Assembly (NCBI GenBank): GCA_021299375.1
Contig: JAJTGR010000037.1
Location: 1-38,236 of the forward strand
DNA length: 38,236 nucleotides
DNA from: Gemmatimonadota bacterium
GTDB lineage: Bacteria; Gemmatimonadota; Gemmatimonadetes; Gemmatimonadales; Gemmatimonadaceae
Direction: 5' to 3'
The notes beneath the pieces were generated by a model that made no database searches, had not been told where the DNA came from, and worked only from the letters and a program-made list of their open reading frames with translations. Within the stretch, counting starts at the first letter, position 1. Each line of letters starts with the position of its first letter. Position numbers and translations under genes: made by a program. Positions 1-38,236 of this stretch are shown one piece after another.

Positions 1-311
1 CCACCGAGGAGCCATCACGATTCCTCCGTGCCGTCACCATCCACAGCACCCGCCGTGGGAAGCTGTTCCGCCATGCGAGGTTCCTCGGAAACAGCTTCAC
101 ACGGAGGGCACCGAGGACGGTGAGGCCACCGAGGAGCCATCACGATTCCTCCGTGCCGTCACCATCCACAGCACCCGCCGTGTGAAGCTGTTCCGCCATG
201 CGAGGTTCCTCGGAAACAGCCTCACACGGAGGGCACCGAGGACGGTGAGGCCACCGAGGAGCCATCACGATTCCTCCGTGCCCTCACGATCCTCAGTGCC
301 CTCCGTGTGAA
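1..311. repeat. 125-bp tandem palindromic repeat, about 2.5 copies
   Basis: The unit starting ccaccgaggagccatcac begins at 1, 126 and 251, so the period is exactly 125 bp. The third copy is partial and diverges after about 285, where it reads ccctcacgatcctcagtgcc. Copies 1 and 2 are nearly identical (for example gtgggaagc versus gtgtgaagc). Each unit is itself an imperfect palindrome: gaagctgttcc pairs with ggaaacagcttc, and flanking cctccgtgcc tracts pair with cacggagggcac tracts. The array abuts the 3' end of the lipoprotein gene (stop at 331) and runs off the left window edge, so the copy number is a minimum. Confidence 0.9.
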
Positions 312-330
312 GCTGTTCCCGACGATGTTC

Positions 331-648
331 TCAGACGTCGCGTCGAGCCCGCTCCGCATCGAGTTCGACGGTGCGCCTGGCAATCACCTCGTCGATCAGC
401 ACGACCTCGCCCGGCTTCTCGTCACAGATGCGCAGCAGCAGCGTCTTCTTGCCGCGGTACTTGAAGAAGATCGCCTGACCGCCCTCGAGCGTCACGCCGC
501 TGTTGCTCATGGGGGAGAGATTCGGGTTCATCACGCCGGGGATCTGCAGCGGGATGGACCGGTCGGAGTTGTTGCGGAAGGTGAGCTTGACCGAGCGGCC
601 GTCGTTGACGCAGGCGGCGACGGTGGCGGTGAGGAGGGCGAGCAGCAT
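331..648 (-). CDS. small putative lipoprotein, unknown function
   Basis: The product is 105 aa. It starts with a hydrophobic stretch ending in a lipobox-like VAAC (Cys13), suggesting a lipid-anchored or secreted protein, although the n-region before it has no basic residue. The rest is a short beta-rich domain (KLTFRNNSDRSIPLQIPG, then GGQAIFFKYRGKKTLLLRI) that could be an Ig-like or pili-assembly-like fold; I recognise no named family. An in-frame stop lies 12 codons upstream and no other start codon lies between, so ATG at 648 is the only likely start. It lies downstream of the photolyase gene on the same strand, separated by 234 bp holding a long palindrome, so it is probably transcribed separately. 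Confidence 0.6.
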   Translation of the reverse strand: MLLALLTATVAACVNDGRSVKLTFRNNSDRSIPLQIPGVMNPNLSPMSNSGVTLEGGQAIFFKYRGKKTLLLRICDEKPGEVVLIDEVIARRTVELDAERARRDV

Positions 649-740
649 GAGATGGCCGGATGGGGTGGCGTGGTACGAACCTCATGGGTATTCGCACGAA
701 CGCGGCTGGCTGGATGCAGTCGGACGCTCCTGCCCAGCGA

Positions 741-880
741 AGCCCACACGGAGGGCACGGAGATACGTGAGGGCACGGAGGGGTTGTGTCATAGATCAGC
801 TCACGTTGATGCGCGATCAGGACCTGCGCTATGGTGGCCTCTCCGTGCCCTCACCGTTCTCCGTGCCCTCCGTGTGGGCT
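741..880. repeat. long imperfect palindrome of the same family as the 125-bp repeat
   Basis: The left arm (741 to about 784, beginning agcccacacggagggcacgg) is matched by the reverse complement of the right arm (836-880) with only a few mismatches, around a loop of about 50 bp. The arms are built from the same cacggagggcac / cctccgtgccctc words as the tandem array at 1-311. The element sits 2 bp beyond the photolyase stop codon, so in RNA it would fold into a very long 3' hairpin that could end or stabilise that transcript. There is no U-tract, so classical intrinsic termination is not shown. Confidence 0.85.
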
Positions 881-882
881 GT

Positions 883-2457
883 TCAGGAACTCGAGGAAGT
901 CACATCGTACGCCAACGACGCCCGGAACTCGCTCGCCTGCCGCCGGATCTGCACCAGTTCCTCGTTGGCCATGCCGTCAAGGTGCTTGGTCATCATGCGC
1001 ATGCGCGGATGATTGGCGAAGCGCGCGCGATGCTGCGCCATGAAATCCCAGTACAGGAAGTTCATGGGACAGGCATCGGGGCCGGTGCGCTGCTTCACGT
1101 CGAATTGGCACGACGCGCAGTAGTTGCTCATGCGATTCACATACGCGCCACTGGCCACGTAGGGCTTGCTCGCGAGCGCCCCACCGTCACCCCAGGTGCC
1201 CATGCCGGCGACGTTGGGGAGCTCTACCCACTCGTAGGCGTCGGTGAAAGCGGCCCAATACCAGCGCGACAGCGCGGCCGGCTTCACGCCGAGCATGGTG
1301 GCGAAGTTGCACTGCACCATGAGGCGCGCGATGTGATGGGTGCGACCGTAGTCGCGAACCTGCCGGATGGTGTCGGCCAGGCAGCGCATCTCGCAGGCCG
1401 CCCCGGTGTGTCCGTCGTACGCTTCGCCATCGGGCGCCCAGAACCAGCGCGGCAGCTCGAGCGGCGCCTCGAGCGCGTTGGCGGTGCGCAGCCCGGGCAT
1501 GAGGTGCCAGTACATGCCACGGATGTACTCGCGCCAGCCGAGGATCTGGCGAATGAAACCTTCGGCACTGGCGATCGGTACGTGCCCCTCCCGCCACGCG
1601 CGCTCGGCGCGCTTCACCACCTCGAGCGGATGCAGCAGCCCCACGTTGAGCAGCGACGACAGCGACGAGTGCAGCAGGTCTGGGGCGCCATGCACGAGCG
1701 CGTCTTCATAAGGGCCGAACTCCGGCAACCGCTCGACAATGAAGCGCTCGAGCCACGCCTTGGCGTCAGCGCGGGTGACGGGCAGTGCAAACCGGTCGAC
1801 GCTGCCCCACCGATGTTTCCAACGCGCCACGCGTTCCATCTGCTCGCGCGTGATGGCGTCGGGCTCGGTGCGCCACACCGCCGGCACGGCGCGTCCCTTC
1901 GGCCACGGCTTGCGATTGTCGGCGTCGTAGTTCCACTCTCCGCCGCTGGGCTTGCCGTCCGCCTCGATGAGGATGTGATGCGTGCGCCGCATCTCGCGGT
2001 AGAACCACTCCATGCGGTGTTCCTTGCGCCCACGCGCCCAGGTGGCAAACTGCTCGCGCGTGGCGAGGAAGCCGCGATCTTCGCGTAGCACCAGTGGCAC
2101 GCCCAACGCGTCCAGCGACGTGCGCGCCCGATCGAGTTCGTCGACCATGTCCTGCTCGCGCCCTTCGGTGGCCACCACGCGCGTGGCCTTCAGCTCCTGT
2201 GCGACCTCGGCCAACCCCTCGGCATACGACGGCGCACTGCGCATCACGACGCGATAGCCCGCCTGCTCGAGCGACGCGGCGAAGTGACGCATAGCCGAGA
2301 GCACGAGCACCAGCTTCTGGCGATGCCAGGGCAACGAGGCGCCCTTGGCGACGGACTCGAGCAGCACGACCACGACATCCTCGCGCGGCTCGCGCGGGAT
2401 GTTGGCGACGGCGCGGGAACACTCCCAGGGCGCCACGAAGGCCAGGGTCAGAGGCAT
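883..2457 (-). CDS. FeS-BCP (PhrB-type) cryptochrome/photolyase
   Basis: The product is 524 aa and belongs to the deoxyribodipyrimidine photolyase-related family (PF04244). Its characterised members, such as Agrobacterium PhrB (about 507 aa), use FAD, a lumazine chromophore and a 4Fe-4S cluster to repair (6-4) photoproducts with light. Four cysteines, Cys359, Cys447, Cys450 and Cys463 (motifs EMRC, YCASC, DACP), have the spacing of the PhrB cluster ligands Cys350, 438, 441 and 454. Conserved family stretches include GWREYIRGMYW and the flavin-region segment around NVAGMGTWGDGG. I chose ATG 2457 (MPLTLAFVAPWE) because homology begins there; the longer frame to 2529 would run into repeat DNA. 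There is no clear Shine-Dalgarno sequence. (6-4) specificity is inferred from the family. The gene stands alone downstream of the DUF6524 operon. Confidence 0.93.
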   Translation of the reverse strand: MPLTLAFVAPWECSRAVANIPREPREDVVVVLLESVAKGASLPWHRQKLVLVLSAMRHFAASLEQAGYRVVMRSAPSYAEGLAEVAQELKATRVVATEGREQDMVDELDRARTSLDALGVPLVLREDRGFLATREQFATWARGRKEHRMEWFYREMRRTHHILIEADGKPSGGEWNYDADNRKPWPKGRAVPAVWRTEPDAITREQMERVARWKHRWGSVDRFALPVTRADAKAWLERFIVERLPEFGPYEDALVHGAPDLLHSSLSSLLNVGLLHPLEVVKRAERAWREGHVPIASAEGFIRQILGWREYIRGMYWHLMPGLRTANALEAPLELPRWFWAPDGEAYDGHTGAACEMRCLADTIRQVRDYGRTHHIARLMVQCNFATMLGVKPAALSRWYWAAFTDAYEWVELPNVAGMGTWGDGGALASKPYVASGAYVNRMSNYCASCQFDVKQRTGPDACPMNFLYWDFMAQHRARFANHPRMRMMTKHLDGMANEELVQIRRQASEFRASLAYDVTSSSS

Positions 2458-2501
2458 GTCTGGGCAACGGGCGGAAAGGCGTCGCGGTTCCTTGAAGGGG
2501 C

Positions 2502-2655
2502 CTACAGCGCAACGGCGCGAGCGAATCACGCGAGCGAATTACGCGAGCGACCCATCGCGAGCCAGGGGGCGCGAGCCATCGGGCGCTCCGTAGCTCGCGT
2601 GACCTGGCTGGCGCCCGAGAGCTTGCGCCTTCTCCCTCGCGCCGTTGCGCCGTAG
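2502..2655. repeat. nested inverted repeats (MITE/REP-like) with 13-bp tandem repeats inside
   Basis: Outer arms 2502-2521 and 2636-2655 are inverted copies with one mismatch in 20; the core gcgcaacggcgcgag / ctcgcgccgttgcgc is perfect. Inside are a second pair (agccagg / cctggct), a third pair (cgcgagc / gctcgcg) and a 13-bp tandem repeat gcgagcgaatcac / gcgagcgaattac / gcgagcgac at 2517-2551. I see no obvious target-site duplication. The element lies between the DUF6524 stop (2677) and the photolyase start (2457), in the leader of the photolyase gene, where it could also act as a terminator for the upstream operon. Confidence 0.75.
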
Positions 2656-2676
2656 AACCCGCCGCAGCGCCAACGC

Positions 2677-3108
2677 CTATTCGGACGGATCCATGTCCAC
2701 CTGTCCGCTCAGCTTCCGCGAGAGATGCGACCAGTTCATGCCCACCGCCAGCAGGAGCGCCGTGCACACCAGCACCACGTACGTGATGCCGCGTCCGGAG
2801 CGTGCGCTGACCACACCGAAGTCGATCAGCAGCCACACCATCCCGCCGGACAGCGCCAGCACGAGCAGAGCACCGCCGAGTCCGATACTGCGGCGTGTGG
2901 CGTTGAGGAACACGGCCCACCCGCCGAGCAGCGCGAGCCCGGTCAGGACCTTGAGTGACGTGGGGCCGCTGGTCGCCTCACCCGTGCGCAGCGGCGCCAC
3001 GGCCCAGTGGAAGTACGAGACCCGCTCGGGGTTGTAGGTCGCGAACACGAGGACAAGCGCCGCGAGCGCGCGCCCCGCAATGCCACCGACACCGGGACCA
3101 TTGGCCAT
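2677..3108 (-). CDS. DUF6524-like integral membrane protein
   Basis: The product is 143 aa with four predicted membrane segments. The first carries the signature RALAALVLVFATYNPE followed by VSYFHW, the conserved N-terminal pattern I associate with the DUF6524 family of small bacterial membrane proteins, whose function is unknown. Later hydrophobic segments include VLTGLALLGGWAVFLNATRR and ALLVLALSGGMVWLLIDFGV; the tail is charged and cytoplasmic-looking. I chose ATG 3108 (MANGPG) over an open extension to 3222 because the extension is low-complexity Ser/Pro and overlaps the upstream gene. There is no Shine-Dalgarno sequence. It lies 22 bp after the next membrane-protein gene on the same strand, probably in one operon. 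Confidence 0.8.
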   Translation of the reverse strand: MANGPGVGGIAGRALAALVLVFATYNPERVSYFHWAVAPLRTGEATSGPTSLKVLTGLALLGGWAVFLNATRRSIGLGGALLVLALSGGMVWLLIDFGVVSARSGRGITYVVLVCTALLLAVGMNWSHLSRKLSGQVDMDPSE

Positions 3109-3130
3109 GGATTGGATCGAAGGAGGTACG

Positions 3131-3631
3131 TCAGCGAGCGAACCGGCGGGTGAGTGCGGCGAGGCACCACCCGCTGGCGGCGAACACGAGGAGGAACTTG
3201 AGCGTGGCGGCGACGCCGGCAAGAGTCGCCGAGGTGGCGGAGGCGCCGTCGTCGATCATGCGCCAGAGGAGCACGTTCTCGAGGGCGTCGAGCGGGATGC
3301 AGGCGAGCACCGCCGCGCCTACGGTGTGGCCCAGCCGATCGAGGCGCGTGCCGTCGAAGCGGCGCAGCAGGCGAATGCTGCACCAGAAGAACAGGGGGTA
3401 GGCGAGCAGGAACCCGCCGTCGACGCCGAGGCTGACCCGGGCGGCCTCGAGCGCCCCGGCCGCCTTCCACGCATCGAGGACGCTCTGGGCGCGCGTGGCG
3501 GTGTAGGCGAGCTCGTAGCTGAGGATCCCCCACGTCGTGTCGGGGGTCACCAGTGGCGCGTCGAGCCCGCGGAGCTGCAGCAGCAGCACCAGCGAGAGCG
3601 TGGCGAAGAAGAGCCAGCTGAAGATCCGCAT
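3131..3631 (-). CDS. four-helix integral membrane protein, unknown function
   Basis: The product is 166 aa. An N-terminal hydrophobic helix (MRIFSWLFFATLSLVLLLQL) could be an uncleaved anchor. Further likely membrane segments lie around residues 73-90 (GFLLAYPLFFWCSIRL), 103-122 (VGAAVLACIPLDALENVLLW) and 140-160. Acidic residues next to helices (LDALENVL, RFDGTRLDRLG) may be functional, but I recognise no named family. ATG 3631 is the first start codon, without a Shine-Dalgarno sequence. It is upstream of and co-directional with the DUF6524 gene, and divergent from the DUF4126 gene 57 bp away, so 3632-3688 must hold both promoters. Confidence 0.75.
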   Translation of the reverse strand: MRIFSWLFFATLSLVLLLQLRGLDAPLVTPDTTWGILSYELAYTATRAQSVLDAWKAAGALEAARVSLGVDGGFLLAYPLFFWCSIRLLRRFDGTRLDRLGHTVGAAVLACIPLDALENVLLWRMIDDGASATSATLAGVAATLKFLLVFAASGWCLAALTRRFAR

Positions 3632-3688
3632 GCCTGAGGGTAGCGTCCGGCATTCGCGCGGGGAACGGCTTCCCGCTATTCCTTCGGC

Positions 3689-4330
3689 ATGAACGGATTC
3701 CCGGTGACCCCGGAGGCCCTGCTCGGCATCGCCATCGGCTTCGGTCTGGCGGCGGCGGCGGGCTTCCGCGTCTTCGTGCCTCTCCTCGCCGCCGCGGTCG
3801 CCGCCAAGACGGGTGTGCTGGAGCTGTCGCCGGGGTTCATGTGGTTGGCCTCAACGCCGGCGCTGGCGGCGCTGGGTACCGCGACGGTGGTCGAGGTGGG
3901 CGCTTACTCGGTGCCATGGCTCGACCAGCTGCTTGACTTGATCGCCACGCCCACGGCCGTGGCCGCCGGCATGCTGGCCGCAGCATCGGTGGTGGTGGAC
4001 CTGCCGCCACTGCTCAAGTGGAGCGCCGTCATGCTGGCGGGGGGCGCGGCAGGCATGACGCAGGGCGCGACGGTGTTCACGCGCTTCAAGAGCACCACCC
4101 TCACCGGCGGCATGGGCAACCCGGTGGTGTCGACGCTTGAGCTGGTGAGCGCGGTGGTGACGAGCGCCCTGGCGATCTTCCTGCCGGTGCTCACGCTGGT
4201 GGCGGTGCTGCTGCTGCTGGTGTTCTTCGTACGACGGGTGCACGGCATCGTCTTCGGCCGGCGCGCGGGGCGCGCGGCAGGGGTCGCCGAGACGGTGAGC
4301 GGGCCACCGCGGGTGCCTCGGGGGCCGTAG
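3689..4330 (+). CDS. DUF4126 family membrane protein
   Basis: The product is 213 aa. The N-terminal GIAIGFGLAAAAGFRVFVPL is the hallmark of DUF4126, a family of small integral membrane proteins of unknown function; its glycine- and alanine-rich helices and a central PPLLKWSAVMLAGGAAG segment also match. Five or six hydrophobic segments are visible, ending in LVAVLLLLVFFVRRVHG and then an arginine-rich cytoplasmic tail. The start at 3689 gives the family's usual N-terminus; the leader is pyrimidine-rich (ctattccttcggc) with no Shine-Dalgarno sequence. It is a single-gene unit; the 202 bp to the next (opposite-strand) gene show no clear element beyond a short gcgtgatcca word occurring twice. 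Confidence 0.85.
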   Translation: MNGFPVTPEALLGIAIGFGLAAAAGFRVFVPLLAAAVAAKTGVLELSPGFMWLASTPALAALGTATVVEVGAYSVPWLDQLLDLIATPTAVAAGMLAAASVVVDLPPLLKWSAVMLAGGAAGMTQGATVFTRFKSTTLTGGMGNPVVSTLELVSAVVTSALAIFLPVLTLVAVLLLLVFFVRRVHGIVFGRRAGRAAGVAETVSGPPRVPRGP

Positions 4331-4532
4331 GATAGCACCGACCATGAGGGACTCCGATTTCACGGATCAGTTCGCCGTAGACCACGGAAATGACGGCTGA
4401 CACGAGTCACGCCGATACCCCCCAGGCGAGGGTGTGCTGTCTCGGCGCAAGTTGCGTGATCCATCGCCATCCGTGCTGTCGGGGTGTTCATCCCCACACT
4501 CCCGGAACTTTGCGTGATCCAGGGGCCCGGCA

Positions 4533-5000
4533 TCACACCGGCTTCGCCACCATGCACCACACGGCGTACACGAGCGGTACGGTGGCCAGCCAGCCGGTCA
4601 CGTTCCAACGGGTGTAGTGCCCCACCAGGACTTCGTCGCCCGCCAGATGGCGACGATGCCGCACCATGGCGCGCTGCGCCGGCACGAGGAACACCAACCA
4701 CAGGATCGTCGATACCGTCAGCGCGATGATCGCCTGGCGGATCCATGGCGTCCCCCAGAGCGGCAGGCCGCGCTGCAGGGCGAGCAGTACGCCACTGGTG
4801 GTGAGCAGCGCGCCGCCGCCCACGGTGAAGCCCCAGTCGGTGACCACGATGGCGCGCGCGGCGCGCTCGAAGTCGTGCGTCTGCCGTGCCCGGAAGAAGA
4901 TCCCGCTCCAGATCCCGGTCACGATCACGTTGCCGACGAACAGGATCGCGCCGAGCACATGCGCGGTCTTGAGCAGGCCATCGATGGTGGCGGCAGACAC
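4533..5000 (-). CDS. DUF2269 family integral membrane protein
   Basis: The product is 155 aa with four predicted membrane helices. The N-terminal LLKTAHVLGAILFVGNVIVTGIWS is typical of DUF2269, a predicted membrane family in which a conserved His lies in the first helix (KTAHVLG). Conserved aromatic and basic positions follow (RAIVVTDWGFTVGG, LQRGLPLWGTPWI). Function in the family is not established. The likely start is GTG at 5000. It lies 12 bp downstream of the DUF1080 gene on the same strand, so the two are probably cotranscribed. Confidence 0.8.
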   Translation of the reverse strand: MSAATIDGLLKTAHVLGAILFVGNVIVTGIWSGIFFRARQTHDFERAARAIVVTDWGFTVGGGALLTTSGVLLALQRGLPLWGTPWIRQAIIALTVSTILWLVFLVPAQRAMVRHRRHLAGDEVLVGHYTRWNVTGWLATVPLVYAVWCMVAKPV

Positions 5001-5012
5001 GCGACGCGCGCC

Positions 5013-5972
5013 TTACGGTGCTTTGGCGGGCGTGATGCGGATGTTGCGATACTCCACGGCTGTGTGGTCGCCCTGCAGGTAGATGGGGCCCGGCTCGCCT
5101 TCGTTGGCGTCGAGCGCGCCACCGGTGATGCCGGGAATGGTCTGGTCGGCGATCACGGTCTTGCCGTTGAGCACCACCGTGACGCGGCGCCCGATGAGCG
5201 TGATGTCGTACGTCTGCCAGACGCCCGGGCCCTTGGAGGCGTTCTCGTTGGCCACGAGAAAGCCGTACACGCCGCCCAGATGCACCGGGGTAGGCTCGAG
5301 GTTGCCGTTGTCCTCCACCTGTACTTCATGCCGACCGCGCAGGTACACGCCGCTGTTGCCGCCCTTGGGATAGCGGAATTCGAGGTGGAGCGTGAAGTCC
5401 GTAAACTTCTGCTTCGTGGCGAGGTTGGCGCCCGACTTGGTGTTGGTGAGGATGCCGTTGATGACCTTCCACTGATTCTCCCCGCCGGGCAGCGCCTCCC
5501 ACGCGTTCATGTCGCCGCCGCTGAAGAGCACGATCTCTTTCTCCCATACCGGCGGCGCGGTACGGCGCAGCAGCGGGGCGCGCACACCGGTGAACTGCCG
5601 CTTCTCGCCATTCGGCATGGTGATGGTGCCGGCGAGGCGGTCATTGGCGAAGGTGGCCTCGAACTGCATGTCGTTCGGCTCGAGCTGCCACTGCGGTGGA
5701 ATGGCGAAGCGCATGACGTTGTTCTCGACCGTCACCTTGGCGATGGGGCGTGCACTGCCGTTGTCGCCCACGAAGCGCCCCACGAGTGTGCGGTGCCCGG
5801 ACTGTGTGACTTCGACCCACGACGGCACGACGCGTTCGGGCGTCTGCACGGTGAGGTCCCAGCGGCCGATGACGGGGGCGCCGGCCTGGGCCTGCGTGTC
5901 AGCGAGAGGGGCGACGAGGGCAGCAGCGACAGCCAGCAGGCGCACGTGGCGCGTCGAGGGAGGACGCATCAT
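5013..5972 (-). CDS. secreted DUF1080 (3-keto-disaccharide hydrolase-like) protein
   Basis: The product is 319 aa with a Sec signal peptide (start MMRPPSTRHVR, hydrophobic LLAVAAALVAP, cleavage near TQAQA). Residues of roughly 30-130 form a small beta domain (GRWDLTVQTPER, FAIPPQWQLEP). The C-terminal part, from about residue 145, is a laminin-G-like DUF1080 domain (PF06439): VLFSGGDMNAWE, NSGVYLRGRHEVQVED, WQTYDITLIGRR and GPIYLQGDHTAVEYRNIRI all match family signatures. Family members have been linked to 3-keto-glycoside cleavage and carbohydrate binding; the substrate here is unknown. Either ATG 5972 or 5969 may be used. The 5' side is the minisatellite region, so the promoter probably lies within or beside repeats. 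Confidence 0.88.
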   Translation of the reverse strand: MMRPPSTRHVRLLAVAAALVAPLADTQAQAGAPVIGRWDLTVQTPERVVPSWVEVTQSGHRTLVGRFVGDNGSARPIAKVTVENNVMRFAIPPQWQLEPNDMQFEATFANDRLAGTITMPNGEKRQFTGVRAPLLRRTAPPVWEKEIVLFSGGDMNAWEALPGGENQWKVINGILTNTKSGANLATKQKFTDFTLHLEFRYPKGGNSGVYLRGRHEVQVEDNGNLEPTPVHLGGVYGFLVANENASKGPGVWQTYDITLIGRRVTVVLNGKTVIADQTIPGITGGALDANEGEPGPIYLQGDHTAVEYRNIRITPAKAP

Positions 5973-6031
5973 CTCAGGCTCGGGGAAATGGGGAAGGCGG
6001 ACGGCGGTGCACAATGGCAGCGGCAACGGAT

Positions 6032-6181
6032 AACGGCGGCACGAACAAGGGCGGCACGAACAAGGGCGACACGAACAAGGGCGACACGAACAACGGTGGC
6101 ACGAACAACAAGGGCACGAACAACGGCGGCACCACTACCGGCGGCACCACTAACGGCGGCACCACCAACGGCGGCACCACC
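6032..6181 (+). repeat. 15-bp minisatellite, 10 units (forward orientation)
   Basis: Ten consecutive 15-bp units run from 6032, drifting from aacggcggcacgaac through aagggcgacacgaac to aacggcggcaccacc. Read on the + strand they would encode NGGTN-like pentapeptides and the frame stays open to 6205, but there is no domain, no signal and no credible start context, so I treat the block as non-coding repeat DNA upstream of the DUF1080 gene. It continues into aacggcgtcatgggaacggc, which also occurs, inverted, in the block at 6341-6690. Together with that block it fills the 721-bp gene-free gap 5973-6693. Confidence 0.9.
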
Positions 6182-6340
6182 AACGGCGTCATGGGAACGG
6201 CGTGATCGCTGACAGCGGAACGACGAATGACGGCATCGGAGGGGCGTGATCGGTCGAGCGTGATCGTGGTTGGCGCATAGCGATCACGGCGTCCCCGCTC
6301 ACGGTGGCATGCTGCCGCCGTCTGCCGTTCCGCCGTCCCT

Positions 6341-6690
6341 GATCACGTGGTTTCCATGACGCCGTTGGCGGTATCGCCGTTAGAGGTTCCGCCGTCCGCG
6401 GTGCCGCCGTCCGCCGTTCCGCCGTCCCTGATCACGTGGTTTCCATGACGCCGTTGTCGGTATCGCTGTTAGAGGTACCGTCGTCAGCGGTGCCGCCGTT
6501 AGCGGTGCCGCCGTCAGCGGTGCCGCCGTTAGCGGTGCCGCCGTTAGCGGTACCGCCGTCCGCCGTTCCGCCGTCCCTGATCACGTGGTTTCCATGACGC
6601 CGTTGTCGGTATCGCTGTTAGAGGTACCGTCGTCCGCGGTGCCGCCGTTAGCGGTGCCGCCGTCCCGCCGTCCCGCCGTTCCGCTGTCCA
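6341..6690 (-). repeat. minisatellite block in opposite orientation, with three copies of a ~60-bp module
   Basis: Units of 15 bp (gccgccgttagcggt and variants) are the reverse complement of the units at 6032-6181. They are interrupted by three copies of a module beginning gatcacgtggtttccatgac at 6341, 6430 and 6579, each followed by gccgtt, a ggtatcg word and gttagaggt. Module spacings are 89 and 149 bp, differing by 60 bp, that is exactly four 15-bp units, which points to unit-wise expansion or contraction. The block ends at the stop codon of the 2Fe-2S subunit gene (6694). Confidence 0.88.
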
Positions 6691-6693
6691 ACG

Positions 6694-7254
6694 CTACCGC
6701 GCGGTCTGCTCCGCCGACAGCCGCGCGGACGCGTCTCTGATGGCCGCCCGGATCCGTGGGTACGTCCCGCAGCGGCACACGTTCCCGCGCATCGCGGCAT
6801 CGATCTCGGCGTCGCTCGGCTGCGGCGTTGCCGACAGCAGCGCGGCGGCGGCCATGACCTGCCCCGACTGGCAGTACCCGCACTGCGGCACGTCCGCGGC
6901 CACCCAGGCGCCCTGCACGGCCTCGGCCACCGGGCCCGACACGCCCTCGATCGTCGTCACCTGGCGGCCTACGACCGCCGACACCGGCGTGACACACGAC
7001 CGCGTGGGGACGCCGTCCACATGCACCGTGCACGCGCCGCACAGCGACATCCCGCAGCCGAACTTGGTGCCGGTCAGCCCCAGCGACTGACGCAGTGCCC
7101 AGAGCAGCGGTGTCTCGGGTGCCACCGCCACGTCGCGGAGCGCGCCGTTCACTGTCAAAGACAGCGCGACTGGCGCCGCCGCGGCCGAGTCGGCCGTGCG
7201 CTCGGGCTGTCCGCTCACGTCGGAGTGCACGGCGTCGTTCGTGTTCTCGCTCAT
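6694..7254 (-). CDS. 2Fe-2S subunit of a molybdenum hydroxylase (IorA-like)
   Basis: The product is 186 aa and carries both iron-sulfur centres of the xanthine-oxidase family small subunit. A ferredoxin-like N-terminal domain has [17 protein letters not shown] (plus SCVTP); the C-terminal helical domain has CGYCQSGQ and [10 protein letters not shown]. About 30 extra N-terminal residues of low complexity precede the fold. It should pass electrons from the molybdopterin subunit to an acceptor. ATG 7254 overlaps the TGA of the upstream large subunit (ATGA), indicating translational coupling. Gene order large-then-small is the reverse of the classical iorA-iorB order. There is no signal peptide, so export would need to be as a complex with the Tat-targeted partner. 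The substrate cannot be told from sequence. Confidence 0.92.
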
Positions 7255-9539
7255 GCCGCACCTCCGCCGCTCGGCATACGCAGCGGCAACGTGCGCAGCC
7301 GCGTCCCCGTGAGCGCGAACAGCGCGTTGCCCACCGCCGGCGCCACCGGCGGCAGCGCCGGCTCGCCGATCCCCGAGGGCACCTCGGCGCTCGGCACCAC
7401 GTGCGTCTCGATCACTGGGCACTCGTCGAAGCGCAGCGGCCGGTACGTGTCGAAGTTGCCGGGACGGACGCGCCCCGCATCAATTGCCACCTCGCCGTAC
7501 AGCGCCGCCGACAGGCCGTAGATCACGCTGCTCTCCACCTGCTGCGCCACACCGCGCAGGTTCACCACCACGCCGCAGTCCACCGCGCTCACCACGCGGT
7601 GCACGCGAATCTGCCCGTTGGCTGCCAGGGACACTTCGGCCACCTGCGCCACCAGCGTCCCGAAGCTCCAGTGCAGCGCGAGCCCGCGCGCCACGTTGCG
7701 GCCATCTGGCGCGGGCGCGGGAGGTGTACTCCAGCCGCTGCGGTCGGCCGCGGTGCGCAACACCGCCGCGGCGCGCGGATGCCGCGCCAGCAGCGCCAGC
7801 CGGAACGCCAACGGATCCTGCTGCGCCGCGTGCGCCAGCTCGTCGACGAACGTCTCGAAGAAGAACCCCTGATGCGAGTGCCCCACCGCGCGCCACGAGC
7901 CCACGGGCACCGGCAGCTCCACCTCGGCGTGTGCCGCGCGCAGTGCGGGAAACTCGTAGGGCTGGTCCCACGTGCCCTCGGCGGTGGTCTTGTCGGGGCC
8001 GCGCGTGGTATACACGATGCCCACGCGGCGGCTCAGCGCCTTGAATGGCGCCTGGCTGGCCGAATGCGACACGATGCCCGTCACGCGCCCCGCGCTATCC
8101 AGCCCCGCGCGCATGCGCGACACCGCGGCTGGCCGATAGAAGTCATGCCGCAGGTCGTCCTCGCGCGACCAGATGGTCTGCACCGGTACCCCCGGCAGCG
8201 CTTTCGCGATGGCCGCCGCCTGCGCCACGTAGTCGGCCTCGAGCCGTCGGCCGAAGCCGCCACCAAGGAGCCGCTGATGCAACGTGATGCGCTCCTCGTC
8301 GAGCCCCAGCGCCATCGCGGCGGCCGCGCGTGCGAAACCAGGCACTTGCGTGCCCGTCCAGACCTCGGCGCGATCGTCGTGTACGAGCACCGTGGCGTTC
8401 ATGGGCTCCATGGTGGCGTGCGCGAGATACGGCGCCTCGTACGTGGCCTCGATCACGCGCTCCGACGCCGTCACGGTGTCCACGGCCTCGCCGTAACTGC
8501 GGAACGGCAGCCCGTCGCCGCTGGCGGCCGCCATGCGCAGCGTGGCCATGATCCCCGGCGTCGAGAGTGCCGTGTACGGGCTCGCGCTCCACTGCACATC
8601 GAGCGCCGAGAGCGCCTGCTTCGCCTGCCACCAGTGGTCGGCAATGACGGCCACCCCCGGTGGGTCGCCGTAGCGGCTCCCCTCGAGTTGCACGACGGCG
8701 CGCACGCCGGGGCGCTGCCGCGCCGCCTCGCGCGCGAACGTCACGGGGTGGCTGCCGAGCGTGGGCGGCATGAGCACGGCAGCATACACCTGCTTGGGCA
8801 GCGCCACATCGAGACCGAAGAGCGGCGCCCCGTGCACCTTGTCACGGCTGTCGAGCCGCGCAGTGGGCGTGCCGATGAGCGTGAACGCCTCGGGGCGCTT
8901 GAGCGTCACCCGCGATGGCTGCTGTGACAGCGCACTTGCCGCCAGCTCGCCGTAGCGCCACCGCCGCTCACCGCAGATCACCACGCCACGTTCGGTGCGA
9001 CAGGCACTCACGTCCACCTTCGCCGTGGCCGCGCCCGCCGCCAGCAGCGCCGCGCGCGCCGTAGCGCCCGCCTCACGCGCGACCTCCCACACGTCGCGCA
9101 CGCTCGACGACCCGCCGGTCATGTTCACCCCCACCTCGCGCATCGTCTTGGCGGTCAGCCAACGTACCCCGCGCACGAGGGTGTTGTCGTCGAGGTCGGC
9201 GTGAAATGGCAACCCATCGACGATGGCGGCGATGTTGTTGTAGATCCGGTCGACCGGCGCATGCGTGATCCGCACCCGCGCCCAGTCGCAGTCGAGCTCC
9301 TCGGCCACCAGCATCGCCAGCGCCGTGTGGATGCCCTGGCCCATCTCCGCCTTGGGCGAGACGATGGTGACCGTATCATCGGCGGCAATGGTGAGCCAGC
9401 CGTTGAGCGCAACCTCGCCCGGGCTTGTGTCGGGCGCATGACGGCCCCGGAGCCGTTGACGCGGCGGCATGAGGGCCCACCCCAGGAACAGAGCACCGCC
9501 CGCCCCCAGCCCTGCCAACAGGAACGTCCGCCGTTTCAT
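7251..9539 (-). CDS. molybdopterin-binding subunit of a Tat-exported aldehyde/isoquinoline oxidoreductase (IorB-like)
   Basis: The product is 762 aa. The N-terminus [20 protein letters not shown] is a twin-arginine signal or anchor. The body matches the IorB type of the xanthine dehydrogenase large subunit: [63 protein letters not shown] and the C-terminal [10 protein letters not shown], whose Glu corresponds to the family's catalytic base. The enzyme would hydroxylate a carbon of an aldehyde or N-heterocycle in the periplasm using molybdenum cofactor. I chose ATG 9539 because it gives a clean Tat motif; an earlier in-frame start adds 14 residues ahead of it. It is the first gene of a two-gene operon with the 2Fe-2S subunit. 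No cytochrome partner or XdhC-type maturation factor is adjacent. It is divergent from the lipoprotein at 9602. Confidence 0.93.
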
Positions 9540-9601
9540 ATTCCAAAGATGCCCGCGCGCCGTACTCGGTGCCACCACCACCTTCCGTTTTCCCCCTGCC
9601 C

Positions 9602-10033
9602 ATGTCCGTCGTTCGCGCCCTGCTCGCCACCGGTGCCCTGGTGTGCGCCGTGTCCCTGCTGTCGGCCTGCGAGGACGACCAGGCGAAGGTGGTCAAGGCG
9701 GCGGCCGAGATGGCATCCCGCACCCGGGTACTCGGGCCGAACGACTTGCAGATCCTGAGCCTCGACCGCACCACGGGGCTGGAGGTGATCGGCGACTCGG
9801 TGCACGTGTTCCTTGCCAACAGCACCATCAGCGTGCCGGCCACGCACATCGAGAACGTGCGCTACGCCGACAATCGTCTGCGCTTCGACATCAGGGGGCT
9901 CGGCACGAAGATCTTCGAGGTGGGCGACGGCACCGAGGGCGCCGTGTTCCGTCAGGCCGATGCGCTGCAATTCGTGGCGTTCGTCGTGCAGCGGCAGAAC
10001 GAGATCGAGTCGCGCGACGCGAAGACGCCGTAA
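9602..10033 (+). CDS. putative lipoprotein, unknown function
   Basis: The product is 143 aa. A type II signal peptide is clear: MSVVRALLATGALVCAVSLL then LSAC, with Cys as the lipidated residue (about residue 23) followed by EDD, an Asp-bearing context. The mature part is a small alpha/beta domain (ILSLDRTTGLEVIGDSVHVF, RLRFDIRGLGTKIFEV). No family recognised. The start is set by the signal peptide; the leader is a long pyrimidine-rich tract without a Shine-Dalgarno sequence. It is divergent from the molybdenum hydroxylase operon (62 bp between starts) and convergent with selO, with only 4 bp between the two stop codons. Confidence 0.8.
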   Translation: MSVVRALLATGALVCAVSLLSACEDDQAKVVKAAAEMASRTRVLGPNDLQILSLDRTTGLEVIGDSVHVFLANSTISVPATHIENVRYADNRLRFDIRGLGTKIFEVGDGTEGAVFRQADALQFVAFVVQRQNEIESRDAKTP

Positions 10034-10037
10034 GACC

Positions 10038-11618
10038 TCACGAACTGCATGACAGCATCGAGCACCCCGCCTTGTGCCGCGCCCACTCGGGGCGGCGTTC
10101 GGTGAAATGCGCGAACGCCGGCTGCTCGGTGTACGGGTTGCGCAGCACGTCCAGCAGCGTGTGCACCAGTGACGGGTCGCCAGCTGTCGCCGCATCGATG
10201 GCCTGCTGGGCCACGTAGTTGCGCAGCACGAACCATGGATTCACGGCGTGCATCGCGGCCCGGCGCTCGCTGAACGGCCGCCCCTGTACCAGCGCGCGCT
10301 CGTGCCAGCGCCGCAGCCACGCCTCGAGCGCCTCGGCCTGGGCGGTGCGCCGCGCCTCGTCGTAGAACACGTTGCCCAGCAGCGCCACGGCGTTCGTGTC
10401 CGGCAACGTGTCGGGGATCTCGCCGAGCGCGCGGAAGAATCGCGTGAAGTCCATCTCGGCGTCATGAAGCAGCGTGAAGCCTTCTCGAATGAGCTGCTGC
10501 TCCGCCGCACCGCGCTCGGTGAAGCCGAACTTGGCGGCGTGCATGGCCTCGTATTCGGCGATGTACACCGTCGAGTAGCGGTCGATGCCCGCCTGCAGCG
10601 CGTCTTCATTCGCGAACACCGGTACCAGCGCCTCGGCCAGCCGCAGCAGGTTCCACTGCGCAATCGCCGGCTGCTGCCCGAAGCGGTAGCGGCGCATCTG
10701 GGCATCGGTGGTGTTGGGTGTCCAGTGCGGATCGAAGTTGTCCACCCAGCCATACGGCCCGTAGTCGATCGTCACGCCGATGATCGACATGTTGTCGGTG
10801 TTCATCACGCCGTGCACGAAGCCCACGCGCATCCAGTGCACGATCATGCGGGCGGTGCGCGCACACACCTCCGCAAACCACGCGGCGCGCTTCTCGTCGC
10901 TGCTGCCCTCGAGATGCGGAAAGTCACGGGCGATGGTGAAGTCCACCAGCTGCGCCAGCAGCGCGAGGTCGTTGCGCGCGGCGAGGATCTCGAAGTTGCC
11001 GAAGCGGATGAACGACGGCGCCACGCGGCACACGATCGCGCCCGGCTCGGGGGCGGCGTTGCCGTTGTAGAACATGTCGCGTACCACCGACTCGCCGGTG
11101 GTGACCAGGCTGAGCGCGCGCGTGGTGGGTACGCCCAGGTGATGCATGGCCTCGCTGCAGAGGAACTCGCGAATGCTCGAGCGCAGCACCGCGCGACCGT
11201 CGGCGGTGCGGGAGTACGGGGTGGGGCCCGCGCCCTTGAGCTGCAGCTCCCAGCGCTCGCCGCGGGCATTCCGCACCTCGCCGAGCGTAATGGCGCGCCC
11301 GTCGCCGAGCTGCCCGGCCCAGTTGCCGAACTGATGGCCGCCGTAGCAGGCCGCGTAGGGCTGCATGCCGGGGTAGAGCGCGTTGCCGCCGAACACTTCG
11401 GCGAAGCGCGGGTCCTGCACGTCGGCGTCGGACAGGCCCACGAGCTCGGCCACGTCGCGCGCATGGGCGAGCACGGCGGGGCGGGCGACCGGCGTGGGCA
11501 TCACCGGGCTCCAGGCGGCGCCGAGCACTTGTCGGCGGCGGTTTTCCTGGTCAGGATCCCCCGGCAACTCATTGACGAACCGGTTGTCGAAGGTGAGGGT
11601 GTGGCGTGGCGTGGTCAC
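10038..11618 (-). CDS. selO: protein adenylyltransferase SelO (YdiU family)
   Basis: The product is 526 aa, the usual length. SelO is a pseudokinase-fold enzyme that transfers AMP from ATP to Ser, Thr or Tyr hydroxyls of proteins, with roles in the oxidative-stress response. Visible signatures are [18 protein letters not shown], the nucleotide-binding [14 protein letters not shown] with the conserved Lys, [12 protein letters not shown] and the metal-binding DYGPYGW. The C-terminus CSMLSCSS places Cys where eukaryotic SelO carries selenocysteine, the usual bacterial arrangement. The start appears to be GTG 11618, with no Shine-Dalgarno sequence. It is divergent from the NlpE-like gene (33 bp). 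A nearby msrB-msrA pair agrees with a redox-stress neighbourhood, but that link is inference. Confidence 0.97.
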
Positions 11619-11651
11619 GCCGCGAAAGATAGACCGCTACCCAAGCAGCTC

Positions 11652-12404
11652 ATGCAAACGTCCGTTCGAATCATCTGTCGCGTTCAGGTCGTGGTGTCTG
11701 CCGCTGCCGCGGCCCTCCTGGTGGCTTGCGGCAGCCGGGGGGCCGACGCGGGCCGAGCGCCGGACAGCGTCGTCACGATCGACCCGAACCCCACGGTCAC
11801 GGTGGCCTCCACTGCCCCGGCCACGTATGCCGGGACGCTGCCGTGTGCCGATTGCGGGGGCATCGTGACCACGCTCACGCTCTGGCCCGATACCGTCTAC
11901 CGCCTGCGTGAAGTGTACGAGGGAAAGCAGCGCCAGCCGTCCGTGAGCATGGGGCGATGGCGCGTCGATGCCGGCATACTCTCGCTGGAGACCGACTCCG
12001 GCATGCCGCGCCTGTACAGCCGCGTGGGCGACGATACGCTCACACTGCTCGACCTGCAGGGTAAGCCGATCGCGTCGGCACTCAACGTCGCGCTGGTGCG
12101 GGCCGCGGCCATGGACAGCATCGGTGAGGTGGTGGAGTACACGGGTACGTTCATGAACGAGGGCGAGGCGCCCATGTTCCGCGAGTGCGGGTCGGGGCAG
12201 ACGTACCCGGTGCTGAGGCAGGGCGACTACCCGGCGCTCAAGCGGGCACTCACGGCGGCCAAACTGCCAGCGGGGAGCGGGCAGCAGGTGATCGTGCGCG
12301 GGCGGTTCATGCCACGGCCGGCGGGTACGGCGGGGGCGCAGGATCGCGCGGTGCTGCGGGTGGAGAAGTACGTGGGGCCGGCAGCGAATCCGAACTGCCG
12401 GTGA
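11652..12404 (+). CDS. NlpE-like copper-resistance/envelope lipoprotein
   Basis: The product is 250 aa. A lipoprotein signal peptide (start MQTSVRIICRVQ, lipobox LVAC, Cys near residue 26) leads to an NlpE N-terminal-like domain: YAGTLPCADCGGIVTTLTLW, then YRLREVYEGK and MGRWRVDAGILSLET. The CxxC in PCADC is the typical NlpE metal/redox motif. In enterobacteria NlpE senses surface contact and envelope stress; here only an anchoring and possible copper or redox role is supported. A second domain follows (EVVEYTGTFMNEGEAPMF to the end), with Cys at RECGSG and PNCR. Upstream open frame is a shadow of selO; ATG 11652 gives the signal peptide. Divergent from selO. Confidence 0.85.
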   Translation: MQTSVRIICRVQVVVSAAAAALLVACGSRGADAGRAPDSVVTIDPNPTVTVASTAPATYAGTLPCADCGGIVTTLTLWPDTVYRLREVYEGKQRQPSVSMGRWRVDAGILSLETDSGMPRLYSRVGDDTLTLLDLQGKPIASALNVALVRAAAMDSIGEVVEYTGTFMNEGEAPMFRECGSGQTYPVLRQGDYPALKRALTAAKLPAGSGQQVIVRGRFMPRPAGTAGAQDRAVLRVEKYVGPAANPNCR

Positions 12405-12439
12405 CGCGGGCACGGATCAGACGGGGGACACGGGAGCCC

Positions 12440-12557
12440 GGACCTCAGCGCGGAGCCCGAGGGGAGACACCTGTCGGCCTTCGACGTGCGAGAACCGATC
12501 GGTCCTCCCACCTCGGCACCCATCCGGATTTCCACCTCCGGCTCCGCGCTGAGGTCC
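12440..12557. repeat. 23-bp inverted repeat flanking a 72-bp loop
   Basis: Arms 12440-12462 (ggacctcagcgcggagcccg...) and 12535-12557 are inverted copies with one mismatch in 23. The loop contains the perfect palindrome accgatcggt (12494-12503). The element fills most of the 214-bp gap between the NlpE-like gene and msrB, so it may terminate the former, regulate the latter, or be a small palindromic mobile element. I see no direct-repeat target duplication at its edges. Confidence 0.8.
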
Positions 12558-12618
12558 GCCGTCAGGCGTCTGACCTCCGGCGCTGGAACCCCCAGCCCTC
12601 TCCACGCCTATTTGAAGC

Positions 12619-13086
12619 ATGACCGACAAGACCTACACCAAGCCTGACGCCGACCAGCTCAAGCAGGCGTTGACTCCCGAGCAGTACGCCGTCACCCAGC
12701 AGTGCGGTACCGAGCCCCCGTTCCGGAACGCGTACTGGGACAACCATGACCCGGGGCTGTACGTGGACGTGGTGAGCGGCGAGCCGCTCTTCGCCAGTGT
12801 GCACAAGTTCGACAGTGGCACCGGGTGGCCAAGCTTCACCCGGCCCGTGGCGCCCAACGTCACCGAAGTCGAAGACCGCTCGTACGGCATGCGGCGTGTG
12901 GAAGTGCGCAGCAAGCACGGCGACTCACACCTCGGCCACGTCTTCCCCGACGGACCGCGCGGGGACGGTGGCTTGCGCTACTGCATCAACTCGGCGTCGC
13001 TGCGCTTCATCCCGCTCGCCGACCTCGAGAAAGAAGGGTACGGCGAGTTCGCACCGCTCTTCGCCAACGGCGGCTCGCATGGCTGA
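12619..13086 (+). CDS. msrB: peptide-methionine (R)-S-oxide reductase MsrB
   Basis: The product is 155 aa. MsrB reduces the R-sulfoxide of protein-bound methionine using a catalytic Cys regenerated by thioredoxin. The family core is present: [32 protein letters not shown] and the catalytic [11 protein letters not shown] with Cys122. The two CxxC pairs that bind structural zinc in many MsrBs are absent (SGEPLF has no cysteines before it), so this is the zinc-free subtype. The only other cysteine is Cys29, a candidate resolving residue by inference. No signal peptide, so it is cytosolic. The last 8 bp overlap the msrA start, so the two are translationally linked. The leader has only a weak gaag ribosome site. 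Confidence 0.96.
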
Positions 13087-13585
13087 TGCTGCCGAGCGTC
13101 CGCAGGAAGTCGCCATCCTGGCCGGCGGCTGCTTCTGGGGGATGGAGGAGATCATCCGCGGCATTCCGGGCGTGCTCGACACCGACGTGGGCTACACCGG
13201 CGGGTGGCTGGAGCACCCCACCTACCACGACACGCACGACAGCAAGTCGGGGCACGCCGAAAGCGTGCGGGTGGTGTTCGACCCCACCGTGTTGAGCTAC
13301 GAATCGCTGCTCGCCGACTGGTTCTTCCGCATGCACGACCCCACCACGCTCAACCGGCAGGGGAACGACATCGGCACGCAGTATCGCAGTGCGATCTTCT
13401 ACACGAGCGAGAGGCAGCGCGAGATCGCCGAGCGCGTGAAGGCGCGCATGCAGGAGAGCGGGCTGTGGAGGAAGCCCATCACCACCGAAGTCGTCCCCGA
13501 GGCGACGTGGTGGACGGCCGAGGGGTACCACCAGGATTATCTGAAGAAGAATCCTGGTGGGTACACGTGCCACTGGATGCGGTAG
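13079..13585 (+). CDS. msrA: peptide-methionine (S)-S-oxide reductase MsrA
   Basis: The product is 168 aa. MsrA reduces the S-sulfoxide of methionine, complementing MsrB. The catalytic motif GGCFWGMEE (Cys18) is followed by [12 protein letters not shown], the conserved [13 protein letters not shown] and [10 protein letters not shown], and EGYHQDYL near the C-terminus. The length is that of a compact MsrA. I chose ATG 13079 (MADAAERP), which starts within the last codons of msrB (8-bp overlap); the open frame further upstream is a shadow of msrB. No signal peptide is seen. The pair would repair both sulfoxide epimers in the cytosol. Confidence 0.96.
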
Positions 13586-13626
13586 GGCCTCGTCTCGGGG
13601 TGTGGTGGTGACGCCGGCGCTCGGCC

Positions 13627-14409
13627 TCAGAGATACGTGAGGTCGAGCGCCGGGTACTTGGTGCTCTCGAGCGACGACGCCCCGTCGCTCATCGGTTCGC
13701 TCTGCGGATAAAACGTCTGGATGTGCAGCCGGCTGCCGGCCCCGAGGCCATCGGCCCGCAGAATGGCCGCGACCGAGCCGATGTCCTTGCGGTTGATGAG
13801 CACGAAGTTGCTGGTGCTGTTCAGCTCCGCTACGGTGGGCTTGCCGCTCTTGAGATCAAAGCTCGCCTTGTCCTTGTTCGGGCTCCACGTGGTCTTCACC
13901 GCCGTCAGGCTCGTGGCACGCTCGTTGTACTCCATGCCCTTCGGCGCACTGATGGTGACGGTGACACTGTCGGTGGGATCGTCGACGAGTGCGGTGAGCG
14001 CCCGCACCCCGGCTTTCGACTTGAGGCAGAGCAGCAGCAGCATGGCCGCCTGCTGATCGTCGGTGAACTGCGTATGGTTGGCCCCGGTGAGTACCTCGGT
14101 GATGTAGCCCGGGCCCGGCACCTTCACCGTCTTGCCCCACTGGTTCACCCCGTCAATCGCGGGGGCCTTGGCGTTGAAGTTGCGCTGGCCAGTGGAGGAC
14201 AGCAGGCCGCGATCGTGAAACTTGTCGTGCAATGGCCGGAAGCCGACGCTGTCAGGTGCCGTCATCGCGCTGTGCTGCAGCGCATGGCCATGCACGGTGT
14301 TGAAGTTGCTGCTCTTGCCCTCGGAGGCCGTGAGCAGGTCACTGCATTCGCTCATGGTGAGCATGCCGTTCTTCACGGCATCGAGCGCCTTGCCGATGGT
14401 CAGCGGCAT
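13627..14409 (-). CDS. unrecognised 260-aa protein
   Basis: The product is 260 aa with no signal peptide or membrane helix, so it is probably cytosolic. I do not recognise a family. The N-terminus (MPLTIGKALDAVKNGM, then SECSDLLTASEGKSS) looks helical. A central helix rich in leucine (QQAAMLLLLCLKSKAGVRAL) is followed by a beta-rich half with DSVTVTISAPKGMEYN and SNFVLINRKDIGSVAAIL. Composition is richer in Ser, Thr, Asn and Lys than the alanine- and arginine-rich neighbours, which may mean recent transfer. It is convergent with msrA, with about 40 bp between them, and shares its strand with the tiny zinc-ribbon ORF upstream. The start at ATG 14409 is the first available; no clear ribosome site is seen. 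Confidence 0.7.
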   Translation of the reverse strand: MPLTIGKALDAVKNGMLTMSECSDLLTASEGKSSNFNTVHGHALQHSAMTAPDSVGFRPLHDKFHDRGLLSSTGQRNFNAKAPAIDGVNQWGKTVKVPGPGYITEVLTGANHTQFTDDQQAAMLLLLCLKSKAGVRALTALVDDPTDSVTVTISAPKGMEYNERATSLTAVKTTWSPNKDKASFDLKSGKPTVAELNSTSNFVLINRKDIGSVAAILRADGLGAGSRLHIQTFYPQSEPMSDGASSLESTKYPALDLTYL

Positions 14410-14465
14410 CGTTCAGGGTCTCGGCAAGAGGAAAAGGTTCACGTACCCGGCGATGCCGACGCGTC

Positions 14466-14630
14466 TCACACTCCCAGCGCCCCGCTCGGGCGTCTGGCCA
14501 CGGCAGCGCGAATGTCGTCGCTGGTGTCCTCGCCGCTCTCCACCCACGGTTGATGCCGCGGGATGAACATCCGGGGCAACACCCGCACACCCTTGCCGCA
14601 GTGCTGGCAGCGCCCCTGACGCCATTCCAC
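14466..14630 (-). CDS. possible 54-aa zinc-ribbon protein
   Basis: From a GTG at 14630 the minus strand reads a 54-aa frame containing RCQHCGKGVRVLPRMF, half of a CxxC zinc ribbon, and ending DDIRAAVARRPSGALGV. The frame is bounded upstream by an in-frame TGA near 14663. Only one CxxC is present, so it could be a real mini-protein that dimerises round zinc or a remnant of a larger gene, given the decayed CotH gene next door. I recognise no family. Among the three minus-strand frames here this one looks most protein-like in composition. Confidence 0.35.
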   Translation of the reverse strand: MEWRQGRCQHCGKGVRVLPRMFIPRHQPWVESGEDTSDDIRAAVARRPSGALGV

Positions 14631-14739
14631 ACACGAGCCCGTCAGCGGGATACTCGCGGGTCAGGGCATCGGCGGGCGGCGAGGCATCCCCGGGATCGTG
14701 ATTCGCCATGGCCGTGGCGTGAGGGGTGAGGAAGGGAGG

Positions 14740-15185
14740 GGCCGGCAGATGAACATCCTCGATCGGATGAAGGACGTCAAGAACCAGCGCCTGTACGGCT
14801 TTCAGGATCTGTGGTTCTCGAACGGACGCAACGATCCGTCGCTGCTGCACGAGAAGCCCGCCGCCGACCTGTTCCGCCAGGGAGGTGTACCGGCCGCGCG
14901 CATCGCGTTCTTGCGCGTGTTCATCGATTACGGCGACGGGCCGCGCTACGCCGGGCTGTACACCGGCGTCGACGTCCTCGACGACACCATGATCCGCAAC
15001 CAGTTCGGCGAGGACGTGGGCAACATCTGCAAGCCCGAGTCGCGCTTCCCGTCGTTCACCGCGTCGCCGTTCGAGCGGACTGCTCGAGGCCACTTTCGAC
15101 GTGCCGTACCTCCTGCGCTGGCTGGCCATCACCACCGCCATCGTCAACTGGGACAGCGACGGCGCCATCGCCCACCATCGCCCAC
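14740..15185 (+). pseudogene. decayed CotH-family kinase gene
   Basis: The frame from about 14750 encodes NILDRMKDVKNQRLYGFQDL, then SLLHEKPAADLFRQGGVPAA, RVFIDYGDGPRYAGLYTGVD and GNICKPESRFPS. This is the CotH (spore-coat-protein-H-like protein kinase) pattern, in which intact proteins have several hundred residues. After about 15060 the homology jumps frame: codons in the +1 frame read LLEATFDVPYLLRWLAITTA and IVNWDSDG, a later CotH segment, so roughly 60 codons are missing and the frame is broken. Homology ends near 15170 in a gcccaccatc direct repeat. The 5' end is also missing. It is a remnant rather than a functional gene; the long open frame joining it to the serine hydrolase is accidental. 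Confidence 0.8.
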
Positions 15186-15303
15186 CATCGCCGGCCGCCG
15201 GCCGCCGCGGCGTCGCGGAACCGGCGCGTGGCGTCGGGTACGGCGCGAGCGCATCTTGGGCCATTCCTTGTTTCTCTCCATGCGCCCGAACCCCACGCGC
15301 TCC

Positions 15304-17301
15304 ATGCGGCCCTCCCTCCGCCTTCCGTTCGCCCTCGGCCTGCTGGTCTGCACGGTGAGTCCTCGGCTCGCCGCCCAGTCGATCCTGTCACCCGGTAAAG
15401 CGGTTGCCGGGAACGTGGCGGGCAAGGACACCGCCCGCTTCACGTTGCGCGCCGACTCCAATGCCGTGGTCAGACTTCGGGTGGAGCAGCGTCCGGCCAA
15501 CGTGGCACTGCGGCTGCTTGGCCCGAAGAAGTCCGTCGTGCGCGCGGTGAACGGCAGTGCCAAAGGTTACGAAGCGCTGCAGGTCATGACCACGGAGGCG
15601 GGCGAGTATCAGCTGCAGGTCACCGCCGCCGACAGCACGGGCGGCGCGTTCGCCGTCACCCTGCTCGCCAACGAGCGGCTCTCTACCGATCCGCGGCGAC
15701 TCACCGATCAGCTGCTGGCCCCGTGGGATCGGCGTGATGGTCCGGGTGCGGCGGTGGCGGTGTGGCGCGGCGGGCGCACGCTGTTCGCCAAGGCGTACGG
15801 CATGGCCAACCTGGCGTACGACATTCCATTTACGGTCAGTACGCCCACCAACATCGGCTCCACCTCCAAACAGTTCACGGCCTTCGCCGTCATGCTGCTG
15901 GTGGAGGAGGGGAAGCTGTCGCTCGACGACGATGTCCGGAAGCATCTCCCCGAGCTGAGGAGTTTCGGCCAGACGGTCACGGTGCGGCACCTGCTCACGC
16001 ACACGAGCGGCTACCGCGAGCTGTACAATGCGCTCGTGCTCACGGGCCGCCGCATTGACGAAGCCGACTACGTGGGGCGCGAGGAGTTCATCCCGCTCAT
16101 CAACCGCCAGCCCGTGCTGCAGAGCGCCCCCGGCGCCGAGTTCAATTACAACAACACGGCGTTCGGCCTCGCGGCCATGATCGTGGCTCGGGCGAGTGGA
16201 ATGCCGTTCGAGGAGTTCATGGCGGAGCGCGTGTTCGCGCCCATCGGCATGACCAGCACGCGTATCCGCGCCGACGTGCGTGTGCCCGTGCCGGGCGCCA
16301 CCGTGGGGTACTCCCGCAACGCGAGCGGCGTATGGCGCGACCTGGGTGATTTGGGCGGCAGCATGGGCGCCGGCGGCATCTACACCACGCTCGCCGATCT
16401 GCAGAAGTGGGCCGAGCATCTGGCCAGCCCCAAGGTGGGGAGCACGGCGAGCCTCACGCAGATGATGACGCCGTACACGCTCACCGACGGCAAGCGTACC
16501 GGTTACGGCTTCGGGCTGTTCATCGACACGCAGAACGACCAGCGGCGCGTGCACCACGGCGGGGCGGACGTGTCGCACCGCTCCATGCTGGCCCTGTACC
16601 CCGACCTGAACGCCGGCATCACGGTGCAGAGCAACGACGGCGCCTTCGACTCCAACATCGCCTTCCGGCTGGCGCAGGCGTTCTTCCCCGAGCTCGCCCC
16701 CAAGCCGCCGGTGGTGGTGGCGGCCTTCGATGCCGCCACGTACGACCCGAAGCAGTTCGACGAGTTCACGGGGTCGTACCCGCTCGATGCGGCGCCGCAG
16801 TTCGTGCTCACCTTCACGCGCGCCGGGGACACGCTCTATACCCAGGCCACCGGCCAGATGAAGCTGCGGCTCCGCCCCACGTCGGATACGTCGTTTGCCG
16901 TGCAGGGTGTGCCGGCCTCGGTGGAGTTCACCCGTGATGCTGCGAAACAGGTGACGGGCGCCGTGCTCGTGCAGGGTGGCGCTCGGCAGAAGGCCACCCG
17001 TCAGACCGCCGCGGTTGTCGTCGCCGCCCCGTGGCGTCCGACGGTGGCCGAGCTGAACGCGCTGAGCGGCCGTTATTTCAGTGAGGAGCTCGAGACCTAC
17101 TGGGAGTTCGTCGTCAGCGACGGCAAGCTGGTGGTGAAGCACCGCCGAACCAGCGACATCCCGCTGACCGCCACCACGAAGGACACCTTCAGTGGCGGCG
17201 CGTTCACCCTCACCCTCGAACGCGATCGCAGTGGACAGGCGATCGGCTTCTACGCCAACGCCACGCGGTCACGCGACATCCGGTTCGCGCGGGTGCGTTG
17301 A
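15304..17301 (+). CDS. secreted serine hydrolase, beta-lactamase/PBP fold, with N-terminal PPC-like domain
   Basis: The product is 665 aa. A Sec signal peptide (MRPSLRLPFALGLLVC, ending near RLAAQ) is followed by a pre-peptidase C-terminal-like beta domain (residues about 30-125; ARFTLRADSNAVVRLRVEQR, AGEYQLQVTAAD). The catalytic domain (PF00144) has the nucleophile motif STSK (in NIGSTSKQFTAFAVML), the second motif YNN (FNYNNTAFGL) and the third HGG (VHHGGADVSHRS). A C-terminal beta domain of about 200 residues resembles the lipocalin-like tails of such esterases/peptidases. Likely roles are D-amino-acid peptidase, esterase or beta-lactamase in the periplasm. ATG 15280 is an alternative start 8 codons upstream. 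It lies just after the CotH remnant and convergent with the glycoside hydrolase gene. Confidence 0.9.
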   Translation: MRPSLRLPFALGLLVCTVSPRLAAQSILSPGKAVAGNVAGKDTARFTLRADSNAVVRLRVEQRPANVALRLLGPKKSVVRAVNGSAKGYEALQVMTTEAGEYQLQVTAADSTGGAFAVTLLANERLSTDPRRLTDQLLAPWDRRDGPGAAVAVWRGGRTLFAKAYGMANLAYDIPFTVSTPTNIGSTSKQFTAFAVMLLVEEGKLSLDDDVRKHLPELRSFGQTVTVRHLLTHTSGYRELYNALVLTGRRIDEADYVGREEFIPLINRQPVLQSAPGAEFNYNNTAFGLAAMIVARASGMPFEEFMAERVFAPIGMTSTRIRADVRVPVPGATVGYSRNASGVWRDLGDLGGSMGAGGIYTTLADLQKWAEHLASPKVGSTASLTQMMTPYTLTDGKRTGYGFGLFIDTQNDQRRVHHGGADVSHRSMLALYPDLNAGITVQSNDGAFDSNIAFRLAQAFFPELAPKPPVVVAAFDAATYDPKQFDEFTGSYPLDAAPQFVLTFTRAGDTLYTQATGQMKLRLRPTSDTSFAVQGVPASVEFTRDAAKQVTGAVLVQGGARQKATRQTAAVVVAAPWRPTVAELNALSGRYFSEELETYWEFVVSDGKLVVKHRRTSDIPLTATTKDTFSGGAFTLTLERDRSGQAIGFYANATRSRDIRFARVR

Positions 17302-17323
17302 CGCCAGGCAACGCCACCGAGGC

Positions 17324-18886
17324 TCACGGCACCGCCACCACGCTCACCAGCGCATGCGGCCCCACGCGCACGGTGCGACCGTCCGCGCCGGGCCGCAGCG
17401 GCGTACTCGCCACCGTGGCACCAGCGCCGGGGCGTGAAAGCGGCGCTGCCGTCTGCTGCGTCACGGTGGCCGATGCAAACCCCAGCGCACGAAGGTCCAG
17501 CGAGAGGGAATCGGCCGAGGCATTCGCCAGCAGCGCGCGCGCGCCGCTCGCATCGCGGGCTACAACGCCCACCACGCCCGGCGCGGCCGCTGGCAACGCC
17601 CCGGCCGGCAGCGCCTGCACGCAGGTGGCCCCACGCAGCGTATTCGACAGCACCGCGAGCGCGTCGCCGGTCGCGGTGCGCGCGTAGGGGGTGAAGCCCG
17701 GGGCCGGCACGATGTCCGGCGTACGCCCCGGATGCACCACGGCCTGCCACTGCGCATTGCCGGTGAGCATGTGCTGCAGCACCACCTCCACCCGCGGATC
17801 CTGCAGCATGAGCAGCATGAGCTGCGCCTGCATCAGACCGTGCATCCAGCTCCCCACCAGGTCGGCGGCGTCGGTAAAGCTTGCGTTGAGCTCGGTGATC
17901 CAGAGCCGCTTCGTGGCCGGCAGCGCGGCCCACTGCGGCTGCTGCAGGGTCAGCGCCCAGTACGACGACGCAAAGCCCGCCAACTGCCGAAGGTACTCGG
18001 CGTCACCCGCGCCACGACGCCCGGGGAGACGCGGATAGAAGTGCAGCGCGAAGGCGTCCACGTCGTTGGTAATGCCCGCCGCCAGCGACTGCTCGTTCCA
18101 CGTGAGCATGCGCGCATCGTGCCCCGCCGCCGGTTGGCCGGTGGCGGGATCCATCCGCGGCACGAACATCGGAAATCCGAAGCGGGCGTTGGGCACCCGC
18201 GGGCGCAGCGCGGTCGCAAGGCGTCGCACATACGACACGTGCGACGCCGCGGTGGGATACAGCCGCTCCGTGTTGTCGGTGCCCTCCACACGACCGAAGT
18301 ACGGTTCGTTGGACAGCTCGATCAGCGGCAGTGCCGCCCCGGCGGCGAGTGCGGCGTTCACCCAGCGCACGTTGTCGTCCACGCTGGCCGTGACGGTGTT
18401 GGTCACCAGCAGCAGCGTGCCATCCACCTGGCGTGCGAAGTTCACGAACCCGCCCGCCGTGCTGTTGCGGAACGCGCCGAAGCGCTGGAAGAGCGCCGGC
18501 GGCGTGAGCTGTGCACTGTCCCACGTGCGGCAGCCGCCGTAGCGGCACGCGTCCACCGGTCGCCCGAGTTCCCAGTCGAAGTAATCGGCCTCGGTGCCAC
18601 CGGGCAGGCGCACCACGGGTCGGCCCAGTGAACGCACGGCGCCGAGCAGCCGATCGTCCCCGTAATGCTGCTCCCAGAAGAGCGCGTTCACATTCGCGCC
18701 GAACTGTACCCCGTGGGGGCGGTTGGGCGTGGTGCACAGCGAAGCGACTGGAGGCGTCGGCGCCGGCGGTGGTGCGGGCGTACCGCGGTCGCTGCCCGTC
18801 GCCTCCGAGGCCCCGCACCCGCCCATCATCAGGATCAGCAGCGAGCCGCCGGCCCAACAGGGCCGAGTCCACCTGGGGCGCATCAT
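17324..18886 (-). CDS. lipoprotein glycoside hydrolase-like protein (TIM-barrel, clan A type)
   Basis: The product is 520 aa. A lipoprotein signal (start MMRPRWTRPC, lipobox MGGC with Cys24) is followed by a Pro-rich linker (GTPAPPPAPTPP) and a barrel domain. IELSNEPYF (Glu194) looks like the acid/base and LWITELNASF (Glu332) like the nucleophile of clan GH-A enzymes such as alpha-L-arabinofuranosidases (GH51) or GH39/GH79. The C-terminal 130 residues form an all-beta domain (ATGDALAVLSNTLRG, RALLANASADSLSLDLRALG) as in those families. The exact family and sugar are not determined. ATG 18886 overlaps the tetR stop (ATGA) and has GGAGG six bases upstream, so it is coupled to the regulator. It probably sits on the outer membrane acting on external glycans. 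Confidence 0.8.
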   Translation of the reverse strand: MMRPRWTRPCWAGGSLLILMMGGCGASEATGSDRGTPAPPPAPTPPVASLCTTPNRPHGVQFGANVNALFWEQHYGDDRLLGAVRSLGRPVVRLPGGTEADYFDWELGRPVDACRYGGCRTWDSAQLTPPALFQRFGAFRNSTAGGFVNFARQVDGTLLLVTNTVTASVDDNVRWVNAALAAGAALPLIELSNEPYFGRVEGTDNTERLYPTAASHVSYVRRLATALRPRVPNARFGFPMFVPRMDPATGQPAAGHDARMLTWNEQSLAAGITNDVDAFALHFYPRLPGRRGAGDAEYLRQLAGFASSYWALTLQQPQWAALPATKRLWITELNASFTDAADLVGSWMHGLMQAQLMLLMLQDPRVEVVLQHMLTGNAQWQAVVHPGRTPDIVPAPGFTPYARTATGDALAVLSNTLRGATCVQALPAGALPAAAPGVVGVVARDASGARALLANASADSLSLDLRALGFASATVTQQTAAPLSRPGAGATVASTPLRPGADGRTVRVGPHALVSVVAVP

Positions 18887-19548
18887 GTTGCGCCTCCGGT
18901 TGAATTCGCTCCGATCGGATGCGCCCCGATCGCATGTGCCCGCACCCACGCCTCCGCATGCGCCGCCGCCAGCTGCGCTCCCTCGGCCACATGCGCCTCA
19001 CTCGCGCCGTTGGCGAACAGCGAGAAGCGCATGGCCGCCACCGGCGCCACCAGCGACCAGGCGAGCACGCGTGGCGCACCGTGCGCGGCGAGCGTGCCGT
19101 CGCGCACGTAGCGGCCGAGCGAATCGCCGACCGCGTCGATCATGGCCAGGATGCCCGCGTTGAATCGATCGCGCAGCGCGGGCACCCGCGAGGCTTCGGC
19201 CTCGAGCAGCACGCGCAGCTTGCGGCCGTCCGGCTGCGTCCAGAGCGCGACCAGCTGCTGCACGAGCTGGTGCACGTATTCGGCGAGCGGGAGCCCCGCG
19301 TCGGCGAGTCCATCGGCGATGCGCGACGGCGCCTCCGCGCCCGCCTGCTGCAACAGCTCCTCCAGCAGCGCCTCCTTGCTGGGGAAGTGCGCGTAGAAGC
19401 TGCTCTCCCGAATGCCCATACTGCGGCAGAGGGTGCGCACCGACAGGGCCTGCACCCCCTCGCTGGCGATCAGGTCGAGGGCGTGGTGGCGCAGGCGCTG
19501 CTTGGTGGACGGACGGGCGGACCGGACGGCCGACGGCGTGGACGGCAC
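18883..19548 (-). CDS. TetR-family transcriptional regulator
   Basis: The product is 221 aa from GTG 19548. The N-terminal TetR DNA-binding domain is clear: TKQRLRHHALDLIASEGV, then the helix-turn-helix ALSVRTLCRSMGIRESSFYA and HFPSKEALLEELL. The C-terminal ligand/dimerisation part (residues about 75-221) is helical with no recognisable ligand motif. No ATG precedes the domain; GTG 19548 (VPSTPSAVRS) is the best start, though TTG upstream is possible. A perfect palindrome at 19571-19584 sits 22 bp ahead of it, as expected for autorepression. Its stop overlaps the glycoside hydrolase start, so the enzyme is the probable regulated target; the inducer may be a product of that enzyme (inference). 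Confidence 0.9.
   Translation of the reverse strand: MPSTPSAVRSARPSTKQRLRHHALDLIASEGVQALSVRTLCRSMGIRESSFYAHFPSKEALLEELLQQAGAEAPSRIADGLADAGLPLAEYVHQLVQQLVALWTQPDGRKLRVLLEAEASRVPALRDRFNAGILAMIDAVGDSLGRYVRDGTLAAHGAPRVLAWSLVAPVAAMRFSLFANGASEAHVAEGAQLAAAHAEAWVRAHAIGAHPIGANSTGGAT
18893..18897 (-). promoter_or_regulatory. ribosome binding site of the glycoside hydrolase gene
   Basis: GGAGG on the minus strand lies inside the last codons of the TetR gene, six bases before ATG 18886. It supports the M22-equivalent start (MMRPRW) and translational coupling of the regulator and enzyme. Many first-in-operon genes here have no such site, so its presence at an internal gene start is informative. Confidence 0.75.
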
Positions 19549-19570
19549 GGGCGCGGGCGGTTGGGGCAAA

Positions 19571-19584
19571 AACGAACGTTCGTT
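19571..19584. promoter_or_regulatory. perfect 14-bp palindrome, candidate TetR operator
   Basis: The sequence aacgaacgttcgtt is a perfect dyad upstream of the TetR/glycoside-hydrolase operon. The form ACGAACGTTCGT is typical of TetR-family operators. It would allow autorepression of the two-gene unit. I cannot identify -10 and -35 boxes with confidence around it. Confidence 0.8.
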
Positions 19585-19699
19585 AGGTAGCTCGGCGCAA
19601 ACATTCCTCCGCCCGGCCGGACCGTCAAGACCGGGCGCGGCCGGCTCGCTCAACACCAGCCCCGCCGACACCCCCCCGCAAACGCGGGGATGCCCCTCG

Positions 19700-20689
19700 C
19701 TACCGGACGCGGTGCAGCAGGGTCGAGGGGACCAGCAGCCCGTCGGCAATCGCCGCAAGCTCCTCCGCTTCCCTCCACGCAGCCTCGAGGGCGGCGAGAT
19801 CACCGCGGAGCGCCACGCGTTCGCTCTCTTCGTGCAGGGCCATCTCGAGCGCCAACCATTCCGCGTGGCGCGTCCGCGCCATCGGATCGGCGACTTCGCC
19901 ACGGTGACGCGAGGCGTAATCGAGCAGAAACCGGGTGCCGGTCCCGCGTTCCTCGAGTGGACGTACGGCGTCGCGCACGACGCGCGGACCGCCGCCTACC
20001 CGGTTGGTGTGCGCGAGGATGCGGCCAAGTGTGCGCGAGGCATCATCGCCGGACAGCACGACCGGGGTGTCGCGCGCGGGCAGGTGAAGGGTCCACCCGT
20101 CGGGGGCGGCGGGCGTGGGCACCAGGCGGATGGACGATACGGACGTACCACGAACGAGGGTCGTGCGCCCCAGCTCATCGGTCACCCGGGCGATGGGCTG
20201 CGCCGTCGCGCGGTACATCGTGAGCAGGCTGCCGAGTTGCGGTAGCAGCGCGGCAAAGGGCAGGGCGGAGGAGGCCGCCGGCGCGAGGTGCTGCAGAGAC
20301 AGAGTGGCCGCCGCAACCACGGCGAGCGAACCGGCCGTGACATAGGCACGCCGCTGCCGCGCCGCAAACACGCGCCCGTAGCGCCAAGCCGCCATCTCGT
20401 GATCGTCAGGCGCGCCGATACGAATGAGTTCGAGGCCGCCGGCGAGACGGGCCAGGCCGATCTGTGACGTGCTCGCCCGCAACCTGGCCTGTCTGAACAG
20501 TCGGGCGCTCGCCTCGATGGTCTCCCAGCGTGTGTCGATCGGCGTCAGGTTCCAGCGGCCGCAACCTGGACACACCACCCACAAGCGCCCCCGCTGCTCG
20601 TCGAACGCGACCTGGCGGCCAACCGGCAGCGATTCGAGATCGGTGTTCGTGCGCAGCGGCGCCACACAGAAGATGCAGTGCGTGTACAT
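19700..20689 (-). CDS. zinc-ribbon membrane protein, unknown function
   Basis: The product is 329 aa. The N-terminus has two cysteine knuckles, CIFC (residues 5-8) and CPGC (about 40-43, VVCPGCGRWNLTPID), forming a probable zinc ribbon. Two hydrophobic segments near residues 117-134 (AYVTAGSLAVVAAATLSL) and 142-157 lie in the middle, followed by a soluble domain (RVTDELGRTTLVRGTSVSS, a helical C-terminus rich in Glu and Ala). Cytoplasmic ribbon plus membrane hairpin suggests a regulator or assembly factor, but I recognise no family. It lies 12 bp after the 50-aa membrane protein gene on the same strand, so the two are probably cotranscribed. It has no clear ribosome site. Confidence 0.75.
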   Translation of the reverse strand: MYTHCIFCVAPLRTNTDLESLPVGRQVAFDEQRGRLWVVCPGCGRWNLTPIDTRWETIEASARLFRQARLRASTSQIGLARLAGGLELIRIGAPDDHEMAAWRYGRVFAARQRRAYVTAGSLAVVAAATLSLQHLAPAASSALPFAALLPQLGSLLTMYRATAQPIARVTDELGRTTLVRGTSVSSIRLVPTPAAPDGWTLHLPARDTPVVLSGDDASRTLGRILAHTNRVGGGPRVVRDAVRPLEERGTGTRFLLDYASRHRGEVADPMARTRHAEWLALEMALHEESERVALRGDLAALEAAWREAEELAAIADGLLVPSTLLHRVR

Positions 20690-20701
20690 GCCCGATCGCC
20701 G

Positions 20702-20854
20702 TCAGCGAGAGAACGCCGCCAACCACTGGCCGAAGGCAAAACCATGCTCGATGAGGCGCAGCGTGATCACCAGCAACACCATCCCGACCACCATGGCCAG
20801 CGCGATGGTCAGCGGCCGATGCCTGCGCGCACCGTGAATCCGTGGGTCGATCAT
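20702..20854 (-). CDS. 50-aa single-pass membrane protein
   Basis: A short frame from ATG 20854 encodes a basic N-terminus (MIDPRIHGARRHRP), one membrane helix (LTIALAMVVGMVLLVITLRL) and a short tail ending WLAAFSR. A good ribosome site, GGAG, lies five bases upstream (20860-20863), which is notable because most leader genes here lack one. It is followed after 12 bp by the zinc-ribbon membrane protein gene, suggesting the two products interact. The function is unknown; the topology is probably N-in. Confidence 0.7.
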   Translation of the reverse strand: MIDPRIHGARRHRPLTIALAMVVGMVLLVITLRLIEHGFAFGQWLAAFSR

Positions 20855-20966
20855 GCCAACTCCAGTTGAACGTGACACCGTGGAGAATAGAAACCGCCAC
20901 ACCGCGGCGGCATCGGCGGGCCGCGCTCCGTACAACTTCCTCACACCACACGCATTGTTCGGCGCA

Positions 20967-20986
20967 CCAACGCTCGGCAGCGTTGG
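20967..20986 (+). promoter_or_regulatory. hairpin directly upstream of the TonB-receptor start codon
   Basis: The sequence ccaacgct-cggc-agcgttgg forms a perfect 8-bp stem with a 4-base loop, ending 3 bases before ATG 20990, where a Shine-Dalgarno sequence would normally be. The stem could block or shape ribosome entry, or be an operator dyad. Confidence 0.6.
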
Positions 20987-20989
20987 CGC

Positions 20990-23900
20990 ATGCGCACACT
21001 CTGCCTGCTGTTCCTCACGCTCGTGTTCACCGCGACGCCTGCTCGAGTCGCGGCCCAGATCGGCACCACCACCGAGCTCATCACCGGGCGCGTCACGGGT
21101 CCGGACAGTGTACCCCTGGCCGGTGCCCGGGTCGACGTCACGTCGGTGGCGAGCGGCGTGACGCGCCGCACCACCACCCGGAGCGACGGCCGCTACACCC
21201 TGCTCTTTCGCGAGGGCGGCTCGCAGTTCCGGGTCACCATCACGGCCCTCGGCATGACACCGGCCACCTTCGCGCTCAACCGGCGCGGTGACGAGGACCG
21301 GCTCGTGGCCGACGTGCGCATGTCCACGACCGCGACCACGCTGGCCCACGTGCAGGTCCGGGCGCGGAATGCCCGTCCGGGATCGGCGCCGGCGTCGACC
21401 GCCGGGGCCAGCGAAGCGGTCATTCCACCGGGGTATCTCGTCCGCTTTCCCGTGACGCCGGGCGATCTCAACGCCGCCGCGACCTTGGTGCCGGGGGTGG
21501 TGGCGATCGCCGGTGGCGACAGCGCCTCGGGCGGTGTTTCGGTGGGCGGGCAGCCCGCCAACCAGAACAATCTCACGCTCGACGGCAGCTCGTTCCTGTT
21601 CGGGTCGGTGCCGCAGAACAGCGTGCGCGCGGTGCGCGTCGTGACCAATGCCTACGATCCCGCCCGCGGACAGTTCACCGGTGGTCAGGTGGCCACCACG
21701 ACCATCGCGGGTACATCACGCACTCTTGGCACCGCCACGCTCAACGCGCAGCCGCGCCCGCTCCAGCGCCCCATCGTGTCCACGCGCACCTTCGATCAGC
21801 GCTTCACGCAGGGGAACGCGGGGGTGGGCATCGGCGGGCCGCTGGTGAAGGACCGCGTGTTCTACTTCGCCTCGCTCGATCTCGACCAGCGCCACGAGCC
21901 GCTCGCCTCGCTGCTCGACGTGACGCCGGCCATCTCGGGGAACCTCGGCATCGCCGGTGACTCCCTTGGCCGCTTTCTCGCCTTCACCGATCGCGCCGGG
22001 CTGACCCGCCGCACCGATGCGCCCGACGCGCGTATCACCTCGTCGCTGTCGTCGCTGGTGCGGATCGACTGGGACCTGTCACCGACCACCGCGCTCATGG
22101 TGCGCGCCGACTACCGCGCGACCCAACTCAACCTCGCCCGGGCCGGCAGCCTCGCGCTCCCGTCGGTCGCGGGTACCAGTGCGTCACAGGGTGGCGGCGT
22201 CCTCACCTCACTCACCTCGTCGCTGGGCGGATTCATCAACGAGTTCCGCGCCTACGTCTCGCGGGATCGGCAGGCGGTGTCGCTCGACCGGCCCATGCCG
22301 CTGGGTATCGTGAATGTCACCTCGCAGCTCGACGGCGGTCGCACGGGGCAGGCGCAATTGCTCTTCGGCGGCAGCGCGAGTCTGCCGCGTACCGTGGAGT
22401 CGCAGCTCACCGAAGCGAGCAACGAAGTGAGCCGACTGCTCGGGGGCAGTCACCGCCTCAAGCTCGGCCTGCTCGTGAATGCGCAGCGTTCCCGCATCGA
22501 CGGCGTCGGGAATCAGCAGGGCACGTTCCTCTTCAACTCGCTCTCCGATCTCGACGCCAACCGCCCGGCGCTCTACGCCCGCGTGCTGGGGCGCAACACG
22601 CAGCAGGCCGGCACCACGACCGGCGGCCTGTATCTCGCCGACGCGTGGCGTGTGTCGCCGTCGCTGCAGGTCGTGTACGGCAGCCGACTCGAGGCCACCC
22701 GTCTGTCGGGTCTCCCCGCGGCCAACGGCGCCGTCGCGCAGGCCTTCGGCGCCCGCACCGATGTCTGGCCTACCGACGTGCGCCTCACGCCGCGCGTGGG
22801 CTTCACGTATCTGTTGGGCAACGTGGCCGGCATTCCGTCGGGCACGATCAAGGGTGGGGTGGGGCTCTTCCGCGGAACGATCCCCACCGGGCTCGTGACC
22901 GCGGTGGCGAACGGCACCGGGCTGCCGGACGCGCAGCAGCAGGTGATCTGCACCGGCGCCGAGGTGCCGGTCCCCGACTGGAGCGCGTTCGGTGCCGGCG
23001 ACGCGGCCCCCGATCGCTGCCTCGGTGGGCCGAGCGTCGGCGTCAGCGCCACGACCCGGCCGGCCGTGCTGCTCTTCGACCAACGATTCGGCGCCCCCGA
23101 GGTGTGGCGCGCCTCGCTGGGCTACACCAAGCAGTTCCGCCTGCGCTGGGCCGTTGCTGCCGATGTGGTCTACTCGCATGGCACGCGGTCCCCGCTGGCC
23201 GTCGATCGCAATCTCGGTCCGGCCGGCCTGTCGCTCGCCGACGAAGGCAATCGCCCGGTCTTTGCCGCGCCCGGCGAAGTCATCGCCGCCACTGGCGCCG
23301 CCACCGGCAACGGCACGCGGCCGCAGGCGGCGTTCGGCCCCGTGCTCGCCATCGGCCGGGGAGCGCAGTCGCGCGCCACGCAGGCCACGCTCACGCTGGC
23401 CGGCCCGTCCTTCCGCGGCGGCGGCACCTCGTTCTCGTATACCTGGAACCGCGTGCGGGACATCTCCAACGGCTTCGGACTCGGCAGCGCGATCGCGACC
23501 ACCGACGGCAACCCCAATCGACTCGAATGGGGCCCCAGCGATCTGGAACGACGACATCAGGTCGTGGCGCAGCAGATCAGCAACTTTCCGCACGGGTTCG
23601 AACTCACGTTCGTGGGGCGCCTGCTCTCCGGCGCGCGCTACACGCCCATGGTGAACGGCGACGTCAACGCCGACGGTACCCGCAACGATCGCGCGTATGT
23701 GCCACGCGCCGAGGGCACCGATGACCTGTCGGCCGGCCTGCGCACCCTGCTGCTGGCGACCGATGCCCGGGCCGCGGCGTGCCTGCGCGCGCAGATGGGG
23801 CGCATCGCGAGCCGCAACAGCTGCACCACGCCGTGGACGCCACAGCTCGACCTGCAGCTCAACTGGCGTCCGCGCGCCCGCCGCTTCGACGATCGCCTCA

Positions 23901-24565
23901 CGCTGTCGCTGCTGGCCACCAACACGCTCGCCGGCCTCGATCGGCTGCTGCATGGCGCGTCCATCAAGGGGTGGGGCCAGCCGCTGCTCCCCGATCGTCA
24001 GCTGCTCACCGTCACCGGCTTCGACGCCGCGGCCGGTCGCTATCGCTATGCCGTGAACGAGCGCTTCGGGACGCCCATCGCCACCCGCAATCCGTTCGGC
24101 GTGCCCTTTCAGCTGTCGCTGCGCGGACAGATCGCCATCGGCACCGAGCCGTCGCGCGCGAACCTGCGGGCGCTCAGCGGCAACGGTGGCGCCGACTCCA
24201 TCAGCGTCGTTCGTGCCCGCGTGGCCCGTCAGATTCCCTATCCCCTCGACAGTCTGCTGCGCGTGGCCGATTCGCTCGGGCTCGAGCTCACGCCCGCCCA
24301 GCGCACGACCATCACCGAGGCCAATCAGCAGTACCGCGTGGCAGCCGAGAAGGGGCTGGACGACATCGTGGCCCTCCTCACCAGCAACGGCGGACGTCCC
24401 GACCTCGGTGCCATCGCGCCCAGGCTGCAGCAGGCCAACCTCGTGCTCGTGAAGGCCATTCAGGAATCCCTCAAGATCGTGGAGCGCGCCCTCACCCCGG
24501 TGCAGTGGAACAGGCTGCCGGACCGGATCCGCTATCCGTTCGGCCAGCAGGGCCCCGGCGTCTAG
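20990..24565 (+). CDS. TonB-dependent-receptor-like outer-membrane protein with carboxypeptidase-like N-domain and helical C-tail
   Basis: The product is 1,191 aa. A Sec signal peptide (MRTLCLLFLTLVFTATPARV, cleaved near VAAQ) is followed by a carboxypeptidase-regulatory-like domain (residues about 30-110; ITGRVTGPDSVPLAGARVDV, SDGRYTLLFREGG), a plug domain (SVGGQPANQNNLTLDGSSFL, 185-215) and a long beta-barrel region. The domain order is that of OmpA-like/TonB-dependent transporter proteins; no clear TonB box is seen. The final 120 residues are atypical: a helical stretch with LTPAQRTTITEANQQYRVAA and ALTPVQWNRLPDRIRYPF, resembling the LTxxQ repeats of Spy-like periplasmic proteins. It has no Shine-Dalgarno sequence and a hairpin abuts the start. 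Its stop shares CTAG with the convergent kinase stop. The substrate is unknown. Confidence 0.88.
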   Translation: MRTLCLLFLTLVFTATPARVAAQIGTTTELITGRVTGPDSVPLAGARVDVTSVASGVTRRTTTRSDGRYTLLFREGGSQFRVTITALGMTPATFALNRRGDEDRLVADVRMSTTATTLAHVQVRARNARPGSAPASTAGASEAVIPPGYLVRFPVTPGDLNAAATLVPGVVAIAGGDSASGGVSVGGQPANQNNLTLDGSSFLFGSVPQNSVRAVRVVTNAYDPARGQFTGGQVATTTIAGTSRTLGTATLNAQPRPLQRPIVSTRTFDQRFTQGNAGVGIGGPLVKDRVFYFASLDLDQRHEPLASLLDVTPAISGNLGIAGDSLGRFLAFTDRAGLTRRTDAPDARITSSLSSLVRIDWDLSPTTALMVRADYRATQLNLARAGSLALPSVAGTSASQGGGVLTSLTSSLGGFINEFRAYVSRDRQAVSLDRPMPLGIVNVTSQLDGGRTGQAQLLFGGSASLPRTVESQLTEASNEVSRLLGGSHRLKLGLLVNAQRSRIDGVGNQQGTFLFNSLSDLDANRPALYARVLGRNTQQAGTTTGGLYLADAWRVSPSLQVVYGSRLEATRLSGLPAANGAVAQAFGARTDVWPTDVRLTPRVGFTYLLGNVAGIPSGTIKGGVGLFRGTIPTGLVTAVANGTGLPDAQQQVICTGAEVPVPDWSAFGAGDAAPDRCLGGPSVGVSATTRPAVLLFDQRFGAPEVWRASLGYTKQFRLRWAVAADVVYSHGTRSPLAVDRNLGPAGLSLADEGNRPVFAAPGEVIAATGAATGNGTRPQAAFGPVLAIGRGAQSRATQATLTLAGPSFRGGGTSFSYTWNRVRDISNGFGLGSAIATTDGNPNRLEWGPSDLERRHQVVAQQISNFPHGFELTFVGRLLSGARYTPMVNGDVNADGTRNDRAYVPRAEGTDDLSAGLRTLLLATDARAAACLRAQMGRIASRNSCTTPWTPQLDLQLNWRPRARRFDDRLTLSLLATNTLAGLDRLLHGASIKGWGQPLLPDRQLLTVTGFDAAAGRYRYAVNERFGTPIATRNPFGVPFQLSLRGQIAIGTEPSRANLRALSGNGGADSISVVRARVARQIPYPLDSLLRVADSLGLELTPAQRTTITEANQQYRVAAEKGLDDIVALLTSNGGRPDLGAIAPRLQQANLVLVKAIQESLKIVERALTPVQWNRLPDRIRYPFGQQGPGV

Positions 24566-26280
24566 TGCGAGGTGGGAGCGCCGGTGTCCGGTGCCATCGG
24601 GAGCTCCACGGCGAACGTGGCCCCAGTGGTGCGTGCGGCATCGGCGCCCTCGCCCTGGTCGACGTACACCCGGCCGTTGGCCCGCTCCACGAGATCGCGC
24701 ACCACGGCCAGCCCGATGCCGGTGCCGTGCACCGCACTCGACGCGGCAGTGTGTCCTCGTCGATACGGCAGCCAGATCAGCTGCTGCTCGCGGGCCGGAA
24801 TGCCCGGGCCCTGATCACGGATGGCCAGACGCACCCTGTCCGTACCCGACACCATGGCCTGCGCCGCGATCTGCACCGACTGACCGGCCGGGCCGTACTT
24901 GATGGCGTTGTCGAGCAGATTGAGCAGCACCTGATGCACATCGTCCGCCGGCGCCTGCACGGCGAGCGTCGCGGGCACACGGACATCCCACTGGACCCGG
25001 CGCTCGGCCGCCAGCGCGCCCAGCGTGTCGCAGGCCCGCTGCACCGCGTGGGCGAGCACGACCACGTCCTGCGCCGGCGGCGCCGCCTGCCCGGTGCGGA
25101 CGAACGTGAGCGTGCGATCGATGAGCAGCGACAGTCGCTCCGACTCCTTCTCGATCACGCGCAGGGCACGGGCACGGTCGGCGGGGTCCGGCAGCAGATC
25201 GAGCCGCAGCAGCTCGGCATACATGCGCACCTGGGTGAGCGGCGTGCGCAACTCGTGCGACACGCCCGCCACGAACGCGGCGCGCAGGCGCTGCGACTCC
25301 GTTTCGCGCCGCTGGTACTGCGCCCGCCACCACAGCAGCAGCACGCCGATGGTGAGCAGGGCGACAATACCGAACACCGCATCGGTGAGCAGCAGCGAGG
25401 GCTGGACCAGCGCCAGCAGCTCGGCCACTTCGCGCTCGCGCACGAGCACCCACGGCGTGCCGCGCACGGGACTCGTGGCATACACCACGGGGACCCCGCG
25501 CAACCCCAGTCCCAGGCCACCTCGCGGTGCGCCGGCGCGGGCGGCCGCCGGGTACACGCTGCGCGCCAGCGTGCCGGTATCCAGTGCGGCGCGCAGGCTG
25601 GCGGGGATCGACACCGTGGCCGGCGCCCGCGTGCCACCGCCTGCCTCACTCGCCGCGATGAGCTGCACGGGCCGTTCGGGCGCGCCACGACCGGCGGCCG
25701 GGGTCGGGGCGACGTCGGGGTTGAGCAGCAGGGCGGTCCGCTGACTGCGGTCGTCGGGAGCGGCCGCGTTGAAGTGCGGGAACGTGGCTTCGGTCACCGC
25801 CAGCCGCAGCACCACCGCCGCGCCACGCGGTGCCGAGTCGGCCACCGGGGCGCGGAACTCGACGAGACTCACCCGCTCGCCATCGCCCACCATCGTCTGC
25901 AGTCCCGCGCCGTCGGCAGGGCTGCCGGTGGCATCGAGGGTACCGTCGACATACCCGCCCTCGGCGACCATGGCCTGGATGATCGGCACCGCCTTGCCAC
26001 GCGTTGCACCGGACCCCGACACCGTCCCTACCGCACCCACCGCAGCCGCCACGAGGCGTGCATTGGTGGCCCGCACGTCCAGCCAGTCGGCCAGCAACTG
26101 GCTGGAGAGCGAGACCGACATGGGAAGGGCCCGCGCGTACTCGGCGAGAAACCCGCGCGCGTTCCGGCGATGCAGCGCCGCAATGGCCAGCGCGGCTGCG
26201 GCCGCCGCGCCCGTGACCAGCACGAGCCGCCGCCGCGTGAGCCACGGCCAGCGCGGAATGGGGGGCGCGCCGGTGGTCAT
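24562..26280 (-). CDS. membrane sensor histidine kinase
   Basis: The product is 572 aa. A first membrane helix (residues about 18-36) and a second (298-317, AVFGIVALLTIGVLLLWW) bracket a periplasmic sensor region of some 260 residues with no recognised family. The kinase core has an H-box VAGVSHELRTPLTQVRMY (His342), an N-box LLNLLDNAIKYGP, G1 DQGPGIP and G2 GTGIGLAVV. ATG 26280 overlaps the response regulator stop (ATGA), so regulator and kinase are coupled, regulator first. An upstream extension in frame overlaps the regulator and is not used. The stop codon is convergent with the outer-membrane receptor and shares four bases with it. Confidence 0.93.
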   Translation of the reverse strand: MTTGAPPIPRWPWLTRRRLVLVTGAAAAAALAIAALHRRNARGFLAEYARALPMSVSLSSQLLADWLDVRATNARLVAAAVGAVGTVSGSGATRGKAVPIIQAMVAEGGYVDGTLDATGSPADGAGLQTMVGDGERVSLVEFRAPVADSAPRGAAVVLRLAVTEATFPHFNAAAPDDRSQRTALLLNPDVAPTPAAGRGAPERPVQLIAASEAGGGTRAPATVSIPASLRAALDTGTLARSVYPAAARAGAPRGGLGLGLRGVPVVYATSPVRGTPWVLVREREVAELLALVQPSLLLTDAVFGIVALLTIGVLLLWWRAQYQRRETESQRLRAAFVAGVSHELRTPLTQVRMYAELLRLDLLPDPADRARALRVIEKESERLSLLIDRTLTFVRTGQAAPPAQDVVVLAHAVQRACDTLGALAAERRVQWDVRVPATLAVQAPADDVHQVLLNLLDNAIKYGPAGQSVQIAAQAMVSGTDRVRLAIRDQGPGIPAREQQLIWLPYRRGHTAASSAVHGTGIGLAVVRDLVERANGRVYVDQGEGADAARTTGATFAVELPMAPDTGAPTSH

Positions 26281-27044
26281 GGATCGAAGCGATAGCCGGT
26301 CTTGAACACCGTAACGATGTGGCGTGGACGCGAGGGCTCCGGTTCGATCTTGCGCCGCAACTCCGAGATGTGCAGGTCGACGGTGCGCGTCTGGATGTCC
26401 GGTGCATGGCCCCACACATCACGCAGCAGCGTCGCCCGGCTGAGCACGACGCCCGGCTGACGCAGGAACGTGAGCAGCAGCGCGAACTCCAGCGGCGACA
26501 GCGTCACCGGTTCACCATCGCGCCAGGCCCGCCGACCGACATCATCCACCAGCACCCGCCCGAAGCGTCGCCCCTCGGGCATGGACGCCACGCTCCCCTG
26601 GCTGCGCCGCAGCAGTGCCTGCACCCGCTCCACCAGCTCCAGCACGCCGAACGGTTTGGTCACGTAGTCGTCGGCACCGGCCCGGAAGCCGCGCACCTTG
26701 TCGGCCTCCTCACCGCGCGCGCTGAGGATGAGCACGGGCACCATGCAGCCGTGACGCCGCAGCTCGGCGAGCACCGCGTAGCCGTCGGGCGGCGGGATCA
26801 TGAGGTCGAGAATGATGAGCGCCGGCGTGACTCCCTTCACGCGATCGAGCGCCTCGCGCCCGCTGCCCACCACGTCGACGGTGTGGCCCTGGGCCTCGAG
26901 CGTGCGCTGGAGGCCGAAGGCCAGATCGGCATTGTCCTCCACGATCAGCACATGCGCCGCTGCCGATGACTTCTCGGGCGGCAGAGCACTCGTCGCGGCG
27001 GTCACGGAGTCGATGGAGGACACCCGTGAAAGGTAGGCGGCCAC
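26277..27044 (-). CDS. OmpR/PhoB-family response regulator
   Basis: The product is 255 aa. A receiver domain begins near residue 31 (HVLIVEDNADL) with Asp80 in LIILDLMIPPPDGY as the phosphoryl site and Lys130 in DYVTKPFG. The C-terminal winged-helix output domain (about 155-255) has VTLSPLEFALLLTFLRQPG, the recognition region DIQTRTVDLHISELRRKIEP and VFKTGYRFDP. About 30 residues before the receiver are disordered-looking, so the true start could be later, but no better start codon is evident. It forms a two-gene operon with the kinase. The divergent 188 bp (27045-27231) in front of the M16 operon contains an 11-bp direct repeat, the usual spacing for this family's binding sites. Confidence 0.95.
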   Translation of the reverse strand: MAAYLSRVSSIDSVTAATSALPPEKSSAAAHVLIVEDNADLAFGLQRTLEAQGHTVDVVGSGREALDRVKGVTPALIILDLMIPPPDGYAVLAELRRHGCMVPVLILSARGEEADKVRGFRAGADDYVTKPFGVLELVERVQALLRRSQGSVASMPEGRRFGRVLVDDVGRRAWRDGEPVTLSPLEFALLLTFLRQPGVVLSRATLLRDVWGHAPDIQTRTVDLHISELRRKIEPEPSRPRHIVTVFKTGYRFDP

Positions 27045-27087
27045 GACCGCGCGGGAGAGTGCGCGCCCCGACCATGGCGGCCGGTCA

Positions 27088-27109
27088 GTTGTACGGAGGT
27101 TGTATGGAG
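27088..27109. promoter_or_regulatory. 11-bp direct repeat, candidate OmpR-type regulator site
   Basis: The words gttgtacggag (27088-27098) and gttgtatggag (27099-27109) are adjacent direct repeats with one mismatch. An 11-bp tandem spacing is typical for OmpR/PhoB-type proteins. A weaker gttgtaagcat lies at 27141-27151. The site is 44 bp upstream of the regulator start and about 120 bp upstream of the M16 operon, so it could control either or both. Confidence 0.55.
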
Positions 27110-27231
27110 CAGGGTCCGAACGCGGCGGTCACGTTCGGGGGTTGTAAGCATGCGCTGTACGCACTGCGTGCCGCGCACCGCACGCCGTATGGTTGGCAGC
27201 ACCATCACTCTCCCCATCCAACCGTGTGCGG

Positions 27232-28605
27232 ATGTCCATGTTGAATTCCTTTCGGCCGGCAGCGTACGGCGCCGTGGTCAGTCTCGTGCTGGCGTGTCAC
27301 GGCGACCCGCTGGATGCCCAATCCCGTACTCCCGTCGCGAGTGAGAGCTATACGCTGCCCAACGGGCTGCGGGTGATCCTCGCCGAGGATCATGCGGCGC
27401 AGGTCGTGACGGTGAACGTGTGGTACGATGTCGGGGCGCGCAACGAACCGCCCGGCCGTACCGGCTTCGCCCATCTCTTCGAACACATGATGTTTCAGGG
27501 CTCAGCCAACGTGGCCAAGGGCGATCACCTGTCGTTCGTGCAGCGTGCCGGCGGGACGCTGAACGGCACCACGGCCGAGGATCGTACCAACGACTTCCAG
27601 TCGCTTCCCTCCAATCGGCTCAACCTGGGGCTGTGGCTCGAAGCCGAGCGCATGCGCTCGCTGCGCATCACGCAGGAGCACTTCGAGAACCAGCGCGAGA
27701 CCGTGAAGGAGGAGCGCCGGCTGCGGCTCGACAATCCGCCGTACGCCGCGGCGTTCTATGCCGCCTTTGCCGGTCTCTTCGATCGTGAACGCTGCTTCGC
27801 GTACGGACACGAGATCATCGGCACCATGGATGATCTCAACGCCGCCACCCTCGACGACGTCACGGCGTTTCACCGCACGTACTACCGCCCCAACAACGCC
27901 ACGCTCGTGGTGACGGGCGACTTCGTGACGGCGGAGGCGAAGGCGCTGATCTCCCGGTACTTCAGCGACATCCCGCGCGGTCCCGCGCCGCCACCGGTCA
28001 CCTGTGACCAGCCGGCCAATCCCGGCGCACAGCGCCACCGCGTCACCGATGCCAAGGCCACGCTGCCGGCCGTGCTCATGCTGTGGCGCACCCCTGCCTA
28101 CGACAGCGCTGAATGGCCGGCTCTCGACCTGCTGCGCGTGGTGCTCGGCGGAGGAGCAAGCTCCCGGCTCAACCGGGCGGTGGTACGCGAGGCGAGGAGT
28201 GCCGCCTCCATCGAGGTGCTGCTCGGACTCGGCGCGCCGCGCCGTGGCCCCAACCTCTTCGGCATCCTCGCCTTCGCCAGTCCGGGGCGCTCGGCGGACT
28301 CCGTGGAGGTGCTGCTGCAACGGGAAGTGTCCAGGGTGGCCACCGAGGGCGTGACGGAGGAGGAGCTCACCAAGGCCAAGAACGTGTTCCGTGCCTCGCG
28401 GGTTGCCCAGCTCGCGACCAGTCTCGGACGCGCCGAGGCGCTGCAGACGGCGACGATGTTCCTCGGGTCCCCGGCCGCGCTGGGGCGCGATCTCGATCGC
28501 CATCAGGCGGTCACCGTGAACGACATCAGGCGTGCGGCCGAGGCCGTGCTCCGCACCGACAACAGCGCCGTCACCCACATCGTCCCGGCGACGAGGACCC
28601 CGTGA
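27232..28605 (+). CDS. M16 zinc peptidase, catalytic subunit
   Basis: The product is 457 aa. The inverted zinc-binding motif HLFEH (His81, Glu84, His85) and a Glu161 located 76 residues after the second His (in KEERRLRLDNPPY) complete the M16 active site. It is preceded by a signal peptide (MLNSFRPAAYGAVVSLVL, then ACHG with a possible lipobox Cys22), so it acts in the periplasm or on the membrane. The C-terminal half has the M16 inactive-domain fold (AVLMLWRTPAYDSAEWPALD). The start could be ATG 27232 or 27238. It is the first gene of a three-gene operon with overlapping starts (GTGA, ATGA). Such paired M16 enzymes digest small peptides or unfolded proteins. Confidence 0.95.
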   Translation: MSMLNSFRPAAYGAVVSLVLACHGDPLDAQSRTPVASESYTLPNGLRVILAEDHAAQVVTVNVWYDVGARNEPPGRTGFAHLFEHMMFQGSANVAKGDHLSFVQRAGGTLNGTTAEDRTNDFQSLPSNRLNLGLWLEAERMRSLRITQEHFENQRETVKEERRLRLDNPPYAAAFYAAFAGLFDRERCFAYGHEIIGTMDDLNAATLDDVTAFHRTYYRPNNATLVVTGDFVTAEAKALISRYFSDIPRGPAPPPVTCDQPANPGAQRHRVTDAKATLPAVLMLWRTPAYDSAEWPALDLLRVVLGGGASSRLNRAVVREARSAASIEVLLGLGAPRRGPNLFGILAFASPGRSADSVEVLLQREVSRVATEGVTEEELTKAKNVFRASRVAQLATSLGRAEALQTATMFLGSPAALGRDLDRHQAVTVNDIRRAAEAVLRTDNSAVTHIVPATRTP

Positions 28606-30146
28606 ACCTTCTGCACTCGTTTCCGCACATGTCTCCGCGCACGTTGCCGCGCGCGTTGCCGCACCTGTTTTCGCTGCGCACTGTGGCCGGCGCCGCCCTG
28701 CTGCTCGCGGCCGGCAGTTCGCTGCTCATGGCGCAGGCGCCATCCACCCCGCCGGCGCCGCTGCCGCTGCGATCGGCGTCGCTGCCCCCCTTTCAGGAGA
28801 TGACGCTGCGGAATGGCGTGCGGATGCTGCTCGTCGAGAACCATCGCCAGCCCTCGGTGGTGTTTCGGCTGGTGATGCCGGCCGGCGCCAGGTACGATGC
28901 CGCCGGCAAGTCCGGCACGGCCGCCCTGCTGGCCACGCTGCTCACCAAGGGCGCAGGCTCACGGACCGCCGAGCAGTTCACTGCCGCGATCGAGAACACG
29001 GGCGGCGGGCTGCAAGCGGTGGTCGACAGCGATTTCCTCAACGTGTTCGGCTCGGTGCTCTCCGACGCGGCGCCGCTGGCGTTCACCTTGCTCGGGGAGG
29101 CCGTCACCCGGCCCACGCTGGCCCCGGCGGAGTTCGCGCTCGCCCAGGCGCAGTCCTTGTCGGGGTTGCAGATGAGCAGTGCCTCGCCGGCGTTTCTCGC
29201 CACCACGACGCTGCTGGCCGGGCTGTACGGCACACATCCGTATGCCGCGGTCCCGACGCCGGCGACGGTGCGCGCCATCACGCCGGACGATGTCCGGCAG
29301 TTCCACACGAGTCATGTCCGGCCGCGTGGTGCGCTGCTGGTCGTGGCCGGTGACATCACCCCGGCGCAGCTGCGCGCCTGGGCGGGCGCGGCGTTCGCGA
29401 GCTGGACCGGCGCTCCGCCGGCATCAGGCGCTGCCGCACCGGCACCGCCATCCCGACGCCGTGCGGAGATCGTGCTCGTGCATCGTCCGGGATCGGTCCA
29501 GTCGAACATCCTGATCGGCAATCTCGCGCTCGGCCCCGCCGACTCGTCGCGGCTGGCCGCCGAGCTCGCGCTGCAGGTGCTGGGCGGCGGGAGTGATGGA
29601 CGCCTGTTCAAGGTGCTCCGGGAGCAGAAGAGTTGGACGTACGGTGCGTATGCCTCCATGAGCCGGCCGCTCGGACTCGGCCTGTTTCAGGCTTCGGCCG
29701 AGGTCCGCACCGCGGTCACCGACAGCGCCGTCACCGAGATGCTGGCGCAACTCGCCCGCCTTGGCCGGGAGCCGATACCGACCAAGGAGCTGGAGGACAC
29801 GCGCAGTGGCATGGTGGGCTCGTTCCCGCTCGCCATCGAAACCCCCGGAGGCCTTGCGGCGCTGGTGGCGTTCGTGAAGCTCTATGGCGTGCCGGCCGAC
29901 TATCTGCAGAGCTATCGCCTGAAGCTGAGCCGCGTGACCTCGGCCCAGGTGACGGCCGCCGCGCGTCGGGTCGTGCGCCCGGACGAGGCGCTGATCGTGG
30001 TCGTGGGCGATGCCGTGGCGCTGTACGACAAGCTCGCGGCCATTGCGCCCGTCACCCTGCGCAGCGCCGACGGCCGAGCACTCCAGCCGGCCGAGCTGAT
30101 GCCGAAGCGCACGCCACCCGGACCCAGCACTCGAGAGGACTCATGA
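28602..30146 (+). CDS. M16 peptidase-like partner subunit without zinc site
   Basis: The product is 514 aa from GTG 28602. The GTG overlaps the upstream TGA (GTGA) and has GAGGA four bases upstream; ATG 28629 is the alternative. A signal peptide follows (LRTVAGAALLLAAGSSLLMA). The position of the HxxEH motif reads TAALLATLLTKGAG, so no zinc site is left, while the R/Y region LREQKSWTYGAYASM, which closes on the substrate in the partner's cleft, is kept. This is the classical arrangement of heterodimeric bacterial M16B enzymes: one catalytic subunit and one substrate-binding subunit. It is probably periplasmic with its partner. Confidence 0.93.
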   Translation: MNLLHSFPHMSPRTLPRALPHLFSLRTVAGAALLLAAGSSLLMAQAPSTPPAPLPLRSASLPPFQEMTLRNGVRMLLVENHRQPSVVFRLVMPAGARYDAAGKSGTAALLATLLTKGAGSRTAEQFTAAIENTGGGLQAVVDSDFLNVFGSVLSDAAPLAFTLLGEAVTRPTLAPAEFALAQAQSLSGLQMSSASPAFLATTTLLAGLYGTHPYAAVPTPATVRAITPDDVRQFHTSHVRPRGALLVVAGDITPAQLRAWAGAAFASWTGAPPASGAAAPAPPSRRRAEIVLVHRPGSVQSNILIGNLALGPADSSRLAAELALQVLGGGSDGRLFKVLREQKSWTYGAYASMSRPLGLGLFQASAEVRTAVTDSAVTEMLAQLARLGREPIPTKELEDTRSGMVGSFPLAIETPGGLAALVAFVKLYGVPADYLQSYRLKLSRVTSAQVTAAARRVVRPDEALIVVVGDAVALYDKLAAIAPVTLRSADGRALQPAELMPKRTPPGPSTREDS

Positions 30147-30625
30147 AGCACCACGCGTTCCGCGCCGTTGTCGCCGGCCTGCTGTTGTGGACGGCGGCCG
30201 CCACCCCCGTTGCCGCCCAGACCAGCGATAGCACGGCGGTGCTGCAGCAACTCCAGCGCATGCTCGACGGCATGCGCACCCGCAACGCCGACGAGCTGCG
30301 CGCGGTGTTTCACGACCAGGTGCGCATGACGCTGCTGCGCCCCGCGCCGGGCGGCGGACGGCGCGCGGCGATTCTCACCGGCGAGCAGTTCATCGCCGCG
30401 GCCACCAATCCCAACGGGCCCGTGCTCGATGAGCCCATCCGCAACCCGGTCGTGCACCTCGATGCCGACCTGGCGGTCGTGTGGGCCGAGTACCAGGTGC
30501 GGAACGCCGGCAAGGTCAGCCACTGCGGGTACGACGCATTCACCTTCGTGCGCGTGGACGGCGTGTGGAAGCTCATCGCTGTGGCCGACACGTTTCGGCA
30601 GCAGGGGTGCGGCCCCGTGTGGTGA
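30143..30625 (+). CDS. secreted NTF2-like (SnoaL/DUF4440-type) protein
   Basis: The product is 160 aa with a signal peptide (MKHHAFRAVVAGLLLWTA, cleaved near VAAQ). The mature 135 residues look like the cone-shaped NTF2-like fold: a helical start (VLQQLQRMLDGMRTRNADELRAVF), then FHDQVRM, VVHLDADLAVVWAEYQVR and YDAFTFVRVDGVWKLIAVAD. The family includes enzymes and binding proteins; I cannot assign a role here. ATG 30143 overlaps the stop of the M16 partner (ATGA) with a GAGAGGA ribosome site, so it belongs to the M16 operon. A strong hairpin terminator follows 10 bases after the stop. Confidence 0.88.
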   Translation: MKHHAFRAVVAGLLLWTAAATPVAAQTSDSTAVLQQLQRMLDGMRTRNADELRAVFHDQVRMTLLRPAPGGGRRAAILTGEQFIAAATNPNGPVLDEPIRNPVVHLDADLAVVWAEYQVRNAGKVSHCGYDAFTFVRVDGVWKLIAVADTFRQQGCGPVW

Positions 30626-30635
30626 GTCGGAGGTG

Positions 30636-30663
30636 GGCCGGCCGCCCTGTCGGGCGGCCGGCC
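30636..30663. terminator. strong hairpin, bidirectional terminator candidate
   Basis: The sequence ggccggccgccc-tgtc-gggcggccggcc is a perfect 12-bp GC stem with a 4-base loop, located between the convergent M16 operon and the FG-GAP gene. There is no U-tract on either strand, so it may act by pausing or as a 3' stabiliser rather than a textbook intrinsic terminator. Confidence 0.8.
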
Positions 30664-30688
30664 GGTGAAGTCCCTCCCGCCGCACCGG

Positions 30689-31951
30689 TCAGCGACGATT
30701 CAGCAGCAGCACATCGGCGCTTTCGATGAACGTGGCGACGTAGAGGTCCCGGTGGCCATCGCCATTCACGTCGCCCACCTCCACTTCCACCCCCTGCACC
30801 ACGACCGGCTCCGGAAAGATGGCGGCCGGCGCGCGCGTGAAGCGCCCACGGCCGTCGTTCAGGTACAGTCCAACGGCCGCTGCGGGGAAGGAGGTGCCGA
30901 GCAGGTCACTGTCCCCGTCGCGGTCGATGTCGGCGAACTCGAGATCGATGCAATGCTGTACGCCCGGCGGAAGCTGAGCCGAGGTGACATCCTCGAAGCG
31001 GCCGCCGCCCGCGTTGCGCAGCAGTCGCGCCTGCGGATCGCCACCGGCAAAGATGACGTTGGCGAACACCAGATCGAGATCGCCATCGCCATCCATATCG
31101 GCCAGCGACGCATTGCGGGTCGCCTCGGTCGTGGCGCGGGTCGGCAGCGGCGTCGGCGCGGCAGCAAAGCGCCCGCGGCCATCGTTGAGGAGCAGCAGGT
31201 TCGGCCCCTCCGACTCATTGGCGATGACCAGATCGAGGTCGCTGTCACCGTCCACATCGCCCAGTACCACATCCTGCGTCACGTCGGGCGATGCCGGTAT
31301 CGCCCCTACCGACTCCACGAACCGTCCCGTGCCGTCGTTCAGCAGCACCAGCTCGGGGCCGGCGTTCCCCAGCACCAGATCGGGGTCGCCATCGCCATCG
31401 AGGTCGCCGGCGACCACGGCATTCGCGTCGCTGCACACGGGAATGCGGCTGGAGGCATCGGTAAAGCGCCCGGCGCCATCATTGAGGTACAACTGATGCT
31501 TCAGACGATGGGCCGTGCCCGGCAGATCGTCCTCGGCCACCAGCACCACATCCGGATCACCGTCACCGTCGACATCGGTGATGGCAATGTCCTCGTAATC
31601 GCGCACCACCTGCGGCAGGCGCGTGCGGTCATCGGTGAATCGTCCGGTCCCATCGTTGACCAGGATGAGCGCCGCTTCGAACTCGCGGGCGACCACGACA
31701 TCGAGGTCGCCATCCCGATCGATGTCGACCATGGCCGCCTCCATGCTGCGCCCGGCGAGGACGCTGCCCGGCAGCATGCCCGCCTCCGCGCGCACGAGAC
31801 GGAACGGCGGGCCGGCCGATGGCGACGACGGCGGCACCGGCGGGTCGACCGCGCGCGCCCCGGCACAGCCCAGCGTCACGAGCAGCACGACGAGACACCG
31901 ATGCCGCGCGGCGCCACGCCCCGCGGGATACCGGGAGAACACGACGGACAT
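30689..31951 (-). CDS. FG-GAP/VCBS-repeat exported protein
   Basis: The product is 420 aa. A signal sequence (basic start MSVVFSRYPAGRGAARHRC, hydrophobic LVVLLVTLG then Cys) suggests a lipoprotein. The body holds seven or so FG-GAP-like repeats, each with a calcium-binding-type loop such as DIDRDGDLDVVV, DVDGDGDPDVVL and DLDGDGDPDLVL and a partner strand such as LLNDGTGRF. They should fold as a beta-propeller, stabilised by calcium, typical of surface adhesion or polysaccharide-related proteins. The start is set by AGGAGGT at 31956-31962; an open extension to 32188 is a shadow. Convergent with the M16 operon, divergent from the ATPase gene. Confidence 0.92.
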   Translation of the reverse strand: MSVVFSRYPAGRGAARHRCLVVLLVTLGCAGARAVDPPVPPSSPSAGPPFRLVRAEAGMLPGSVLAGRSMEAAMVDIDRDGDLDVVVAREFEAALILVNDGTGRFTDDRTRLPQVVRDYEDIAITDVDGDGDPDVVLVAEDDLPGTAHRLKHQLYLNDGAGRFTDASSRIPVCSDANAVVAGDLDGDGDPDLVLGNAGPELVLLNDGTGRFVESVGAIPASPDVTQDVVLGDVDGDSDLDLVIANESEGPNLLLLNDGRGRFAAAPTPLPTRATTEATRNASLADMDGDGDLDLVFANVIFAGGDPQARLLRNAGGGRFEDVTSAQLPPGVQHCIDLEFADIDRDGDSDLLGTSFPAAAVGLYLNDGRGRFTRAPAAIFPEPVVVQGVEVEVGDVNGDGHRDLYVATFIESADVLLLNRR

Positions 31952-31955
31952 GACC

Positions 31956-31962
31956 ACCTCCT
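31956..31962 (-). promoter_or_regulatory. strong ribosome binding site of the FG-GAP gene
   Basis: AGGAGGT on the minus strand is a perfect Shine-Dalgarno sequence four bases ahead of ATG 31951 and decides the start over an open extension. Confidence 0.85.
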
Positions 31963-31977
31963 GTAGGTGCGAAACGG

Positions 31978-31992
31978 GCACGGTGACCGTGC
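31978..31992. promoter_or_regulatory. 15-bp palindrome upstream of the FG-GAP gene
   Basis: gcacggt-g-accgtgc has perfect 7-bp arms around one base and lies 27 bases ahead of the FG-GAP start codon. It may be an operator or a leader hairpin. Confidence 0.5.
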
Positions 31993-32114
31993 TTCGTGAA
32001 GGTGGTGTACCGGTGCCGGCGTGCCGAGGGCGCAGGTGTATGCATTCCGTTTGCTTTGACAGCGAGCGCTCTCTCTCGACAGCACCGCCGCGACCAGCGA
32101 CAGCCAGCGCCTGC

Positions 32115-32142
32115 TTGCCCGCGACCGGGCGGCGCGTATAAT
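32115..32142 (+). promoter_or_regulatory. sigma-70-type promoter of the AAA ATPase gene
   Basis: A perfect TATAAT (32137-32142) follows TTGCCC (32115-32120; three of six consensus bases) with a 16-base spacer. It is the only textbook promoter in the window and overlaps the operator-like dyad at 32142-32162. Transcription would start near 32149. Confidence 0.75.
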
Positions 32143-32162
32143 TCACAATAGCGCGTTGTGAA
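32142..32162. promoter_or_regulatory. perfect inverted repeat over the predicted transcription start, candidate operator
   Basis: ttcacaa (32142-32148), seven bases (tagcgcg) and ttgtgaa (32156-32162) form a perfect dyad directly downstream of TATAAT. A further cacaa at 32166-32170 repeats the half-site around an A-tract. Binding here would block the start of transcription. Confidence 0.65.
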
Positions 32163-32190
32163 AAACACAAATCGTACCCGGTGCGCACCC

Positions 32191-33426
32191 ATGACCCTGC
32201 CGCTGCTTCCTCGTGCCGCCACGGCCCGCATCCGGGCGGCCATGCGCGTGCATCCCGTGGTGGTGCTCACCGGTGCCCGGCAGACCGGTAAGAGCACCCT
32301 GCTCACGGCCCCGCCGCTCGGGCGGCGCCGGGTCGCGCTCTCCCTCGACGAAAGCCGGGTGCGGGCAGCGCTCGCGTCGGATCCGGATAGCGTCCTCGCC
32401 GGTCGCGGGCCCTTCATCATCGACGAGGTCCAGCGCGAGCCTGCGCTCATGCTCGCGCTCAAGCGCGCGGTCGATGCCATGGGGCCCGACCGCGCCCTCG
32501 GCCGATTCCTGGTCACCGGCTCTGCCAACCTGCTCCTCATGACGCGGGTGGCCGACTCGCTGGCGGGGCGCGCCGGATACGTGACGTTGTGGCCCATGAC
32601 GCGCCGCGAGCAGGCCGGCGAGGGCACCACCGGACGCTGGTCGGAGCTGTTCGCGCGCCCGGTCGAGCGCTGGGAGGAGCTGGCCGAACCACGGCCTCCG
32701 GGCTTGCCCGCGTGGGACGCGCTCGCACGGCAAGGCGGCATGCCCCGCGCCGCGCTGCAGCTGCGCGCGCAGGCCGACCGCGCCGACTGGTTCGACGCCT
32801 ACCTCGACACCTTCCTCGACCGCGACCTGCGCGATCTCGCGCAGGTGCAGCGGCTGGGTGACTTCCGTCGTCTCATGGCCTTCACCGCCATGCGAACGGG
32901 TCAGCTCATGGATCAGACCGGCATCGGCCGCGAGCTGGGGCTGCAGCAGCAGACCGTACGCAACTGGCTCACGCTGCTGGAGCTCGCCTACCAGGTTGTG
33001 CGCGTTCCCGCATTCGCGCGCACCGGCACCGGGCGGCTGGTGAAGTCGCCCAAGCTGTACTGGGGCGACGCGGGGCTCGGCTGTCACCTGGCTGGGGTGA
33101 CCACACCGACCGGTTTCCACTTCGAGAACGTCGTCGCCCTCGATCTCATGGCGTGGCGCGCGCTCGAACGCCCGCGCCCCGAGGTCATGCACTGGCGTTC
33201 CACGAAGCAGCAGGAAGTGGATTTCGTGGTGGAGCGCGGCGACCAACTGCTGGGCGTCGAGGTCAAAACGTCGAAGCGCGTCTCGATGAGCGATACCGAC
33301 GGGTTGCGCGCCTTCGCCGCACAGCACGCCGGCCGCTTTCACGGTGGCGTCATTCTCTACGACGGCGCCGACGCGCTCCGGCTGTGGGACAACATCGTGG
33401 CGCTCCCGTGGTGGAGTGTGTTGTGA
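32191..33426 (+). CDS. AAA ATPase with DUF4143 domain
   Basis: The product is 411 aa. The N-terminal AAA domain (AAA_14-like) has Walker A GARQTGKST (Lys34), Walker B FIIDEVQ (Asp78-Glu79) and a sensor VTGSAN. The middle domain contains a helix-turn-helix-like GIGRELGLQQQTVRNWLTLL. The C-terminal DUF4143 region ends in a nuclease-like core EVDFVVERGDQLLGVEVKTS (Asp, Glu, Lys of a PD-(D/E)XK-like fold). These proteins are widespread and variable in copy number; roles in nucleic-acid handling or defence-like functions are suspected, not proven. GTG 32158 lies within the operator, so ATG 32191 is the likely start. It is a single-gene unit with its own strong promoter. Confidence 0.88.
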   Translation: MTLPLLPRAATARIRAAMRVHPVVVLTGARQTGKSTLLTAPPLGRRRVALSLDESRVRAALASDPDSVLAGRGPFIIDEVQREPALMLALKRAVDAMGPDRALGRFLVTGSANLLLMTRVADSLAGRAGYVTLWPMTRREQAGEGTTGRWSELFARPVERWEELAEPRPPGLPAWDALARQGGMPRAALQLRAQADRADWFDAYLDTFLDRDLRDLAQVQRLGDFRRLMAFTAMRTGQLMDQTGIGRELGLQQQTVRNWLTLLELAYQVVRVPAFARTGTGRLVKSPKLYWGDAGLGCHLAGVTTPTGFHFENVVALDLMAWRALERPRPEVMHWRSTKQQEVDFVVERGDQLLGVEVKTSKRVSMSDTDGLRAFAAQHAGRFHGGVILYDGADALRLWDNIVALPWWSVL

Positions 33427-33509
33427 CCGCCGCCCCTCGCCCAACGCCGCGGGCCGCTGCACGTTATCGCTGAGTCACCCCTTCGTCCCTTCCGTCCTCC
33501 TCCCCTCCC

Positions 33510-36500
33510 ATGTCACTCCCCCTGCGCGGGATCGCCTCCGGCGCGATCCTGACCCTGGCGGGCTCGCTCGCCCTGCCGCCCGCGGCACTCGCCCAACGCG
33601 CGCCCCGCCCCGCCGCCAATGCCGCCCTCGTGGCGCCGTCGGTCGCCACCCAGTTCGACGCCCTGCACTTCCGCTCCATTGGCCCGGCCACCATGTCGGG
33701 GCGTATCGCCGACGTGGCGGTGTTCGAGAACAACCCGGCCATCTACTACGTGGCCACCGCCCACGGCGGCGTGTGGAAGACCGTCAACAACGGCACCACC
33801 TTTACGCCGCAGTTCCAGAACGAGGGGCTGATCGCCACCGGCGACGTGGCCGTCTCGCAGATCAACCCCGACCTCGTGTGGGTGGGCGCCGGCGAAAGCA
33901 ACAACCGCCAGAGCACCTCGTGGGGCGGCGGCATCTACAAGAGCACCGACGGTGGCAAGACCTACGCCAACATGGGGCTCGCGAATTCCAAGCACATCAA
34001 TCGGGTGCTCATTCACCCCACCAACAACGATGTGGTGTTCGTGGCCGCCACCGGCCCGCTCTTCGGCCCCGGCGGCGATCGCGGCGTGTACAAGACCACC
34101 GACGGCGGCAGGACGTGGAAGCAGGTGCTCACGGGCGACGACGACACCGGCGCCAATGACATCGCCATGTCGGCCTCCGACCCCAATGTGATGTTCGCGA
34201 GCCTGTACCAGCGCCGCCGCACCACCTGCTGCATGAACGGCGGTGGCCCCGGCAGCGCGCTGTACAAGAGCACCGACGGCGGCGACACGTGGACCAAGGT
34301 CACCGGCACCGGCTTCCCCACCGGCGCACTCGGCCGCATCACCATGGACGTGTTCCGCCAGAGCGCCAACATCGTGTACGCCATGGTCGAGGGCCCCTCG
34401 GCGGCGGGTCGCCCGGCCGCGGCCGAGGGCGCCGAGGCGGCACCAAGTGGAGCTGCTGGTGGCGCGGGCATGCAGCCGCAGGCCCCGGCGCCGGCCGCGA
34501 ACGCGACCGGCGTGTACCGCAGCACCGACGGCGGCGCCACGTGGACGAAGCAGAGCGGCACCAACCCGCGCCCCATGTACTTCAGCCAGCTGCGGGTGGA
34601 CCCGGTGAACCCCGAGCGGCTGTACCTCGGCGGCGTGGGCATGCACCTGTCGCTGGACGGCGGCAGGAGCTTCGAGACCGACGTCGCGCAGGTCACGCAC
34701 GACGACGTACACGCCATCTGGATCAACCCGAAGAACCCCGACCACGTACTCACCGGCAACGACGGCGGGCTGGCGGTGTCGTACGACATGAGCCGCACCT
34801 GGCAGTTCATCCCCAACCTGCCGGTGGGGCTGTTCTACCATGTGAGCTTCGACATGGAGTGGCCGTACAACGTGTGCGGCGGCATGCAGGACAACTACAA
34901 CTGGTGCGGCCCCAGCGCCTCGCGCCACAGCCGCGGCATCTTCAACTACGACTGGTTCCAGATCCTCGGCGGCGACGGCTTCGTGGCCATCCCCGACCTG
35001 CGTGACTCGCGCATCGTGTACACCGAGTCGCAGGACGGCAACATCATCCGGCGCAACAAGGTCACCGGCGAGTCGCGCTCCATCCGCCCCACTGCGCAGA
35101 ACGTGACCAACGCGCAGCCGCGCGAGGCGTACCGCTTTCACTGGGATACGCCGCTCATGTTCTCGCCGCACGACCCCGGCGTGCTGCTGGCCGCGGCCAA
35201 CAAGGTGTTCCGCTCGCGCGACCGTGGTGACAGCTGGGAAGCCATCAGCCCCGATCTCACCAGGAGCGCGAGCCGCGACAGCCTGGTCACCATGGGGCTC
35301 AAGGGGAGCGACATCCGCATTGCCCGCAACGACGGCATCTCGCAGTGGCCCACCATCGTGACGCTGGCCGAGAGCCCCAAGCAGGCCGGCGTGTTCTATA
35401 CGGGTACGGACGACGGCACGGTGAGCGTGTCGCGTGACGACGGCAAGACGTGGCAGACCATCACGAAGAACATCCCCGGTTTCCCGGCGGGCTTCGTGTA
35501 TGTGAGCGAAGTGGTGCCGAGCCGGTTCGATGCCGCCACCGTGTACGTGGTGGTGGGCAACTACCGCGAGAACGACTACGCGCCGTACGTGTGGATGAGC
35601 CGCGACTACGGGGCCACCTTCACGCGCCTCGTGAACGGCCTGAGCGGCGAGACGGTGCGCACGCTTACGGAGGACACGCGCAACCCCGACGTGCTGTACG
35701 TGGGCACCGAGACCGGCATCTTCGTGACGCTCGACCGTGGGGCGAGTTGGAAGCGGCTCAAGGCCAACTTCCCCACCGTGCGGGTGGACGAGCTCACCAT
35801 TCATCCGCGTGACAACGCGCTGATCGTGGCCACGCACGGGCGCGCGCTGTGGATTCTCGATCACTTGGGGCCCATCCAGGAGTACGCGGCGGCGGCCAAG
35901 GCCGACGCGGCGCTGTTCACCCCCGGCATGCAGCTGCAGTGGAAGGCCAAGGACGACCGCAACGACGAGTTCTGGGGGCATCAGTTCTTCACCGGCGAGA
36001 ACCCGCCTACGGAGGCGGTCATTCAGTTCCACCTCAAGGCGCCGGTGAAGAACCCCGTGCTGCGTGTGCTCGACGGCAGCGGCGCGCTGGTGCGCGAGCT
36101 GGCGGTGCCGGCGGCGAAGAACGTGGCCGGCATTCAGACGGTGTGCTGGGACCAACGCGTCGAGCCGGTGCGTGATGTGGCGGCGCCTGTTGGAGGTGGA
36201 CAGGGAGGAGGGGGTCAGGGAGCAGGAGGGAGTGGGTTCCAGGGGCCGCGCCGGGTGATTCCGGGGTATCCCGAGCCGTTGCCGCCGGTAGGGTACGAGG
36301 CGGAGAACCCCTGTGCGCCGGCCGGTGGTGCGGGTGGCGGTGGTTTCCGCTTCGGTGGTGGCGCCAACCAGGGCCCGATGGTGGTGCCGGGCACGTACAC
36401 CGTGGCGCTGGTGGTGGACGAGAAGGAAGTTGCGCGCAAGCCGCTCACGCTGGTGGCTGATCCGCAGGTGGCGCTCACCGCCGAGCAGCGCGTGGCGTAC

Positions 36501-36971
36501 AACGGGCTGGCCATGGAGCTGCATGCCGCGCAGCAGGCGGGTGCCGCGGCCGCCGCACCGCTCGCCGCGCTCAACGCGCAGATGCGTGCCGTGGCGGCCA
36601 AGGTGGACAGCAGCACCACGCTGCCCGCGGACGTGAAGACCGAGTTCGCGCAGTTCCGCAAGGACTTCGACGCGCTGCGTGCCAAGTTCGGCGTGGGTGT
36701 GCCGGCGTTCGGCGGCCCGGGCGGCGGTGGCGGCGGCTTTGGCGGTGGTGGCGCCGGCAACGACGCCAACGTGCTCGCGCGCGTGGGTCAGGCCAAGAAC
36801 AACGTGCTGGCGGTGTGGGAGCTGCCGAGTGAGGCGCTGCGGAAGCAGGCCGATGCCGCGAAGACGGCGCTGGCGGCGGCGGTGGCCGAGGCGAACGCGT
36901 TCATGCCGAAGGCGCGGGCGGTGAGTGGGAAGTTGGCGGCGAGCGGGATTGTGATGAACGTGGGGAACTGA
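33510..36971 (+). CDS. large secreted BNR/sortilin-type beta-propeller protein
   Basis: The product is 1,153 aa. The signal peptide (MSLPLRGIASGAILTLAGSL, cleaved near LAQ) is followed by a long BNR/VPS10-like beta-propeller region (about residues 45-790) with many Asp-box repeats such as STDGGKTY, TTDGGRTW, STDGGDTW, STDGGATW. The WD40/YVTN/BNR-like signature FRSIGPATMSGRIADVAV at the start matches the Gemmatimonadota and Bacteroidota exoproteins often called glycosyl hydrolase; catalytic residues are not evident. The C-terminal 350 residues carry a beta domain, two Gly-rich linkers (around GGGQGGGGQGAGG and FGGPGGGGGGFGGGG) and helical segments with PLAALNAQMRAVAAKVD. Its leader is almost pure pyrimidine, with no Shine-Dalgarno sequence. 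Confidence 0.9.
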   Translation: MSLPLRGIASGAILTLAGSLALPPAALAQRAPRPAANAALVAPSVATQFDALHFRSIGPATMSGRIADVAVFENNPAIYYVATAHGGVWKTVNNGTTFTPQFQNEGLIATGDVAVSQINPDLVWVGAGESNNRQSTSWGGGIYKSTDGGKTYANMGLANSKHINRVLIHPTNNDVVFVAATGPLFGPGGDRGVYKTTDGGRTWKQVLTGDDDTGANDIAMSASDPNVMFASLYQRRRTTCCMNGGGPGSALYKSTDGGDTWTKVTGTGFPTGALGRITMDVFRQSANIVYAMVEGPSAAGRPAAAEGAEAAPSGAAGGAGMQPQAPAPAANATGVYRSTDGGATWTKQSGTNPRPMYFSQLRVDPVNPERLYLGGVGMHLSLDGGRSFETDVAQVTHDDVHAIWINPKNPDHVLTGNDGGLAVSYDMSRTWQFIPNLPVGLFYHVSFDMEWPYNVCGGMQDNYNWCGPSASRHSRGIFNYDWFQILGGDGFVAIPDLRDSRIVYTESQDGNIIRRNKVTGESRSIRPTAQNVTNAQPREAYRFHWDTPLMFSPHDPGVLLAAANKVFRSRDRGDSWEAISPDLTRSASRDSLVTMGLKGSDIRIARNDGISQWPTIVTLAESPKQAGVFYTGTDDGTVSVSRDDGKTWQTITKNIPGFPAGFVYVSEVVPSRFDAATVYVVVGNYRENDYAPYVWMSRDYGATFTRLVNGLSGETVRTLTEDTRNPDVLYVGTETGIFVTLDRGASWKRLKANFPTVRVDELTIHPRDNALIVATHGRALWILDHLGPIQEYAAAAKADAALFTPGMQLQWKAKDDRNDEFWGHQFFTGENPPTEAVIQFHLKAPVKNPVLRVLDGSGALVRELAVPAAKNVAGIQTVCWDQRVEPVRDVAAPVGGGQGGGGQGAGGSGFQGPRRVIPGYPEPLPPVGYEAENPCAPAGGAGGGGFRFGGGANQGPMVVPGTYTVALVVDEKEVARKPLTLVADPQVALTAEQRVAYNGLAMELHAAQQAGAAAAAPLAALNAQMRAVAAKVDSSTTLPADVKTEFAQFRKDFDALRAKFGVGVPAFGGPGGGGGGFGGGGAGNDANVLARVGQAKNNVLAVWELPSEALRKQADAAKTALAAAVAEANAFMPKARAVSGKLAASGIVMNVGN

Positions 36972-37328
36972 CGCGGCCTGTTGGCTGACGGCAGGTGGAG
37001 CGGGCGGCGTGGGCACTCGGGGGAGTGGCTGCGCCGCCCTTTCGCTTGGCGAGGACGTCATGTCCCGGGCGCGGATTTCGCGGGGCGTGGCGCGTGTCGC
37101 TGGCGGGCTCTTCACGCAGTTTCCGTTTAGGTTGCGCCGCTCGCAGCCAAACGGCCGAGGGACACGTCGCACAGTGAGGCAGAAGTGCTTGCAGCACATT
37201 GGATTGCGAAGTGATGCCCGCAGCGGCACCTTCGTGATAGCCTGCAGAAAAGTGACTGCATAGCGTCCGCTTCGCAGTCACTGCCTGCAAGGTAACTCCG
37301 ACTCAGGCAGACTTATGAGGTTTGATGG
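36972..37328. other. gene-free 357 bp between the BNR protein and the decarboxylase
   Basis: I find no credible coding sequence. The right half is less GC-rich than the left and carries a 9-bp inverted repeat (see 37251-37282). The change in base composition begins within this stretch, around 37130-37200, and continues into the decarboxylase, consistent with the edge of acquired DNA. Confidence 0.5.
37251..37282. promoter_or_regulatory. 9-bp inverted repeat upstream of the decarboxylase
   Basis: agtgactgc (37251-37259) and gcagtcact (37274-37282) are perfect inverted copies with a 14-base loop, 46 bases upstream of the decarboxylase start. It could be an operator or a leader hairpin. Confidence 0.5.
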
Positions 37329-38120
37329 ATGAGCTCTCCAAGCGACGCAGCAATGCGATCCTGCCTTCAGTCCGTAGCGAACCTAGCCGCTGACTTCCTC
37401 GCATCGCTGTCCACGCGCCACGTGGGCGGCGCCGTTACCCCGGAGGAGATGATTCGTGAGTTGGACCGACCGCTCCCTGAACACAGGACACCTGCTGAGC
37501 AGGTGATCCGGGATTTGGTGAGTGATGTCAAGCGCGGATTGGTCGCCAGTGCCGGACCGCGGTACTTCGGGTTCGTGGTGGGTGGTGCGACACCCGCAAG
37601 CCTGATGGCCGATTGGCTTACGTCGGCCTGGGACCAGAACGCTCAGGTCTACGCCACATCGCCGGCAGCTGCCGCAGCGGAAGTCATCGCCGCGCGATGG
37701 ATAGTGGAATTGCTGGGACTTCCCGTGCACTCATCCGTCGGGTTCGTGACGGGCTGTCAGATGGCAAACTTCACTGCTCTCGCGAGCGGCAGGAACGCCG
37801 TCCTCGAGCGCGCTGGATGGGACGTCGACTCGCGCGGTTTGTTCGGCGCTGAGCCAATCACGGTGTTCATGAGCGAGTGCGGCCATGCGACCGTCCGCTC
37901 AGCGCTGCACATGATGGGGGTTGGTTCCGCGCAGATCCGCGAGATCCCTTCAGATGCGCAAGGGCGGATGCAGCTCAGCGCGCTCGAAGCTGAGATCCGG
38001 CGCGCATCCGGACAGCCCATGATCCTCTCAGTTCAGGCGGGCAACGTGAACTCTGGCGCATTTGAACCCGGATCCTGCAATCGTCGCCTGACCGTAATAG
38101 TGGCGTCACGGGCGGTGTGA
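37329..38120 (+). pseudogene. truncated pyridoxal-dependent (group II) decarboxylase
   Basis: The frame is 263 aa. Residues 1 to about 247 match the N-terminal two-thirds of group II PLP decarboxylases (full length about 470): YFGFVVGGATPASLMADWL, WDQNAQVYATSPAAAAAEV, GFVTGCQMANFTALASGRN and SECGHATVRSALHMMGVG, with the cofactor-stacking His in ECGHAT. After GNVNSGAFEP, near 38069, homology stops and the frame ends in unrelated residues. The conserved PLP-binding Lys (HKW-type motif) and the C-terminal domain are missing, so the product should be inactive. Base composition is lower in GC than the rest of the window. The most likely cause is an insertion or rearrangement whose right side lies beyond 38070; a deletion is possible. 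Confidence 0.82.
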
Positions 38121-38236
38121 TGCCGGGCCGTCGAGACGCGCTTTTCGACGGCGGCGCGTGCGTTGAGGCAGGCGCACAGCGTTCGTGTGGCGCGTGGCGG
38201 GGGTGTTGCGGGCGCGCTCACGCCCGCGTTCACGCC
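38070..38236. other. unidentified GC-rich DNA right of the decarboxylase break
   Basis: Sequence after about 38070 (ggatcctgcaatcgtcgcct...) does not continue the decarboxylase in any frame. A minus-strand open frame runs to the window edge (TLCACLNARAAVEKRV...) and could be the end of a transposase-like gene, but I cannot name it. A hairpin ccgtcga / tcgacgg lies at 38128-38151. The window is too short to show the other end of any element. Confidence 0.4.

Follow-up and report, generated by a model that had tools for sequence, protein, structure and literature searches.

Genes and features of the locus

The locus lies within a 38,236-nucleotide stretch of Gemmatimonadota DNA (hereafter the window, meaning the whole stretch analysed); the host is a bacterium of soil and water. 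The original prediction named six genes here, and all six proved to be real, correctly placed and correctly named; the calls are not a matter of chance, each gene having a family match (Table 1). The Pfam matches bear out a receptor of the TonB-dependent transporter (TBDT) type, a sensor kinase/regulator pair and an NTF2-like protein, and the peptidases are indeed of a two-subunit type, only M16A having the HxxEH motif.

Table 1. Features of the locus, with positions in the window
Feature	Position	Strand	Remarks
50-aa single-helix membrane protein ORF	20705..20854	-	divergent from receptor
Receptor-side box TACAACTTCCTCACA (predicted site)	20931..20945	+	12/13 to consensus; 44 bp before receptor ATG
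Receptor, TBDT-type, 1191 aa	20990..24565	+	CarboxypepD_reg E 4e-11, OMP_b-brl_4 E 9e-37
N-terminal carboxypeptidase-regulatory-like domain, receptor residues 31-97	21080..21280	+	PF13620 E 3.8e-11
C-terminal LTXXQ (Spy/CpxP-like) helical domain, receptor residues 1085-1181	24242..24532	+	LTxxQ motifs, profile match
Sensor histidine kinase, 572 aa	24562..26280	-	HisKA 7e-17, HATPase_c 6e-22
Periplasmic dCache (double PDC) sensor domain of kinase (predicted fold)	25381..26178	-	AF2, Foldseek and VIA
OmpR/PhoB-type response regulator	26277..27023 (alternative start 27044)	-	Response_reg 8e-26, Trans_reg_C 1e-24
Regulator-side box 1 TACAACCTCCGTACA (predicted site)	27090..27104	-	13/13; 66 bp before regulator start
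Box 2 TACAACCCCCGAACG (predicted site)	27132..27146	-	11/13; regulator/M16A divergent region
M16A, catalytic M16 peptidase subunit	27232..28605	+	HLFEH; PF00675/PF05193
M16B, non-catalytic M16 subunit, without C-terminal extension of relatives	28629..30146	+	no HxxEH
NTF2/SnoaL-like secreted protein	30143..30625	+	DUF4440, SnoaL_4

The two-component genes lie on the strand opposite to the receptor gene and converge with it, the stop codons overlapping. The kinase start and the regulator stop overlap by 4 bases, the regulator and M16A genes diverge from each other across about 190 bp, and the NTF2-like gene overlaps the M16B stop. The 50-aa membrane protein has a homolog upstream of the regulator in the closest relative, G017 (38% over 34 aa), and is present in 2 of 30 genomes of the genus; whether it belongs to the receptor module is uncertain. 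Rfam and tRNA scans gave no matches, and a scan of the regions upstream of the receptor and regulator found no sigma-70-type promoter. Genes were called with a home-made script, which performed poorly at L018, L027 and L040, loci from G004 and G043. The G004 genes were read via translation instead; the kinase frame is open in that genome, the reported internal stops falling upstream of the real start.

Predicted structure of the kinase and the receptor

The sensor domain of the kinase has no Pfam match by sequence. Its AF2 model (pLDDT 76, pTM 0.77) adopts the double-PDC periplasmic fold of dCache sensor kinases, with a Foldseek match to 3lif (E 1.5e-4) and a VIA match to Tlp1 (Z 14.6, 216 aligned, rmsd 3.9). 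The kinase of G119, a genome from another genus, is without the membrane-distal Cache module. The predicted fold suggests that the kinase ligand is likely a small molecule.

The receptor model is weak (pLDDT 63). It shows an N-terminal beta sandwich (residues 29-106) and a barrel matching TBDT structures with VIA Z scores up to 20.1, in alignments that span residues 196-1050 and leave the C-terminal tail outside. The plug match is poor (E 0.004, under the Pfam cut-off), and residues 113-243, the putative plug, have pLDDT below 50. A stretch after the N-terminal domain is a candidate TonB box. No receptor among the PDB sequences matched the protein up to E 1, and a profile search gave nothing relevant up to E 10. 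Import of lasso peptides or of PQQ (by PqqU) was considered and set aside, no sequence relation to PDB receptors, YddB included, having been found; a passage in PMC12124388 reports PqqU in Gemmatimonadetes. Receptor homologs of about 40% identity (loci L022-L033 and L081-L085) have diverse neighbours, among them a glycan-like cluster with an ABC exporter, APH-type kinases and ATP-grasp (L024, L028), DPP-IV/PD40 proteins (L023, L026), ETF-QO (L031, L032) and an NtrC-type regulator (L022). No common function emerged from the neighbours of these homologs, and none of them has an M16 pair of the window kind beside it.

The receptor tail consists of helices with pLDDT of about 77-87 and carries two LTxxQ motifs spaced 68 residues apart. 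PF07813 (LTXXQ) is matched by 9 of 12 receptor tails at E up to 1 (best E 3e-9); the window tail alone gives E 0.02 and 16 bits, below the curated cut-off of 24.3. Searched as a profile, the tail finds Spy at E 0.007 and 5ihf at E 6e-4. Barrels with such a tail are common in the window genome. A pair of LTxxQ motifs and a helical hairpin are likewise features of the periplasmic chaperones Spy and CpxP; these are free proteins, whereas the domain described here is the C-terminal extension of an outer-membrane barrel. No description of an LTXXQ-tailed TonB receptor was found in the open-licence literature searched. CpxP restrains CpxA. By analogy, the tail might act as a signal, lying under the barrel in the periplasm and restraining or activating the dCache kinase according to the loading or correct assembly of the receptor. 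The receptor would in that way signal its condition to the very kinase that governs receptor levels. The idea is weakened by the presence of the same tail in receptors without such a kinase beside them, and we regard it as highly improbable.

The receptor and the two-component system form a conserved convergent module

Seven Gemmatimonadota genomes bear the kinase, and in six the receptor gene adjoins the kinase/regulator genes and converges with them: the window genome (G000), G017, G004, G025, G007 (cut by the contig end) and G119. The seventh, G020, keeps kinase and regulator, the receptor being absent from the 19.5 kb fetched. The M16 and NTF2-like genes adjoin the kinase in one of the seven only, the window genome itself, and G017 is syntenic with the window on both flanks without them. 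M16A relatives of at least 47% identity number 18; among the 16 whose loci were fetched (G044 and G048 were left out), none has a receptor or kinase neighbour. The NTF2-like relatives (61-65%) sit on other contigs. Conservation of the neighbourhood, proposed as a check on the original prediction, thus holds for the receptor and the two-component system and fails for the M16 pair and the NTF2-like gene, so that a single six-gene unit is not upheld. The receptor and the regulator/kinase genes are a conserved convergent module; the M16 pair and the NTF2-like gene appear to be later arrivals, lineage-specific neighbours outside it. Gene neighbourhood in one genome can be a false guide: here the peptidases give the impression of partners, yet their position beside the module is not conserved.

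A direct-repeat box precedes both the receptor and the regulator

A direct-repeat box, TACAACNTCCGNACA, is found upstream of both the receptor and the regulator. Its consensus was built from the window and close relatives and then tested in another genus (G119). Of 4000 dinucleotide-shuffled upstream regions, none reached the receptor-side match; for regulator-side box 1 the number was 1 of 4000, and with the first box removed, 10 of 4000 shuffles get to the 11/13 of box 2. In the held-out genus the box occupies both the receptor and the regulator positions (13/13 and 12/13, 0/4000 shuffles each), and G017 also has it upstream of both units. Elsewhere the receptor-side box scores 12/13 (G025) and 11/13 (G004); the regulator-side one is weak (9/13 in G025 and G007, 10/13 in G004). 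G020, the genome with no receptor in the stretch fetched, reaches only 9/13.

Allowing at most one mismatch, the box occurs three times in the 4.48 Mb of the window genome, two of these sites being at this locus, five times in G017 and twice in G025. Across six genomes, the 5 sites at the locus are all intergenic and 9 of the 10 others fall within called coding sequence. The total of 15 shows no excess over a reversed-pattern control (18), so the argument from the box stands on the positions of the sites. Because the same box, as a predicted site, precedes both genes, it is likely that this regulator controls the receptor, as originally proposed. The box might conceivably belong to another regulator, of a global or stress type, the two-component system controlling unrelated genes; the persistence of that system in G020 without the receptor would fit such an arrangement. 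However, outside coding sequence the box with at most one mismatch occurs almost only at this locus, unlike the sites of a global regulator, and it travels with the module into another genus. We judge this explanation unlikely. Neither this module nor a box for it was found described in the open-licence literature searched.

The M16 pair

The closest PDB chain to M16A is 3amj_C (E 8e-59), and 3amj is also the best match of M16B (E 4e-41). Like that two-subunit zinc peptidase, the window pair comprises an active and an inactive M16 subunit as two chains of about 50 kDa, the HxxEH subunit adjoining the one that lacks the motif; the genomic setting differs. M16A is 64-66% identical to the usual copy of the genus, whereas the usual copies are 81-99% identical among themselves, and M16B has lost the extra C-terminal domain of its relatives among inactive subunits. 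Judged by sequence, the pair is a diverged paralog without a C-terminal domain.

Since two boxes sit between the regulator and the M16 genes, it is possible that the pair has been drawn into the regulon. In this reading the pair would be a duplicate that came to lie next to the regulator, separating it from its former neighbour, and boxes 1 and 2 would now place the pair under regulator control; the stimulus would then also raise the peptidase, in this strain alone. The divergence of M16A is consistent with such an event, as are the rarity of box 2 in shuffles and its lack of a counterpart of at least 11/13, beyond the single regulator box, ahead of the regulator in G017, G119 and G025. Both boxes, 86-142 bp ahead of the M16A start codon, are however oriented to the regulator, and box 2, at only 11/13, could serve the regulator alone. 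On balance, recruitment seems doubtful.

The original prediction suggested that receptor, two-component system and M16 pair make up one Fus-like, sensor-controlled system for protein or peptide uptake and digestion. In the window genome all the genes do adjoin, the two boxes lie before M16A, and a Foldseek search with the receptor model (pLDDT 63) ranks YddB (E 3e-17) and FusA (E 1e-15) first. But in VIA, FusA (Z 17.8) is tied with many TBDTs, below the top Z given above, and the receptor matches no PDB receptor by sequence. Furthermore, the peptidase is of the two-chain type, unlike FusC/PqqL, the 16 other M16A genes have no box upstream (best 7-9 of 13), and the linkage is that of one genome, missing from the syntenic G017. 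We consider a Fus-like unit quite improbable, and peptide digestion by the module is not supported.

A proposed import module and its relation to known systems

The working unit is probably the receptor with the two-component system (20.9-27.1 kb), acting as an autoregulated import module. The receptor would bring a ligand into the periplasm, where the dCache domain of the kinase would read the ligand or its product; the kinase would phosphorylate the OmpR/PhoB-type regulator, and the latter would bind the direct repeats, of 11-bp period, that precede the receptor gene and its own, raising both. A guess from position would thereby become a defined regulon of two transcription units under one regulator and one box, and this in a phylum of which few members have been cultured.

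Fus (FusA, FusB, FusC) and YddB(PqqU)/PqqL resemble the window in combining a TonB-dependent receptor with an M16 peptidase close by, here in one genome only. For the receptor no sequence relation was found, the comparison with Fus fails on the type of peptidase, the nearest structure being the 3amj heterodimer, and the linkage is not conserved. Control is by Fur in Fus and, as predicted, by a two-component system in the window; no FusB-like TonB protein was found among the six genes, and nine flanking genes scanned gave no Pfam TonB match. Oar-type TBDTs of Myxococcus also have a PF13620 domain ahead of the barrel. A passage in PMC6434023 describes Oar as needed for protease secretion; the window receptor is likened to Oar in its domain order.

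In PfeA-PfeR/PfeS, as in the window, a TonB-dependent receptor gene stands beside those for an OmpR-type regulator and a membrane kinase (an adjacency seen here in six of the seven genomes with this kinase), and the receptor is under the control of the regulator, which in the window is a prediction. PirA/PirRS and PeuA/PeuRS are further pairings of this sort, in which a receptor gene has a two-component system to itself. The window differs: its receptor barrel is of the Oar/CarboxypepD type and bears an LTXXQ tail, the receptor gene converges with those of the two-component system, and the kinase has a dCache sensor; the likeness carries no sign of iron. PfeS is described, in a passage of PMC8001512, as sensing periplasmic enterobactin-iron, and PfeR as inducing pfeA. 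By analogy, the pattern of boxes in the window supports an autoregulated receptor module of the PfeA/PfeRS kind.

Gene organization of the locus

All the genes of the original prediction (receptor, kinase/regulator, M16 pair, NTF2-like gene) are present between 20990 and 30625, on contig C20 of a 4.48 Mb genome in 116 contigs. That reading did not consider strands and promoters: the kinase/regulator pair runs towards the receptor on the opposite strand and away from the M16 genes. Further upstream, a predicted protein combines, in a single frame, a CotH match at its N terminus with a beta-lactamase-type domain. This unusual pairing may reflect a fusion or an artefact of gene calling.

Features of the region (box scores are matches to 13 fixed bases)
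Feature	Position	Strand	Remarks
CotH/beta-lactamase-type protein	14749-17301	+	850 aa
Single-helix membrane protein	20705-20854	-	50 aa
Box, receptor side	20931-20945		12/13
TonB-type receptor	20990-24565	+	1191 aa
LTXXQ domain of receptor	24242-24532	+	
Histidine kinase	24562-26280	-	overlaps regulator by four bases
Response regulator	26277-27023	-	
Box 1, regulator side	27090-27104		13/13
Box 2, regulator side	27132-27146		11/13
M16A	27232-28605	+	HLFEH
M16B	28629-30146	+	no HxxEH
NTF2-like	30143-30625	+	
W28	33510-36971		ortholog in G017

Receptor, kinase and regulator are conserved as a unit

Searching 61 relatives for the kinase gave six matches, its own genome included, and 30 genomes of the genus gave the same six. 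A sensor domain search of 395 genomes from the phylum also gave six, five of the genus (own included) and G119 from another genus, bringing the total to seven genomes. The regulator adjoins the kinase in all seven, and in six the receptor lies beside it in convergent orientation: the window's genome, G017 (78% identity), G004 (70%), G119 (68%), G007 (64%, cut by a contig end) and G025 (62%). In the remaining one, the one-contig genome G020, the 19.5 kb fetched showed no receptor beside the kinase; the best match among the 11 of 32 candidates scored was a 32% paralog. The M16 pair and NTF2-like gene lie next to the kinase in the window only. The syntenic stretch of G017 carries orthologs of window genes W01-W06 and W08-W14, then receptor, kinase, regulator and W28; no W07 ortholog was seen there, and W15-W19 and W23-W27 (M16A, M16B, NTF2-like, FG-GAP and AAA/DUF4143 proteins) are absent.

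At L024, L028, L083 and L084, receptors of about 40% identity stand at the end of a gene cluster that may serve biosynthesis and have a receptor of its own. The other products of this cluster are an ABC exporter, a pair of APH-type kinases, a glycosyltransferase-like protein and an ATP-grasp enzyme; the Pfam assignments come from L024 and L028.

The M16 pair elsewhere

M16A has 18 relatives at no less than 47% identity. M16B lies next door in all 16 loci fetched, and a receptor or kinase ortholog near the pair in none; conservation gives no support to peptide uptake and digestion as one system, as originally proposed. NTF2-like relatives (61-65%) in G017, G009 and G006 are all on other contigs. 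The window's genome has a second M16 pair, on contig C18, whose M16A shares 81% identity with the copies in four other members of the genus; the window M16A is only 64-66% identical to these five copies. Window M16B measures 505 aa, against 641-721 aa in 15 of 16 relatives (a contig end cuts the other), the extra C-terminal part being DUF3108 in the sole relative tested (L034:11013-13097). Window M16B has lost this extension. Given the M16A identity and M16B length, the window pair is a paralog that has diverged and become shorter.

In other genera (L043, L044, L045, L048, L049) the M16 pair is preceded by a series of genes on the same strand, comparable in size (roughly 230-480 aa), which apparently form a conserved operon; for one of them, L043:7298-8053, Pfam gave no match.

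A shared box upstream of receptor and regulator

Comparing upstream regions by eye identified TACAACNTCCGNACA ahead of both receptor and regulator in the window and in G017; in G025 it was seen ahead of the receptor. The best site repeats TACAAC after 11 bp, the same kind of repeat and spacing as in PhoB/OmpR-type boxes. Scores are 13/13 and 12/13 in G017, 12/13 (receptor) and 9/13 (regulator) in G025, 11/13 and 10/13 in G004, and 9/13 at the regulator in both G007 and G020. Six whole genomes contain 15 matches with at most one mismatch, versus 18 for a reversed control; five of the 15 fall at the receptor/kinase locus, all intergenic, while nine of the other ten lie inside called coding sequence and one outside (G004:C25:76852). 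Shuffles reached the window scores in 0/4000 (receptor side) and 1/4000 (regulator side) cases. G119 was looked at only after the box had been derived: TACAACTTCCGTACA (13/13) lies 65 bp before its regulator and TACAACTTCCAGACA (12/13) 55 bp before its receptor, the only sites with two or fewer mismatches in 20 kb, their scores reached by 0/4000 shuffles each.

The regulator may since have gained control of the M16 pair, a strain-level hypothesis and not a system. Two boxes lie in the divergent region between the pair and the regulator; the second is unseen in relatives, and 10/4000 shuffles reach its score with the first taken out. Before M16A in the 16 other loci there is no box (best 7-9/13).

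The box adjoins the gene for a 50-aa single-helix membrane protein both in the window, beside the receptor, and in G017, beside the regulator (L017:5701-5850, +); this gene is present in 2 of 30 genus genomes.

Sensor domain and receptor fold

The periplasmic domain of the kinase was modelled as a dCache (pLDDT 76, pTM 0.77). The nearest folds are HK1S sensors and the ligand domains of chemoreceptors (3lif by Foldseek, E 1.5e-4; by VIA, Z 14.6, 216 aligned, rmsd 3.9). The G119 kinase (L074:9837-11198) lacks about 80 residues, the membrane-distal Cache module; the proximal module with conserved FNxAAPDDRTQRT is retained, as are box and receptor.

The receptor was modelled with low confidence (pLDDT 63, pTM 0.58); the model shows a beta sandwich (29-106), a poorly modelled plug, barrel strands (246-1050) and a helical hairpin (1071-1181). 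With this weak model Foldseek ranks YddB and FusA top (E 3e-17, 1e-15; TM to query 0.37, 0.34), and VIA ranks PirA and Cir top, FusA (Z 17.8, 600 aligned, rmsd 5.6) being level with many TBDTs. In the tail, two LTxxQ motifs are separated by 68 residues. PF07813 matches 9 of 12 receptor tails (best E 3e-9, window E 0.02), and a tail profile matches Spy at E 0.007. Similar tails occur in four of six own-genome paralogs read (L002, L003, L004, L006); L005 and L007 finish with an ordinary final strand. In Oar-like TonB receptors of the phylum (window; L002-L004, L006; L017-L033; L074) the last barrel strand is followed by a C-terminal LTXXQ (Spy/CpxP-like) domain, so that the usual C-terminal aromatic end is missing. 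This tail merits separate study.

A probable receptor/regulator module

The receptor/two-component linkage and the box are conserved. On the favoured reading, the receptor would import a ligand that the dCache kinase would sense, either directly or through a product of it, and the regulator would raise expression of the receptor and of itself; we infer binding to the box, sign of regulation, ligand and transport direction. The module is a variant of a known receptor/regulator kind. Its proposed logic is that shown for PfeA/PfeRS, where PfeS responds only once enterobactin-iron has been imported (PMC8001512).
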